Origin: Aureococcus anophagefferens
Lineage: Eukaryota > Sar > Pelagophyceae > Pelagomonadales > Pelagomonadaceae
DNA length: 64,000 nucleotides
Direction of reading: 5' to 3'
Assembly (NCBI RefSeq): GCF_000186865.1
Contig: NW_008705562.1
Span: 2,328,272-2,392,271, forward strand
A model generated the notes under the pieces. That model was given only the letters and a program-made list of their open reading frames with translations. It had not been told where the DNA came from and did not search any database. Every line of letters begins with the position of its first letter. Position 1 is the first letter of the stretch. The translations under genes were made by a program, and so were the position numbers. Positions 1 through 64,000 of this stretch are shown one piece after another.

Positions 1-1122
1 GCTCCAGGCGAGGACGTGGGCGATCTTGCCGTGGCCGCCGCCGCCGCCGAACTGGACCGCGCGCACGTCGACCGCGCCCGCGGCCTCGGCTAATGACCGC
101 AGCCGCTTCAGCCGGTGCTTGCGCGAGACGAGCGTCGTGAACCAGACCGGCGCCGCGTCGGGCGCCGCGGCGGTCCACGTCTTCGAGTCGGCGACGATGG
201 CCGCGACGAACGCGTCCTCGCCGCCGGCGCAGTGGAGCTCGTTCGACGTCCCCCCAAAGGCCAGCGCGCCGCCGCCGCCGCCGACGTGCGCCGCGTTCTT
301 CGCCGCCGCCGCGGCCGCCTGGTCGGCCGAACCGTGGAACGGCGGGTTGCAGAGCGTGAAGGCCGCGGGCCGCTCGAGGCCCGCGAGGACGTCGAAGATG
401 CGGTGCGGCGCGCCGGAGGTCTGGCGCACGAGGCGCACGCGCCGGCCGACGCGCGCGTTGCGATCCAGCAGCGCGCGCGCCGCGGCCAGCGAGCCGCCGT
501 CGACGTCCGTGGCCACGAACTCGAAGCCGTAGTCGACGACGCCGACGATGGGGTAGATGGCCGACGCGCCCGTGCCGACGTCGACGCCCAGGAGCCCCGC
601 GAGGTCGCCGGCGCCGTCGCCGCGGAGCAGGTCCGCGACGACGTGGACGTAGTCCGCGCGCGACGGCACGGGCGGCACGAGGCGGCCCGCGGGCAGCGTC
701 GCCTCGAGGCCCGCGACGCCGTAGTCCGCCGCGAGGATGGCCGCGTTCAGGAGCAGCACGCCGCGCTCCGAGCGCCAGTCGACGGTCCGCGCGCCCGTGC
801 GCGGATTCGTCGTCAGCGCGGACGCGAGATCCGGCAGCGCCGCGACGAGCGCGTCGAAGTCGTAGGACCCGCGGTACCGGTTCCGCGGGTGGAAGCCGGC
901 GACGACGCGGTCCGCGTCGCCGGGCCGCGCCTTGGGCTTGGCCTGCTTGGGCCGCTTCTGCTCCGCGTCGCCGGGCGCGCGGCGCGGCGCCTCGGACGTG
1001 GCGCGCGGCGCGGCGTGCGTCGTCTCCTGCTGCTTGGGCCGCTTCTGCTTCTGCTCCGCCGGCGCCGCGAAGAACGGGTCGCCGGCGAAAAACTTGTTGC
1101 CGCGCTTCTTCGACTTGCCCAT
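1..1122 (-). CDS. rlmF: RlmF/METTL16-family adenine-N6 methyltransferase, 3' end off the window
   Basis: SAM-dependent methyltransferase of the family of bacterial RlmF (23S rRNA m6A1618) and eukaryotic METTL16. After a Lys-rich start (MGKSKKRGNKFF) come the family hallmarks in order: HPRNRYRGSYDF, PPVPSRADYVH, the SAM-site DVGTGASAIYP, the catalytic LCNPPFHGS near residue 258, then NELHCAGGEDAF and VWFTTLVSR. The frame is still open at base 1 (ending VLAWS), so only the last residues are missing. The C-terminal half, with NELxCxGGE and WFTxLVS, resembles bacterial RlmF more than animal METTL16 (comparison from memory). Which RNA it modifies cannot be read from sequence. The ATG at 1122 is the first in frame and faces VPS22 across 157 bp. 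Confidence 0.85.
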   Translation of the reverse strand, partial: MGKSKKRGNKFFAGDPFFAAPAEQKQKRPKQQETTHAAPRATSEAPRRAPGDAEQKRPKQAKPKARPGDADRVVAGFHPRNRYRGSYDFDALVAALPDLASALTTNPRTGARTVDWRSERGVLLLNAAILAADYGVAGLEATLPAGRLVPPVPSRADYVHVVADLLRGDGAGDLAGLLGVDVGTGASAIYPIVGVVDYGFEFVATDVDGGSLAAARALLDRNARVGRRVRLVRQTSGAPHRIFDVLAGLERPAAFTLCNPPFHGSADQAAAAAAKNAAHVGGGGGALAFGGTSNELHCAGGEDAFVAAIVADSKTWTAAAPDAAPVWFTTLVSRKHRLKRLRSLAEAAGAVDVRAVQFGGGGGHGKIAHVLAWS

Positions 1123-1279
1123 GGCGTGTCAATGGCGACGAAATGGCGGCGTGCCAAGAGGCACATAAGGCAAGCCTTTGTGGCAAAACTCACCGTGCCC
1201 TCAATTAGGCTTCAAGGACTCGTCGCGCGCGCCGGCGCGAGCCGTCGGACCCGCGCCGACACCGCCTAGAAGCAAAGCC
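1123..1279. promoter_or_regulatory. Divergent intergenic region between the methyltransferase and VPS22
   Basis: 157 bp separate the start codons of two head-to-head genes, so both promoters must lie here or in the genes. The stretch is less GC-rich than the flanking exons. I see no clear TATA box. The call rests on gene layout only. Confidence 0.3.
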
Positions 1280-2014
1280 ATGCACCGGCGGCGCGGCGTC
1301 GGCGTGAAAGCCGTGAAGAAGAAGGCCCAGGAGAAGGAGAGCTACGCCTCCAAGGCCGCGGAGATGGAGGCGACGGAGGCGGCGCACGTCGGCGCGTTCC
1401 TCGCGACGTTCCGGCGGTCCCTCGAGGCCTTCGCGGCGAAGCACAAGCGCGGCATCCGCGAGGACCCGGTCTTCCGCCGGCAGTTCACGGCCATGTGCTA
1501 CGAGACGGGCGTCGATCCGCTCCGGTCGTCCAAGGGCTTCTGGGCCGACGCGCTCGGCGTCGGCGACTTCTACTACGAGGTCGGCGTCAAGGTCGTCGAG
1601 TGCTGCGCGGCGACGCGGGGCGAGAACGGGGGCCTCATCGCGCTCGACGACCTCCTCGACCGCGTCGGCGACGACGCGATCTCGCGCGACGACGTCAAGC
1701 GCGCGGTCGCCAAGCTGGCGGCGCTCGGCGACGGCTTCCGCGTCATCAACGGCGACGCGATCCTCTCGGCGCCGGCGGAGTTCAGCGACGACGCCGCGCG
1801 CGCCGTCGAGGTCGCGGCCGCGCGCGGCGGCGGCGTCGACGCGGCCGCGCTCGCGGCGGGCCTCCGCGGCGGCGACGCGGACGCGCGCGCCGGCGGCGCG
1901 CTGCGCGGCCTCGTCGACGGCGGCTTCGCCTGGGTCGACGACCAGGCGCCCGCGCGGGCCTACTACTTCCCGAGCGTCTGGCTCGACGCGCGGCAGAAGC
2001 TCGCGGCGGGCTAG
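1280..2014 (+). CDS. SNF8: ESCRT-II subunit VPS22/SNF8
   Basis: Core subunit of ESCRT-II, which sorts ubiquitinated cargo into multivesicular bodies on endosomes. The 244-residue product has the usual family length. It opens with the conserved MHRRRGVGVKAVKKKA, continues with FAAKHKRGIREDPVFRRQF and the diagnostic GVDPLRSSKGFWADALGVGD FYYE block near residues 73-95, and ends with the two winged-helix segments (DDVKRAVAKLAALGDGF, then FAWVDDQAPARAYYFPSVW). The reading frame is open further upstream to 1178, but the methionine at 1280 matches the start in other eukaryotes exactly. Single exon. Its stop lies only 8 bp from the stop of the convergent plastid gene. Confidence 0.95.
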   Translation: MHRRRGVGVKAVKKKAQEKESYASKAAEMEATEAAHVGAFLATFRRSLEAFAAKHKRGIREDPVFRRQFTAMCYETGVDPLRSSKGFWADALGVGDFYYEVGVKVVECCAATRGENGGLIALDDLLDRVGDDAISRDDVKRAVAKLAALGDGFRVINGDAILSAPAEFSDDAARAVEVAAARGGGVDAAALAAGLRGGDADARAGGALRGLVDGGFAWVDDQAPARAYYFPSVWLDARQKLAAG

Positions 2015-2022
2015 GGCGCGTC

Positions 2023-2598
2023 TTACTGCCAGGGGAACTTGAACGCCTCCTCCGCGGGCTCGTCGGCGGCCGGCTCCGGCGCCGGCGCCGCCGGCTTGCC
2101 GAAGAGCTCGAACTTCGGCAGCTCGAGCGCGGGCAGCTCGAAGCCCGCGGCCGGCGCGGCCGGCTCCGGCGCGCGCGACGCGGCCTGGCGCGCCGCGGCC
2201 GCCTGGCGCGACTCGGAGTCGTTGAGCGTCGGGTCGCCGAAGCGCTCGACGAGCTCCTCGTAGCTCAGCTCCTGGAGCTCGCGCTGCGACGGGCCGCCGC
2301 GCTCGACCTTGACGCCTTGGTACGGGTCCTTGTCGGTGAAGACGCTGTCCGTGTAGTCGTCGCCCTCGAGGGCCGATAGGCGCTTGTAGACGACGAACGG
2401 GATGCCCACGACGACGGCGGGGATGCCGAGGAAGGGCAGGAATTTCACGATGCCGCCGAGCGCCGCCTCGGCGTCGGCGAGCACGAGCGACGACTCCGCG
2501 AGCGCCGGCCGCGGCGCGCAGCGCCGCGCGCGACCCGCCGGCGCCTGGAAGGCGTCGGCGAGCGACGCCGCGAGCAACAGCGGCAGCGAGAAGCGCAT
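2023..2598 (-). CDS. Small plastid-targeted protein with one membrane segment, unknown function
   Basis: 191 residues from the ATG at 2598; an in-frame upstream start at 2643 would put 15 residues in front of the leader. The N-terminus MRFSLPLLLAASLADAFQAP is a signal peptide followed by an AFQAP motif, the heterokont bipartite signal for import into the complex plastid (known biology applied here). One hydrophobic stretch follows (FLPFLGIPAVVVGIPFVVY), then an acidic region with DPYQGVKVERGGPSQRELQ and FGDPTLNDSESRQ, and an Ala/Pro/Glu-rich tail ending FKFPWQ. I do not recognise a named domain. It may be a thylakoid or envelope protein with its soluble part in the stroma. Convergent with VPS22. 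Confidence 0.6.
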   Translation of the reverse strand: MRFSLPLLLAASLADAFQAPAGRARRCAPRPALAESSLVLADAEAALGGIVKFLPFLGIPAVVVGIPFVVYKRLSALEGDDYTDSVFTDKDPYQGVKVERGGPSQRELQELSYEELVERFGDPTLNDSESRQAAAARQAASRAPEPAAPAAGFELPALELPKFELFGKPAAPAPEPAADEPAEEAFKFPWQ

Positions 2599-2792
2599 GG
2601 CAATCGAGCCCCTCAAGTCGGAGCCACCACGCTGGGGGGGCAACTAGCGGCATCATAGAGTGCAACCTTTTGGTTGAGGTCAAGCCATCTGACAGGCACA
2701 TCTTGAAAGCCCATCCGGCTGCCCCCTGGCCGTTGCTGCCATCTGGGAACGTCGAACAAGGTCGAACAAGAATTCAGTCCAGCCCTCGCACG

Positions 2793-5122
2793 ATGGACGC
2801 CGAGGCCGGCGTCGCGCTCACCGAGACGGAGAAGGAGAAGACCATCGCGGACGAGCCGCCGGTGGCGACGGACGCCATCACGATCGGCTTGGCCCAGGAG
2901 CGTCCCGAGCGCGCGTTCCTCGAGAACCCAATCGCCTGGTGGGGCGACACGCCCTGGCTCCTGTGGAACAAGGAGTACGGCGGCATCCTGGGGCTCTGGA
3001 CCGGCTCCGGCGAGCGGAGGCGCTCGGCGAGCTCTTCTTCGACAACCTCGCGACGCTCCTCTCCGTGACGGGCCTCATGCTCGGCTTCTTCCTCAACGTG
3101 CTCGTCGCCGGCGCGGCGAGCGGCTTCGACGACCTCTACGCGGAGGCCATCGTCTCCCGCTACACGACGCTCTACTACGAGCGCTGCATCCCCGCGCGCG
3201 GCCCGCGTCGGAATTCGAACCCTTCGTCCGACACAATGTCCCTAGGGCGTCGCCGTGGGCCTGCTCTTCGGCAACTTCTACTACGCCTACATGGCCGGGC
3301 GGCTCGCGAAGAAGGAGGGCCGCACGGACGTCCGCGCCCGCGTCCGGCGGCGGTTTCGCGCCCGGACACGCGCCCGAGAAGGTCACTCCGCCGCCCCCTC
3401 TAGGTCTGCGCGCAGCCCTACGGCATCAACACGACGGGCGCGTTCATCACGCTCGGCGCGATCAACCTCACGGCGCTCATGACGGAGCTCTACAAGGCCA
3501 AGAACCTGAACAAGGGCTTCGGCGGCGACTGGCACAGCGCGGGCCAGGACGTCGCGAACAACGCGTTCAAGATCGCCGTGTCCGCGAACTTCCTCACGGG
3601 CCTCATGGAGATGGCGGGCTGCGCGCTCGGGTCGCCGCTCCGCAAGATCCTGCCGTCGCCGGCCATGTACTCGCTCATGACGGGCGTCGGCTTCACCTAC
3701 CTCGCGTTCGGGCCCATGATCCAGGTCGCGGCGGAGCCCATCGTCTGCGTCGTGCCGCTCCTCATCATCCTGGCCGGCTTCTTCGGCGGCGTCAAGTACA
3801 AGCTCGGCAACAGCGGCCTCACGATCCCCATCGCGCTCGTCGCGATCCTCACGGCGTGCATCCTCGGCTGGGCCGGCGGCTGCAAGCACAAGAACGGCGC
3901 CATCGAGATGTACAACTACGGCGACTCCTACAGCGAGATGTGGTTCGGCGCCGTCGACGGCCACGGCCCGGGCAACGCCGGGACCCGGTCCATGTTCGGC
4001 GACACGTGGCAGTACTCGACGTGCACGGGCACGTCGAAGCACGACGCCAAGTACGCGTACCGCACCTACGCGGGCGACATCTCCTCCTTCGGCAGCGGCA
4101 TCTTCACGGACCTGTCGTCCATGAACTGGAACCGCATGAAGTACTACTTCGGCATCATCATCGTCGTCGGCGTCGTCGGCTTCTCCGCGTCGCTCGCGTG
4201 CGTCGAGTCCGCGTCCGCCGCGGGCGACGACTACCCCATGACGGAGACGCTGATCATCGACGGCGTCGGCACGTGCCTCGGCGCGTGCTTCGGCTCCTTC
4301 TTCGGCACGACGGTCTACATCGGCCACCCGATCCACAAGTCGCTCGGCGCGCGGCGCGGCTACTCCGCGATCAACGGCATGCTCTACTTCGTCCTGCTCT
4401 GGAGCGGGCTGTTCGCGTCGCTCTACAAGGTCATCCCGGGCTGCGCGCCGGGCGCGCTCCTCATCTTCGTCGGGCTCGTCATGTGCCAGCAGGCCGTCGA
4501 GGACAACCCGCCGCGCTACTACCCGGCGATCTTCTTCGGCCTCTTCCCCTGCCTCTGCAACTGGGCCAAGCTCTACATCGACCCGGGCGTGCCGTGGAAC
4601 GGCTCGGCGCCGACGTACAAGACGAGCAACGACGACTTCTTCCAGACCGTGCACGCGGACATGAAGCCGGGCGGGCCCGACGCGTGGTGGAACTCGATGG
4701 ACGCGGGCAACTGGGGCTCCGTCGGCATGGGCATCAAGATGATGGGCCAGGGCGGCGGCGAGTGGTTCACGCTCGTCTTCACGGCCATCTTCTGCTACTG
4801 CATCGACCGCAAGTTCAAGGAGGGCGCGATCCTCTGCGCGATCACGACGGTCTTCCAGGGCCTCACGGCCATCCCCACCATGTACAACCGCGACTCGAGC
4901 ATGTACTACGGCGGCGGGGGCACGGGCACGGGCAAGATGGGCCCGGAGAAGGCGGGCCTCTACCCGAAGATCAGCGACGACACGAACTTCTCGTGGATGT
5001 GGGCGACGGCGTTCGCCATGGGCACGGCGTTCTTCCTCGTCCACCTGGCCATGCAGAAGGCGGGCCTCCTCGACCCGCCCATCGACATCGACCACGTCGC
5101 GCGCAAGAAGACCGTCGCCTAG
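2793..5122 (+). CDS. NCS2-type (AzgA-like) purine permease, four exon blocks and one frame break
   Basis: Multi-pass transporter of the xanthine/uracil permease superfamily, closest to AzgA-like proteins (adenine/guanine/hypoxanthine uptake in characterised members). Family signatures are GLLFGNFYYAYMAGRLAKKE, AQPYGINTTGAF, and near the end ESASAAGDDYPMTETLIIDG and GSFFGTTVYIGHPIHKS. About ten hydrophobic segments follow. Exons as read: 2793 to about 3015, about 3016-3193, 3246-3329, 3404-5122. The last intron (3330-3403) is GT-AG. The one at 3194-3245 needs a GC donor, and splicing there gives the conserved IPGVAVGLLFG. Between 3005 and 3020 the frame jumps with no room for an intron, as if one base were missing. 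Substrate is inferred from family. Convergent with hydrolase genes that could act on purine breakdown products. Confidence 0.8.
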
Positions 5123-5307
5123 GTTGGCGCCTCCGCGACTCCCCCGAGGGTGACCCACGTCGCGACCCGCGACCGCGCGCCGTCCGAACAGCGGCTGCGC
5201 CCCTCGTTTCTCCCGCTCCCCGACCCTTGATATGTGTGCAATACCGGGTGAGCGATTCCGAATGGCGCAACGTTTGAGGTTGAAGCCCAGGAAGCGGCGT
5301 TTCACAG

Positions 5308-5323
5308 ATCCCGCCGGCGGGAT
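5308..5323. repeat. 16-bp perfect palindrome between convergent genes
   Basis: ATCCCGCCGGCGGGAT is its own reverse complement and lies in the 213-bp gap between the permease stop and the convergent hydrolase stop. It could form a hairpin in either transcript's 3' end. Function is unknown. Confidence 0.5.
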
Positions 5324-5335
5324 ATGTTATCCCAG

Positions 5336-6871
5336 TTACAGCCCCGCGAGCGCCGCCTCGACGTTTGCCACCGTCGTCTTCTCGCCGAAGTAGAGGCCCG
5401 TCGCCGCGGGCGCGCGCGCGTGGCCCGCGGCGACCTGGGGCCCGTTGATGAGGCCGACGGCCGACTCGTGCCAGCCCGCGTCGAAGGCCCCCGTCGCGTC
5501 CTCGACGAGGCACACGCGGAAGAGGCGGTCGCAGGCCTGGACGGCCGTCGCCATGACGCAGACGTTCGTGAGCACGCCGCAGAGCAGGATCCGCGTGACG
5601 CCGCGGCGCCGGAGGCGCGCCTCGAGGTCCGTCGACGCGAAGGCGCCGAAGGTCCACTTGTCGACGACGATCTCGCCCGGCCGCGCGGCGACGGCGGCGT
5701 CGAGCGCGTAGCCCGCGTCGCCGGAGCCCACGAGGTCCCGGTGGATCCGCGCGCCGTAGCGGTGGCTCCGCGAGTGTGCGACCGTCAGGCCGCCCCGGCG
5801 CGCGGCCGCGAGGAGCCGCGCGGCGTTGTCCCGGGCCGCGTGCGCGTGCGCGAGCGTCCTTTCGTCGTAGTGCTTCGCCACGCGCCCGCGGTCGGCGTCG
5901 AGGAAGTCGACCTGGAGGTCGATGCAGACGACGGCCGTGTCGCGGCGGGACACGTGGAAGCAGCGGCCGCCGCCGCAGGGGATGGCGACGTCGCCGAGCT
6001 CCGCGCCGGGCGCCGCGGCCGCCGTCGCGCGCCGCTCCATGGCCCGGGCCTCGAGCGTCGCCTCGAGGCGTCGCGCGGCCGCGGCGGCGAGGACGCCCGC
6101 CGCGAAGGCCGCGAGGGTCCGGCCGCGGCCCCGCGCGACGAAGGGCACGAGGCACGCCGCCGCCGCGGCGGGCGCGAGCGCGCGGAGGCACGCCGCCGCG
6201 TCCCGGGGCGGCGGCGCCGCCGCGTCGAGCAAGGGAGCCGCGTCGAGGCCGACTTTCCGGAGGAGCGCGGCCGCGCGCGCCTCGGGGAGCGCGCCGGAGA
6301 GCCGCGGCGCCGCGCCGCCGAGCGTCGCGCGCGCGCGGCGCTTCGCGGCGTCGTCGGCCGGCGCGCCGAGCAGGCCCCGGTCGCGCGCGAGCGCCACGCC
6401 CGACGCGAAGTCCGTCGGCCCGCCCGCCGTCGGCGTCGCCACGAAGCTCGGCGGCGCGCGCACCGCCGAGACGACCGCGAGCACGGAGCAGCGCGCGACG
6501 TCGCCGAGGCATTCGCGCGCGAAGGCCCGGACGACGCCGCTCGTCTCGGCGGCCTCGAGGTCGAGCGTCACGGCGTCCGGCGCCATGGCCAGGTACCGCG
6601 GCTCGCCCAGGAGCGCGGCCACGCAGGCCTCGCCGTCGACGAGGTAGAGCTCGTAGACGTTGGCGTCCGCCGGGTCGCCCGTGACGACGCAGCACGGGTT
6701 CGGGTCGTTGCCGTGCTCGCGGCAGCCGGGCTCCTTCGTGTCGAGGTAGGACTTGACGCAGCGCACGAGGCCCGAGCCGAGGTGCACCGCCGGCGCGCCG
6801 GGCGCGTCCAGGTTCTTGCGCAGCGGGAAACCCTCCTGGAGCGTCCCGGAGACGGCCAGGACGACGCGCAT
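5336..6871 (-). CDS. Two-part protein with C-terminal isochorismatase-like cysteine hydrolase domain
   Basis: 511 residues, single exon. Residues from about 320 form a cysteine hydrolase of the isochorismatase/nicotinamidase fold. The triad is visible as the Asp in VVCIDLQVDFLD, the Lys in VVDKWTFGAF and the nucleophile Cys in LLCGVLTNVCVMATA. Relatives cleave C-N bonds in biuret, ureidoacrylate or nicotinamide. The N-terminal 290 residues (start MRVVLAVSGTLQEGFPLRKN, with several Cys in the first 65) are not recognised and end in an Ala-rich region. It lies 100 bp downstream of a second gene with two related domains, same strand, so the two probably arose by duplication. The substrate cannot be named from sequence. 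Confidence 0.75.
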   Translation of the reverse strand: MRVVLAVSGTLQEGFPLRKNLDAPGAPAVHLGSGLVRCVKSYLDTKEPGCREHGNDPNPCCVVTGDPADANVYELYLVDGEACVAALLGEPRYLAMAPDAVTLDLEAAETSGVVRAFARECLGDVARCSVLAVVSAVRAPPSFVATPTAGGPTDFASGVALARDRGLLGAPADDAAKRRARATLGGAAPRLSGALPEARAAALLRKVGLDAAPLLDAAAPPPRDAAACLRALAPAAAAACLVPFVARGRGRTLAAFAAGVLAAAAARRLEATLEARAMERRATAAAAPGAELGDVAIPCGGGRCFHVSRRDTAVVCIDLQVDFLDADRGRVAKHYDERTLAHAHAARDNAARLLAAARRGGLTVAHSRSHRYGARIHRDLVGSGDAGYALDAAVAARPGEIVVDKWTFGAFASTDLEARLRRRGVTRILLCGVLTNVCVMATAVQACDRLFRVCLVEDATGAFDAGWHESAVGLINGPQVAAGHARAPAATGLYFGEKTTVANVEAALAGL

Positions 6872-6971
6872 GGCGCAAGCACAGGGATGATGAGGCAGGT
6901 CGATGAGGAGCGAGAGTCCGGTTCCCCCGTGGGTCTCGGCTAGGCCCGGGCTAGCAGTAAGCCTTTTTTGT

Positions 6972-8411
6972 TTACGCGGCCGCGGCGAGCGCCGCGGCGA
7001 CGTCGCCGGCCGTCGCGGTCCAGCCGACGATGCCGCCCTGGGCGACGACCATGTCGAGCGTCGCTCGCTTGAAGGCCGGGAAGTAGGACTCCGTCGCGTC
7101 CTCGACGAGGAGGCAGTCGAAGCCGCGGTCGTTGGCCTCGCGGAGCGTGGACTGGACGCAGACCTCCGTCGTGACGCCCGTGACGACGAGGTGCGTGACG
7201 CCGGCCGCGCGGAGGTCCCGCTCGAGCGTCGTGCCGTAGAAGGCGCCCTTGCCGGGCTTGTGGACGACGAGCTCGCCCGCCGCCGGCGCGAGCTCCGGGA
7301 CGACGGCGTTGCCCGGCTCGCCGCGGACGAGCACGCGGCCCCGCGACGCGTCGAGGGTCTCGCCGATGGCTTCGCAGCGCCGCTTCTTCGACGGCGGGCA
7401 GTCGCCGAGGTCCGCGGCGTGGGCCTCGAGCGTGTGCGCGACGAAGAGGCCCCGGGCCCGCGCGGCCTCGAGCACGCGCGCGGCCGCGGGCACGGCCGAC
7501 CGGAGCGGCGCGACGTCGTTGCCGAGCGACGCGCCGAAGCCCTCCGGGTCGAGGAAGTCGCGCTGCCAGTCGATCATGAGCACGCCGAGCGCGCGCGCCG
7601 ACGGCCACGCGAACGCGAAGGGCTTCGCGCGGGCGACCGCGCCGCCGCCGGGCCCCGGCGGCGCGGCCGCGAGGACCCGCGGCGCGGGCGGCGGCCACGT
7701 CGGCGCGCCGCCCCGCGGCGCCGCGCGCGGCAGGGCGTCGAGCGCCGCGACGACGGCGTCCGCGGCCGCGACGGCGCCGAAGACGCCGTGCTGCATCGTC
7801 ACCATCTTGAGCGCCGCCGCGTGGTTCCCCGCGTCCGTCGCGCCCGTGCCGTCGGCGACGATGCAGCACTCGTAGCCCCGGTCGTTGGCCTCGCGCATCG
7901 TCGTGTGCACGCAGACGTCCGTCGTGATGCCGCCGAGGACGAGCTTCGTCACGCCGCAGGTCCTCAGCACCATGTCGAGGTCCGTCGCGTGGAACGAGCC
8001 CTTGCCGCACTTGTCGATGACGTCCTCGTGGGCCAGCGGCGCGAGGTCGTCGATGAGCTCCCAGCCCGGCGCGCCGCGCACGAGCACGCGGCCGCAGGGG
8101 CCGGGCGAGCCGATGCCCGCGCCGATCTGCTCGCTCCGCCAGCGCTTGTTCGCCGGCAGGTCCGCGAGCGACGGCCGGTGGCCCTCGCGCGTGTGGAGCA
8201 CGCGCACGCCGGCGTGTCGCGCGGCCGCGAGCACGCGCTTGAGGGGCTCGATGGGCGCGCGCGTCGCGGAGATGTCGTAGCCCATCTGGTCCACGTAGCC
8301 GCCGTGGCCGCAGAAGTCGACCTGCATGTCGATGAGGATCAAGGCCGTGTCCGAGGCGCTCAGGGCGCCGCCGGCGTAGGGGAAGGTGTAGGGCTGGGCG
8401 GTGACGCTCAT
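6972..8411 (-). CDS. Tandem isochorismatase-like hydrolase, biuret/ureidoacrylate amidohydrolase type
   Basis: 479 residues with two complete cysteine-hydrolase domains. Domain 1 (about 20-225) has ALILIDMQVDFCG, HTREGHRPSLADLP, VIDKCGKGSFHATDLD and GGITTDVCVHTTMREANDRG. Domain 2 (about 265-475) has GVLMIDWQRDFLDPEGFGAS, VVHKPGKGAFYGTTL and GVTTEVCVQSTLREANDRG, then ESYFPAFKRATLDMV. Each keeps the Asp-Lys-Cys triad. The motifs are those of biuret hydrolase and ureidoacrylate (RutB) type enzymes, which release ammonia or carbamate from ureides (family knowledge). Ala/Pro/Gly-rich linker between the domains. The neighbouring gene carries a third, more distant copy. With the nearby purine-type permease this suggests use of organic nitrogen (inference). 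Confidence 0.85.
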   Translation of the reverse strand: MSVTAQPYTFPYAGGALSASDTALILIDMQVDFCGHGGYVDQMGYDISATRAPIEPLKRVLAAARHAGVRVLHTREGHRPSLADLPANKRWRSEQIGAGIGSPGPCGRVLVRGAPGWELIDDLAPLAHEDVIDKCGKGSFHATDLDMVLRTCGVTKLVLGGITTDVCVHTTMREANDRGYECCIVADGTGATDAGNHAAALKMVTMQHGVFGAVAAADAVVAALDALPRAAPRGGAPTWPPPAPRVLAAAPPGPGGGAVARAKPFAFAWPSARALGVLMIDWQRDFLDPEGFGASLGNDVAPLRSAVPAAARVLEAARARGLFVAHTLEAHAADLGDCPPSKKRRCEAIGETLDASRGRVLVRGEPGNAVVPELAPAAGELVVHKPGKGAFYGTTLERDLRAAGVTHLVVTGVTTEVCVQSTLREANDRGFDCLLVEDATESYFPAFKRATLDMVVAQGGIVGWTATAGDVAAALAAAA

Positions 8412-8467
8412 GGTGTCTTTGCGGCAGCGCGAGTGGTGAAATCCAGCCTGGACGGAGCGCCAACATT

Positions 8468-8500
8468 AATCCCGCCGGGCTAAAAACTATCAAAAGCAAC
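8468..8500 (+). repeat. Left terminal inverted repeat of the 1.88-kb element
   Basis: 33 bp, beginning AATCCCGCCGGGCTAAAAAC and ending AAAAGCAAC. It pairs with 10317-10349 with 31 of 33 matches. Confidence 0.75.
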
Positions 8501-8647
8501 ACCTCAGGAGCTGCAGCTGGGGCCGCTCTCAGGATTTTGCGAGGACAGCTCATCCGCGCGTACCGGACGACGGACAACGTCCTGCACGTATACGAGGGTC
8601 GAGGCCACACGCACCCGCCCGCGGACGTGCGGCTGACGCACCGTCAA

Positions 8648-10201
8648 TCAGGCCTCGCGCCCCAGGTCAATGCCGCCGCTGGGCAGGAAGGTCTCGCGCG
8701 CCGCCTGGGTCGGGGACCGCGCCCTGGAACGCAAGGACTCCCTCGCGGGGCCCCTGAACACGCAGGAGTAGCTCGTCAAGCCGGCGGCGGCGTTCCTCGA
8801 GAACGCGTCGGAGACGCCGTCGAGCCTCTGCGGCGTCCTGGCCATGCCGCCGTAGGGCAGGAAGGTCTCGCGCGCCGCCTGGGTCGGGAACCACGCCCTG
8901 GAACGCAAGGATTCCCTCGCGGGGGCCCAGAACACGCAGGAGTAGCTCGTCAAGCCGGCGGCGGCGTTCCTCGAGAACGCGTCGGAGACGCCGTCGAGCC
9001 TCTGCGGCGTCCTGGCCATGCCGCCGTAGGGCAGGAAGGTCTCGCGCGCCGCCTGGGTCGGGGACCACGCCCTGGAACGCAAGGATTCCCTCGCGGGGGC
9101 CCAGAACACGCAGGAGTAGCTCGTCAAGCCGGCGGCGGCGTTCCTCGAGAACGCGTCGGAGACGCCGTCGAGCCTCTGCGGCGTCCTGGCCATGCCGCCG
9201 CTGGGCAGGAAGGTCTCGCGCGCCGCCTGGGTCGGGGACCACGCCCTGGAACGCAAGGATTCCCTCGCGGGGCCCCTGAACACGCAGGAGTAGCTCGTCA
9301 AGCCGGCGGCGGCGTTCCTCGAGAACGCGTCGGAGACGCCGTCGAGCCTCTGCGGCGTCCTGTTCTTGAACATCTTTTTGTGCTTATCCAGCGCCATCAA
9401 GACGTGCGACTTGCAGCGGCCGTCGATCGGCGGCAGATTCGGCGTGGCCTGGTATGTGTCGGGTTTTTGGCCAGTCAAGCGCAGGTGGACCAGCGACGAT
9501 GCCATCGCACCCACAAAATCCTGTGGCGAGCTGGCCTCTCGGACAAATGCCACAAAATCCTCCAGCGGGCCTTTGCGCAGGAGCTGCATCGTTGCGATTA
9601 TTGAAGCAATTACACGCGATGGACGCGCTCCGAGCGTGGCCGAGTCCGCAGTGGTGAAGGTGTCTCTCTGCAGTAGGTGATTGCGTGGGACGGGTTCTTC
9701 GGGCCATTGAGGCGGATTCAGCACATTTCCTACTGCAGCGGCCGACGCCGTGAAGTCGGCGTTCCGGGCCTCCATGGGGACGACGAAACGGCCGAGATCG
9801 GCACCGCGGGGTGGCCCTCCACCGCTGGAGATGTACTCGATCCCACCGGACACATACTGGGGACGGGGCTCGGGCGGTGGTGTCGGCCCAGACCGCGTTT
9901 CTGGACGTGGGGGCCGCTCGGGCTGCCGCGCCACGTTTCTATGCGCGAGTTGGCGGTCGATGTTTTCGACGTCGATGGCCGAGCGGATCAAATGGGACGC
10001 CCGCGGTACATAGACGAACGATTCCCGATGCTCCGTGCGCTCGAACACGGTCGAAAAGGGTGCGGGGGACGCCGAAAACCCTCTTCCGACCCCTTGGGAC
10101 GCCCCGCGCGCGATGCGACGCAATCCTCGGGAGTGACATCCCGCGGGGAATGTGTCCGCGACAGGGTTCCGGTCCTCGCAGCCGCGGGGATCGTTGCGCA
10201 A
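8648..10201 (-). CDS. Element-encoded protein with four 58-residue repeats, unknown function
   Basis: About 517 residues of open frame inside the inverted-repeat element. The true start is uncertain because the first in-frame codon at 10201 is TTG, not ATG. The N-terminal half has protein-like segments such as PSRVIASIIATMQLLRKGPL and EDFVAFVREASSPQDFVGAM, then DKHKKMFKNRTPQRLDGV. The C-terminal half is four near-identical 58-residue units, each with RTPQRLDGVSDAFSRNAAAG then LTSYSCVF. I do not recognise any domain, and no DDE-type catalytic pattern is evident. It could be a cargo or accessory protein of the element. Confidence 0.5.
   Translation of the reverse strand: MRNDPRGCEDRNPVADTFPAGCHSRGLRRIARGASQGVGRGFSASPAPFSTVFERTEHRESFVYVPRASHLIRSAIDVENIDRQLAHRNVARQPERPPRPETRSGPTPPPEPRPQYVSGGIEYISSGGGPPRGADLGRFVVPMEARNADFTASAAAVGNVLNPPQWPEEPVPRNHLLQRDTFTTADSATLGARPSRVIASIIATMQLLRKGPLEDFVAFVREASSPQDFVGAMASSLVHLRLTGQKPDTYQATPNLPPIDGRCKSHVLMALDKHKKMFKNRTPQRLDGVSDAFSRNAAAGLTSYSCVFRGPARESLRSRAWSPTQAARETFLPSGGMARTPQRLDGVSDAFSRNAAAGLTSYSCVFWAPARESLRSRAWSPTQAARETFLPYGGMARTPQRLDGVSDAFSRNAAAGLTSYSCVFWAPARESLRSRAWFPTQAARETFLPYGGMARTPQRLDGVSDAFSRNAAAGLTSYSCVFRGPARESLRSRARSPTQAARETFLPSGGIDLGREA
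8671..9361. repeat. Four tandem copies of a 174-bp coding repeat
   Basis: The marker GGGCAGGAAGGTCTCGCGCG recurs at 8681, 8855, 9029 and 9203, giving an exact 174-bp period (58 codons, frame kept). The copies differ at only a few positions, so the array is recent or homogenised. Period and content rule out CRISPR. Confidence 0.95.
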
Positions 10202-10316
10202 CTCTGCGCCTGCGTCGAGCTACGGGCTGGAGAAGACGAGAACTTCGTCCATCGACGCTGCAAAAGGGCTGCTCGCAGCCTGATTGTTTGAGTTGCTTTT
10301 TCGAGGAATCGGTCGA

Positions 10317-10349
10317 GTTGCTTTTTTTAGTTTTTAGCCCGGCGGGATT
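10317..10349 (-). repeat. Right terminal inverted repeat of the 1.88-kb element
   Basis: 33 bp, reverse complement of 8468-8500 with two mismatches. The outer edge on this strand reads GCCCGGCGGGATT. Confidence 0.75.
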
Positions 10350-10535
10350 GGTGCAAATAAACTTGTTATCGTGTTGACGAGATGTTGACGAAGTCAAACA
10401 GGACCTCAAAGCGTGATCCTGCGCGATCCCGCACTCACTCAGGTGAAGCCAGTTAGTGCAAGAGGGACGGGCCCGGCGCCGGTCGTGGGTCTCGGGGCCG
10501 CCCGTCGTGCGTTCCGGGCGCGTTTTGTCGCGCGC

Positions 10536-11830
10536 CTACTCGGGCACGCGGTAGTAGTTGGGCTCGACGAAGGGCATCGGGGCGACCTGGGAGGGGATCT
10601 TCTTGCCGCGGATGTCGAAGGTGACGTCCGTGCCCTTCTTGGCGAGGGCCGTCTCGACGAAGCCCATGGCGATGGGCTTGCCGAGGACCGGGCTCACGGT
10701 GCCGGACGTGACGACGCCGACCTGCGTCTCGCCCGCGGCGTCGAAGATGGCCGTGCCCTCGCGCGCGGGCTTGGCGTGGCCCATGAAGCCGACGCGCTTG
10801 CGCGCGAACTTCTTCGGCGAGCCGTTGGCGTTGAGGTAGTGCTCCATGCCGAGCGTGCCCTGGTCGACGCGGCGGCGCGAGCCCTTGGGGCCGATGGTCC
10901 AGAGGAGCGTGCCCTCGATGGGGTTCACGGACGTGTCGAGGTCGTGGCCGTAGAGGCAGAGGCCCGCCTCGAGGCGCAGCGAGTCGCGCGCGCCGAGGCC
11001 GCAGGGCTCGCAGCCCTCGGAGCCGAGGAGCAGCTCCGCGACGGCGACGCCGTTCGCCGGGTCCGCGACGGCGATCTCGAAGCCGTCCTCGCCCGTGTAG
11101 CCGCAGCGCGTCACGCGGCAGGCGTAGCCGCCCACGGACGTGTCGACGCCCGTCATGAACGCGAAGCGCGTCATGTCGAAGCCGTCGGGGAGCAGCGGCA
11201 GGAGCACGCCCGGCGCGCCGGCGCCCTGGAGGGCCACGAGCGTCGCGTCGTCGCCCTGGTAGTGCATCTGCACGTCCATGCCCGAGGCGTCGAGGAGGGC
11301 CTGGAGGTGGGCCATGTCGCCGACCTTGCACGCGCCGTTGACGACCATGTAGACGTAGTCGCCGGCGTTCGCGAGCACGCAGTCGTCGAGGATGCCGCCC
11401 TCGGCGTTCGTGAGCAGCGTGAGGCGGCCCTCGCCGTCGCCGAGGCCCGCGACGTCGCCGACGACGGCCGTCCTGCGGAGGGGTTTGCGTCGGACGCGCG
11501 GCGGCGGCCGCGGCGGCGCGACGCGGCGCGCGAGGCGGGACGCGGGCGGACGCGCTCGAGGAACTTGGCGCGGTCCGCGCCCGTCCACTTGATCTGGCCC
11601 ATGTGGGACACGTCGAAGAGCGACGACTTGCCCGGCGACCGGCAGTGCATGTGCTCCTTGAGGACGCCGATCCCCGCGTACTGCACCGGCAGCTCGTAGC
11701 CCGCGAAGGGCACCATCTTGCCGCCGCGCTCGAGGTGCAGGTCGTAGAGCATGGTCTTCAGGAGCGCATCGGAGCTGAAGGCGCGGCGCCCGAGGGCGCG
11801 CTGGCTCGCGGCCGCAAAAGCACTAGCCAT
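10536..11830 (-). CDS. GCVT: Glycine cleavage system T protein (aminomethyltransferase), mitochondrial
   Basis: Transfers the methylene group from the H-protein-bound aminomethyl intermediate to tetrahydrofolate and releases ammonia; central to photorespiration in mitochondria. 403 residues after splicing. The leader MASAFAAASQRALGRRAFSS looks mitochondrial. Conserved blocks are VPFAGYELPVQYAGIGVLKE, SSLFDVSHMGQ, LTLLTNAEGGILDDCV, CRVTRCGYTGEDGFEI, ARDSLRLEAGLCLYG, VGVVTSGTVSPVL and MPFVEPNYYRVPE. Exons are 11556-11830 and 10536-11472. The intron (83 nt) fits only with a GC donor (GCGCGTCC); splicing there gives FLETAVVGDVAGL, the same spacing as in animal GCVT, whereas the nearby GT donor breaks the frame. 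An upstream in-frame Met at 11884 is less likely because it precedes the leader. Confidence 0.93.
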
Positions 11831-11959
11831 GCTGCTGGTGCGTGTCAGCTCAATCTCCACAGGATTTGCCGTGAGTTGTTGCACTTCTGAAATTCAGGTG
11901 AAAGCGGGCAGCCTCCTCGAATCATTCCGACGCCGTCGTTCTTGCTCGACGCCCACACG

Positions 11960-13216
11960 ATGAGCGCCTGGTCCAAGCCGCCGTCCGTCGTCTCCGTGGA
12001 GAGCAAGCTGCGGTCCTTCTGCGCCTACGCGCTGGGGAAGATCGACGCGGCCGCGCCGTCGCTGTCCGACGGCAAGGACGACTACGCCGAGCTCTGCCAG
12101 TTCTGCGCGGGCATGTCGCGGAGCCTCAAGGCGACGGCCGCCGGCGCGTCGAAGCAGCTCCAGCGCGACGTCGCCGACGCGCTCGCGGCCGCCTGGGATC
12201 TCCGGGAGGAGAAGCCGGGCCCGGACCTCGAGGCCGGCGGCGTCGCCGCCGTGCGGCGGGCCGTCGCCGGCCTCCTCGCGTCGGACGTCCTCGGCGCGCC
12301 GCCGCCCGCGCCGCCGCCGGCGGCCGCGCCGGCCAAGGGCAACAAGGGGCCGAGCCTCGACGGCATGGACGTCGCCGCGGCCGTGCGCCACCTCTGGGAG
12401 CGCGTCGACGCGGGCCGCCGCGTCGAGCGGGGGGACGGGGGCTTCGAGCTCGCGCTCCAGCACCGCGGCGTCCGCGACGACGGCGCGGACCCCTGCGACT
12501 CGCCGCTCTTCGCGAGCTGCGACAAAAATCACGCGTTCTGGAAGTCGCCGGTCACGAAGGCCTTCGTGGCGTTGCTCGACAACTACGAGCGCGAGACGGG
12601 CAAGGCCGAGGTCTTCACGCGGACCGAGAAGCGGGAGATGGACGAGTTCCTAGACCTCCTGGTCGCGACGCCCCACATGCGCTTCGTCTTGGAGTACCTG
12701 CAGCGCCACGGCAGGGACGCGCGCGCGAAGAAGCTGCGGAGCGCCCTCGACCTGAAACACCTCCTCTTCGACCTCTGGTTCGCGCCCTACCGGCGCTTCA
12801 AGCCCAACGACAGCTCGGGCTTCGAACACGTCTTCGTCGGCGAGGAGAGCCGGGGCGCCATCACGGGCCTCCACAACTGGGTCCAGTTCTATCTGGAGGA
12901 GAAAAAGGGCAACGTCAACTACCTGGGCTGGACGGGGCGCCAGGACCGCCACGCGGACGACGACGTCCACGTGGTCACGGTCAAGTTCTCCTGGGCCGAC
13001 GACGACCCCGAGCTCGAGGTCAAGCCCATGTCGACGATGCTCTGCGGGTCCACCGTCGAGTTCGAGTTCGCGGCTTTGACGCTCGCGTTCCTCGCGGGCG
13101 ACCAAAACGGCGACACGAAGCTCGCGCTCGGCGACGAGCAGCTCCGCATCGTCTGCCACGCGATGCGCTCCAAGTTCGGCGCGCACGTCGGCTCGGCCTA
13201 CTTCGAGCTCGCGTAA
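11960..13216 (+). CDS. EndoU-family endoribonuclease
   Basis: 418 residues, single exon. The C-terminal 270 residues are an EndoU (XendoU) domain: FWKSPVTKAFVALLDNYERE, then the catalytic set His in FEHVFVGE (about 288), His in GLHNWVQFYLEEKKGNVNYL (about 304) and Lys in VVTVKFSW (about 340). Members cut RNA at uridines, usually with Mn2+. The N-terminal 150 residues are helical (KLRSFCAYALGKIDAAAPSL) with a short Ala/Pro linker and are not recognised. No signal peptide, so probably intracellular. The Met at 11960 is preferred over the one at 11942. Confidence 0.9.
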   Translation: MSAWSKPPSVVSVESKLRSFCAYALGKIDAAAPSLSDGKDDYAELCQFCAGMSRSLKATAAGASKQLQRDVADALAAAWDLREEKPGPDLEAGGVAAVRRAVAGLLASDVLGAPPPAPPPAAAPAKGNKGPSLDGMDVAAAVRHLWERVDAGRRVERGDGGFELALQHRGVRDDGADPCDSPLFASCDKNHAFWKSPVTKAFVALLDNYERETGKAEVFTRTEKREMDEFLDLLVATPHMRFVLEYLQRHGRDARAKKLRSALDLKHLLFDLWFAPYRRFKPNDSSGFEHVFVGEESRGAITGLHNWVQFYLEEKKGNVNYLGWTGRQDRHADDDVHVVTVKFSWADDDPELEVKPMSTMLCGSTVEFEFAALTLAFLAGDQNGDTKLALGDEQLRIVCHAMRSKFGAHVGSAYFELA

Positions 13217-13304
13217 GGAGCGGGTGTGTGGCGTCAAATTGAACTTTCAACTTTCTGGAGGAAGCTCCTTGTGGAGTTGGGCCTCGAGGCCGCCTCGTAG
13301 GGAG

Positions 13305-16006
13305 ATGGCCTACCGCTTCGCGTCCATCGCCGCCTGCGCGGCGTCGACGGCCCTGAGGAGCCGCTGCCTCGAGGCGAAGGACGACAGCGGCGACGACGGC
13401 CGGTTCACTGTGTTCCTCGACATCGACGGCGTGCTCAACAGCGCGAAGACGCGCGCCGAGGGCGACGCGGCGTTCCCCGACGCGGACACGCCCGCGCGCC
13501 ACGCGCCGGACCCGGCCATGGTCGCGCGGCTCGCGCGCGCGATCCGCGACGGCGAGCGGCGGACGGGCCGCGGCTGCCGCCTCGTGCTCAGCAGCACGTG
13601 GCGCCTCCGGGGCGACGCGCTCGAGGCCGCCGAGGCGGCGCTCGGGCGCGCGGGGCTCGGCGTCGACGCCGTGACGCCGGACTACAGCGCCGCGGGCACG
13701 GAGAATTTGATCGACGGCCTCTTCAACGCGATGGACACGCCGAACAACGTCGTGCCCAACGAGGCCGCGGGCGACCGCGTCGACGAGATCTTCAGCGTCG
13801 TGAACCGCCTGGGCCTGCGAAAGCGCGGCGGCGTCTGGATCGTCGTCGACGACCTCAACCTCCCCTGGCGGAACCCGCGGCTGCCCCGGGACCGCTTCGT
13901 GCGGACGAACGACGCGTTGGGGTTCACGGACGACAAGGCCGACGAGGCCGTCGCGAAGCTCGTCTGCCTGCACACGGGCGAGCCCTGGGAGGGCTGCGAG
14001 ACCTGGGACGCGAAATGGGCGCGGAGCTGGGACGCCGCGTGGGCCCTCATCGACAACGGCCGCGGCGGCGACGCCGTCGACGACGAGGTCCCCGGCTTCG
14101 CGGTGCCGCGGCGGCGGCTCGTGCGCTTCGGAGGCGACGGCGCCGACTTCAAACGGTCCTACAGGGAGCTCCGCGAGGTCGGCCGCGGCGGCTACGGCCG
14201 CGTGTCCGTGGCGACGCACGCGGTGACGATGCAGCGGCGCGCCGTGAAGCGCATGACCGCGCGGCACCCGCGCGCGCACTTCTGGCTCCGCGCGCCGGCG
14301 GGCGCCGCGGCCTGGGACGCGGCCTGGGCGCTCGTGGACAACGAGGACCCGGACGACGGCTGGGACGCCTACCTGGGGTTCCTGGACAACGGCCGCGGCG
14401 GGCTCCGGCCCGAGCCGCCGCGGCCGGCGAAGCCGCCGGCGACGGTGCCCGCGGAGGTCGCGGCGCTCGTGGAGCTGGACCACCCCCACGTCGTCAAGCT
14501 CCACGAGTACTACGTCGCCGACGACGGCGAGCGATCATCTGTGTGGAAATCAACCAGTGGAACGCCCTGTCCAGCAAAAACTTCAAACCTCTCTATCTCG
14601 ATCAAATCGAAGTCGATTCGGCTGATTTTTGGACGAATCGATCGCTCTCGTCGAGTTCTCGAAGCACAGCCGAAGATCTTGCGTCGAAACTGTCGCATTC
14701 ATTCACATTGAAGTCGGGTTGAAGATTTGATTTCCACGCAGGCTCATCCTCGTCATGGAGTACCTCGGCGGCGGCACGCTCCTCGAGCGCGTCGCCGCGT
14801 CCGGCGGCGGCATGGACGGCGCGGCCGCGGCGTCCGCGCTCAAGGCCATGCTCAGCGCCGTCGTCTGCTGCCACGCGCGGGGCCTCGTCCGCGGCGGCGT
14901 CCCGGGGCCGCGGCGACGGTCGAGAGCGTTCGACCGGGGGAACGACGGCGCGTCGCCACCGCCGCGCGCGGTAGGTCCACGGCGACCTCAAGCCGGACAA
15001 CTTCTGCTACGACGACGACGTCGTCAAGCTCATCGACTTTGGCATGAGCAAGGACGTCGAGGCCGAGGCGCTCGAGACGCTGCAGGCCGGGTCGCTCGCG
15101 TACACGGCGCCGGAGACCTTCGACGCGGGCTACGGCGCGCCGTCGGACGTCTGGGCGCTCGGGTGCATGTTCTTCCAGATGGTCACGGGCGAGCTGCTCA
15201 TCGAGGGCCTCTGCGGCGGCGAGGTCGTGACGGCGTTCGGCGGCGTCAAGGTGACGGCCGACGACGACGCGCGCCGCGCGGTCTGCGACGCCGCGGCGAT
15301 CGCGCGGCGCCTCGAGGCCAAGGCGCGGCCGAAGCTCGACGCCGCGGGCTTCGACCTGCTGGCGCGCATGCTCGCGCCGGACCCGGAGCGGCGCGCGACG
15401 GCGGCGGCGGCGCTCGCGCACCCGTGGGTCCGCCGCGGCGCGCGGACCGCGGCCGCGGACGCGCTCGACGGCGACCTCGTGCCGAAGCTGCGGCGCTTCG
15501 CGGCGCTGCCCGCGCTCCTGCGCACGGCCGTGCTCATCGAGGCCCACGCGGCCGTGCGCGAGGAGGCGACGCACCGCGAGGCGGCGACGTTCGAGGCCGT
15601 CGACGCGGACGCGGACGGCGTGCTCGACGCCGACGACCTCCGCCGGGCCCTCGCGGGGCGCGGGGTCGCCGCGCCCGACGACCTCGGCGACGTCGTCCGC
15701 GCCTGCGACGTGTCCAAGTCCGGGAACCTCACGTTGAACGAATTCACGGCCGCGACGATGAGCCCGCGGCTCTTCACGCGCGAGGACCTCAGCGACGCGG
15801 CCTTCGCGGCCATGGACGGCGACGGCGACGGCGTCATCTCGCCCGCGGACCTCGAGCGCCTCCTCAGCGACTCGCCGACGCGCGCGGCCGTCGCGCGCGC
15901 CGTCCTCGCGGAGGTCGGCGCGGACGGCGGCTGCGACCGCGCGCGCTTCGACGAGGTCGTCCGCGCCGCGAGCCTCACGGCGGGCTGGCGGCCCGCGGCG
16001 TCCTAG
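13305..16006 (+). CDS. HAD-type phosphatase, protein kinase and EF-hand fusion (CDPK-like)
   Basis: Predicted 800 residues from exons 13305-14530, 14742-14886 and 14975-16006. Residues about 35-210 form a HAD-fold domain with FLDIDGVLNS, LVLSSTWRLRG and GGVWIVVDDLNLPW, as in the Swiss-army-knife RNA-repair-like HAD family. A kinase follows: VGRGGYGRVS near 288, AVKRM, LILVMEYLGGGTL, HGDLKPDNF near 457 (HGD in place of HRD), KLIDFGMSK, and YTAPE. Three EF-hand loops end the protein: DADADGVLDADD, DVSKSGNLTLNE and DGDGDGVISPAD. So Ca2+ probably controls the kinase, as in CDPKs. Odd points: WDAAWAL(I/V)DN and DNGRGG each occur twice, flanking the kinase start, and the N-lobe carries a long insertion. 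The first intron (GC donor, 211 nt) is introner-like; an alternative GT donor at 14543 adds four residues. Confidence 0.85.
14531..14741 (-). mobile_element. Diverged introner-like intron in the kinase gene
   Basis: It shares blocks with the introns at 35799-35998 and 18108-18307: GGCTGATTTTTGGACGA, an AACTTCAAA block upstream, and ATTGAAG near the right end. The orientation matches the copy at 35799. It is AT-richer than the exons. Related sequence lies at the edges (GATCATC before, GCTCATC after), as expected of a decayed target duplication. Splicing from GC at 14531 restores GELILVMEY. Confidence 0.7.
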
Positions 16007-16147
16007 TTCCGTTTTGGGGGTTTGTTAAACGGCGGCTTGCTTGGCCTCGACGGGTCCGCGACGTCCTCGGACTCACGCTTGTCTCGTCTCGCCGAGCCTC
16101 AACGGCGCCGCGCGCGCGCGCAAGGGCGCCCACCTCGTCTAAACGCC

Positions 16148-17167
16148 TCACCTCGTTACGCGGACCATGCGGAGGTCGCCGCGGGACGCGTCCGCGGCGA
16201 GGCCCGCCCAGGCCGCCGGCGACACCGCGGTGGGCCCGCCGGCCGCGGCGACGGCGCGCACGACATCGCCGTCGACGCGCGCCGTCGCGTCGAGGCCCCG
16301 CGCGGCGAGCGCGGCGAGCGTCGCGGCCCACGTCGCGTCGTTGCGGACGGCGTTCGCGAGGTAGACGGCCGCGGCCGGGTTCGCGTCCAGCGCCCCGGCG
16401 AGGGCCCCGGCGAGCGCCGGCGCGACGGCGGCGTCGTAGACGCAGTCCGCGGCGACGACGGCGTCGAAGGCGCCCGAAGACGCGTAGAACGCGGCGGCCT
16501 CGTCCCACGCGAACTCGGCGACGGCCACGCGGCCGCCGCCCGCGAAGCCGTTGAGGTCCGCGTTGTGGCGCAGGTTCGTCACGACGCGGCCGTCGCCGTC
16601 CGTCAGCACGACGCGCGCCGCGCCCGTCGCCGCGAGCGCGAGGCCGCAGAGGCCGACGCCGGCGCCGAGCTCGAGGACCGACCGGCCGGCGAAGCGCCGC
16701 GGGTCCGCGAGGGCCCACTCCGCGAAGAGGAGCGCCGCGGGCCAGAGCCGCAGGCCCACCTCGTTGGACCGGTCGAAGGTCCGCAGCGACACGCAGCGGC
16801 CGGGCGCGACGTCGACGGTCACGTGGCCGCGGCCGTCGTCGCCGCCGGACGCCGTCGCCGCGGCCGCGAGCAGCTCGAAGACGCCGTCGTCCAGCTCCGC
16901 CTCGCCCGCGCGCTCCGCCGCGGCGACGAGGGCGCCGAAGACGCGCCGCTGGTAGTCGGCGCGCGGCGGGCAGCGCGCGAGGATGTCGTCGCCGCGCACG
17001 AGCTGCGAGAAGGCCGCCATCGTCGACGCGTCCGTGCTGCCCAAAGCCGCGAGGATCTCCTTCGCTGGCGAGCAGCGGCGGTATTCCTTGAGAGCGAGGG
17101 CGGCGGCCATTGCGTGTGGCGCGGCGGCCGAGTCCAGCTCGAGGGCAGCCAGCTCGAGGGCAGCCAT
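16148..17167 (-). CDS. EEF2KMT/FAM86-like protein lysine methyltransferase
   Basis: 339 residues from the ATG at 17167; a second ATG at 17110 is also possible. Rossmann methyltransferase of the METTL21/FAM86 family (Methyltransf_16). Motifs are GLRLWPAALLFAEWALADP, the SAM-binding SVLELGAGVGLCGLALA near residue 165, VVLTDGDGRVVTNLRHNADL and the acidic AFDAVVAADCVYD. FAM86/EEF2KMT trimethylates a lysine of elongation factor 2. The N-terminal helical part and placement of FAEWALADP before motif I resemble that branch, but assignment to one substrate is inference. Head-to-head with the NEMP gene across 119 bp, so a shared promoter is likely. Confidence 0.75.
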   Translation of the reverse strand: MAALELAALELDSAAAPHAMAAALALKEYRRCSPAKEILAALGSTDASTMAAFSQLVRGDDILARCPPRADYQRRVFGALVAAAERAGEAELDDGVFELLAAAATASGGDDGRGHVTVDVAPGRCVSLRTFDRSNEVGLRLWPAALLFAEWALADPRRFAGRSVLELGAGVGLCGLALAATGAARVVLTDGDGRVVTNLRHNADLNGFAGGGRVAVAEFAWDEAAAFYASSGAFDAVVAADCVYDAAVAPALAGALAGALDANPAAAVYLANAVRNDATWAATLAALAARGLDATARVDGDVVRAVAAAGGPTAVSPAAWAGLAADASRGDLRMVRVTR

Positions 17168-17286
17168 CACCTGCTCGACCGCTCGCCAAAAAGTCTTCTG
17201 GCATTTTTTAAAACGATGGCGCGTCGCTGAGCTCGCGCTCGCCTGCTCATCTGCGCCAACGCCGCCGCGCTTCCGCCGCCCTCAGC

Positions 17287-18686
17287 ATGCGCGCCGCGCT
17301 GCTCGTCCTCGCCGCCGCCCAACGCGCCGCCGCCCTCAGCTCGCAGCCGCCCTTCGAGGACTGCGTGCCGGGCTACCCGGCGTGGCACGTCTGGCGCGTG
17401 TTTTCCAGCCACACGGCCGTCGTCGAGGGCGAGAACCTGCGGCGCCTGCGCGTCACGCGCAAATCGCTGGACAGCTCCGTCGCGACGTTCGCGAGCTACG
17501 TCGCGCGGCGCGTGGTCCACGGCGCCGCGGAGCTGCACTACGAGGACCCCGTCGTCGGCTGCCCCGCGCCGTGGGCGTCGGACGCGACGCGGTGCGCGCT
17601 CCACTTCTCGCCCTTCGCGCGCGCGTGCGTCCGCGTCGAGGCGCGGCGCCGCTTCCGCCTCGGCGTCGACCGCAACGCGTCCGTGACCTGGGGCGACGCG
17701 TCGACGGCGCGCCAGCGGCGCGCGCTCTTCTTCGGCGCGGCCGTGGCCATGCATCGGTCCGCGGCGACGATCTCCGAGGCGTACCAGCTCCACTACGCCA
17801 TGGGCGTCGGCACGGGCGTCATCTTCGCCGCGGTGCTCCTCGTCGCGCTGCTCCTGTCGCAGGTCTCGACGACGCCGACGCGGCGGCGGGGCCTCGTCGT
17901 GGCGACGACGCTCGGCTACGGCCTCGCGGTCTGGAAGTACTTCTTCCGGGTCGCGGTGCACGGCCTCGCGGCCTGGCCGCGCGTCACGGCGACCTACGTC
18001 GCCGTCGCCGCGGGCGCGTCGGTCCTCGCGACGCGCTACGTGCGCTCGACGGCCATCTTCTTCGACGCGGTCAAGGGCGGCTGCCGCACGGCGGCGCTGC
18101 TCCTCGCGTTCCACGCAGAGCAGGGAAAGAGTGATTCAACGTCGCTTCAACGTGAGGGTTCCGCACGCGATTGTTCCAAAGGAAGGATCCACGCGTCGAG
18201 AGCGCTCCGAGAGATAATCGTTCGTCCAAGAATTAGCCGAAACGAGTGGAAAATGACCGAGATAGGAGCCTTTGAAGTTGGGAATTTCGCACTCTTTTCC
18301 TGCCCAGGTTCCACGCGACGCGGTCCGTCGGCTACGGCCTCGTCGCCGTCCTGGGCTTCGCGTACGCCGGCCTGACGGACGCGGACCTGCCCTGGCGCGC
18401 GGCCCTCGGGGCCTTCGCGGCGCTGCTGGCCGGCGACGCCGCCGCGGCGCGCGCGCCGCCGCGGCGGTCCGCGGCCGCGGCCACGCCGCCGCGCGACGGG
18501 AAGAACTTCCTCCACGGCCACCGCTTCCTGACCAAGGCCGAGTTCGACGACGAGGGCGAGCGCGCGACGCGCGACGCCGTCGCGGCGCTCGCGGCGACGC
18601 CCGCGTACGCCGCGTGGCTCGCGGAGAACCACGGCCGCCTCACCGTCGCGCCGGCCGCGAGAGGCGGGGACAGCGATAGCGACTAG
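17287..18686 (+). CDS. NEMP-family nuclear envelope membrane protein
   Basis: 399 residues from exons 17287-18107 and 18308-18686. Signal peptide MRAALLVLAAAQRAAALS, a lumenal domain with paired Cys (EDCVPGYPAW, VVGCPAPW), then several membrane segments (GVIFAAVLLVALLLSQ, GLVVATTLGYGLAVWKYFF, VTATYVAVAAGASVLATRYV, GYGLVAVLGFAYAGLTDADL). The C-terminus carries RFLTKAEFDDEGERATRDAV, which matches the conserved tail of NEMP/TMEM194 proteins of the inner nuclear membrane. The single intron is a 200-nt introner. Its 9-bp flanking repeat (GTTCCACGC) supplies the GT donor, so splicing restores LLLAFHATRSVGYG exactly. Family assignment is from topology and tail motif and is fairly secure. Confidence 0.75.
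18108..18307 (+). mobile_element. Introner element (family A), forward copy, forming the NEMP intron
   Basis: 200-nt intron flanked by a perfect 9-bp duplication, GTTCCACGC, at 18108-18116 and 18308-18316. The first copy gives the GT donor; the element gives the AG. Imperfect terminal inverted repeats: GCAGGGAAAGAGTG at the left and CACTCTTTTCCTGCC at the right. The interior matches the reverse complement of 35799-35998 over almost its full length, for example GTGATTCAACGTCGCTTCAA and GCCTTTGAAGTTGGGAATTT. Confidence 0.9.
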
Positions 18687-18992
18687 TATGTGAAGTATGT
18701 ATGCAGGTAGCGGCCCCTCGGCGTGGTCCGGGGGCCGGGGTCGTGGGGGTCGTGGATGCCGCCGTGCCCGCCCGCCTGGAGGCGGGCGGGTGACGGCGGG
18801 GAAGGTGTCGCCTGCTCGCGCGCGTGTCGCGCGCGAGATCTGGGCGACGCAGGGGGGAGTCGACCTTGCCCGCCCGCGTGCGGCGGACGGGAGCTTGGTG
18901 ACGGTACAGGGGGAACAGGGGGAACAGGTCGTCGACCTTGCGCGCTCGCGTGCGGCGGGCGCGATCTGGGCGACGATGCAGGGCGCGGCGGC
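18687..18992. repeat. Intergenic region with imperfect short direct repeats
   Basis: 306 bp between convergent genes. TCGACCTTGC followed by GCGTGCGGCGG occurs twice about 70 bp apart, and ATCTGGGCGACG occurs twice. A G-rich stretch (GGTCCGGGGGCCGGGGTCG) lies near 18725. No gene is supported here. Confidence 0.5.
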
Positions 18993-21900
18993 CTAGGGGC
19001 AGGTGCCGCAGGCGACGGGACAGGCGACTTTGGCCTTGACCTTGTCGACGTCCTTGCGCTTGCAGCGTTTCTCGGCCTTCTCGGCGACCCACTTACAGGT
19101 TTCCTTTGGGTTCGCCTTCTTCTTTTTGGCCCCGCGCCACGTTTTGCTGTCGACGCAGTCCGGCGCGGGGAGCGACGGAAAGGAGTCGGACTCCCCGCAG
19201 GACCCGCACGCGGCGCGGCACGCGACGCTGGCGGGTACCTTGTCGGCGGACTTCTTTGTGCAGCGCGTCGCTGCGTCCGTGCCGATCCACGCGCACGTGC
19301 GGTCCGCCTTGGTTCCTTGGATCCACGACGTCGAGTCCTCGCAGGGCTCGGCCGCGGACGGCGCGGGCGTCACGGGAGCGCTCGTAGGCTTTTCCGTGGG
19401 CTCGGCCGTGGGCTTGGCTGTGGGCTTGGCCGTCTTGGCCATCGTCGGCTTGGTCGTCGGATCGGCCGTCTTGGCTACGGACGGCGCGGGCGTCACGGGA
19501 GCGCTCGTAGGCTTTTCCGTGGGCTCGGCCGTGGGCTTGGTCACGGGAGCACTCGTAGGCTTTTCCGTGGGGCTGGCCGTGGGCTTGGCTGTGGGCTTGG
19601 CCGTCTTCTTGGTTGTGGGAGGCATCGTCGGCTTGGTCGTTGGATCGGCCGTCTTGGCGACGGGAGCCATCGTGGGACCGGCCGTCGGCTCGGACATCTC
19701 GACCATCGTGGGCTCGAGCGTCTTCGCGACCGGCATCATCGTCGGCTCGAACATCTCCTCGCTCATCGTCGGCTCGCGCGTCTTCATGCCCATGGGTGGC
19801 ATAGTCGGCGCGAGCATCGACGGCGTCATCGTCGGATCCTCGGGCGTGGACGTCGGCGCGTACGTCGACCAGCCCTTGGTGATCTGGTTCGAGCTGCAGA
19901 GGTACCGGGTCTGACACACGCAACCCTGGTCGTCAAAGCGAAGGCCAGCCCCCTCGTCGAAGCCGTAGATGTTCAGCCAGCAACGCGCGTGGTAGTTTCC
20001 GTCCGGCTGATTCCATCCGCGCCCGTTGAACACCTGGCGCAGGAACCACTTGCCGTTGCCGGGGAGAATGCTCGTAAATCCGAGATTTCCCGGCGCTTCG
20101 CCTTCGTAGAGGGCCTGGTCGTAGGAGTTCAAGCTGTGGTCGCGGCATCCGCCGCAGCCGTCCTCGTCGCGGTAGATACCCGCGATGCGAGTGTACTGCT
20201 GTCCGAAAGCGTCGTAGACGGCCGCCGCGTGCTCGTAGTCGCGAGGCACCCAGAGGGACATGCCGTCGGGGCAGTCGTCGACGTCGTCGACGCCGCACGT
20301 GCGCTCCCCTTTGTTCACGGGGAACAGGTCGTACAACTTGTCGTTGACGGCCAGGCAGTGGACGGTGCCGTCCGCGTAGTCGAACTCGCCCTCCTCTTCG
20401 CAGACGGGAGCGCGCGACGGCGCGGCGGTCGTCGGTGCAGGCGAGATCGTCGGCGCGACAGACGGCTCCGGCGTCGTCGGCGCGGGCGTCACGGTCGGCG
20501 CGGCCGTGGGCGGGTCGCCTTGAAGATTGCTCGAGCATAAGTAGCTGGCCGAGCAGATGCCGCAGGACTGGTCGTCGATCGAGAAGCCGACGCCGTCCTC
20601 CCAGCCGTCGTGGTAGGCCGCGGTGAGCCAACAATCGGCGTCGTAGTTCCCGTTGGGCTCGTAGTAGGGCGTGCTCCGCAGGAACCAGGGCGCGTCGCCG
20701 CCGGCGACGCTCTTGAAGCCGACGTTCTCGTCGTCGAGGTCCTCCCACTCCTTTTGAGCTTCGGAGTTCATCGCGACGCGAGTGCAGCCGCCGCAGCCGT
20801 CCTCCGGGCGGTAGATGCCAGTGAGCTTTGTCAGCCAGCCGAAGCGCTCGTAGGTGGCCTTCGCGTGGGCGTAGGACCGCGGCACCTACCAAGCACGGTT
20901 TTTTTCATCGTTTCCCAGCCGAAATCTCTCGAAACCGTCACGGCCACAGGACGCTGCGCCGCGCCCAGATGTCCATGCCCAGCGGGCACGAATTCTCGTC
21001 CGTCCGCTTGCAGGTCCAGGCGCCGTTTTTGACGGGCACGATGTCGACGAGCTCGCGCGGGCTCGGCGCCGGCGTCGCTTTGACCGCCGACGCCTCGGCC
21101 GCGCCGCCTTCGGTGGCGGCCTTGAACTTGCCCGTCGCGAGCCAGCAGCTGTGGCGCGCCTGGCCGTTGCCCTTGGCGATCTCGTGGGACGTGTGGACGT
21201 AGCAGCCGCTGTTGCCCTGACCCCAGATGGCCTCGCATCCCGTCGCGCCGGCGTACGCGCCGCAGAGTTCGAGGCACTCGAGGTGCTCCGCGGCCGTCTT
21301 GAAATTCCCGCCGCGGAGCCGGACGACGCCCGAGTTGACGTCCTGGTAATTCTCCTTGACGCAGAAACCGGCCTGCTCGGCGCCGAACATCAAGGCGCCG
21401 GCGTCGTCGTCCTGCTCGTCGCCGCCAATGAAGAAGCAATGGAGCGTGTGCTCCCCGTACTCGAAGACGCCCGCCTCCGGGCACACGCCGTCGAGCGTCG
21501 GGCGCGCCGTCGGAATCGCGGTCGGAATCGGCGACACCGTGGGCTCCGCGCTGGGCTCCGGCGTCGGGGAGGGGCTCGGCTCGGACGTCGTGGGCGCGGC
21601 GCTCGGCACCGGCGAGATCGTCGGTCGCGCGCTCGGTTCGGCCGAAGGGGGGGAAGACGGCTTCGACGTCGTGGGCGCGCGGGACGGCCCGAAGCCGGCG
21701 ACGCGGTTCGTCGAGCAGACGTAATCGACCGAACAGCGGGCGCAGTTGGCGTCGTCGAGCCGGAAGCCCACGCCCTCCTCCCATCCTTCGTCCCAGTGCG
21801 TCGTGAGCCAGCACCCCGCGTCGTAGTTTCCGTTGGGCTCGTTGAACGGCTCGTTGCGCATGAACCACGGCGCACCTTCGCCGGCGACGCTCGTGAAGCC

Positions 21901-24900
21901 GACGTTGTCCGCGTCGAGCGCTTCCCACGCGCGCTGGTCGTGCGAATTCATGGCCACGCGCTGGCAACCTAAAAGCAGGGGATCTGTCCGTGTTTCCAAA
22001 CTCGTCGGACGCTGGCGACGCGCCGCCGCAGCCGTTCTCGGTTCTGTAGACGCCGATGGTCCCCGTCGACTCGTAGCCGAAGCGGTCCAGTCCCAGCTTG
22101 GCGTGCTCGATGTTGCGCGGAACCCACAAGTCGAATCCCGCGGGGCAGCTATTCTCGTCCGTGTGGCGGCACGTCCGCTCGCCGCCCTTGACGGGGAAGA
22201 AGTCGACCAGCTCGCCGTTGAGCTCGATGCAGTGGAGCCGGCCGCCCTTGTACGCGCGGACGCCCGGGATGCCCTCGCAGACGTGCTGCTCCGTGGGCGC
22301 GAAGGTGGCCGTCGGCACGAAGGACGGCGCGTGAGAGACGGTCGGCGCGAGCGTCGGCGCCGGCGTCGGCGCGTGCGAGACGGTCGGTTCGAGCGTCGGC
22401 GCCGGCGTGGGAGACGTCGTGGGCGCGTGAGACACCGTCGGCGCGTGCGACGGCGTCGGCGACGGCGCGGCCGTGGGCCCCACGTGGAAGACGTCGCCGA
22501 TCTCGAGCAGGTCGGGGAAGTTCCCGCGATTCGGGATGACGAAGTCGAGCTCGTCCTCGCGGACGCCCATGAACTGCGCGAGCGGATGCCACATGGACTC
22601 CCAGGGCGTCGACCTACGCATGACGCTGATGATCATTCCCCGCCCCGAAACTCTCAAAAAGTCGTGCCCACAGGACGCTGGCATCGACGGGATGATGCGC
22701 CCGCGGTCCGGCGAGTAGTTGAGGTCGCCGTCCGGCCCGAGCGTCTCCGGGTAGCGGCCGTGGATGGTGGAGTTGTTCAACCCGCCCCCCACGATGAAAT
22801 GGTGCCCGCCCCAGCCGTGGTCCGTGCCCGCGCCGTTCCACGTCAGCGTGCGCCCGAAGTCCGACATGGTCACGATGGCGACGTCCTCGAAGATGCCCTG
22901 GGCCTTCATCTCGTCCGCGAAGGCCGCGACGGCGTCGTCGATCTCCTCGAGGCGCATGGGCAGCGCGTCGAGCGTGCCGTGGTTGTCGAAGCCGCCGATC
23001 TCGACGAAGAAGGCCGCGCGCTCGTGCTCCAACGCGTCGCGCTTTGTGACGATGCGCGCGACGTCCTCGAAGCGGCGGCCGAGGCCCGTGTCGGGGAAGT
23101 CCGTGACCATGCCGTCGTCGCCCTCGAAGATGCCCGAGATCTCCTCCGCGTGGCGGATCGCCGGCCCGAAGAGGCCCGCGAAGGTGTCGGCGAAGACCGA
23201 CGAGCTCTCATTCTGCAGCAACAAGCCGATCTCCTCCTTGAGCTCGTCGTAGTCGATGAGACGCGAGAAGCCGTCGTCGGCGTTGAGGTCGATGACCTCC
23301 GCGTGCCCGGAGCCCTCGAGCGCCTTCTGCAGGCCGTTGAGGCTGTAGCCCACGGCGTTGAGCGGGTCGTCGCGGACCTTCGGGTCCGCGAGGGCGCTGA
23401 GGATGCGGCCGAGCACGCCCTTGGCCGACATGTTGTCGGAGACGACGGTCTGGGCCAAGCGTTGCTGCACGTCGTGCGCGCCGATGGACGGCGGCGTCCG
23501 CTTCGCGCCGGAGCGGTACTCCGCGAGCGTGAGCGGCTCGACCAACGACCCGATGTTCGCGAAGAAGCTCGCGTCGCCGGTCTCGTAGAGGCCGTGGATT
23601 TTATCCAGCGACGGGTGTACGCCAAAGGTGTCGCACGGCTGGTCGGAGCCGGGAGCGATCGAGCGGTACTCGCTCATCTCGAAAGGCATCTCCGCGATGG
23701 CTCCACGGTAGTCGACGTAGTCGCCCGCGACGGCGCAGTCGCCCGTCGGCGCCAGCATCGTGTAGCTGTCCGCGCCACCGTTCAAGAAGAGAAGAACGAC
23801 GGCCTTGTACTTGCGCGTCGGCGGGTCGCTGTAGACCTCGTCGTCGCGCGCGCCGACGGGCTCGTGCGCGTTCGTCGCGTGGAACTCGGGCGCGAGCGTG
23901 AAGAGGCGCTGCGCGAGCTGGAGCCGCGCGTTTGGGCCGCCGAGCATGGGCTTGTCGACGGCGTCGAGGATGACCGCGCGGCTGTGGTCGCTGAGGCGGC
24001 CCTCGGTGAGGAGCACGTCGAGGTCGTCGACGGCGTCGACGAACGACGCGTCGCACCGGGGCACGTCGCAGTAGTCCCACTTCGTCTTCTTCTCGGTCGT
24101 GAAGCACCACGCGCGCGCGCGGTTCTTGCCCGACTTCGGCTGCCGGCAGAAGTTGTGGCCCGCGAGCTCCGGGTGGCCGTCGGGCGTGTGCTTGTGCTGG
24201 TGGGGCTTCTGCGAGTCCCAGCGCTGGCACGCGAGGCCCGAGCGCGTCTTCGCGATCGAGCCCCGGTAGTCGCGCTGGTCCACTTCTCGCGAGCACTCCT
24301 TGGTCCGGTCGGGCACCGGCGGCGCGTACGCGAGGCCGCCGCCCGCCGGCCAGCGGTTGCAATTGCCCGTGCCGCCGCCGAAGCCGCGGTCGCAGCGGCT
24401 CAGGCCGTGGCGAATGAGCGAGTACAACCCGTTCGCGAGGCCGATGAGGCGCGCGCCCTCCATGACCTGCGCCTCGGGCGCGACGAGCCCGCGGCGCGCG
24501 ACCGCGCCTTGGGGCGCGTAGTCGGGCAGATAGTAGGAGAAGACGCTCGGCGCCTCGTGGACCATCTGCCCGATCTTCCGGTCCATGCCCTCGAGCTCGA
24601 CCTCGCGGCCGTCCAGGCTGTCGAGCTCCATCGCGCGCATGAAGTGGAGCACCTTGAGCAGCGGCTCGCGGAGCCGGCCGTGCGTGGGGTCCGCGAGCAG
24701 CGCCGGCGACGTCGCCTCGCGGTCCAACAGGATCGCGGCGAGCGTCGCGGCGAGGTCGCCGTACTGCCCGGTTCCGAAGCCGGCGTAGGATCCCGCGCGG
24801 AACGCGTCGACGACGGCCGCGACGTAGCGCGGCGACGGGTTCGACGTCGAAAAGCGCTGCAGGAGCAGCTTGGCGACGAACGGCGCGACGTTCGGGTGCT

Positions 24901-27900
24901 CGAAGACGCCGTCGATGAACGCCTCGGTCTCGAAGCGCGCGGCTTGCTTCGACGGGCTTCCGGTGAAGGGCACGAAGTGGGGCGCGTTGCGGAACGAGTA
25001 CCCGCCGGCGACCTGGACCGTGGCGACGACGTTTTTGAGGTAGGCCTTGTTGCCCACGGTGTCGTCGAGCACGAAGATCGTGTCGACGTCGACGCCGTCG
25101 CTCCGCGAATAGGCCGCGACGCCGTCGACCTCGCCGTAGAACGCGTAGGCCGCGTGGTCCGCCGGGTTTCCGACGGGCGAGCCGATCTTGAGCTTGTCGA
25201 GCGCGTCCTCGCGCGACGGGATGGCGGCGAAGGCCGCGGACTCGACGGCCGTCGCGGGGCAGAGGCACGTGACACCCTGGCGGAGGCAGTCCGAGCCGCA
25301 GTCGTCCGCGTCCGCCGTCGGGAACGCGCCTTCCTCCCACGGCACGCGGAAGAGGCGGTTCGAGTCGACGTCGAGCCACCAGGCCGTCGGGGTGATTTCG
25401 CACGTCGGAACAGAGCAGAGCTCCCAGCGGGTTTCCGCGCCGTCCGCACTGTAGCACCAGGCGCCGGGTTCGCCGTCCGGGTTGCGGCAGTAGTTGTGGT
25501 CGCCGAGGCCCGCGTCCGGGTAGTTCTCGGGCGTGCGCGAGTGGCCGTTGGGCGTCTGAGAGGTCCACTTCTGGCACGTCTTCCCGAATCTGTTCACGGA
25601 GATTGTGCCGCGGTAGTCGCTCTCGTCGGGCCTGGCGGCGCAGGCCGTCCCGTCGCCGCCGCCGCCGTTGGCGTGGACGACGTTCACCGCGCCGCTGCTC
25701 GCGATCTGCACGCCGAGCGCGCAGGCGCCCTCCCGGGGCAGTGCCGCCGTGCCGTCCCAGAAGGGCGCGCGCGGGTCGGCGCAGAGGCCGTACTGGTCCT
25801 CCCAGATCGCGGCTTCCGGGTTCTCGAACCACGCGAGGTTGACGCACGCGGGCGGCGCGTACTCGTAGACCGCCGTCGCGCCGCGGCGCCGGTCCTCGAC
25901 GACGGCGACGCGCTTCGTCGCGAACGACGTCGCGGGGAGCGACTCCGCGAGCGTCACGGTCCGGGGAAACTTGCACGCGCCGTCCGCGTCCGCCGCGCAG
26001 AGCGCCGCGTGGAGCGGGTTCGCGGCGTCGAGGACTGGAGCGTCATCGACGGACGACCCGACGTAGGTGAAGACGGCGCCGGCGTCCGCATGGGGAATGT
26101 CGACGCAGAGCGGCGCCCCGTCGCCGACGTAGCCGCCCGTGAGATCGGACTTGGGGAACGGGTCGCGACGAGAGGCGACGAGTTCGAGGTCGTCGATGAA
26201 GTTCTCGTTGCGGAAGGCCTCGACGCCGCCGCGGAGCTTGGGGACGTCGAAACCCGTCCACGCGCGCGCGCCCGTGAGGATGTCGTCGCCGTCGTAGGTC
26301 TCGTAGCCGGTGAACGTGCCGTCGTCGTTCATCTCGCGGAGGCCGATGGTGAAGAGCTGGAGAAACTCGCGCGCGAAGTTCTCGTCGGGGAACGCGTCGC
26401 CGCCTTGGTACTGCTCGGACCCCAGGAACGTCAGGTAGACGGCCATCATCGGGCTCGCGGCGATGTCGCGGAGCACGTCGCGCAGGTTGCCGAAGGCGTG
26501 CTCGACGAAGATGTCGTAGTACTTCAGCCAGACCTCGATCTCCTCGTTCGCTTCCCCGACGCCGTCGACGGCGACGACGTAGATGTGCGAGAGCGCCCAG
26601 GCCATGCGCTGGCGGAGCTGGTCCTCGGCGTCTAAGGCGATGTTCGTGAAGACCATGCCCTTGCCGTTGCGGCGGTCGTAGCGGACCTCGACGCCGCTCT
26701 GGCCGTCGAAGTTCCGGTTGTACCACCAGCTGTACTTGGCCCCGAGCGTCTCGTCCGCGCCGGCCTCGCCGGCGTCGCAGGTCTCCGTCATGAGCGGCGT
26801 CGCGCGCTTGCGGAAGTAGTCGCGGTGCAGCGTCGCCGGGAGCGCCATCTGCTCCTCGATCCAGCCGCGCTTGTCGCCGCCGAAGTGGTCGACGAGGTCG
26901 GCGATGGTGTCCGTCGTGGGTCCGAATGTCGCCGCGCCAAGGAAGCGACTCGCGGCCGCGCGCGGCTTCTCCGCGGCGCCGCCCTCGAACCCCACGACCC
27001 AGAGCCCCTCCGGCAGATCCGCGGCGCAGCCTCCCGCGTCGCAGGCGACGGCGAGCGGCGCGGGCATGACGCCCTCCCAGGGGAAGCCGCCGTAGCTGCG
27101 CGCGACGACGACGTTCTCCGTGTCGTTGTGGTACGCGAGGTGGAGCACCTGGTGCGCGCCGGACTCGGGCAGCTTGCGGTAGCCCGCGGCGACGGGCTTC
27201 GGAAAGCCCTCGTAGGTGACCTCGTTCTCGCGGCGGCCCGCGGCGGCGCGGCCCGCGACGTAGCCGGAGACGAGCGCGAAGCCGAGCGTGTTGCCCGGCG
27301 CGGCGTAGGTCTGCCCGAAGGGGCTCGCGGCCGCGTTGCCCGCGGCGTAGATCTTGGACGTGCCGACGACCTTCATGTCCTTGTCGGCCTTGGGGCCCAT
27401 CTTCGTGTCGATGGACCCGAAATTCAGCGGGCGCACGTAGAGCGCGTCGTTCGCGAAGGGCTGCGTGAGCGGATTGCCTCGCACGTCGTCGGGCGGCGAT
27501 GTGCCCAGATATACGAACGCGAACTGCCACCAGGCGATGGACGAGTCGTAGGCCGTCGTCCCCGGCACGCCGCGGCCCATGGGGTCGTCGCCGTCGCCCG
27601 CGGCCGCGGCGTTGAAGTCGTCGAGCGTCGCGCGGAGGTTCGCGCCAAAGTCCGCGTGGAGCGCGTCGTAGGAGAACCAGGACGCGGCCTCGACGTCGGC
27701 CGCCGCGAAGGAGACGTTCGTCGCGACCGTGTCCGGCGAGTCGATGAGGTAGGAATACGTCGCCTTGGCGGCGTCGCCATAGACGAGGAAGAGCTGGGAC
27801 GAGTCGGCCGCGTCCCTCACCGTGCTCTCGCCGTCGTCGTCGACGACGCGGTCGACGTGGAACTCGCCGCGCTGGTTGTAGGAGAGGGCTTCGTTGTAGA

Positions 27901-29300
27901 CGCGACGACCGAGGCGGTCGACGACGAAGAAGTCGCCGCCGGGCTGGCCGTACCAGAGGAACCAGATCGTGTTCGCGCCCGTCGCGTCGACCTCGTACAT
28001 CCAGCTGTTGCCCTTGTTGACGACGGCGACGCCCGGCAGGTCCTCGAGCGCGTCGAGGGCCGCGCCTTTCGAGTCGGGCGACGCGCACGTGCCGACGACT
28101 TCCGCCTCGAGGCCGTGGTTGTTCTTGGCGGCGCCGAGGCCGCGGATCTTGCCGCCCGTCGCGAAGACGACGCCGCGCGCCGCCTCGACGACGACGCCCG
28201 GCCCGCCGCCGAGGGACGACGCGGTGACGACGACGGAGCCGTCGGCGCGCTCCTCGACGCGGTCGGCGACGTAGCCCTCGAGCGTGCGGTCCGCGCCCGC
28301 GGCCACCTGGAGCGCGGGCAGCAGCTCCGCGCCGGCGAGGGCCGCGCCGTCGCGCGACGCGCGCAGCACGCGGCCGCGCGGGAGCCGGTTGCGCGGGTAC
28401 GTGTCGGCGCCGTAGTAGTCCGGGAAGGCTTGTCCCTCCATGTCGTACTGGAGCGTCCAGTTGAAGACGTGCGCGTCCTGGAGGGAGCGCATGGCGTCCG
28501 GCGCGTGGGTCCAGAAGGTCCGGAGGCCCTCCTCGGCCCAGGCCGGCGCGCCGCCGAAGGGGTAGGCGATCTGGGACGCGTGGGCGACGAAGTCGTCCTG
28601 CGGGTCCGCGCCGTCGTCGTTGAGGATGTTGTTCGGAATCCAGAGCCAACCGCCAGAGTAGGCCGTCGTGACGTCCGCGAGGCTCGCGGCGAGGACCGTG
28701 ACCTACCAAGTGCGTCGGTAACGATTTTTTTTCGTTTTCCCGGTCGAAAGCTCTCGAAAATCATCACGGCCGCAGGACGCTGACCGTGACTTGCGCCGCG
28801 GGGTCCTCCTCGCGCGCGGCCCAGGCCGCCGCGGCGCCCGCGAGGCCCGCGCCGACGACGAGCACGTCCGTCTCGTAGACCGCCGCGGCGGGCGACGGCG
28901 CGGCCGTCGCGGGCGTCGGCGCGGCCGAGCCTTCGGCCGTGAGGGTGCAGGGCTCCGCGATGGTCACGGGGCCGTAGCCGCGGGCGAAGCCCGCCTTGAG
29001 CGTGAGCTCGCCGGACGCCGGCGCCGCGAGCGACGCCGCCGTCGCGGCGGAGTGGCGCCGGCCGCCGCAGGAGCCGCCGGCGAAGGCGCCGGGCTGGGAC
29101 GCCTCGAGGAGCCAGAGCGACCCGGCGGGCGCCGCGAGCGTGACGTCGAGCGCCTCGCCGGGCGCGAACGTGCCGCCGCACTGGAGCGGCGAGCCGTCGG
29201 CCCGCGTGATGACGAAGTCGGCGAAGTTGAAGGCCGATTCCGCCTCGGCGGGCAGGCCGGCCATGAGGATGGACCTGTGAGCAGTATGCGTCCGGGGCAT
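18993..29300 (-). CDS. Giant FAD-dehydrogenase / DUF1800 / kringle / DUF1501 / Cys-rich repeat protein
   Basis: Exons 28791-29300, 22689-28702, 22024-22613, 20965-21968 and 18993-20885 join in one frame of 3,336 codons. In order: an unrecognised beta-type N-terminus; a flavoprotein domain (FAD loop VLVVGAGLAGAAAAWAA, then GGWLWIPNN and YAAPGNTLGFALVSGYVAGR); DUF1800 from RFLGAATFGPTTDTIADLVD, with FAREFLQLFTIGLREM and RFETEAFIDGVF, interrupted by one kringle near 25400-25640 and followed by another near 24050-24300 (both with DYRG, WC and paired Cys); DUF1501 (LLFLNGGADSYTMLAPTG, then VTMSDFGRTLTWNGAGTDHG); three modules with WVPR, GCGGC and PNGNYDA; a PAN-like domain; Pro/Thr linkers; two C-terminal ShK-like domains ending CPVACGTCP. 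Probably secreted or cell-surface, but no signal peptide is seen at 29300, so a 5' exon may be missing. In bacteria DUF1800 and DUF1501 are neighbouring genes; here they are fused. Confidence 0.85.
20886..20964 (-). mobile_element. Introner-like intron (family B) with GC donor
   Basis: 79 nt. After a diverged 9-bp flank it begins AGCGTCCTGTGGCCGTGACG and ends CTTGGTAG on the minus strand, matching 28703-28790. Splicing from the GC donor rebuilds DIWVPRSYAH, the same WVPR motif present in the sister modules, which supports the GC donor. Confidence 0.75.
21969..22023 (-). mobile_element. Short diverged intron of the giant gene, GC donor
   Basis: 55 nt. It contains GTCGCCAGCGTCC near its 5' end, while the downstream exon starts GTTGCCAGC, a likely decayed target duplication. 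Only a GC donor four bases upstream of the duplicated GT keeps the frame. The result GCGGCQRVAMNS matches the sister module GCGGCTRVAMNS. Confidence 0.6.
22614..22688 (-). mobile_element. Introner-like intron (family B) in the DUF1501 domain
   Basis: 75 nt, flanked by GTCGATGCC and GTCGACGCC (8 of 9). It begins AGCGTCCTGTGGGCACGACT and ends GCGTAG. The GT of the first repeat is the donor. Its length is a multiple of three without a stop, so reading through it stays open; splicing gives RIIPSTPWESMW. Confidence 0.8.
28703..28790 (-). mobile_element. Introner-like intron (family B) in the FAD domain
   Basis: 88 nt, flanked by a perfect 9-bp repeat GTCACGGTC whose GT is the donor. It begins AGCGTCCTGCGGCCGTGATG and ends CTTGGTAG. 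The unspliced frame hits a stop at once; splicing joins AAQVTV to LAASLADV across the Rossmann fold. Confidence 0.85.
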
Positions 29301-29790
29301 CTTGGATTTGATTAATTTCGTATTCTACACTCTCTAGCCCGTACATCACAATGAAGGCGCGCGGCTCCGATTCGATGGCGGCTCGGGTTCAACGACGTGC
29401 GAACGATCCCCCGCGCGCGCGATTCGATTGAAACTGGACGCCGCTCACTTGCCCGACAGCCAATTCTTGTCCGCATTGGACCTTGGAGGGATGGGCGATA
29501 CCCTTGCCCGCGAGGGCCGCGATCAGAATGCGCTTGACTGTCATCGTTCGTCGAGGGGGCGGCTCGTGGTTCGAGCCGCTTGCTGTTGTGGTCGTGTCGT
29601 GTAGACGCTTTGCTTGGTGCCGGTTATACCAGCGTTGCTGTGTGCCGAATGAACGGCTTGCTGTTGACGCGCGCGGGGCGTCTCCTGTGTCTGGAAGACT
29701 CAACGAGGAAGTTGCCCGGCGCGCGCGAGTTCAGGTTGCGGTGTTGCAGTCCCTTGCGTGCTCAAGGAGCCATGCAGGGTCGGCAATGGG
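29301..29790. other. Upstream region of the giant gene, possible 5' exon
   Basis: 490 bp, clearly less GC-rich than the genes. On the minus strand a short frame starting MTVKRILIAALAGKGIA ends at a good donor (CAA followed by GTGAGC near 29426), and an AG lies directly before the ATG at 29300. So a small signal-bearing first exon is possible but weak. Nothing else is seen. Confidence 0.3.
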
Positions 29791-31032
29791 TCAGTAGGCG
29801 TCGCGATCATACCCCGGCGCCCACTTCTCGCGGTCGACGCAGCGCTCGCGAAGTCCGACGAGCCCGCCGCGATCGCCCCGCAGCTCCTCCGCCGCGTCCC
29901 ACGCCTCCAGGACGGCCGCCGGCTTGTCGCACAACGCGGGCTCGTCCCAGAAGCTGATCGATTCGTTGCCGAATGCCCCGCCGTGGGACACCTCCCACTC
30001 GACCGAAAGCACGCCGCGCGAGGCGTCGTCCTCCGCCAGCGCGAACGTCGCGCGCCCGAGGTCGGTAGCCAGCGTGGCGGGGGCGAACGTCGCGTCGCAG
30101 TCGTCCTCCGTCGTCGGCTTCCGCCCGGTCATAAAATATTTTTCGTAGTAGGCGTCCGGCCGCTTCAGTTTCTTGAAGCGGCCCTGCGACAGGTAGGGGT
30201 CGCCGCCCGTCTCGCAGAAAGTCAGGTCGTAGTAGCGCGGCAGGTGCCGCCACGACTCCGGCAGCGACGTCGCCGCGAGCGCCAGCTCGGCGACCGTGAA
30301 GTACGCGCCGCGGGCGTGCCGGGGAGACGCGAAGGTCCGCTCCGCGGGCGGGAGCGCGAAGGTGCCCCGCTCCGCGTGCTCGTAGCTCGTCTCGAGCATC
30401 CGGCGCGCGTCGCCGCCCATGGACACGTCGCGCTCGACGCCGACCGTGGATCGCACGGTGAGCGTCGAGCACCCCACGAGCCCCGGGAACGTGGCCTCCC
30501 AGGGGAAGAGTGGGGAGTAAAGCGCGTCCGGCGGGCCGTCGCAGCCGTAGATTTCCGAGAGGTGGTAGGCCTCCGGCGCCTCCGCGAGGAGCGTCAGCGA
30601 CCGGCCGACGTCCGTGAGGCCCGCGCGGCCGGAGAGCGCCTCCCGGAGGGCCTTCTTGAGCGCGCCCGGGATCAGTGGCGGATTCGGGAAGGGGCCGTCG
30701 AACCCTTCGGCGGATTCGCGAAGAGGCCCGGCGGCCAGGAACGCGTCGTCGCTCGCGGCGACGACCGCGGGGTCCTTGGGGTCCCGCAGACCGCGCGCGA
30801 GCGCGTAGACGTCGCGGACGACATCGCGAGGCACGCCCTTCCTCATGAGCAGGACGCCCACCTCCGCCGTCGCCCGCGCGCACGGCATCTCGAGGCGCGG
30901 CAACGCGCGGCGAAGCCGCAGGCATCGCCGTGCGTGGACGTCGCCAAGGATGCTTCTCGGCTGCTCCTCGTACAGGTCTCGTGGCGGTGCCGTCGCTCTT
31001 CCGGCTTCGGCGTCTTCGTGCGTGCGCTTCAT
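29791..31032 (-). CDS. Unrecognised 413-residue protein
   Basis: Single exon with codon use like its neighbours. Charged N-terminus MKRTHEDAEAGRATAPP, no signal peptide or membrane segment. Notable stretches are VLLMRKGVPRDVVRDVYALA near residues 60-80, PEAYHLSEIYGCDGPPDALY, FPWEATFPGLVGCSTLTV and YEKYFMTGRKPTTEDDCDAT. Cys and Trp are conserved-looking but form no motif I know. Short segments such as SVEWEVSHGGAFGNESIS suggest beta structure at the C-terminus. I cannot assign a family. It may be lineage-specific. Head-to-head with the gene at 31324 across 291 bp. Confidence 0.6.
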   Translation of the reverse strand: MKRTHEDAEAGRATAPPRDLYEEQPRSILGDVHARRCLRLRRALPRLEMPCARATAEVGVLLMRKGVPRDVVRDVYALARGLRDPKDPAVVAASDDAFLAAGPLRESAEGFDGPFPNPPLIPGALKKALREALSGRAGLTDVGRSLTLLAEAPEAYHLSEIYGCDGPPDALYSPLFPWEATFPGLVGCSTLTVRSTVGVERDVSMGGDARRMLETSYEHAERGTFALPPAERTFASPRHARGAYFTVAELALAATSLPESWRHLPRYYDLTFCETGGDPYLSQGRFKKLKRPDAYYEKYFMTGRKPTTEDDCDATFAPATLATDLGRATFALAEDDASRGVLSVEWEVSHGGAFGNESISFWDEPALCDKPAAVLEAWDAAEELRGDRGGLVGLRERCVDREKWAPGYDRDAY

Positions 31033-31323
31033 GAGAAACGGTAAGCTGCAGCGTGGGTCGCGAGCCCGTGGTATACCGGTAGCAAAGTGTTTTCGAGGGC
31101 AAGCGATGGCACTTGCAAAATGCGCCGCTCGCCTACTATTGTAGCGCGGACGCCGAGAGGATGCTTCAACACAGCTTCACAATACAGCTGTACCTCTTTT
31201 TCAATAAGCAGCCCGCGGTTTTTGCTTCTTGTCGCCTGAATTATTTCGCCTCGTCGTACGTCCCGCGGCGCGCGCCGTCCGGCACCTCCGCGACTCGGCT
31301 CGCGCCCTTGCGCGCCCACCTTC

Positions 31324-31889
31324 ATGCGCGCCCTCCTGCGCGCCGTCGCGATCGCGCTCGCCTCAACGCGATCGCGCGCGCTGGAGCCGCGGCGCTCCGG
31401 GCGGCAGGAGCCCGTCGCGCCGAGCGCCGAGGTCTGCGTCGACGAGCGGGGCAACGAAGTGCCCTGCGCCGCGGCCGGGCGGGGGGCCTACGGCACGAGC
31501 CTGCAGGACCAGTTCACGGAGGCGATCCGCCGCGCGCGGCGGCTGAAGGGCCTCGACGGCGGCGGCGACGCCGCGTCGCTCACGCGGCGGAAGAAGGACG
31601 AGCGCAAGGCCGCCATGGCGGCGAAGCGGCGCGCGGCGGCGGGTCCGTCGGCGGCGCCGGAGAAGCCCGCGCCGACCTTCAGCCCGGGCTGCGCGGACAA
31701 GCCTGCGACCGCCGCGCGCGCCAGGCCGCGCGGCGCGCGGCGCACGCGGAGGAGGTCGCGGCGCGGCCCCGGGCCTACGCCGCGGGCGCGGACCTCGCCG
31801 CCGCGCTCGACGCGGACCTCGCCGCCGGCGCGGCCCTGAGCGGGCCCCGCGCGGCCGCGCCGTCCGCGGCCATCCCCGTGCGCTCGCCG
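31324..31889 (+). CDS. Partial gene for a signal-peptide protein, running into the gap
   Basis: Begins MRALLRAVAIALASTRSRAL, a signal or plastid leader, then VCVDERGNEVPCAAAGRGAY, LQDQFTEAIRRARRLKGLD and a Lys/Arg/Ala-rich region. Near 31700 the plausible frame moves from DKPATAARARP to CDRRARQAARRAAHAEEVAA, as if one G were missing after GACAAG. The later frame continues RPRAYAAGADLAAALDADLA until the N gap at 31890. The function is unknown, and the 3' end is lost in the gap. Confidence 0.5.
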
Positions 31890-32028
31890 NNNNNNNNNNN
31901 NNNNNNNNNNNNNNNNNNNNNNNNNNNNNNNNNNNNNNNNNNNNNNNNNNNNNNNNNNNNNNNNNNNNNNNNNNNNNNNNNNNNNNNNNNNNNNNNNNNN
32001 NNNNNNNNNNNNNNNNNNNNNNNNNNNN
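31890..32028. other. Assembly gap (139 N)
   Basis: Unresolved bases between the plus-strand partial gene and the end of the minus-strand plastid protein. The gap probably hides the 3' end of the former. Confidence 1.
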
Positions 32029-32054
32029 TTGATGCTTTACTTGGACACACAGTT

Positions 32055-32649
32055 CTAGTTGCCGCCCTTGATGCGCGCGACGGCCGCGGCCTTGCGCGCC
32101 TCGATGGCCTCGATCTCCGCGCGGACGCGCTCGGGCGTGCGCGCCTGCTCGCCGTTGCCGCCGACCTTGTCGAATCGCGCGAGGATCTTCTTGCTGCGCT
32201 CGTCCCCGGTCTTGGCGTCGTCGAACTTGCCGAACCAGCCGAGCTCGTACTGCGACTGGCGGCTGTATTGCGCGCTGTTCGTCAGGACGGGCCCGGTGGG
32301 CTTCGGCGCCGCCTTGGGCGGCGCCTTCTTCGCTGGCGCCTTCTTCACCGGCGCCTTTTTCGCGGGCGCGTCGCCGTCGGCCGCGGCGGCGACGGGCGCC
32401 TTCTTCGCCGCCGGCGCCTTCTTGGCCGGCGGCGCTTCGGCGGCTGGGGCGTCGTCGCCTACCGAGGGTGACAGGGTTTTTCTCGAGTATTGCGCGAAAA
32501 AGCACTCGTGTGGCTCGACGCTGGTCGTCGCCGGCGGCGAGGATCTGGGAAGTGACGCGCCGAGCACCGAGGCTGCTGCGACCGATCGCCGGCGCGAAGG
32601 CCGTAGTTGCGGAGGTGATGAGCAGTGCGAGGAGAGCGCAGCGCGTCAT
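32055..32649 (-). CDS. Plastid-targeted Ala/Lys/Pro-rich protein, unknown function
   Basis: 173 residues from exons 32532-32649 and 32055-32458. Leader MTRCALLALLITSATTAFAP has the signal peptide and AFAP plastid motif. A repeated PAKKAP segment (histone-H1-like composition) follows, then a more ordinary C-terminus with TNSAQYSRQSQYELGWFGKF and KILARFDKVGGNGEQARTPE. The 73-nt intron has a GC donor inside a near-perfect 9-bp repeat (GCGACGACC and GCGACGACG); splicing gives QILAAGDDAPAAEAPP. Without splicing the two frames disagree. The basic linker could bind nucleic acid or acidic lipids, but that is speculation. Confidence 0.65.
32459..32531 (-). mobile_element. Introner-like intron (family B-related) with GC donor
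   Basis: 73 nt. After the flank GCGACGACC it continues AGCGTCGAGCC, sharing AGCGTC with the family B introns of the giant gene, and ends CTCGGTAG before the second repeat copy GCGACGACG. Confidence 0.7.
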
Positions 32650-32842
32650 TTTGCAAGCCAACGAGGGAGGTGCTTGACGATCCGAGAGTACAGCTCACAC
32701 ATCGATGTGCACGTGCGAGCCGTAGTTTGCCGCAAGTTTCCCTCAGATCGACGCGAGGCAGGGCCTCTTAAAAAAAGACGCGCGCGAACGCGGACGCGAA
32801 CGCGACGGCGCGGGGGCGGTGTGTGTGTGCAGGGGATGGCGC

Positions 32843-34512
32843 TCAGAGCGCGAGGTAGGCGACGGCCGCCGCGAGCGCGGCGACGGCGACGGCGGCCGCG
32901 ACGGGCGCGCGCGGCGCCGCGACCGCGGCCGCGGGCGCCTCGGGCGTCGGCGCGCGCGCGGCCGGCGCCGGCGGCGCGAAGGCGTCGAGCAGGGAGGCCT
33001 TGGACGACGGCGACTTGGCGAGCGGCGCGCGGATCGTCTCCGAGGGGTCCTCCGGCAGCGCGGGCAGCGCCGGCGGCGCGTCGAGCCGCGCGACGTAGTT
33101 CGGCGAGTTGTGGGGCACGGCGGAGACGCGTGCGAGGGACCCCGTCTCCAGATTGCGCTCCAGCACGACGAGCTCGTTCGTGTCCTGGTTGCCCAGCACG
33201 ACGTGGCGGTCGAGCACCGCGAAGTTCCGGGGGCACTTGCCGCCCGTCGGGTGGCAGTGCGCGAGCTCGAGCGCCACCTGGCCCGCCGCGTCGAAGGACA
33301 CCTTGAAGACGGCGAGCGAGTCGTGGCCCCGGTTCCCGACGAAGAGCCAGTCGCCCGCGGCGTCGAGGCGGATCTCGCTCGAGTGGCTCTTGGCCTTCCA
33401 GATGCCGTTGACGCAGTGGTGCGCGTTGTCGTAGCCCGCCGGCAGCGTCGACTGGGGCCCGCAGGGGGCGAGCCGGAGCACGGCGTCGTCGTCCGTCTCG
33501 GATTTGACGCCGCGCTTCGTCGCGTTCGCCAAATCGACCGTGAAGCAGGACACCGTCGACGCGAGCTCGTTCACCAGGAACGCGGCCTTCCGCGTCGGGT
33601 GGAAGACGACGTGGCGCGGGCCGCCGCCGCGGGCGAGGCGCGTCGAGCCGAGGCAGGCCATCTTGCCGACGGCCTCGTCCATCTCGTAGTGGTAGACCGC
33701 GTCCTCGCCGAGGTCGACGACGAAGTGGAAATTCTTCTCGTAGGGCTCGGTGACGCAGCAGTGCGCGTGGGGCCAGCGCTGGCGGTAGGTCCAGTGCTCC
33801 TCGCGGCTCGGCTTCGTCGACACGCAGTAGGACGAGGGCTGGTCGCAGCGCGGGGCGACGGGCTGGAGGGATCCGTCCTTGGCCGCGCGCTGCAACGCGT
33901 TCCCCGGCGGCAGAAAGTGCGCGTCCGCGCACGCGCCGATGGCCGCGCCCTCGATGGGGAGCACGCAGACCGACGCCTCCCAGTAGTTCGTGAGCCGCAG
34001 CCAGCGGCCCGACTTGTCCACGGCGAGGTAGCACGTCGACTTGCCCTTGGCGGTCGCCTCGTCGACGACGCGGAGGCTCACGCCGTCGGCGGCGTCGCGC
34101 GCGAGGCGCAGCGAGTAGACGGACCCGTCCTCGTCGATGCGCTCCGTCGACGCGTAGACGACGTCCTTCTCCGTCGGGTGCTGCAGGATGAAGGCCGGGT
34201 TCGGGCCTAGGGGAGTTTCGGTCTCGAGCCGGCGGGGCGGGTCGCGCGGGGACGCGGGCGCCGCGCCGACGTCGGCGCCGCCCGCGGGCTTCAGGGACCC
34301 CGTCGCGTGGTCCAGCCAGAAGCACCTAAGGTGGGGAACCGAGTGTGGTGCGCGGTTTCGCTGCGGTTTCGCCGAATCGGGTCCGCAGAACATTTAAGAA
34401 CATTTAGTGACGCCGCGGCTCACGTGATGCCCTGGTCATTCTCCGCGCCCTTCGGCGTATGCGCGAGGATGTCGGTGTCGGTGTAGGAGCTTACGGCGAT
34501 GAGAGAGGTCAT
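32843..34512 (-). CDS. Lactonase-type beta-propeller (6-phosphogluconolactonase-like) with C-terminal membrane anchor
   Basis: 523 residues from exons 34424-34512 and 32843-34325. The first exon, MTSLIAVSSYTDTDILAHTP, gives the opening blade strand; a 98-nt GT-AG intron with a consensus GTGAGC donor joins GIT to CFWLDHATGSL, the typical lactonase start. The body has seven-bladed propeller signatures of the YbhE/3-carboxymuconate-cyclase family: NPAFILQHPTEKDVVYAS, HAHCCVTEPYEKNFHFVVDL, RGGGPRHVVFHPTRKAAFLV and PTGGKCPRNFAVLDRHVVLG. The C-terminus is Ala/Pro-rich and ends with a hydrophobic stretch (VAAAVAVAALAAAVAYLAL), as in tail-anchored proteins. A start at 34393 is also open but lacks the first strand. 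Substrate unknown. Confidence 0.8.
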
Positions 34513-35029
34513 GGTTGGGCGCGCGGGTCGCAGTTCTCCGTACAGCGGCAAAGTCTGCTGTTCTTTGGAGAAGTTTAGAGCCGAGTTTACGCACTGCAAG
34601 ATTTTCCAAGAACGCGACAATATCGGCTTCATCCAGGCGCGCGCGTGCTTCTGCCGCGAAGAGCTTCCATCTTACGGGGCGGCAGCGTCGCGGTCGCGTG
34701 GCGGAGGTGTAGCAGGCTGTTTCGGGCAGAGTCCTGCGGCAATTTCCGGGAAAATCTGTGCTAAAGAGCAGCAGAAAAGGGGCACGAGTACTCTGGTCCG
34801 CTAAGCCCGCGGCCACGCGCCTGGTCGGCCCAAAACGACCGGACGAGGCTACAATAGTATGGCCGGGTGCGTCGCTGCGCTAGCGCTCGCCAATTACCAC
34901 AGGCACGCGGAGGCGTACGCGGCAGGACGCCGGCATCTCGTGAGCATGCAGCATTGAAGAATCGGAGCAACCTCTGCATGCGCGCCAGCACCAAAGCTTG
35001 GCATGCGGATGCGCTGAACCTCGGGACGA
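34513..35029. other. Intergenic region, no gene seen
   Basis: 517 bp between head-to-head genes (lactonase and SDR-FHA-Kelch). Lower GC than exons. Open frames are short and do not resemble proteins. Both promoters should lie here. Confidence 0.5.
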
Positions 35030-37824
35030 ATGGCCACGCTCGTGACGGGCGCCGACACGCCCCTGGGGTACGCCGTGGCCCGGGCGCTCCTCGCCGCGGG
35101 GCAGGAGGTCGTCGCCCTCGTCGCCCCCGAGCCCCGCGGTCCCGTCTGCGCCTGCCTCGTGGCGACGGACGGCCCCCACGCCGGGGAGCGCTTCGCCCTC
35201 GGCATCGGGCCGGCCCCGCGCTTCGTCGGGCGGTCCGCGGCCCACGGCGAGGGCGGCGTCTGCCTCGGCCGCGACGGGAGCGCGTCGGGCACGCACGCGC
35301 GTCTCGAGGCGTCCGGCGCGGACGTGGTCGTCGCCGACTGCGGGTCGACGAACGGGACCCTCGTCGACGGGCGCCCCGTCGGCGCCGGCGAGCGGATCCC
35401 CCTGCGCGTCGGGTCCTGCCTGGCCCTCGGCGCCACGGTGCTCCACGTCGTCGCGCTCGCGTCGGAGCGGTCGCTCGCGCTCGAGGCCCTCGCGGCCGAC
35501 GGCGCGGTCATCGTCGACGCCCTGGCGCAGACGGCGGCCCAGGGCGTGCGCCGCGTCGCCCACTGCGCCGCGCCCCTGGCGTCGCCGGAGGCCGAGCGCG
35601 CGGCCGTCGCGGCGGCCGCGGCCGCCGCGCGCGGCGGGCCCGTCGCCGCCGCGTCGTCGGCCGCGGTCTACGAGGGCTGCAAGGCCGCGCGCCGCGGGCG
35701 GCCCCTCGTCGAGTCCGAGTTCCTGCCGCGCGAGAGCTGCGGCGCGTCGCCCGAGGCCGCGCGGGAGGAGGCTTTATGGGGCGCGGCCGCGGGCCGCGGC
35801 GACCGCCAGGGCAGCAAAAGAGAGCGAAATTCCCAACTTCAAAGGCTCATATCTCGGCCGTTTTCCACTCGTTTTGGCTGATTTTTGGACGAGCGATCAT
35901 CTCTCGGAGCGGTCTCGACGCGTGGGCGCTTTTTCCGGAACGCGCGCGCGCGGAACACTCACGTTGAAGCGACGTTGAATCACCCTTTTGCTGCCCAGGC
36001 GACCGCGGCGCGGGCGTCGTCGCGGTGCGCCTCTTCGACGTCTACGGCGGCGACGCCGACTGCGGCGCGGCGCCGGCGCCGGGCCTCGCGTCCCTGGCCC
36101 GGACCCTGGCGGGCGGCGGCGCGGACGAGCGCGAGCGCACCTACTGCGGCGACGCGAGCCACGTCTCCGAGGCGGCGACGTGGCTCGTCGCCGCGCTCGA
36201 GCGCGCGGGGCACACGCGGGGCTTCGTGGCCGTCAACGGCGCCGCGGGCCACCTCGCGCGCGGGCCCGACGTCGCCCGCGCCGCGAGCGCCGCGCGGAGC
36301 CGCGGCGAGGTCGGCCGGCGGCGGAGCGACTCGGGCGGTGGCCCGCCGCCGCCGCCGCCCGCGTCGCCGCCGGGCCGGCCCGCGTCGCCGCGGGAGCGCC
36401 GGCGCGCGCCGCTGCGCGCGGACCTCGCCAAGATGCGCGCGCTCCTCGGCGTCGCCGCGGGCCGCGTGTCCGTCCGCGACGGCCTCGGCCGCCTGCTCGC
36501 GGAGGACCGCGCCGCCGCGGACCGGCGCCTGCGCCACCTCAAGCCCCTCGAGAGCCGGGCGGCGCCGTCGCCGGCGAGCCTCGTGGCGCGCGTCGCGAGC
36601 TTCCTGCTCGCGCCCGTGCGCCGCGCGGCCGCGCGGCCGCCGCGCGATCGGCCGAGCCGCCTCGCGTCGCTCGACGACGACGTCGCCGCGGCCGCGCTCG
36701 CCTTCTGCGACGCCGTCTCCCTCGCCCAAGTCCGCGCCGCGGGCAACTGGCGCGCGCGGGGCGGGCTGCTCGTCGCCGACGAGGCCGCGCGGCGCCTCTG
36801 CGCGGCGCGGGGATGGACGCGCGCGGACGCGCGGCGGCGCCCGTTCTCGTGGCTCTACGGCCGCGCGGGCGTCTGGCGAAATCCCGTGGCCCTGGCGTCC
36901 GTCGGCGCCGCCGCCGACGAGACGCGGTCGGCCCTCACGGCGACGCGCATCGGCGGCGCCGTCTACTGCTTCGGCGGCCTCGACGCCGCGGGCGAGCCGA
37001 CGAACGACGTCCGCGCGCTCGCGCTCGCGGACGCGACGCTCGGCGAGTGGCGGCCCGTGGCGACGACGGGGAAACCGCCGGCGCCGCGCTTCGGCCACGG
37101 CGCCGCGCCCTGGGCCGGGGGCCTGGCCATCTTCGGCGGCCAGACGGCGCTCGGGCCGAGCGACGACCTCCACGTGCTCGCGCTCCCGGATCGCGCGTGG
37201 TCCGCGCCGGCGGCGCCGGGGCCGCGGCCGCCGCCGCGCGCCTTCGGCGCCGTCGCGTGCCTCGACGGGAAGCTCGTCGTCTGGGGCGGCGCGGCCGACG
37301 ACCGCGTCTGGTGCCGCGAGCGGCCCGCGGCGCCGTGGCGCGCGCTCGCCGACGGGCAAAACGCGCCGCCGCCGCGGACCGCGGCGGCGGCCTGCGCGCT
37401 GGCGACGGCCGACGGCGAGGCGCTCGTCGTGTCCGGGGGGCGCTGCCAGGGCGCCGTGCTCCCCGTCGACGACGCGATCGCGCTGACGCTCCGCGGCGAC
37501 GGCGGCGCGTTGGCCGCGGCGTGGGCGCCCTTCGGCCCGACGTCGCACGACCCCCGGGGCGACGCCTGCAGCCACCACGCGGCCGTCGCCCTCGACGGCG
37601 ACGCCGTGCTCTGCGTCGGGGGCCTCGGCGACGACGGCGCCACGCACGGCCGCGCGACGATCCTGTCCGCGGCGCGGCCGCCCGCGCGCCTCGCGGCCAA
37701 CGGCAGCCCGCGGCCCAAGCGCCTCCACGCCGCCGCCCGGGCGCGGGGCGACGCGGTCCTCCTCTTCGGCGGCCTCGACGGCCTCCGCCGCCTCGACGAC
37801 CTCGAGCTCCTCGCGCTCAAGTGA
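35030..37824 (+). CDS. SDR fold with inserted FHA domain, then F-box-like and Kelch repeats
   Basis: 864 residues from exons 35030-35798 and 35999-37824. The protein starts as an extended SDR/epimerase (MATLVTGADTPLGYAVARAL, later AASSAAVYEG and VVAVRLFDVYGG). Between the first strand and the rest an FHA phosphopeptide-binding domain is inserted: VCLGRDGSASGTHARLE, then GSTNGTLVDGRPVGAGERI. The SDR YxxxK is not visible where expected (CGASPEAAREE), so the fold is probably not catalytic. A Pro-rich linker, an F-box-like helix pair near LDDDVAAAALAFCDAVSLAQ and five or six Kelch blades (GGAVYCFGGLDAAGEPTNDV, GGLAIFGGQTALGPSDDLHV) follow. A role as substrate adaptor for a ubiquitin ligase is inference. 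The intron is a 200-nt introner using GC from an 8-bp repeat (GCGACCGC). Confidence 0.8.
35799..35998 (-). mobile_element. Introner element (family A), reverse copy, forming the SDR-Kelch intron
   Basis: 200 nt, same length as the NEMP copy and reverse-complementary to it. Ends CAGGGCAGCAAAAG and CTTTTGCTGCCCAG are inverted repeats. GCGACCGC is duplicated at both borders (9 bp if the preceding G is counted). The GC of the left copy serves as donor, so splicing rebuilds GRGDRGAGVVAV with no extra residue. Confidence 0.9.
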
Positions 37825-37928
37825 GCGCGCGGCCCCCCCTCGCCCGCGCGCGGACAGCGCGCGGGCCGCCGCCCGGAGGTCCTCCCGGGCACGCGCGGTA
37901 AGTCACGCTGCATGTTAGTCACGCGCCG

Positions 37929-38594
37929 CTAGCTCGCCGCGGTCGCCGCGGGCGCCGCGCCGCCCCGTCGAAAGGACACGAGCGCCGTGTACCCGAAAGA
38001 CACGAGCGCCGCGAAGGGCACCTGCCAGCGGATGGGCAGCGCGCCGAAGCTGACGAGCTCCGCGGGGCACCAGATGGCCCAGCACGCGGCGACGTCCGCG
38101 CGCCAGTTGGCCCCGTAGGCCCGGAGGAACCCGCGCGGCCGGCCGGTCTCGCCGACGGCCTTGCAGAAGTAGAACGCCGGGATCGCGCTCAGGGGCCAGT
38201 GGACGCCCAGGTCCAATAAAATCTGGCCCGCGACGGACGCTGCGCCCATCGGGTCGCCGAGCTTCGCCGCCGCGGGCGCCGCCGCGAACGCCGCGCAGCG
38301 CGGGAAGATCGTCGGATAGACGCGGCTGAAGAGCAGGTACTGCACCGCGCCGAGGTAGAAGAAGCCGTAGATGGCGAACACGCCGCAGCGCCGGTAGTTG
38401 AGCGCCTTCCGCTTCTGCACGCGCTTCTGCACGAGCACGTCGGAGCACACGGTCTTCAGGCAGGTGAGGCCCGACCCGAAGACGAGCGGGTGCGCCTCGG
38501 CGACGCGGCCCACGCCGAGGAGCAGGCCCTGCGGCGGCGCCAGCGCGGTCGCCGCTGCGAGGATGATGGAGAGGCGCAGCATTGGGCAGCGCAT
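37929..38594 (-). CDS. Mpv17/PMP22-family membrane protein
   Basis: 221 residues (217 if the ATG at 38582 is used). The family blocks are present: HPLVFGSGLTCLKTVCSDVL, RRCGVFAIYGFFYLGAVQYL, the mid-region GQILLDLGVHWPLSAIPAFY, and the C-terminal NWRADVAACWAIWCPAELVS with FGALPIRWQVPFAALVSFGY. Members are four-helix channels or carriers of the inner mitochondrial, peroxisomal or plastid membrane. The N-terminus MLRLSIILAAATALAPPQG resembles a signal peptide with an ALAP motif, so plastid or secretory routing is possible. Single exon; head-to-head with SEC3 across 651 bp. Confidence 0.88.
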   Translation of the reverse strand: MRCPMLRLSIILAAATALAPPQGLLLGVGRVAEAHPLVFGSGLTCLKTVCSDVLVQKRVQKRKALNYRRCGVFAIYGFFYLGAVQYLLFSRVYPTIFPRCAAFAAAPAAAKLGDPMGAASVAGQILLDLGVHWPLSAIPAFYFCKAVGETGRPRGFLRAYGANWRADVAACWAIWCPAELVSFGALPIRWQVPFAALVSFGYTALVSFRRGGAAPAATAAS

Positions 38595-39245
38595 CGCGGA
38601 GAGGCTCAGGCGCGGCAGCTCAAGCCGCTGAAGTCACACATCACAAAGCTAGAATCGAGCACGAGGCACGAGCCACCCACGGACAAAAGATTCGAACCTC
38701 ATGGCGAGGTGGGTGGGTGGGTCCGGAGGCCTGGTTTGGAAAATCTACAGTGTACTGATGGGTACTTGTAACGCGCGCGCGCGCGCGCGGTCATGACCCG
38801 CGGTGCCGCGGCTGACGGTCGCGCGGCGCCTCGGCGACGTGTCTTCACGCCGCTATCGTCGTCTCTGGGCAAGCGCCGCTTCTCGCCGCGGCGAGTCGAG
38901 CGGCGCGGGTGCCCGTTCTCATCGCAAAGCGGAGATTGGACCGCGCAGCTCCGCGACACGAGAGAGCGCGCGCGCGGAATCGCGCGCGCGTTGTGGCGAT
39001 TTTGCGAGCGGCAACTTGAAGGCAACTAACGAAACGGAGGTCCCTGATTGGCCAGGAGGTGGGTGGGTGGGTGCCGGGCCCGCGATCGAAGAATCCGGCG
39101 TGAGGTACCGCGGGATTTATCCCGGGCGGCTCTTGCACGAGGCAGCAATTACATGTTCAACACTTTGGTTGACGACTTGGTGAAGGCCCGGCGCCCTGCG
39201 ATGCGGCTACTTTTGCGCGCTCAATCGTGAGACCGTCGGCGCGCA
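38595..39245. promoter_or_regulatory. Divergent region with two G-quadruplex-like repeats and a CG microsatellite
   Basis: 651 bp between the starts of the Mpv17 and SEC3 genes. GAGGTGGGTGGGTGGGT occurs near 38704 and again near 39056 on the plus strand, each able to form a four-run G tract. A CG dinucleotide run (38772-38788) and a palindromic GC-rich patch (near 38966-38990) are present. No gene is supported. Confidence 0.4.
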
Positions 39246-41486
39246 ATGGAGACCGTGCAGGGCCTGCTCTCTAGCGGCGCGCTCGAGCAGGACCACGAGG
39301 GCTACGCGCTGCCGGAGCCGACGGCCGCGGAGCTGCGGGCGCGGTCCGTCAAGATCACGGCCATCCTCGCGACGCTGGACCTGGCGCGGCCGAGCGCGGC
39401 GCTCGAGGCGCAGCTCGAGGCGCGCGTCGCGGACTCGCGGCGCCTCGCCGTCGAGCGCGCCGTCGCGTGGGAGATCGAGGACGAGGTCGCGGCGAAGACG
39501 GGCAAGGCCGGCGACGGCCGCCGCGCGGCGCTCGCGGCGGCCTTGGACGCGCTCGAAGCCAAGCTCGACGGCGTCGGCGCGTGGCTCGCGCGCAACGCCG
39601 AGGACCTCGAGGGCATGGGCGGCGCCGTGCGCGACATCGTCGACGACAACGCGTCGCTGGAGACGCACCGGTGCAACCTGCGGCGCCTCGACGCCGCGCT
39701 CGCGCGGATCGCCGGCCCGGCCCTCGGCGCGTCCGACGACGAGGACGACGACGACGACGGCGACGAGGCCGGCCGGGGCCTCGCGCTGGGCCCCGAGGCC
39801 GAGGCGCTGCTCCGCGACCCCGAGGCCGCGGTCGCGCGCGCGAACCGCGGCGGCGGCGACGTCGACGAGCTCGCGTGGCGCTTCGCGCGCGCCGCCGAGG
39901 AGCTCGGCGCCGCCCGGCGCCGCTGCGACGCCCTGGGCGACGACGACGGCTACGCGGCGCTCGCCGCCGTGCGCGAGCGGCGGCGCCAGCTCGCGGAGCT
40001 CGCCGACGGCTTCGCGCGGCGCGCGGACCAGGCCGTCAAGGGCCGCGTTTTGGACCTCTGCGACGCCTGGGAGGCCGAGTGGGCGCGGTCCGACGCCCAC
40101 AGCGGCACGCTCTCCGCCGCGGCCCTCGCGACGGCCCTGCGGCGCCGCCAGGCGGACGCGCACGCCAAGGTCCGCGGCGACGCGGTCTGCGCTTTAATCG
40201 GCGGCGTCGCCGCGCTCGACCGCCGCGACGTGCTCGCGAGCCTGCGGCGGACCTGGGCCCGGGCGACGCGCAACGCGCTCTACGGGCCCCGCGTCGAGGC
40301 CTACGTCGCCGCGCGGCGCGCCGTCGCCGCCGCGGGCGACGGCGACGGCGGCGCGCGCGGCGGCGGCGCCGCGCGCCGCGAGACCGCGGCCGCCTTCGTC
40401 GAGCGCCTCTTCGACGACATCCTGCCCGTGGCCCTGCGCGAGCGCGCCTTCTGCGCCGAGCTCTTCCGCGCCGGCGACGACGCGGGCCTCGAGCAGCAGT
40501 TCGCGGCGCTCCGGGCCGCGTGCGCCGCGGCCGTCGCGGGCGACGGCGAGGGCCCGACGTCGCTGCGGCGCGTCGAGGCCCTGGGCGTGCTCGCCCTCTG
40601 CGAGCGGCGCGCCGAGGCGGCGAGGAACCGGAGCGACGGCGACGCCTACGCCGCGCGGCTCTACGCGGCCGTCGCGGCGGACGCGGCCGCGGCGTTCGAC
40701 GCGCTCGCGGCCGCGCGCGCCGACGCGGTCGCGCGGGCCGACGTCGCGCGCTACCGCAAGCGGGACCACAAGCGCGGCGGCCAGCCCGGCGAGGCGGCCG
40801 TCGACGTCGTCGTCTTCGCCGAGGCCGTCGAGCGGTGTCTGGGGGACCGGCGCCGCGCGCGCGGCGCGGCCGCCGCGGGCGCGGGCGGGCCGCGCGCGCG
40901 CGCGGAGGCGGCCCACGGCGCCCTGGGCGCGGCCCTCGTCGCCTTCGTCGACGGCCCCGTCGCGGCGGCCAACGCCAAGTACGCGGACCTCCACAAGGTC
41001 GAGACCTACCTCTACGTCGCGCGCCAGTTCCGCGGCGGCGACGACGGCTTCGCGGCCGCGTCGCCCGCGCTGAACCGCCTCGGCGACGCCTGCGCCGCGG
41101 CGGCGAAGCGCGCGGCCCAGCGCTACGCCGCCTGGATGTTCGCCTACCAGTTCCCCAAGCTCGTCGCCTACTTCACGAAGCTCGAGGACCTCGTCGCCGC
41201 GCGCGGCGCGGCCGAGGCGCGCGCGCGCGAGCCGCCCAAGGCGCTCCACGCGCTCCTCGCGGCCCACGGCCCGGCGAAGCTCGCCGCGGGCCTCGGCCAG
41301 GTCCTGGCGCGCCTCGAGAAGCACGTCGGCGCGCCGGGCGCGGACCCGCACGTGAGGGCCGCGCTCCGCGCGGACGTCGTCGAGCACGCGGCCGCGGCCT
41401 GGGCCCACTTCGACGGCCTCGCGCGCGCCGTCCACGCGACGCCCCTCCAGCCCGACGCCGCGGGCATCCGCGCCATGTGCCGCTAA
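39246..41486 (+). CDS. SEC3: Exocyst subunit SEC3 (EXOC1)
   Basis: 746 residues, single exon. SEC3 is the exocyst subunit that marks sites of vesicle tethering at the plasma membrane. The N-terminal part has the SEC3 coiled-coil block LDALEAKLDGVGAWLARNAE, then VRDIVDDNASLETHRCNLRR. The C-terminal part has DLHKVETYLYVARQF, FAYQFPKLVAYFTKLEDLVA and KLAAGLGQVLARLEKHVG, which align well with the end of animal and plant SEC3. An acidic run (DDEDDDDDGDE) separates the halves. No N-terminal PH domain is seen, so the protein is shorter than animal EXOC1. Whether an upstream exon encodes it is unknown. The stop codon lies in a tandem 32-bp duplication. Confidence 0.85.
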   Translation: METVQGLLSSGALEQDHEGYALPEPTAAELRARSVKITAILATLDLARPSAALEAQLEARVADSRRLAVERAVAWEIEDEVAAKTGKAGDGRRAALAAALDALEAKLDGVGAWLARNAEDLEGMGGAVRDIVDDNASLETHRCNLRRLDAALARIAGPALGASDDEDDDDDGDEAGRGLALGPEAEALLRDPEAAVARANRGGGDVDELAWRFARAAEELGAARRRCDALGDDDGYAALAAVRERRRQLAELADGFARRADQAVKGRVLDLCDAWEAEWARSDAHSGTLSAAALATALRRRQADAHAKVRGDAVCALIGGVAALDRRDVLASLRRTWARATRNALYGPRVEAYVAARRAVAAAGDGDGGARGGGAARRETAAAFVERLFDDILPVALRERAFCAELFRAGDDAGLEQQFAALRAACAAAVAGDGEGPTSLRRVEALGVLALCERRAEAARNRSDGDAYAARLYAAVAADAAAAFDALAAARADAVARADVARYRKRDHKRGGQPGEAAVDVVVFAEAVERCLGDRRRARGAAAAGAGGPRARAEAAHGALGAALVAFVDGPVAAANAKYADLHKVETYLYVARQFRGGDDGFAAASPALNRLGDACAAAAKRAAQRYAAWMFAYQFPKLVAYFTKLEDLVAARGAAEARAREPPKALHALLAAHGPAKLAAGLGQVLARLEKHVGAPGADPHVRAALRADVVEHAAAAWAHFDGLARAVHATPLQPDAAGIRAMCR

Positions 41487-41537
41487 GTATGGTAGCAGCG
41501 GGCTTCATGTGCCGCTAGTATGGTAGCAGCGGGCTTT
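41475..41537. repeat. Tandem 32/31-bp duplication over the SEC3 stop codon
   Basis: Copy 1 (41475-41506) and copy 2 (41507-41537) both read ATGTGCCGCTA then GTATGGTAGCAGCGGGCTT. Copy 1 has one extra A, which shifts the stop from TAA to TAG. The second copy is outside the gene. Confidence 0.85.
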
Positions 41538-41979
41538 AGGCGCGCGAGCTCCCGGGCCGCCGCTTGTCCTCGTCGGCGCCGCGCCGCGCGCGGCGGAGCG
41601 AGAGCCGGCCGAGCTCGTCGTCGAGGTCGTCGGCGAAGACGGGGCCGGCGTCGGGCGCGTCGTCGAGGTCGTCGTCGTCGGCCGGCCGCGGCGCCGCGGG
41701 CTTCTCCGCGTCCTCGTTGGACTGGAGGCTGTCCTTGGAGGTGACGCGCTTCTTGAGCTTCGCGCGGCCGCCGAAGGAGCCCAGGTTCGGCGGCGTCGTC
41801 GAGAGCTCGTTGGCGCTGTCCTCGTCGAGGTCGCTGAGGCTGTGCTTCGAGCCGGACTCGAAGCGGCGGAGGAGGCCCAGCGGGTCCTCGGGCGAGAGGC
41901 CGTCGGACGACTCGTCGTCGCTGTCGCTGTCGCTGTCCGACGACGAGTCCGCGGCACCGTCGTCGTTGCGCGCCTCCTC
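41536..41979 (-). CDS. Acidic Ser-rich exon, possibly the 3' end of the IQM-like gene
   Basis: 148 codons without any Met, so it cannot be a free-standing gene from an ATG. Residues include DSSSDSDSDSDDESSDGLSP, LGLLRRFESGSKHSLSDLDE and DDDDLDDAPDAGPVFADDLD, rich in casein-kinase-type sites. It directly follows the IQM-like frame on the same strand. A GC-AG intron ending at the AG before 41979 would join them in frame, for example from GC in GGCGCCGACGGC; the better-looking GTGAGA donor does not keep the frame. The link is therefore unproven. Confidence 0.4.
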   Translation of the reverse strand, partial: EEARNDDGAADSSSDSDSDSDDESSDGLSPEDPLGLLRRFESGSKHSLSDLDEDSANELSTTPPNLGSFGGRAKLKKRVTSKDSLQSNEDAEKPAAPRPADDDDLDDAPDAGPVFADDLDDELGRLSLRRARRGADEDKRRPGSSRA

Positions 41980-42020
41980 CTCGTGTCGCGGCCGCGGAGC
42001 AGCGGCGGCTCCGCGCCGTC

Positions 42021-44450
42021 TCACCAGCCGTCGGCGCCGCGGCTACCGGCGCCCGCGCGGCCGCGGTCGCCCGTCGCCGGCGCGTCCGCGTCGGCCCGCG
42101 CCGCGCCGGCGGCCTCGAGCGTCGCGCGGCGGCGGATGCCGAAGAGCGCGCGGTCGCCGCGGCGCCGGTAGTGCGCGCGCGACGTCGACGCGACGACGTC
42201 GCGCGCGTCGCGGCGCTCCGCGGACCGCGCGCGCCGCGGCGCGACCTGGGCCACCCTCGGCGGCTCGAGGGACCCGTCGCGCTCCGGGAAGGCGTCGGCG
42301 AGCGCGGCCGCGTCGCCGTCGGCCGCGTCGCCGCGGCCGCGCGGGCGCGGCGACCCGCGCGGCGTAGAAGCCCGCGCGGGCGACCCCGGCGGCGACTCGA
42401 GGCGCGGCGCGGCGACGTCGCGGTCGGCGACGGCCGGGTGGCCGAGGCGCGTCGCGGAGCTCGGCGCGCTGCGGCTCAGCGGCGGCGCGCCGCCCCACGC
42501 GGGCCGCGACGGCGGCGGCGTCCGCGGCCGGTCCGCGTTTTCCGGCGCGCCGTCGCCCTCCGGCGGCGCCGCCTCCTCGACGCCCACGTCGCTGTCGGAC
42601 CGCGGCTTCTTGCCCGACGCCGCGGCGGCGGCGAAGGCCGCGAGGGCCGCGCACTCGTCGTTCGTGAGCGTCGAAGTTGGGTCGCGCGGCGCCGGCCGCT
42701 CCGGCGCGTCCGCGGGCCGCCCGTCCAGCCCCTCGCCGTCGCGCAGGAACCCCGCCTTCTCGTCCTCGGACCCCCGGCGCCGGACGAGGACGGGCCGCGA
42801 CGGCAGCCGGTGCGTCTCCGCCAAATCCACGGCGAGCGACAGGTCGCGGCGCCGGAGCGACTCGAGCGCGCCGCGGTTCTCGATGGCGTAGAGCAGGTTC
42901 GAGCTCTTCGCCAACGCCTTGCGCGTGAGGAAGTGGAGCGCGTCCGACGCCGCCCAGTAGTGGGGCGTGTCCATCTTCTTCGTGTGCTCGGGCCGCGCGA
43001 CGCGGAGCAGCCGCTGCACGTCGACCTCGAGCCGGTCCAAATCTAAACCCATGACCCTCCGCAGGTAGAGCAGGAGCCGCGCGAAGTGGGACTCGCGGGG
43101 CCGGTAGTGGCCGCTGTGGGGCAGGAGCCGCGTGACGACGCCGTCCTTCGCGACGACGATGCCCGCGGCGTCGACGCATTCGCCGGAGAAGAAGGACGAG
43201 TGGTGGAAGCGCTGCTTGCCCGACGACGTGCCCTTCTTGCGCGCGTAGAAGGCGCCGTCGTGGAGCACGAAGATCCAGCCCTTGGGGCCCGTGTTGAGCG
43301 GCGCGTAGCCCTCGGGCGCGACGGCCTCGCCCTCGGTCGCCGCGCGCGGCGCGTCGAAGCTCCGCGGCTGCCGGTCGCCGCCCGGCGCGCCGCTCGTCGC
43401 CGCGGGCTTGGGCGGCGACTCGCGGGGCTGGCCGGGCGGCCCGCGGCGGCTCCGGTCCGCGGAGGGCTCGCGGCGCCGCCGGTCGCGGTTCGCGTCGTCG
43501 TCGTCGCGGCGGTGGTGGTGCGCGAGCTCCGCGTGCTCCTCGGTGGCGAGGTGGAAGACGCGCTGGTGCGCGCACCGCAACGCGTACTTCTCCGCCGCGC
43601 CGGGCGCGCAGTAGCGCACGCGCTCGGCCTCGAGGCGCTCGCGCGCGCACGTCGGCAGGCAGACCTTGGACCCGTCAGGCCGGGGCCCGTCGAGCCAGCG
43701 CCAGAACGTGCCGCAGGGCTCGCCGAGGCGGATCCACTCGTAGTGGTAGCGCCGCAGGTTCTTGGCGTAGCGGTGCTTCTCGTCCTCGACCTCGAGCCAG
43801 CACCGCTTGTCGAGCCGCGCGCACATGTAGCGCCCGCCCGCGAGGTGGCTGAAGGCCTCGCGCTCGTCCGTGGCCTTGGAGCGGAAGACGGCCTCCTCCT
43901 GGCCCTCGCGCGTCGCCCGGGTCAGCGCGCGGCCCACGCGGCCGCCGAGCCGGCCCGCGCGCGGCTCCGCGGCACCGTCGCCCGCGTCGCCGGGCGGCTT
44001 CGGCGACCGCGCGCCGGCGCTCGGCCGCGCCGACAGGCAGGACTCGGAGTGGCGCTCGTCGTGGAGCGCCTCGATGGGGCTCGGCGGGCCCTGCCACGAC
44101 GCCGCGCCCGCGCGCGCCTCCTCGGAGTGGCGCCGCGGCGCGCGCGGCGCGCCGGCGTCGCCGGCGTCGCCGGCGACGGCGCAGCAGGCCGGGGCCGCGT
44201 CGCGGACCCACGGCGCGGACCGGTGCCGCACGCACCGGTGGCCCGAGCACCGGTTCACCGACGGCGGCGCCGGAATCTCGGGCACGTAGCCGCTCGCCGG
44301 GTCCTCCTTGGTCCCCTTGGGGTTCAGGTGGCGCTCGCGGTCCGCCGCGGCGGCCTTGGAGAGCGGGCTGTCCCGGAGCGGCGCCTCCTTGGGGCCGTGG
44401 TCGCTCGAATCCGACGTCGTCGCCACCAACGAAGGCGCCGCCAGGCGCAT
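42021..44450 (-). CDS. IQM-like protein (plant IQ-motif family core)
   Basis: 809 residues if not spliced further. Residues about 205-475 match the core of plant IQM proteins: CWLEVEDEKHRYAKNLRRYH, EWIRLGEPCGTFWRWLDG, RVRYCAPGAAEKYALR, then GWIFVLHDGAFYARKKG, RFHHSSFFSGECVDAAGIVV and VTRLLPHSGHYRPRESHFAR. Plant IQMs bind calmodulin through an N-terminal IQ motif; I do not see a clear IQ consensus here, though TRATREGQEEAVFRSKA is in the right place. The C-terminal 300 residues are low-complexity Arg/Ala/Pro. A signalling role is inference. Confidence 0.75.
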   Translation of the reverse strand: MRLAAPSLVATTSDSSDHGPKEAPLRDSPLSKAAAADRERHLNPKGTKEDPASGYVPEIPAPPSVNRCSGHRCVRHRSAPWVRDAAPACCAVAGDAGDAGAPRAPRRHSEEARAGAASWQGPPSPIEALHDERHSESCLSARPSAGARSPKPPGDAGDGAAEPRAGRLGGRVGRALTRATREGQEEAVFRSKATDEREAFSHLAGGRYMCARLDKRCWLEVEDEKHRYAKNLRRYHYEWIRLGEPCGTFWRWLDGPRPDGSKVCLPTCARERLEAERVRYCAPGAAEKYALRCAHQRVFHLATEEHAELAHHHRRDDDDANRDRRRREPSADRSRRGPPGQPRESPPKPAATSGAPGGDRQPRSFDAPRAATEGEAVAPEGYAPLNTGPKGWIFVLHDGAFYARKKGTSSGKQRFHHSSFFSGECVDAAGIVVAKDGVVTRLLPHSGHYRPRESHFARLLLYLRRVMGLDLDRLEVDVQRLLRVARPEHTKKMDTPHYWAASDALHFLTRKALAKSSNLLYAIENRGALESLRRRDLSLAVDLAETHRLPSRPVLVRRRGSEDEKAGFLRDGEGLDGRPADAPERPAPRDPTSTLTNDECAALAAFAAAAASGKKPRSDSDVGVEEAAPPEGDGAPENADRPRTPPPSRPAWGGAPPLSRSAPSSATRLGHPAVADRDVAAPRLESPPGSPARASTPRGSPRPRGRGDAADGDAAALADAFPERDGSLEPPRVAQVAPRRARSAERRDARDVVASTSRAHYRRRGDRALFGIRRRATLEAAGAARADADAPATGDRGRAGAGSRGADGW

Positions 44451-44903
44451 GGCCGTCAGGGGTCCCCCGTCGTCGCCGCGCGGCGACGGGGGCGCGCTTT
44501 GGGCGTTGGCCGCGGCGGGTATGTTCCCGTTCGCGAAAGCGAGGACGCCGCGGCGCGTATTCGTGCGCGGCCGCGTAGGTTCGGTGCGGCCGCCACAGAT
44601 GAGCTCAGCTCGCTCTTAGAATGCCACAAGAAGTTTGGCAGTGCCCTTCAAAGGCGTAGGCGTACTCGGGACACACGCACCAGTCCTACCCAGTCGCAGC
44701 CGCCCGCGAAGGCGCATGCATCAGAGTGCCGTTAGAGCGGGGGGGGGGCGGGGACCCGTCGCCGGGTCGGGGGTGGGATAGGTGCGGCCGCGTCCGCGCC
44801 GGAGCGCGGGCGCGGTCGCCGGGTGGTGGTGGTGGGTCGATCGAGGTGCGGCCGCCGGGAGCGGCCGCGCGCGCCGGTCGCCGGGCGGGCGGTCCGGGGC
44901 GTC
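44451..44903. other. Intergenic region with a long G run
   Basis: 453 bp between the IQM-like start and the eIF3a stop. It holds a run of ten G near 44739 followed by further G-rich sequence. It should contain the IQM promoter. No gene is supported. Confidence 0.45.
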
Positions 44904-47900
44904 CTAGGACTGGCCGCCGCCGCGGCGCCAGTTGCCGCCGCCGTCGCCGGAGTCGTCGGTTCGGCGCGGCGGCCGGTCGTCGCGGCGGGGCGCGCGGGGC
45001 TCCGGCGGCGGCGCGCCGCCGCCGCGGCGCCAGTTGCCGCCGCCGTCGCCGCCGTCGCGGTCGCCGCCGCGCGGGGGCGGGCGGTCGCCGCCCATGCGGT
45101 CGCCGCCCATGCGGTCGCCGCCCATGCCGCGGCGGAGGGGCGGGCCGTCCTCGAAGCCGCCGCGGCGCGGCGGGTCGCGGTCGCCCATGGCGCCGAGGCC
45201 CCGGCGGAGGGGCGGGCCGTCCTCGAAGCCGCCGCGGCGCGGCGGCGCGTCGTCGCCCGGGGGCCGCTGGCCCATGCCGCGGCGGCCCATGTCCTCGAAG
45301 CCGCCGCGGCGCGGCGCGTCGCCGCCGCGGTCGCGGTCCGTCATGCCGCCGCGGGGCCGGTCGGCGGCGCCGCCGGGCGCGTCGTCGAGGTCCTTGCGGG
45401 GCCCGCGGCGCCAGTTCGACTCGGCCTCCGCGCGCTCCTTGGCGAGCTTGTCCTGCTTCTCGCGCTCCGCCGCGCGCTCGGCGTCCTGCTCCTTGCGGAG
45501 CGCCGCGCGCTCCGCGGAGAGCTTCGCGTTCTCGGCGCGGCGCTGCTCTTCCTCGGCCTCGCGCTGGGCCCGGCGCTCCTCCTCGAGGGCCCGGCGCTCG
45601 GCCTCCTGCTCCGCGCGGACGCGCTCCTCCTCGGCCTCCTCCTCGGCGCGCCGCGCGGCGGCGGCGGCCTCGAAGGCGCGGTCGTCCTCCTCCTGGCGGA
45701 GCCGCTCCTGCTCCTCCTCGTGCTCCTCGTGGCGGCGGCGCGCGCGCGCGACCTTGCGCGCGATCTTGTCGGCCTCGAACTTGAGCCGCGCGGCCTCGCG
45801 CGCCTCGGCGTGCGCCGCGCGGCGCGCGGCGGACACGTCGGCCTCGAAGGCCGCGCGGTGGGGCTGCACGGGCGCGAGGCGCGCCTTCTCGAGCAGCGCG
45901 GCGGCGTGGGCCGCCTCGCCGGAAGCGACCTTCTTCTCGTAGGCCGCGTCGTGCGCCTCGCGGTCCTCGACGAGGCGCCGCGCGTAGCGCGCCTCGAGCA
46001 CGGGCAGCTCCTCGAGGCGCAACGCGCGCGTCACGTAGTCGACGCGCTTCGCCTGCTCCGCGAGGCGCTGCTCCTCGGCCTTCTGCTTCTTCGTGGCCGC
46101 GTCGCGCGTCTCCTGGATGAGCTTCTGGCGCTCGGCCTCGGCCATGCCCGCGACCTCGTCGCCGACGTCCTTGCCCAGGGCCTTCATCGTCTCCTTGGCC
46201 TCCTGGAGCTGGAGCTCGGCCTTCATCTTCGCGAGCTTCTCGCGCTCGCGGTCGCGCGCCTCCTTCTCGAGGCGCCGCTCCTCGTCCTTCTTGCGCTCCT
46301 CCTCGAGGCGCGCCTTCTCCGCGGCCTCCGCCTTGGCCTTCTCCTGCTGGAGCCGCTCCTGCTCCTCCTTGCGCCGCTCGATGACGGCCTTGCGCGCGAG
46401 GCACTTCTCGTGGTCCGCGTCGGCCGAGTCGCGCGCCGCCGCGAAGAGCCGCTCGCGCTCCGCGGCGCGCTTCGCCAAAACCTCCGGCGGCGGCGCCGTG
46501 ACCTTGCGGATGTGGTCCAGGGCCTCGTCGACCTTGAAGCCGAAGACGCTGAGCGTGTCGCGGCCGCCGCCGGCGACGGCGGAGGGCCGGTCGCCGCCGC
46601 GCGGCGCCGACGAGAAGCGCAGGCACTTGCGGCGGTAGTCGAGGCGCGCCACGGGCGCCGCGCCCTTGACCGTCGGCGTCGCGCCCACGAGCAGCTTCTC
46701 GACGTCGTCGTAGTCCAGCGGCAGGTCGCCGAGGAGCGACTTGAAGTGGTCGAGCGTCACGCACGAGTAGACCTCGCCGAGCTGCGCGACCAGGCGGCAC
46801 ACGGCCAGCCGCGCCAGGGGCTCGGCGAAGTGCGCCAGCCGCGGCGTCTCCGTCGCCAGCCGGTCCAGGAGGGGCTTGACGATGGCCGCGAGGCGCAGCG
46901 GCTCGAAGCGGGACTCGAGCGCGTCGTAGAGCTCCGTGACGTGCGCCGGCAGCAGGTCCGCGTCCACCAGCGCCCCGTTCACCGTGAGCTCCGCCAGCAG
47001 GGCCGACCGCGTCGGGTGCGTCGCGAAGCCCAGGAGCGTCGCCATGCGCGCGTTCTTCTCCGCGTCGACGTCGTCCTCGGGCGACCGGTCGGCGTCGCCG
47101 AGCCCGAAGCCCGCGACCTCCCGGGGCCCGCCGCCGGCGTTGCCCGCGTCGGGGATGGCCAGCGCCGCCAGCAGCACGGCGCAGGCGCGGTGGGACCGCT
47201 CCTCGGGCGTCGCGGGCCGCTTCTCCGCCTCCTTGGCGAGCTGCGCGTGGCGCCACCACGCGAACGCGTGGAAGAGGTGGTTGCCGCTCACCCAGAAGAT
47301 TTTGGTGAGGCGCTCGTAGTACTTGGCCATGAGCTTGGCCTTGGGCGGCTTCTTGGAGATGCGCATGATCTGGTGGATGTCCTCGACGGTCCGGAAGCCC
47401 TCGGTCCAGAGCTCCAGCGCCGACGCGACCTCGAGCTGCGCGAAGCGCGTCGTCAGGTGCATCTCGACGCCCTCCTGGGTCCAGCCCTCCCAGCCGCGCA
47501 GGCGGCTCGTGTTGTTCGTCGCCGCCGCGCGCTGGAGGTTCGACAGGTGCTGGCGGAGCGTCTCGCAGAGCCGGCGGAGCTCCGTCTTCCGCTCGAACTT
47601 GCGGCAGAACTCGAAGGCCTTGACGCTCGTGCCGTGGTAGACCTTCTCCAACTTGGAGTTCGTGCGCAGGATGTCGAGGACACTGCGGTAGGTCTCCCAG
47701 AGGAACTTGAGCCACGGCACGAGCGCCTCGCGTTCGGACCGCTCGCCGTCGCCCTCGTCCGTCATCGTCGACATCATGATGGACTCGGGCGTCTGCTCGC
47801 AGTCGAGGTCCGCGACGGACTTGGCCGCCGCCGCCAAGTTCGCCTTCTTCGCCGCGGCCGCGGCCTCGTAGGCCCGCGTCTCCGCGGCCTTGACGAGGTA

Positions 47901-48343
47901 CTGGATGACGACCTCGAGGCTCTGCGGCGCCTGCTGCTGCGAGATGTTGCGGTACTGGTGGAGCCCGTCCTTGGCGTGGCGGTGCATCTGGAGCTCGACG
48001 CAGATGTCGATGTAGCGGAACATGATCGACTCGAAGACCTTGACCCACGTCCGCGACTTCTTCGCCGTCAGCACGTCGTGCAGCACCTGGAGCGCCGCCT
48101 TCTTGTTGCCGATGGTCGCGAGCTCGTTCGCGCGCTTGAGCGCATTCTCCGGCTTCTGCGGGCGGGGGCGGGCGCGTGAGCGAGGCGCCGCGGCGCGCGC
48201 GCGCGCGCGTGGGGGCGGGTGCAGCGCGCGGGGGCTGGTTCGTATCGGGCGTGCGAGTCGCCGCGTAACCAGCCCCGCCGCTCAATTTCTATCGGGTGTG
48301 GGGAGTCGCCGCGCCGACGCACATGGAAATATTGGTTCGCCAT
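44904..48343 (-). CDS. EIF3A: Translation initiation factor eIF3 subunit a
   Basis: Largest scaffold subunit of eIF3, on the 40S ribosome. 1,090 residues from exons 48323-48343 and 44904-48155. The 21-nt first exon gives MANQYFH and a 167-nt GT-AG intron joins it to KPENALKRANELATIGNKKA, the universal eIF3a start. The PCI part includes FRYIDICVELQMHRHAKDGL, SLEVVIQYLVKAAETRAYEA and VKPLLDRLATETPRLAHFAE. A long charged coiled coil follows (about 560-900), then a Gly/Arg/Asp-rich tail with repeats of PPRRGGFEDGPPLRRG and MGGDR, and two copies of GGGNWRRGGG. The tail is the expected eIF3a repeat region with a different repeat unit. Confidence 0.95.
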
Positions 48344-49086
48344 CTTGAGACGAAGAGCCCGTCCGACAGCGAGGTGCACACGCCGAGGACGACGAGCCCA
48401 GCCTCGCCAACACAAATCGAGAGCCGCGAGCGAGATGCGAGCGAGCCGCTGGGCTCGGGCCAATGTTGAAGACGGAGATCGCGCGGCGCGCGCGCGCCGC
48501 AGCGCGCCAGCCCTCCGTGCGATCGAGCCATCCGGCTCTCTACGCGTCGTCTGCGCGCCGGCTCGATTGCACGTGCGACGAGGGCGGCAGTGCCCGCGGC
48601 GCGCGCACGCCGTCCCGGACATGGCGAGCGCGTCCGTGTCGCGCGCCTCCTCGAGCTCGGAGGCGGCGGCGCTGAGCTGGTCCGCCTCGGCGAGGGCCGT
48701 GTTGATCACCGCGAGCGTGTCCTTGTCCGCCGTCAGCATGGTCATGCCGACGACCGCGGCGGGCCGGTGGAGCCTCGGTGGCGAGACGCCATGGGGCAGC
48801 AAGCCAGTCTGGGGAGCGAAGATCGAGGCAGGCGCCTTTTCTGGAGCTGCTGCTGCTCGGCTCAACACGATAGCATCGTGCTCCTCGGCTACGGAATTAG
48901 AGTGTATCGTGCAGCCACACTTTGTCGAACGCCTTTTAAGCCGTGACGCGTTCACAGCGACGTCGGTTGGCACAATGAAGCCGTCTGCAGCTTTGCTACT
49001 ACGTCGTATGTTGCAACACTAGCAGATATGTATACGCGCGATTAATGTTCAGAAGGGGGAGGAGTCTGTGCAAACACGCCCGGCCG
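48344..49086. other. Intergenic region, one weak minus-strand open frame
   Basis: 743 bp upstream of eIF3a. A minus-strand frame around 48600-48750 reads MTMLTADKDTLAVINTALAE then ADQLSAAASELEEARD, which looks protein-like, but the sequence downstream degrades into Arg-rich shadow. It could be one exon of a small gene. Nothing else is recognised. Confidence 0.3.
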
Positions 49087-50028
49087 CTACTCCGGGTCGG
49101 AGACGATGAGGACGGGCCGCTTGATGCCCGAGGGGCGCGGCCGGCCGACGTTGGCCTTGACGAAGCAGAGGAAGGCGACGGCGCGCTGGGACGCGTCGAG
49201 GCTCGCGTCGACGGCCGCGCGCCGGGCCGCGTCGCCGATGTGGTAGAGGACGCCGCGCGCGAGGAGCGACGACGTCTCGCGCGCCGAGTGCACGGAGTCG
49301 CGGAGCCGGTAGAGCTGGAGCCCGCCCAGGCCCCAGACCTTGGCGCGGTAGGTGCAGGACGTCGCCGCGGCGCGCGTCGCCGCGGCGACGAGCGCCTCGT
49401 CGCCGAGGGGCGCCATGGCCTCGATGGGGCTCAGCGTCCGGTCGACGCACCGGAGGAACGCGCCGAAGAGCGCCGCGGCGCGCGCCAGGGGCCTCGCGTC
49501 GTCGTCGATCAGGGCCGCGAGCTCCCAGGGCGCCGCCAGCGACGCCAGGCCGCAGGCGACGCCGTAGAGCACGCCGAGGTCGCCCTCGTCGCCGGCGGCC
49601 TCGACGTCGTGGAGCGACGCCGTGAGCGCGACGACGCGGGCGAAGCGGCTCGCCTCGACGCGGCTCGACGCCTCGCGCTGCGTGTCGCCGGCGCAGAGCG
49701 CCCCGCCGTCGTCGTAGACCTGGGCCCAGAGCTGGCTGCTTCGTACGCGGCAGTCGACGAACTCGACCGCGATCGCCGACGGGCTGTAGCGCTGGAGCAG
49801 CGTGTCCGACGCGCGCAGGCGCCGCGCCCAGGCGTCGTCGTCGTCGAGCACCGCCTCCTTGAGCCACGTGCAGCACGTGCCGCACGACGCGAAGCCCCAG
49901 GCGTTGAGATTGCGGCATATGTTCTGGGCGAAGACGTGCTCCGGGAGCTGCTGCAGGTAGCACGTGCTCGCGCCGCGCCGCTGCGTCAGGCCCTCGAAGC
50001 GGTGCACGCCGCGCCGGCTCCCGACCAT
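49087..50028 (-). CDS. F-box-like Cys-rich protein, unknown function
   Basis: 313 residues from the ATG at 50028; the frame is open up to 50232 but the added part is AT-rich and looks non-coding. Near the N-terminus LPEHVFAQNICRNLNAWGFA followed by CGTCCTWLKEAV has the spacing of an F-box, though weak. The rest is helical and Ala-rich, with VVALTASLHDVEAAGDEGDL and FGAFLRCVDRTLSPIEAMAP. No further domain is recognised. If the F-box is real the protein would be a ubiquitin-ligase adaptor (inference). Confidence 0.5.
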   Translation of the reverse strand: MVGSRRGVHRFEGLTQRRGASTCYLQQLPEHVFAQNICRNLNAWGFASCGTCCTWLKEAVLDDDDAWARRLRASDTLLQRYSPSAIAVEFVDCRVRSSQLWAQVYDDGGALCAGDTQREASSRVEASRFARVVALTASLHDVEAAGDEGDLGVLYGVACGLASLAAPWELAALIDDDARPLARAAALFGAFLRCVDRTLSPIEAMAPLGDEALVAAATRAAATSCTYRAKVWGLGGLQLYRLRDSVHSARETSSLLARGVLYHIGDAARRAAVDASLDASQRAVAFLCFVKANVGRPRPSGIKRPVLIVSDPE

Positions 50029-50296
50029 GCCGGCCCCGCTCCCCGACCGGATCCTCCGGTTTAGTGTTTCTGCTTGGCGGCAGCCAACACTCGTGGTGAG
50101 TTTGAGCTTCGGCTTGATTTGGTTTGCCACATCCTCAAGGTGCAGTTTTATTGAACTTTTGACGCGATTTTTGCGCGCGAGAAAAACGAACGGCGCTGCG
50201 CGTTCACTCAAGAGACAACCCCAGCAAAACACACACCGCGGACCAGCTCCTTCTTACGAGACGCGCCGCGCGGGAATCCCCGCGCGCGAACCGGGC

Positions 50297-50895
50297 CTAG
50301 TCCTCCTCGACGGGCTTGAGGGTGCAGACGGCGTTCCTGTCGCAGTAGACGCCGGCGAAGGCCTTGGCGAGGGGCTTGGACGCGACGCTGCCGACGGCCT
50401 TGCCGCCGACGGACAGCGCGAGCTTCCCGCCGGAGGTGCCGAAGCAGAGCTCCATGTTCTTCTTGCAGCCGTCGGGCAACCCGGTGAGCATGAGCTCCGA
50501 GAACTTGTCGAGCGCCGGCGCGTCGCTGCAGCGCGGCTTGATGGCGTCGACGAGCGCCTGCGGCGGCGCGGTCCGCGGGCGGGCTCGCGCGGGCGTCGCG
50601 CGCGTCGCGCGCGGCCGGCGCAGCGCGGCGACGCCGGCCGGCGCACGTTGGTCATCTTCTCGGCGCCGACGCCCATGCTCATCTTGAGCACGAAGCCCGG
50701 CGCCTTGAACATGTCCTCGTACATGCCCACGGCGTAGACCTTGATGGGGCCCTTCTTGCGCACGCCGAGGCTCCGCAGCGCGCCGAGCTTGTGCTTGCGC
50801 GGGAAGTCGAAGCCCGTGCTGAGCTCCTTGACGGCGCTGCACGCGACGAGGCTCGCGAGGAGCAAGACGCAGCGCTGAGTACGTGAGGCAGCCAT
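50297..50895 (-). CDS. Chalcone-isomerase-like protein with signal peptide
   Basis: 169 residues from exons 50647-50895 and 50297-50557 (89-nt GT-AG intron, phase 0, joining KMTN to ALVDAIKP). Leader MAASRTQRCVLLLASLVACS. The core shows the chalcone-isomerase-like fold: STGFDFPRKHKLGALRSLGV, RKKGPIKVYAVGMYEDMF, then LDKFSELMLTGLPDGCKKN and LALSVGGKAVGSVASKPLAK. In algae and bacteria such proteins are non-catalytic or bind fatty acids. It lacks a recognisable flavanone active site, so flavonoid synthesis is not implied. The secretory leader suggests ER or plastid. Confidence 0.7.
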
Positions 50896-51284
50896 GTCGA
50901 AGCTCAGAGCGCCTGCGATCTGGCCGAGGCACCGCGCCCTGGGTCGCGGGGCGCGGCGACGCCTCACACGGCGTGAGCCCCAGGAGTCCTCCCTGCAGCA
51001 CGGTGCACATGTATTCTTAATCACAACAGAGGGGCGGGGCGCGCCGCGTCGCGGCGGACCTGCGGGGGCCGTTTCGTCGAGCGCACCGCGCGGCGCCGCG
51101 AAGCGCGCGCGCGCGCGCGCCGTCGCTGCTTCGTTGGCTTTATCTTGTAAGCATCGCGTCCGCCGGGCCGCATGACTTGCGTACACGCGGCCCTTCGCGG
51201 CGGCCTCTCATACCCCCAGGAAAGCTCGATTTCGTCCTCAGCAGCCGAGACAACACGAAAAAGCGGACGCCGGGACTCGCGCGG
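50896..51284. other. Upstream region of the chalcone-isomerase-like gene
   Basis: 389 bp between its start and the stop of the acyltransferase gene. It contains an alternating GC run near 51101-51119. No gene is supported. Confidence 0.4.
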
Positions 51285-52757
51285 TCAGATGACGACGGGC
51301 GTGTCCTGCGCCGCGCCGTCCGACGTCGCGCCGCTCTTCCCGGGCCCGCCGAAGACGGGCACGTCGTCGTCGTCGTCGCCCGCGTCCGCGAAGGCGCCGC
51401 CGCGGCCGCGGCTCGGCTGCGCGTCGTGCCAGTGCTTGATCGCGAGCGCGCCGAGCGCCAAGGGCCCGAGCGCGCACGCCGCGCAGGCGACGAACGGCAG
51501 CACGCACGCGACGACCAGGGTGCCCAGGAGCGCCGCGACGAAGAGCGCGGGCATGGCGAGGAGCGTCGCCACCAGCAGCGCGAGCGTCGCGGCCGCCGCC
51601 GCCGCGAGCCAGCCCGCGGTGAGCAACCCGAAGGGCAGGTACTCGGCGGGCTTGAGCACCTCGACGACGTCGCCCGCGCCGGGGAAGTCGCCGTGCTCCG
51701 CGTAGTGGACCATCATGGCGTCCTTCTCGGCCCAGCGGGCGTCGAGCCAGGCCGCGGCGATGCGCTCGGCCTCGTGGCTCCGCAAAGCTTCCAGGGGCGT
51801 CGCGTAGGCGCCGTCGGCGAAGACCTCGCTGGCCCGGTACGCGACGGTGTGGAGGCGCACGTGGTCGCCGTGGTCGCCCTTGAAGAGCTTGGCGACGTTG
51901 GGCAGCTGGACGTCGTCGGACCGCTCGAAGCCCATGTCCCAGGCGGGCACCTCGCCGCCGTAGCCCGCGTAGGCCATCGTCGAGTCGTAGACGAGCACGT
52001 CCTCGACGAGCACGCCCCGGCTCACGAAGCCCCGGATCGCCGCGACGAAGCCGCCGCAGCGCGGCACGAGCAGCAGCTCGTGGGCCGGGCGGCGCATGCG
52101 CTTCGCGTAGGCCTCGGCCTTGCGCTTCGCCTCCTCGTTCGCCGTCGTCCCCTCGGGGAACAGGAGCACGACGGACGGCCGCCGCGCCTCCGCGACCTCG
52201 GCGACGGCGCGCTCGATCTCCGCGACGTCGTCCTGCTGCCGCGCGCGCTTGCGGTGCCGCGACACGAAGATGAAGCCCACGAGGCGCATGCACCACCCGA
52301 CGATGGGCACCGACCGCATGTCGTCCAAGAGCACGATCTTGAGCGCGCCGTGCGCGCCCACGACCCGGAGCATGTCCCAGAGGTAGAACCAGTCCGTGTC
52401 GAGCTGGTGGTTCGCGATGAGCAGGCCCGCGCGGTGGTCCGGCCGCGGCAGCTCGCCGCTGAGCTTGAGCCGGCAGCCCCGCGGGAACACGGGCCCGCCG
52501 ACGACGCCGTCGGCCCACGCGCCGACGACGTAGCGGTCCATCCACGTGCGGCCGATGACCTGGTCCACGGGGAAGACGAAGAGCTTGAGCACGACGCCCA
52601 CGGCCAGCGAGCTGAACGTCGCCCCGATGACGAGCACGACGCGGCCCACGGTCTTGAACGTGCCCCAGAGGCCCTCGTCCTGCTGCGCCGCGGGCCGCGC
52701 GACGTAGCGGATCACGTGGGCCGCGTCGCGCCGCGGCGAGTCCGCCGTCGTGGCCAT
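51285..52757 (-). CDS. Lysophospholipid acyltransferase (LCLAT1/AGPAT3-5 type)
   Basis: 490 residues, single exon. PlsC-family enzyme that acylates a lysophospholipid at the ER. Motif I is NHQLDTDWFYLWDML near residue 113 (NHxxxxD with the Trp typical of the LCLAT1/AGPAT4-5 branch); motif II surrounds GFIFVSRHRKRARQQ; motif III is LLFPEGTTANEEAKRKAE near 199; then LLLVPRCGGF. One membrane segment precedes motif I (VLVIGATFSSLAVGVVLKLF) and two or three follow after residue 375 (LLTAGWLAAAAAATLALLVA). Acidic tail (DAGDDDDDVPVFGG). Exact head-group preference cannot be told. Confidence 0.9.
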   Translation of the reverse strand: MATTADSPRRDAAHVIRYVARPAAQQDEGLWGTFKTVGRVVLVIGATFSSLAVGVVLKLFVFPVDQVIGRTWMDRYVVGAWADGVVGGPVFPRGCRLKLSGELPRPDHRAGLLIANHQLDTDWFYLWDMLRVVGAHGALKIVLLDDMRSVPIVGWCMRLVGFIFVSRHRKRARQQDDVAEIERAVAEVAEARRPSVVLLFPEGTTANEEAKRKAEAYAKRMRRPAHELLLVPRCGGFVAAIRGFVSRGVLVEDVLVYDSTMAYAGYGGEVPAWDMGFERSDDVQLPNVAKLFKGDHGDHVRLHTVAYRASEVFADGAYATPLEALRSHEAERIAAAWLDARWAEKDAMMVHYAEHGDFPGAGDVVEVLKPAEYLPFGLLTAGWLAAAAAATLALLVATLLAMPALFVAALLGTLVVACVLPFVACAACALGPLALGALAIKHWHDAQPSRGRGGAFADAGDDDDDVPVFGGPGKSGATSDGAAQDTPVVI

Positions 52758-52971
52758 GATGTCGAGGCGCGCCGGCGCGCCGCCGGCGACAGATGCGAGC
52801 CTCGGACGCCGAGGCCACTCTCTCGTGTGCGTCGACTCGCCAGGTTCGCGGCAACAAAGTAATGTTGCAACGTTGCCGCCGCAGATTCGATGTTTGACCG
52901 GCTTACTTTTGGTGCATCAGCCGATTTCAACCCAAGTGAAGGCCCTGAGCGTGGCAGAAGTAAGAGAGAAT

Positions 52972-53355
52972 ATGCGCGGCCCCGGCGACCGCTTCGCGGG
53001 CCTGTCCATCGCCGTCGAGCCCCGGCGCAGCTTCCTCGACGGGCCCCGGTCGGCGGAGCCGAAAACGCCGACGTCGCCCACGTCCCCGCGGCAGCCCGGC
53101 GCCCGCACCTGGCTCGCCCACCAGGAGGCGGCGGACCGCGCTGCCCCGAAACGAAAACGCGACTTTGGAGAGGCCTTCGCCCCCCCCTGGGAGCCGCCCG
53201 CTTCGGAGCGGGCGACTTTTTGGGACGCGCGGCCCCGCGACCCGGCGGCGGCGCGGGACGCGTGGATCATCCCCGGCCCGCACGCGGCGTGGGCGGCGTC
53301 GTGCCGCGACGACGACTCGAGCCTGGACAGCACGGTCTACAGCGACAGCTCCTAG
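52972..53355 (+). CDS. Small hypothetical protein
   Basis: 127 residues from the ATG at 52972. Includes LSIAVEPRRSFLDGPRSAEP, PKTPTSPTSPRQPGARTWLA, a basic KRKRDF that could be a nuclear signal, and an acidic Ser-rich end DDDSSLDSTVYSDSS. Codon use matches its neighbours. No domain is recognised. It starts 215 bp from the divergent acyltransferase gene. Confidence 0.45.
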   Translation: MRGPGDRFAGLSIAVEPRRSFLDGPRSAEPKTPTSPTSPRQPGARTWLAHQEAADRAAPKRKRDFGEAFAPPWEPPASERATFWDARPRDPAAARDAWIIPGPHAAWAASCRDDDSSLDSTVYSDSS

Positions 53356-53487
53356 CACCGACGCGCCCGCCTCCGAAGAAGCGCGCACCCGGAGCGGCGC
53401 CGCTCTTCCATGTGCCCTGTGTATATACCATCCCCCGATTCTATAGTAAAAGCCCCATCCGACGCGTCGGGTCTCTTACGTGCCCGC

Positions 53488-55836
53488 CTAGCGCGCGCGC
53501 ACCGCGGGCGCCGCGTCCCAGGAGGCGGCGTGCTTCGGGCCCACGTTGAGGCCGCGGACCTTGAGGAGGTCGCGGACCTTGTCGTTGCAGACGTGGGCCC
53601 GGTAGCGGACGGCGCCGACGCCCTTGTCCGGGGGCCGCGGCGCGCCCGCGGTCGGCGGCCGCGGCGCGGCCGCGGGCGCCGCGGCCGGCGGCGGCGCGCG
53701 GCGCCGCGCGGCCGGCGCGGAGCTCGGCCGCTTCGGCGGCGGCTTCGCGGCGGCGGGGACGGAGGAGAAGTCCTCGGCGTGGACGGCGACGCGGGGCGGC
53801 GCGCGCGCGGGCTCGGTCTTCTGCTTCTTCTTCGCCTCGGGGCTCGCGGGCCGCGGCGCGGGCCGCGCGGGCCGCGCGTCGGGCGCCGCGCCGCCGGGCG
53901 CCGGCGCGGCCTGCTTCTTCTTCGCCGACGGCGGCGGCGCCGCGGCGGCCAGATCCGGCGGGAACTCGACGAGGTGGAGCGGGTTCCGGCCCGGCGACGT
54001 TTGCGGCGCGGCCGCGGCGCCCGGCTTTTTCGGCAGCACGCCGCAGTTCGGCGTCCAGTCCTTGGGGAGCATGTTGGGGATGATGACGCCGAGGCGGCCC
54101 AAACCCGACGGGTCGTAGCGCAGGAAGAGGCGCGTGGCCTGGGGCGGCGTGAGCGCGAGGCCGAACGCGTGCTCGAGCACGGCCGCGAAGCGTCCGCACG
54201 TCAAATTGTTCGCGTGGCCCTTGGCCGGCGGCGCGGAAGCGTCCGGCGGCGCGCGGCTGAAGACGCGGTACACATTCTGGTGCTCGTAGTGGGCCAGGGG
54301 CCGGCGGCTGCCCGCGATCTTCGACCGGAGGAGCGCCTCGACGTCGTCGACGGTCCACGACGGGTCCGCGAGCGGCCGCGGCCGCGCGGCCCGGGGGACG
54401 TGGAGCGCGCCCATCTTGGTTCCCTTGGCGGGCTTCTCGGCCTCGCGGCGCGGGGACGCGCCGGGGAAGTCGCTGGGCACGAGGCGCCGCACCAGATCCC
54501 GGACGTCGAGCGCGCCGCGGCCCTCGACGTCGTAGCGCGCGAAGAGCGCGTCGAGCTGGGACGCGCTGAGGCGCACGTCGAGCTTCGCCGCCAACCGCTC
54601 CTTCAAGGCCTCGCGCGTGACGGCCTTGCGCGCGGCCTTGCCCGAGGAACTGTCGTCTTGGAAGACCGCGTACGCGTTTTGATAGCGGAAGTTCGATAAT
54701 TTGCGCATCTTCTGGTCCAGGCGGTCGCGGATCAACCGCTCGATCTGCTCCGCCGTCTCGCCGGACGCCACGTCGCGCTCGCGCTCCCGCGGCGACACGG
54801 CCGCGCCGCGGTCCGCGAACGCGTTCGCGTCCCAGGCCGGCCCGCCCGCCCGGTCCTTGGGCGTCAACTTGACGATGAGGTGGCGGCTCGCGAGGCGGTG
54901 CTCGCCGGACTTGGCGCCGAAGCGCTGGACCCAGAGCCGGACCACGTCGGCGTCCTCGACGTGGATGCCGAGCTTGGCCCGGAGCAGCGCGCCGAACTGG
55001 CCCGCGGACACCGCGTCGACGCCGTCGCCGAAGAACGACCGGAGGAACATGGCGCAGCGCAGGTAGCGGTAGCCCGACAGGGACCGCGCGGCGCGCTCCT
55101 CGACGCGGGCGAGGATCGTGCGCTCGAGGCGCTCGGGCTCCCAGGTCTCCTTGCGCGCGTCGCGCCGCGGCGAGCCCGCGCGCGGCCGCGCGGCGGGGCC
55201 GAGGCGCTCGTCGTCGGACGCGCGCTGCCGCGCGGTGCGCCCGCCGGCGCTCGCCGGCGCGTCGCCGCCGAGGGCCGACGCGTAGGCGCCGACGATGTCC
55301 TCGCCGCGCATCATGGACACCGCGAGGCCCGCGTAGTCGTCGCCCGCGCGGTCGCCGCCGCGGTCGTCCGCGGGCTCGTCCTCGGGCGCGGCGGGCGCGG
55401 CGCAGGCCGCGCGCTCGGCCTCGCGCCGGGCGACGGCGGCGGGCCGCGGCCGCTCGCGCGGCGGCGGGCCGTCGTAGCCGTCGCGGAGCTTGAGCTCGAA
55501 GTCGACGCGGCGCACGGGCGCGACGTCGTCGGGCGTAGACACGCGCCAGTCGACGGCCTTTGGTTTCGGCGCGCGGCGCTCGCGCGACGTCCGCGCCGAC
55601 GCGGGCCGGGCCCGCGCCGCCGACGCGGGCCGCCCGCGCGGCGACGCCGACCGGTCGCTCCGGGGCGAGTAGACGAGCCGCTCCGTGTCCAGCGCCGGCC
55701 CGGGGCCGCCCTGGGGCAGCCCCTTGACGACGACGACGGGCGGCCGCGGCCGCGACAGCCGCGGCTGCGCCGACGACGGACGCTGCGGGAACTTGTTGCC
55801 GTGGTCCCGCCACATGGTCTTGGACGGCGCGAACAT
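53488..55836 (-). CDS. Protein with three EF-hand-like modules and low-complexity tail
   Basis: 782 residues from the ATG at 55836. The first 190 residues are Arg/Pro/Ala-rich. Three related modules follow, each a helix with Y-x-x-x-F/Y then an EF-hand-pair-like segment: LSGYRYLRCAMFLRSFFGDG, then LSNFRYQNAYAVFQDDSSSG with LDALFARYDVEGRGALDVRD, then YEHQNVYRVFSRAPP with TRLFLRYDPSGLGRLGVIIP. The DxxGxGxLD loops are EF-like but lack several Ca2+ ligands. The last 200 residues are Ala/Pro/Lys-rich. Similar cryptic EF-hand repeats occur in flagellar or cytoskeletal proteins, so a structural role is possible (inference). Confidence 0.65.
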   Translation of the reverse strand: MFAPSKTMWRDHGNKFPQRPSSAQPRLSRPRPPVVVVKGLPQGGPGPALDTERLVYSPRSDRSASPRGRPASAARARPASARTSRERRAPKPKAVDWRVSTPDDVAPVRRVDFELKLRDGYDGPPPRERPRPAAVARREAERAACAAPAAPEDEPADDRGGDRAGDDYAGLAVSMMRGEDIVGAYASALGGDAPASAGGRTARQRASDDERLGPAARPRAGSPRRDARKETWEPERLERTILARVEERAARSLSGYRYLRCAMFLRSFFGDGVDAVSAGQFGALLRAKLGIHVEDADVVRLWVQRFGAKSGEHRLASRHLIVKLTPKDRAGGPAWDANAFADRGAAVSPRERERDVASGETAEQIERLIRDRLDQKMRKLSNFRYQNAYAVFQDDSSSGKAARKAVTREALKERLAAKLDVRLSASQLDALFARYDVEGRGALDVRDLVRRLVPSDFPGASPRREAEKPAKGTKMGALHVPRAARPRPLADPSWTVDDVEALLRSKIAGSRRPLAHYEHQNVYRVFSRAPPDASAPPAKGHANNLTCGRFAAVLEHAFGLALTPPQATRLFLRYDPSGLGRLGVIIPNMLPKDWTPNCGVLPKKPGAAAAPQTSPGRNPLHLVEFPPDLAAAAPPPSAKKKQAAPAPGGAAPDARPARPAPRPASPEAKKKQKTEPARAPPRVAVHAEDFSSVPAAAKPPPKRPSSAPAARRRAPPPAAAPAAAPRPPTAGAPRPPDKGVGAVRYRAHVCNDKVRDLLKVRGLNVGPKHAASWDAAPAVRAR

Positions 55837-56092
55837 AGTTGCGCGAGCACAAGGCGAAACGACGCGGTCCGTTGCGTCGTATCCAATCGCGGCGCAACTT
55901 CGCTGCGCGGTGTTTCCCCAATGTTCCCCAACTCTCTCGAGGTGTTGATGTCCTGACGAGCGGCCTCGACGTCTGCCGCGCGCAGCACCCTGCACCACCT
56001 TTGACGACGCGCAACAAGCGCCTGCCTGCGCCTGCACCAAAGTTGACGCGCAACAAGCGCCTGCGCCAAAACACAAACGCCTGCAGCAACCG
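55837..56092. promoter_or_regulatory. Divergent promoter region, EF-hand-like gene and FO synthase
   Basis: 256 bp between two start codons. GCGCAACAAGCGCCTGCG occurs as a short direct repeat near 56010 and 56048 (CGCAACAAGCGCCTGC in both). No core promoter motif is clear. Confidence 0.35.
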
Positions 56093-58432
56093 ATGCGCCA
56101 CAAGCTGCAGCGGGCCCTCGCCGCGGCGTCCGCGGACGTGCGCGCCGTGCTGCACCGCGCGCTCGACCGCCCGGGCCGCGGCCTCGGCGCCGCCGAGAGC
56201 GAGGCGCTCCTGCGCTGCCGCGCGCGCGACGACGTCGTCGCCGTCCTCGCCGCCGCGGACGAGGCGCGGCACGCGGCCGTCGGCGACGTCGCGACCTACG
56301 TTGTCAACCGGAACATCAACTTCACGAACTCGTGCACGAAGCGCTGCGGCTTCTGCGCCTTCTCGCGCACGGCCGTCGACGGCGAGTCCTACCTGCTGCC
56401 GACGGCCGAGGTCGTGCGGCGAGCGGAGGAAGCCGTGCGGCTCGGTGCGACGGAGATATGCGTGCAGGCGGGCCTGCCCGACGTCGACGAGGACGGCGCG
56501 CGCTGGACGGGCGACAGCTACATCGCGATCGTCGAGGCCGTGCGCCGCGCCGTGCCGCGGGGCGTGCACCTGCACGCGCTGTCGCCGGAGGAGGTGCTCC
56601 ACGGCGCGCGGCGGAGCCGGCGGCCCGTCGCGGACTTCCTCGCGGACGCGCGCCGCGCGGGCGTCGACTCGCTGCCCGGCACGTCCGCGGAGATCTTGGA
56701 CGACGGCGTGCGCGCGACGCTGGCGAAGGGGCGCCTCACGACGGCGGAGTGGCTCGACGTCGTCGAAACGGCGCACGCGGCGGGCCTGCCGACGACGGCG
56801 ACGATGATGTTCGGCCACGTCGAGGACGCGGGCCACGTCGCGCGCCACTTCTCGACGATCCGCGCGCTGGCGGAGCGGACGGGCATGGTCTCGGAGTTCG
56901 TGCCGCTGCCGTTCGTATCGACGGAGGCGCCCATGTACAAGGACCCGGCGAGGCGCGCGGCGCTCGGCGTCCGCGGCGGCCCGACGACGCGAGAGGCGCT
57001 CCTCGTGCACGCGGTGGCGCGCCTCGCGCTCGACGGCGCCGTGGACAACCTCCAGGCGTCCTGGCCCAAGGTCGGGCTCGGCTTCGCGTCGACGCTGCTC
57101 CGCGTCGGCGCGAATGATCTCGGCGGCGTGCTCATGAACGAGAGCATCTCCGTGGCCGCGGGCGCGCGCGCGGGCCAGCTCGCGACGCCCGGCGCGCTCC
57201 GCGCGGCCGCGGCGCGCGCGGGCCGCGAGGCGCGGCAGCGGACGACGCTCTACGGCGCCGCGGCGAGCGCCGTCGACGACGCGGCGCTCGAGGCCGCGGA
57301 GCTCTCGAGCTACGCGGAGCTCACGCGGCGCGGCGACTGGCGCGTCCGCGACGCCGTCGCCCGGGGCCGCGACCGGCGGCGGAGCGGCGGTGCCGCGCCC
57401 GCTGCCGCGCGGGCCGAGAGCGCCGCGCCGCGGGACGTCGTGACCTACTCGTCGTGCTACACGGTCGTGCCGACGTACGAGTGCTTCAACAAGTGCGCGT
57501 ACTGCAGCTTCCGCGCGCCCATCGCCGGCGGCCGGGGCGACTGGAAGTCGAAGGACGACGTCCGCGCGGACCTCGAGCGCGTCGCCGCGTCGGGCGTCTG
57601 CGAGGTGCTCGTGCTCGCGGGCGAGGTCCGGTTCGACTCGCCGAAGCGGCGCGCGTGGCACGCGATGATGGTCGACGCGTGCGAGGCGGCGCTCGAGTTG
57701 GATTTGTTGCCCCACACGAACGTCGACGCCCGCGTCCGTTTTTTGCGGCCGTTTTGTGATTCGATTGTTCTTTTTGTAGGTCGGCCCGCTGCTGGAGGCG
57801 GAGATGGCGGCGCTCGCGGAGGTGAACGCGTCCATGGGCCTCATGCTCGAGCAGGCGACGCCGGCGCTGCGGCTGCCGGGCGCGCCGCACCACCGGGCCC
57901 CGAGCAAGGACCCGGCGCTGCGTATGGAGCAGCTCGACATGGCGGGCCGCCTGCGCGTGCCGTTCACGACGGGCATCCTCTGCGGCATCGGCGAGACGGC
58001 CGACGACCGGCTCCGGTCGCTCGACGTCATCGCCGAGAGCCACGCGCGCTTTGGCCACGTCCAGGAATGCATCATCCAGCCCTTCTCGCCGGACCCGGCG
58101 CTCGCCAGGTTCGCGCCGGGCGCCGCGCCGGACCTGCCCGCGCTCGTCGCGGCGGCGCGCGCGCGGCTCCCGGCGACCTCGTCAAGGGCGAGCTCGAGCG
58201 GTGCCTGCGGAGCGGCGCGCGCGACCTCGGCGGCATCTCGCCCGTGGACCACGTCAACCGGAGCCACGACTTCCCGGGCGTGGGCGAGCTCGCGGCGACG
58301 GTCGCGCGCGCGGGGCTGACGCTCGAGGAGCGGCTCCCGCTCCACGACGAGTTCCTCCCCTGGCTGCGGCCGCGGGTCGCCGACGTGTACCGGCGGCGCT
58401 GGGCGCCCGAGGCGCGGCGCGCGGCTGCGTAA
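56093..58432 (+). CDS. FO synthase, CofH-CofG fusion (two radical-SAM domains)
   Basis: Makes 7,8-didemethyl-8-hydroxy-5-deazariboflavin (FO), the F420 chromophore that some algae use as antenna in photolyase. Two radical-SAM domains. The N-terminal one is CofH-like: NINFTNSCTKRCGFCAF (Cx3Cx2C near residue 80), TEICVQAGLPDVD, VDSLPGTSAEILDD and TATMMFGHVED. The C-terminal one is CofG-like: VVPTYECFNKCAYCSFRAP (near 463), DLLPHTN, then ALAEVNASMGLMLEQATPAL and VPFTTGILCGIGETADDRL. The 58-nt GT-AG intron (57722-57779) joins HTN to VGPLLEAEM. Near 58170 the frame shifts by one missing base, after which GARDLGGISPVDHVN and the end follow. Bacterial FbiC has the reverse domain order. The break may be an assembly error. 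Confidence 0.88.
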   Translation: MRHKLQRALAAASADVRAVLHRALDRPGRGLGAAESEALLRCRARDDVVAVLAAADEARHAAVGDVATYVVNRNINFTNSCTKRCGFCAFSRTAVDGESYLLPTAEVVRRAEEAVRLGATEICVQAGLPDVDEDGARWTGDSYIAIVEAVRRAVPRGVHLHALSPEEVLHGARRSRRPVADFLADARRAGVDSLPGTSAEILDDGVRATLAKGRLTTAEWLDVVETAHAAGLPTTATMMFGHVEDAGHVARHFSTIRALAERTGMVSEFVPLPFVSTEAPMYKDPARRAALGVRGGPTTREALLVHAVARLALDGAVDNLQASWPKVGLGFASTLLRVGANDLGGVLMNESISVAAGARAGQLATPGALRAAAARAGREARQRTTLYGAAASAVDDAALEAAELSSYAELTRRGDWRVRDAVARGRDRRRSGGAAPAAARAESAAPRDVVTYSSCYTVVPTYECFNKCAYCSFRAPIAGGRGDWKSKDDVRADLERVAASGVCEVLVLAGEVRFDSPKRRAWHAMMVDACEAALELDLLPHTNVDARVRFLRPFCDSIVLFVGRPAAGGGDGGARGGERVHGPHARAGDAGAAAAGRAAPPGPEQGPGAAYGAARHGGPPARAVHDGHPLRHRRDGRRPAPVARRHRREPRALWPRPGMHHPALLAGPGARQVRAGRRAGPARARRGGARAAPGDLVKGELERCLRSGARDLGGISPVDHVNRSHDFPGVGELAATVARAGLTLEERLPLHDEFLPWLRPRVADVYRRRWAPEARRAAA

Positions 58433-58590
58433 CTTGTTCTCCTGTGTGTCGCGTTGTACTGCGAGCTCGTTCTTCGCGCCGTGCTGCCTAGGTCGACCTC
58501 TAGGCCTGCCAAGTAGGCTGTCGCTGTGCGCGTCGCCGCCGCGGCATGTTGGCGACACTTTCTCCTCGGCCAGCCGCAGCCACATCAGCA

Positions 58591-59637
58591 ATGGCGGCCA
58601 GCGCAACCATGCGGATCACGCTCGCCGCGCTGCTGGCCACCGCTTCGGCGATGCAGCTGCCGGCGGCGCGGCGCGCGCAGCGATCCGTCGCGCGCCCGGC
58701 GACGACCATGGTCGAGGCGCCGGGCGTCGCCGCGCCGCCAAAGTGCCCGCTCAACGCCGAGAGCCAATTATTGGCGGCGCGCGACGCCGTGCTGCGCGCG
58801 TCCGAGGACGGCGTCGCGCGCCAGCGCCTGCGGACGCTGCTGCCGCGGGGCGTGAGCCGCGAGCTCATCCCGCCCGACGAGACGTGGACGGGCGGCATCA
58901 TGCAGCTCTACCAGGCGTGCGCGCCCTTGGTCCGCGACCTGTTGCGGTCCGTGGGGTCCGCGCGCGGCGACGCGGCGCCGACCGTGCGCGAGCAGCGGTT
59001 GGATGCGAGCGGCGTCGACGGCGAGGCTTTGATGGTCGCCGAGGCCGCGGAGGCGCGCCTCGACGCGAGCGCGTTCGTGCAGCCGAGCCTGGAGACGCAG
59101 AAGGCCATCGAGGACGTCGCCGCCGCCGCGGGCCCGCGCCTCGTGCTCATGGTCAACCCCCAGTTCCGCGACAGCGACGACACGCTCGACTTCCTCGCGT
59201 CCAAGGCGGGCTTCCTCGGCCAGCTCGGCGGCTTCCTCGGCGGCAAGGCGCAGTTCACGAAGCGCATGGACGAGCTCGGCTTCGTCGACGTCTTCTCGCT
59301 CCAGGAGTACGTGACCACGGGCACGCAGGTCCGCATCTTCCTCTCCTACCCCCACGACTGGCAGATCTTCGCGCTCAGCGACCGCGACGACGAGCCCGCG
59401 GTGAAGCTCGGCGAGTCCAAGGAGCGGCCGGACTACAACGTCATCGCCGAGGTCCTCGCCGCCAACAAGATCGAGCCCAAGATCGCGCAAAGCCCGCGTC
59501 CCTTTTTTCGTTCGTTTCGCGTTTCGCGACGGCCGCGCCCCGCGCAGTTCCGCGACGTCGGCCGCGGCCGGCCCCTCGTCCAGGGCTGCATCAAGTTCTT
59601 CTACGAGGACATCGTCGCGCGCAAGGGGGACGCCTAG
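58591..59637 (+). CDS. DUF1995-like plastid protein
   Basis: 348 residues if unspliced; starts at 58591 or 58609. Leader MRITLAALLATASAMQLP is a signal peptide with a SAMQ junction and then an Arg/Ala-rich transit region, typical of plastid import in heterokonts. The body has LETQKAIEDVAAAAGPRLVL, MVNPQFRDSDD, FSLQEYVTTGTQVRIFLSYP and HDWQIFALSDRDDEPAVKLG. The order NPQ, then a Phe/Tyr-rich central part and short C-terminus, resembles DUF1995 proteins of chloroplasts. An intron may lie at 59485-59547 (GC-AG, 63 nt, T-rich); it is in frame either way. Function unknown. Confidence 0.6.
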   Translation: MAASATMRITLAALLATASAMQLPAARRAQRSVARPATTMVEAPGVAAPPKCPLNAESQLLAARDAVLRASEDGVARQRLRTLLPRGVSRELIPPDETWTGGIMQLYQACAPLVRDLLRSVGSARGDAAPTVREQRLDASGVDGEALMVAEAAEARLDASAFVQPSLETQKAIEDVAAAAGPRLVLMVNPQFRDSDDTLDFLASKAGFLGQLGGFLGGKAQFTKRMDELGFVDVFSLQEYVTTGTQVRIFLSYPHDWQIFALSDRDDEPAVKLGESKERPDYNVIAEVLAANKIEPKIAQSPRPFFRSFRVSRRPRPAQFRDVGRGRPLVQGCIKFFYEDIVARKGDA

Positions 59638-60183
59638 GCAGCGCGCATGTTAATCCGTCGCATCCGAACGTACATCTGCGTGCTGAGTTGTGCTGGAGCT
59701 GGTCGAGATGTCGAATCATTGTCGATCGACGGGCCCCCGCACGACGGTCCGGCCCCGGGACGGGGGCCGGGGACGGCGGGCACGGGGGTTCCGGCACGGT
59801 AAATGCGCTCCGGGCACGCGGCCCGGCACGGGCCCGGCACGGGCCCGGCACGCGGCACGGGGCCGGGGACGCCGGGTCCGGCACGCCGCGGGCACGGCGC
59901 CGGACCGGTCCCGGCACGCGGCCGGGCACGATCCCGGCACGCGGCACGCGGCACGCGGCCGGGCACGCCGGCACGGGCCCGGGACGCGACCCGGGACGGG
60001 CCGGCACGCGAGGTCGGGCACGACGCCGGGGCCCCCGGCGGCACCCGACCGAGGACTCGGCACGAAACCCGGCACGGCGGCCGGAGCTTGGGCACGACGG
60101 AGAGCTTGCCGCCGGAGACGATCGAGTCTGGGCCCGACGGAAACTCGCAACGCGGTGCGTTGTCCAGCTCCCAACGCTTTGCA
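59638..60183. repeat. GGCACG-rich minisatellite-like region
   Basis: 546 bp. From about 59745 to 60085 the motif CGGCACG or GGGCACG recurs dozens of times in irregular arrangement (for example CGGCACGGGCCCGGCACGGG). All frames translate to Pro/Gly/Thr/Ala/Arg-rich low complexity. No gene is supported. It forms the 5' flank of the YGG-rich gene. Confidence 0.65.
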
Positions 60184-62582
60184 ATGGTCGACCGCCGTTC
60201 GCGCAGTCCATCGCCGGGAGGGCGGCGACGCGAAGACCTCATGGGGCGTCAAGCGCAGCCGCCGCCTCGGGGCGGTGAATCGCCTCTGGGGTGGCGCGAC
60301 CGGCGTCCGAGCTGGTTGGATCCTGGCCGCGGCCGCAACGACTACAGCGACCGCGGCGACTACGACCGCAACGACTACGACCGCGACCGCCGCTGGCGCG
60401 GGCGCGACGACGGCGCGCGGTACGCGCGCGGCGGCGGCGACGCTCGGCGCGACCGCGAGGGCTGGGGGCGCCGGAGCCCCCCGCGTTCCTGGTCCCAGGA
60501 CCGCGCGCGGGTCCGCGGGCCGCCGCGCCTCGACGACCGCGCGCCGCCGCCCCGGGGCTCCGGCTCCGGCGACGACTACGGCGACGCGCGCGACGCGCGC
60601 GCGCGCGGCATCGGCGACCGCGGCCGAGGGCGGGCCGTCGACAGCGAGGCGGGCACGCGCGAGAATTCGCAAGAAGGCCCGCCGCCGCGCCGGGCTTCGC
60701 CGCCCCCGCGGGGCCCGACCGCGGAAGCGGTTCCGCCGGCGTCGGCGCGCGGCGCGACGACGGCACGCCCGGCGGCCGGCCGCCGCCGGCCGGAGGCCCG
60801 GCGGCGGGCGACGCGCCGCGCGTCACGCCGCCGGAAGACGCGCCGCACGGCGGCGACGACAACCGCGACCGCGACCCCGACCGCGGCGACGGCGGCCGCC
60901 GCTTCCGCCGCGCCGACGGCGACGACGACGACGGCTACGGCGGCTACCGCGACCGCGACCGCGACGACTACAGCAAGGACGCCGACGGCTACCGCGGCGG
61001 CTACGACGGCGACGGCTACGGCCGCCCCTACGACCGCGGCGGCGGCGACTACGGCGACGGCCGCGGCGGCTACGACGGCGGCTACGACGGCGGCTACGGC
61101 GGCGGCTACGGCGGCTACGGCGGCGGCTACGGCGGCGGCTACGGCGGCTACGGCGACGGCTACGGCGGCTGCTACGGCGGCGGCTACGGCGGCTACGGCG
61201 GCGGCGAGCGGCGCAGCGGCTACGAGCCCGTCCCGCGCGACCGCTTCAACGCGCCGCTTCCGTCGGGGGGGACGGGGTCGATCGAAGTGGTGCTGTGCAC
61301 GAAGCCGGAGTCGATGCTCGTCGACGCGGAGGCCATCCCCGGGAGCGAGTCGCTCCAACTCGTCGAGCTCCAATGGGTTGCGACGCTCTCCTCGAGCAAG
61401 GTGCTGACCCTCGCCCGCGGCGCCTACAAGGACTCGCCGTATGCCTGGGTGAGTCCCTACATGGATAGTGTCTCCGTGCAGATACCGCCGCACGCTCGAT
61501 TCGCCCTATTGCAGGCCGGCCCGAACAAGGCCATTTCTAGGGGCCTCGCCACGCGGATCGAGAAGTGCTCCGCGGGCGAAGTGGTGGCGACCTTCGCCGT
61601 GCGGCTCTCGAAGACGGCCCCGCAGCTCCAGGCGCTCGAAGCGGCGCGGCCCGCGGGTCAGGCCGCTCGGATTCTCACCGTGAAGCCGAAGTTCACGTTC
61701 CACTGCGCCGCGGCGTCCTCGAGCGCGCACGCGAAGTTCGAGCTCTCGGACCTCGGCGACACGCGCCTCCTGACGGCCATCCGCGAGCTCCAGCACGGCG
61801 TCCCCATGACCGTGGAGCTCGGCCGCGACGACACGTCGACGCGCCGGCATCTGGTCCGCGCGGTCTTCCTGGCCTACCAGTGCCCGGATGACATCCGCGA
61901 GCTGCTGGGGGAGGGCCCCGCGGACGACCCGGGCCCGCTCCGCATCGAGGTCACGCGGCGCGACGACGACGGCTACGACTACGACGTCAAGGTCGTGGGC
62001 ATGGGCCGCATCTTCTCGCCGAAGGTCCTCCGGGACTTCCAGAAGCTGCGGTTGCGCGCCGCTCACGCGATGGGCGTCCCCGTCGCTCACGCGGCGCGGT
62101 GCCTCATCAACCCCATGATGTTCGTGGGGCTCTTCGGCGGGCTCGCGCCGTTCCGCGAGGAGGGCGCCGTCGACGAGTTCCTCGCGAGAGGCGAGCGGCA
62201 CGAGGGCGTCGTCGACGACGCGGCGGCGGCCTGGGGCGAGGCCCTGGCGGCCGAGCGCGACGGCTCGCCGGAGGACGACGGCCCGGGGGGGCCCAAGCCC
62301 CACATCTACAGCCTCTCGCGGGCTAACGACGCGGACAAGCTCGTGGACCACGTGAAACAGCGGCTGAAACGCGAGGAGAAGGACCTCGCGTCGCTGCAGG
62401 AGGGCGACGGCGACTTCCGCATGAAAGCGGACCGCGTCGCCATGCTCCAGCGGTTCGTCGCCATCTTCCAGTACAAGGGCGCCGACCCCCCCGACCAGCT
62501 CTTCCCCTTCCCCGTCGTCCCGGAGGGCGCCGTCGACGAGGCGTACATCGTCGCGCTCCCCACGGTCGTCGAGGACGGCTAG
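60184..62582 (+). CDS. RGG/YGG-rich protein with an unrecognised C-terminal domain
   Basis: About 800 residues. Starts MVDRRSRSPSPGGRRREDLM, an RS/RGG-type start, then DRGDYDRNDYDRDRRWRGRD. Between about 60650 and 60740 the frame moves from +1 to the next; either a small GC-AG intron (from GCGCGAGA to CGGAAG) or one missing base would do this. A Gly/Tyr block follows (GGYDGGYDGGYGGGYGGYGG, about 61070-61205). After that a 440-residue globular part begins SIEVVLCTKPESMLVDAEAI, with VELQWVATLSSSKVLTLARG, LVRAVFLAYQCPDDIRELLG and PVAHAARCLINPMMFVGLFG. I do not know this domain. RGG/YGG tracts suggest RNA binding or condensate formation (inference). The gene is single-copy here with no neighbour clue. 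Confidence 0.65.
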
Positions 62583-64000
62583 GGGTCCCCGCCCGCGGCG
62601 GCCCACGTCATCGCTCCCAGCGGCGCACTAAGCGCGCTTAGCTGCCCTCTAAAGGACGCGAGGGCCGCGCGCGCCGCGCAGTTGACGGCGCGGGTGGCGG
62701 GCGGGCGAGCCTCGCGCTGCGCACGCGTCCAGACGACCCTAGCTTCAACATGCACTGGATACGGCATGGTGCACCCGAGAAAGTGGGCAGCCCACCATGG
62801 CCGAAGCCTTGCCCGTGCCGGACTCTTGGCCGGCGTTCAATCGTTTCGTCCGTCGTCGCGTGGCAGCTGGCCGTCTTGATCGGCGACATGTCGGCGCTGC
62901 GTCTCTTGGCTGTGCGCTCGGGCTTGCCCGGCGCCTTGATCTCCGCATTCATCAGCGCCCGGGGGCACCCAGGCCTTCTTCGACTTCAGCTGCGCGGAGG
63001 TCTTGGAGCCGTCGTTCGTGGAGCGTGGCGCGGTGTCGATCGAGAAGACCGTCCGCGTCGGCGACGCGGCGAGCGGCGTCGTTCATCGGCGAAGGGCACG
63101 CCCTCGTCGAGCGAGGCGCTCGTCTTCACGTAGAACACCGAGGCCTCGAAGACGACGCCCACGACGGTCGCGACCTTCCAGTCCGAAGCCTTCCTCGCCA
63201 TCGACCAGTTCATCACGCTGGAGACGCCGCTCTCGAACGTGACGCCGCGGTCTCCATGATGGTGCTCTCCGCGGACGCTGTACGCACATCGTCATGGAGC
63301 AGTACCAGGGCGTCGCCTACGACGCCGGCATGGGGCCCCTTGGTGTTTTTCGAACTCCTCCGGGGTGCGCTGGGGTTCGTGGTCGCAATTTCTATATGAT
63401 GGACATTCAGCTCGGGCACCTTGGCCCGTAGGGACTGCGTTCCTGGGAGTGTATCCGTTCGAACCGATGCCACGTCGGTCGTTTTGAGTCGTCTCTTCTC
63501 GTTCTCTCGGCGGATCAGAGCCCCCCCGGGGCGTGGGCGACTAGCCGCACCAAATAACACAGGAATCTCGACCACCTACGGGTCGGCGGGGCCCCGAATC
63601 GAGTACGGGGCGGATCTCGAGGCACGGAACCGGCCCTACGGCGGCAGTTTTGAGTCGAGAGGCTTCGACCGGCGGCTCTAGGAGGTTGGTTCCGTCGACG
63701 GGGCTGTCCGTGATGCCATCTAGCCATAGGTTTTTGGCACCAGAAGTGCCCGGAAAGTCGTATTCTTTGTTTCGAGGCCCGTCGAGCGGCCGTAAAATAC
63801 GCATATTTTCGGCGAATCGGGTCGGCTAAAGTGGAAGCGCCGGCCTCGAGAGTCGCAACTAACATGTTCCTTGGGATCGAGACCGGTAGATTCACCATCG
63901 AGGGGTCTATTCGGAGCAGTTTCCGGTATCTGGCACCCAAAAATGTGCCAAAATACGAAAATGTCGACTTAAAATGCGGATTTTATTCTAAATTGCGCAA
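62583..64000. other. Lower-GC terminal region without a convincing gene, possibly decayed coding sequence
   Basis: 1.4 kb. Short protein-like pieces occur on both strands without a common frame: on the minus strand MNWSMARKASDWKVATVVGV then VFEASVFYVKTSASLDEG (63050-63215) and, one frame over, HHIEIATTNPSAPRRSSKNT (near 63380), and MRILRPLDGPRNKEYDFPGT (63541-63804); on the plus strand TQAFFDFSCAEVLEPSFVER (near 62970). This looks like a degenerate gene or element remnant. The last 300 bp are the AT-richest stretch in the window. No function is assigned. Confidence 0.3.

Follow-up and report, generated by a model that had tools for sequence, protein, structure and literature searches.

Kringles are best known from blood-clotting proteins, and to our knowledge no enzyme assay exists for DUF1501 or DUF1800. 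In bacteria, DUF1800 and DUF1501 occur as a pair that is predicted to form one operon and that adjoins bacterial chitin synthase genes, as set out in one report (PMC5122149). DUF1800 genes of Emiliania huxleyi are listed in one published table. Here, we describe a locus in a 64,000-nucleotide window (the whole stretch of DNA analyzed) of the genome of Aureococcus anophagefferens, a brown-tide alga, in which both domains lie in one polypeptide together with a flavoprotein domain, two kringles and Cys-rich modules.

Gene structure of the locus

The preliminary description had joined five exons on the minus strand (29300-28791, 28702-22689, 22613-22024, 21968-20965 and 20885-18993) into a protein of 3,336 residues. 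They do join in frame at that length, with zero internal stops; the start did not stand, as an upstream exon (29544-29453) had been overlooked, and its addition gives a protein of 3,358 residues with the following structure.

29453..29544, minus strand: exon 1, carries the start codon and a weakly hydrophobic putative signal peptide, MTVKRILIAALAGKGIA
29275..29452, minus strand: intron 1, GC-AG, 178 nt
28791..29274, minus strand: exon 2, N-terminal module with Cys residues, Thr/Pro linker, beginning of the FAD Rossmann fold
22689..28702, minus strand: exon 3, 6,014 nt, encodes DUF1800, both kringles and the greater part of the FAD and DUF1501 domains
22024..22613, minus strand: exon 4, end of DUF1501, Pro/Thr linker, beginning of the first Cys-rich repeat
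20965..21968, minus strand: exon 5, Cys-rich modules, Pro/Thr linkers
18993..20885, minus strand: exon 6, more Cys-rich repeats, PT repeats (PF04886), stop
19343-18993, minus strand: two short C-terminal Cys modules within exon 6

Exon 1 (HPSKVQCGQELAVG) aligns with the corresponding stretches of Chrysophaeum taylorii P0004 (LPDKVQCGQAIEVG) and of an Aureococcus paralog (FPSRVSCGQRVAVG), and its junction with exon 2 yields VGSILMAGLP, the P0004 counterpart of which is VGSVLMAGLP. With this join, the N-terminus matches those of P0004 and of the paralog in the Aureococcus genome; the earlier protein would then have begun with 8-9 residues of intron sequence (29300-29275). The N-terminal module of exon 2 appears Reeler-like, as judged by eye only, and the Pfam scan listed no model for it.

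The locus is a real gene, and the claim that it is a single one was borne out. Spurious long frames do arise from the high GC content (an antisense open reading frame of 1,602 residues overlaps the gene at 21827-26635), which lends some weight to the idea that neighboring genes were mis-joined or that the sequence is bacterial contamination. However, as a single uninterrupted exon of 6,014 nt holds most of the FAD domain, DUF1800, both kringles and nearly all of DUF1501, this part of the fusion is independent of splicing, and the domain order recurs in the strain entries, in Chrysophaeum and, spread over several frames, in the paralog. The strain ortholog P0001 is 95% identical across the whole DUF1800-DUF1501 part, so the gene is not a product of chance, and the introner-like introns and the 3.45 Mb contig also speak against a mis-join or contamination; we consider either explanation extremely improbable.

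The putative signal peptide is short and weakly hydrophobic in the Aureococcus gene and stronger, at the same place, in P0004; the most hydrophobic 11-residue stretch in the first 60 residues starts at residue 28, outside the putative signal. Judged from the putative signal-peptide exon, the kringles and the Pro/Thr linkers, an extracellular location is plausible; the 'surface machine' suggested earlier is a hypothesis.

Domain composition

The protein was scanned against Pfam in three pieces, and whole-protein scores, all above the curated cut-offs, are given below. The domains, with the coordinates assigned to them, are as follows.

27284..28868, minus strand: FAD_binding_2 domain, interrupted by intron 2
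26954..27103, minus strand: short ARSYxGxxWE segment ahead of DUF1800
24331..26944, minus strand: DUF1800 body; kringle 1 lies in a large, partly beta insertion that separates its two Pfam stretches
25400..25621, minus strand: kringle 1, carried by a loop of the insertion in DUF1800
24053..24274, minus strand: kringle 2, in the linker ahead of the last DUF1800 helical hairpin
about 24031-23850, minus strand: last DUF1800 helical hairpin, after kringle 2
22499..23836, minus strand: DUF1501, contains intron 3, predicted alkaline-phosphatase-superfamily fold

The profile searches confirmed the proposed set of FAD_binding_2 (PF00890; 1e-18, 68.2 bits against a cut-off of 20.4, profile positions 1-414 of 414), DUF1800 (PF08811; 7.6e-55, 187.2 bits against 26.1), two kringles (PF00051; 2.7e-38, 130.6 bits against 34.3 over two stretches, with each copy passing alone at 79.3 and 72.7 bits) and DUF1501 (PF07394; 2.3e-29, 103.2 bits against 27), and detected PT repeats (PF04886; 2.4e-07). 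The kringles were also placed correctly, one within DUF1800 and one between the DUF1800 body and DUF1501. The labels given to the tail fared less well: the last exon returned only PT at E ≤ 1, leaving the ShK-like label as one made by eye, and the same is true of the lectin-like label of the Cys-rich repeats, which in the exons before the last were scanned only inside a read-through frame ending at 20886.

The predicted DUF1800 model (mcc86b37d855d) has a pLDDT of 77.4; DUF1800 gave no PDB match and matched no known fold. By eye, the ARSYxGxxWE segment resembles ARSYDGxxWE stretches of other algal fusions, and the consensus of the nearest relatives, bacterial DUF1800 proteins included, shows a WxxxxRxxGxxW stretch.

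The FAD domain is most like 3-ketosteroid dehydrogenase and fumarate reductase flavoproteins; in P0004 it matched 8am3 (3e-19). These likenesses, to which the 3-ketosteroid dehydrogenase models add, would suit an extracellular redox enzyme in which catalysis falls mainly to the FAD domain (as a steroid- or quinone-like dehydrogenase) and the DUF pair serves as its carrier. Against this, only two of the 40 relatives have the PF00890 label, one being an Aureococcus-like entry and the other Chrysophaeum, and the NCBIfam equivalog cut-off for 3-ketosteroid-delta-1-dehydrogenase was missed by far (53.6 versus 789 bits) by a piece that excludes the first part of the domain; P0004, with the whole domain, reached at best 66.3 versus 788 bits. 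We regard a redox enzyme of this kind as quite unlikely and the FAD domain as a pelagophyte addition to the fusion.

Introns

Introners have been described in Aureococcus, as documented in one report (PMC9860276). From their sequence, the internal introns 2-5 look like introners.

28703..28790, minus strand: intron 2, GTCACGGTC at both ends (9/9), motif AGCGTCCTGCGG, TAG/GT acceptor, read by eye
22614..22688, minus strand: intron 3, 75 nt, introner-like, GTCGATGCC and GTCGACGCC (8/9), AGCGTCCTGTGG
21969..22023, minus strand: intron 4, GC-AG, introner-like, GCCAGCG near both ends by eye
20886..20964, minus strand: intron 5, GC-AG, introner-like by AGCGTCCTGTGG, duplication not clear

Judged by eye for a target-site duplication that provides a splice site and for a shared element, introns 2 and 3 are clear, intron 4 is partial, intron 5 has the element only and intron 1 has neither, no introner motif being seen in it. 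A crude script scan of the window found the element pattern four times, three of them inside the gene; the accompanying repeats were either absent or just 5 nt long. Intron 3 is retained in the gene model of P0003; as its 75 nt contain no stop in the frame of the exon, retention would keep the frame.

Kringle insertions

Kringle 1 is flanked by a 9-nt direct repeat.

25641..25649, minus strand: GACGGCCTG, copy 1, at the border of kringle 1
25380..25388, minus strand: GACGGCCTG, copy 2, on the other side of kringle 1

The predicted protein P0002 of strain JL721 is without kringle 1, exactly at the repeat site, and joining the two copies gives its kringle-less stretch. A shared word of at least 9 nt was found in 41 of 500 composition shuffles of the kringle 1 flanks; the flanks of kringle 2 share only a 7-mer, out of frame. 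The close paralog has no kringles and none was found in Chrysophaeum. The kringles are an addition local to the lineage of the Aureococcus ortholog, and in two metagenome proteins (P0272 and P0273) a kringle sits in another loop of this DUF core.

A more far-reaching reading, which we advance tentatively and think doubtful, is that chlorophyll-c algae took up and fused a Verrucomicrobiota pair a single time, and that it became a general cell-surface metallohydrolase scaffold, the DUF1800 loops of which would be recurrent landing sites for extracellular modules. Kringles would then have entered different loops at least twice independently (in the Aureococcus gene and in P0272/P0273), and kringle 1, present or absent among living Aureococcus strains, with its 9-bp direct repeat and clean empty site, would be the gain or loss of a domain observed while under way, possibly through introner transposition chemistry. 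The kringle insertions offer a rare close view of an extracellular domain entering a folded protein.

Distribution and origin of the fusion

Both DUF1800 and DUF1501 were found in 24 of 40 database matches, pelagophytes, diatoms and Noctiluca among them. The idea that the combination was built at this locus was not upheld: many marine algae share the DUF1800-DUF1501 fusion, and the local additions are confined to the FAD domain (pelagophytes) and the kringles (the Aureococcus ortholog). In 80 bacterial loci the two are separate genes, with DUF1501 after DUF1800 in 72; the fusion described earlier was borne out, and the fused domains keep this order.

Alignment profiles were built from database relatives, mostly bacterial, and 104 of the 109 rows entered the concatenated tree, five having been dropped for too few aligned columns; the row from the window was flagged for odd letter composition. 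Rows were taken as eukaryotic by tree place and architecture (named for 5 of 23: the window, P0004, P0021, P0022 and P0028; P0019 is an MMETSP transcript). These 23 rows form one clade beside Verrucomicrobiota, in agreement with the proposed bacterial transfer, and for this reason one transfer and one fusion fit best. One DUF1501-only tree disagrees: in this quick tree of 95 rows, the algae group with nine Pseudomonadota (95*), not with Verrucomicrobiota, and measured by path most of their closest neighbors are Gammaproteobacteria. The placement with Verrucomicrobiota was recovered in a smaller tree, built more carefully from 38 rows picked by the analyst.

That DUF1501 falls elsewhere than DUF1800 in the quick tree, and that adjacency of the bacterial genes makes fusion easy, would favor several independent transfers or fusions giving similar proteins in different algal groups. 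The eukaryotic clade is nevertheless single in all five trees built, on a long shared stem, and we consider independent origins very unlikely.

Fold and possible activity of DUF1501

The predicted fold of DUF1501 resembles alkaline phosphatases and sulfatases, which places it in that superfamily by fold. Across algae and bacteria, D2098, H2100, D2153, H2154 and H1935 are invariant and D1837 is present in 94 of 95 sequences; by their order in the sequence, these residues are tentatively assigned to ligand sites and may bind metal. One usual metal ligand of the superfamily, the His that follows Asp, is presumably Phe in DUF1501, in a comparison by order only. By eye, no invariant Ser or Thr was recognized at the place expected for the catalytic Ser/Thr/formylglycine nucleophile, either in the DUF1501 alignment or in the list of conserved positions.

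The lack of a clear nucleophile, together with the Cys-rich repeats, Pro/Thr linkers and kringles, would also fit a structural surface or mucilage component that kept the DUF1501 fold, lost catalysis and uses its modules purely for adhesion. Extra Pfam labels in single relatives point the same way: PF07691 in P0021, PF02018 in P0025, PF00020 in P0027 and PF00754 in P0050, which we take to be PA14, a carbohydrate-binding module, TNFR and F5/8C, respectively. An invariant Asp/His set in algae and bacteria is unusual for a dead enzyme, however, and the FAD domain matches its Pfam model end to end. A structural role is in our judgment unlikely; the most likely reading is that of a secreted hydrolase scaffold whose targets are surface polymers.

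Proposed history

In the account that we propose, and whose chances as a whole we consider about even, the adjacent DUF1800-DUF1501 pair of a verrucomicrobium-like bacterium would have entered an alga once, long ago, and fused, DUF1800 first, into one secreted or membrane-anchored protein that occurs today in ochrophytes and dinoflagellates and, probably, in haptophytes. The twin-arginine export signal of bacterial DUF1501 would have been replaced by secretion via the new N-terminus; pelagophytes would have placed a flavin dehydrogenase domain in front, and in the lineage of the Aureococcus gene two kringles would have entered DUF1800 loops. As a metal-dependent enzyme of the alkaline phosphatase superfamily, DUF1501 would hydrolyze phosphate or sulfate esters of surface polymers outside the cell, with DUF1800 as its constant partner or scaffold and the kringle, Cys-rich and Pro/Thr parts serving anchoring or targeting. 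A bacterial pair would have turned into one gene common to major phytoplankton groups. The existence of the algal fusion suggests joint action of the two bacterial proteins and provides both a fold-based hypothesis (an extracellular phosphate/sulfate ester hydrolase) and a test organism.

Comparison with known systems

Identity between DUF1501 and the alkaline phosphatase superfamily (NPP, sulfatases and LtaS) is only about 10%, and the D-x-x-x-H of NPPs contrasts with D-x-H in DUF1501. The Aureococcus modules are clearly kringles, as in the animal proteins plasminogen and apolipoprotein(a), and plasminogen is their best PDB match (3.6e-82, over five stretches); they differ in being single modules within a DUF1800 scaffold, and the Pfam scan found no protease domain. 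The Aureococcus-type entries P0001-P0003 are 90-95% identical over the DUF1800-DUF1501 part covered, their gene models being partial. P0004, labeled 'hypothetical protein' at NCBI and 'FAD-dependent oxidoreductase' in UniRef, has the same order of N-terminal module, FAD, DUF1800, DUF1501 and Cys-rich repeats, the kringles apart. The bacterial pair, nearest in Verrucomicrobiota/Kiritimatiellota, matches in domains and order; it consists of two genes with a Tat-type signal on DUF1501, whereas the alga has one polypeptide with extra domains and loop-inserted modules.

The gene model and its introns

The preliminary description had proposed a gene whose five exons encode a 3,336-residue fusion; the rebuilt exons gave exactly this length with zero internal stops, and FAD_binding_2, DUF1800, two kringles, DUF1501 and the Pro/Thr repeats were all matched by Pfam, bearing out the architecture. 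The closest named proteins in a database protein search are Aureococcus anophagefferens entries. GC content across the window is ~65–82% (2-kb steps), and the host contig spans 3.45 Mb of a 49 Mb genome. The N-terminus was corrected using a CGQxxxVG motif that follows a hydrophobic start and forms an N-terminal extension in both a paralog on the same contig (C2 paralog) and Chrysophaeum taylorii P0004. The same motif lies upstream of the proposed first exon and is linked to it in correct phase by a 178-nt GC-AG intron, giving a protein of 3,358 residues, in which the hydrophobicity of the putative signal is weak.

29544-29453, minus strand: N-terminal segment carrying the CGQxxxVG motif
21827-26635, plus strand: antisense open frame of 1,602 aa over the gene, probably a by-product of ~70% GC
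31890-32028: run of 139 N, either an assembly gap or a withheld stretch

All four introns of the five-exon model have the acceptor TAG|GT (TTTTAG|GT in one). By eye, these introns begin inside the apparent left copy of a duplicated target (9/9 bases, 8/9 bases, a shared 7-mer and, in the last, unclear), and AGCGTCCTG[CT]GG is common to three of them; a crude script returned repeats of 5 nt only, or none. Introners are documented in Aureococcus (PMC9860276), and the four introns fit such elements. With these four subtracted, the gene would have a single intron, as a bacterial acquisition might show.

Paralogs in the same genome

The genome contains four DUF1800 loci and three DUF1501 loci, and 3/3 of the latter coincide with a DUF1800 locus. 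The C2 paralog (~3.348–3.359 Mb) shares 33–64% identity with the window protein over the aligned pieces. In the window gene and at the locus on contig C39, one open frame covers the DUF1501 part together with DUF1800, or at least the end of the latter, while in the C2 paralog the two domains are spread across three frames with introns between. The FAD part was found in the window gene and the C2 paralog, and searches with the window protein did not find it in C39 or C36. In the C36 paralog (L010), a degraded or intron-rich copy, DUF1800 is split over several frames and DUF1501 was not found in its vicinity.

Kringles as probable loop insertions

Kringle 1 occupies a loop of the large DUF1800 insertion, and kringle 2 precedes the last DUF1800 helical hairpin. 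At the two corresponding places in the C2 paralog the flanking aligned pieces are only 30 and 42 nt apart; no kringle was seen in its translation, the genome kringle search found none at that place, and Pfam found none in P0004. The metagenomic proteins P0272 and P0273 carry a kringle inside the last hairpin, a site differing from those in the window gene; at about this hairpin site other Cys-containing insertions are visible by eye in the algal-type proteins P0006, P0018, P0020, P0017, P0024, P0026 and P0014.

Two copies of GACGGCCTG, 261 nt apart, surround kringle 1. Removing one copy and the intervening segment in silico yields GGGGDGTAWWL, the reading of P0002 from strain JL721, a gene prediction with further gaps elsewhere. 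When the flanks were shuffled by composition, 41/500 trials produced a common word of ≥9, so the repeat on its own is weak; it is notable through its exact position at the kringle 1 boundary together with the JL721 protein. Kringle 1 is present in the Aureococcus-type entries P0001 and P0003, so insertion and a loss in strain JL721 are equally likely.

Kringles also occur elsewhere in this genome. One (L119, G000:C3:1711800-1721799) lies within an open frame reported at 32,784 aa; of the 10 kb examined, one frame is stop-free, and its first 900 residues are repeats, laminin-G-like by look, with Pro/Thr linkers, perhaps a giant adhesin. Partial kringles on contigs C5 and C2 (L114 and L115; profile 41-79 and 42-79) are preceded by a common Cys-rich stretch, DQDGDGCA..WCGLFDDDDF.

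Distribution and origin of the fused family

Scoring covered the 7,988 candidates with most shared words, from which 40 relatives with the DUF1800–DUF1501 part were retrieved. Among these, 24/40 carry both Pfam labels, 2/40 the PF00890 (FAD_binding_2) label and 3/40 the Kringle label. Named carriers of both DUFs include Aureococcus, Chrysophaeum, Noctiluca (a transcriptome-type name), a Bacillariaceae diatom, Asterionellopsis and Durusdinium; Ditylum has a piece with DUF1800 alone. From haptophytes there is a 312-residue DUF1501-like piece of Prymnesium, without Pfam label, and a fusion in this group is putative. The JGI name 'cullin-associated NEDD8-dissociated protein 1' on DUF1501/DUF1800 proteins P0010, P0050, P0058, P0061, P0067 and P0167 is apparently a misannotation.

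In bacteria, the best 80 of at least 594 confirmed loci, by nearness to the window's DUF1800, were examined. A same-strand DUF1501 ORF lies downstream of DUF1800 in 72/80, and 6/8 of the remainder lie ≤600 nt from a contig end; a single ORF carrying both domains occurs in 0/80. A twin-arginine-type motif is present in 46/49 anchorable bacterial DUF1501 frames.

In the concatenated quick tree, the 23 rows treated as eukaryotic fall into a single clade (branch support 100), next to Opitutaceae BACL24, Opitutia and Kiritimatiellaceae MED670 (95) and, next outward, two Pelagicoccus and one more (98). The DUF1800-only tree agrees (27 rows, 97). Both DUF1501-only trees are unrooted; the large quick one conflicts with the concatenated tree, whereas the smaller careful one agrees, with a branch (95/98) that separates the eukaryotic rows plus six from the remainder. 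We conclude with moderate confidence that the gene pair was transferred once and fused once, and because the eukaryotic rows are nested in the trees, the direction would have been from bacteria to alga. Separately, 11 DUF1800 loci (L097-L107) lie on 10 IMG/VR contigs called viral, with DUF1501 too in 10 of 11; L097 clusters with Hydrogenophaga in the concatenated tree, and therefore some of these 'viral' loci are probably bacterial.

No description of the eukaryotic fused DUF1800–DUF1501 family was found among the open-access papers searched. The individual domains and the bacterial DUF1800–DUF1501 pair are already known, and single entries of the fused family already stand in databases under names like 'DUF1800-containing protein'.
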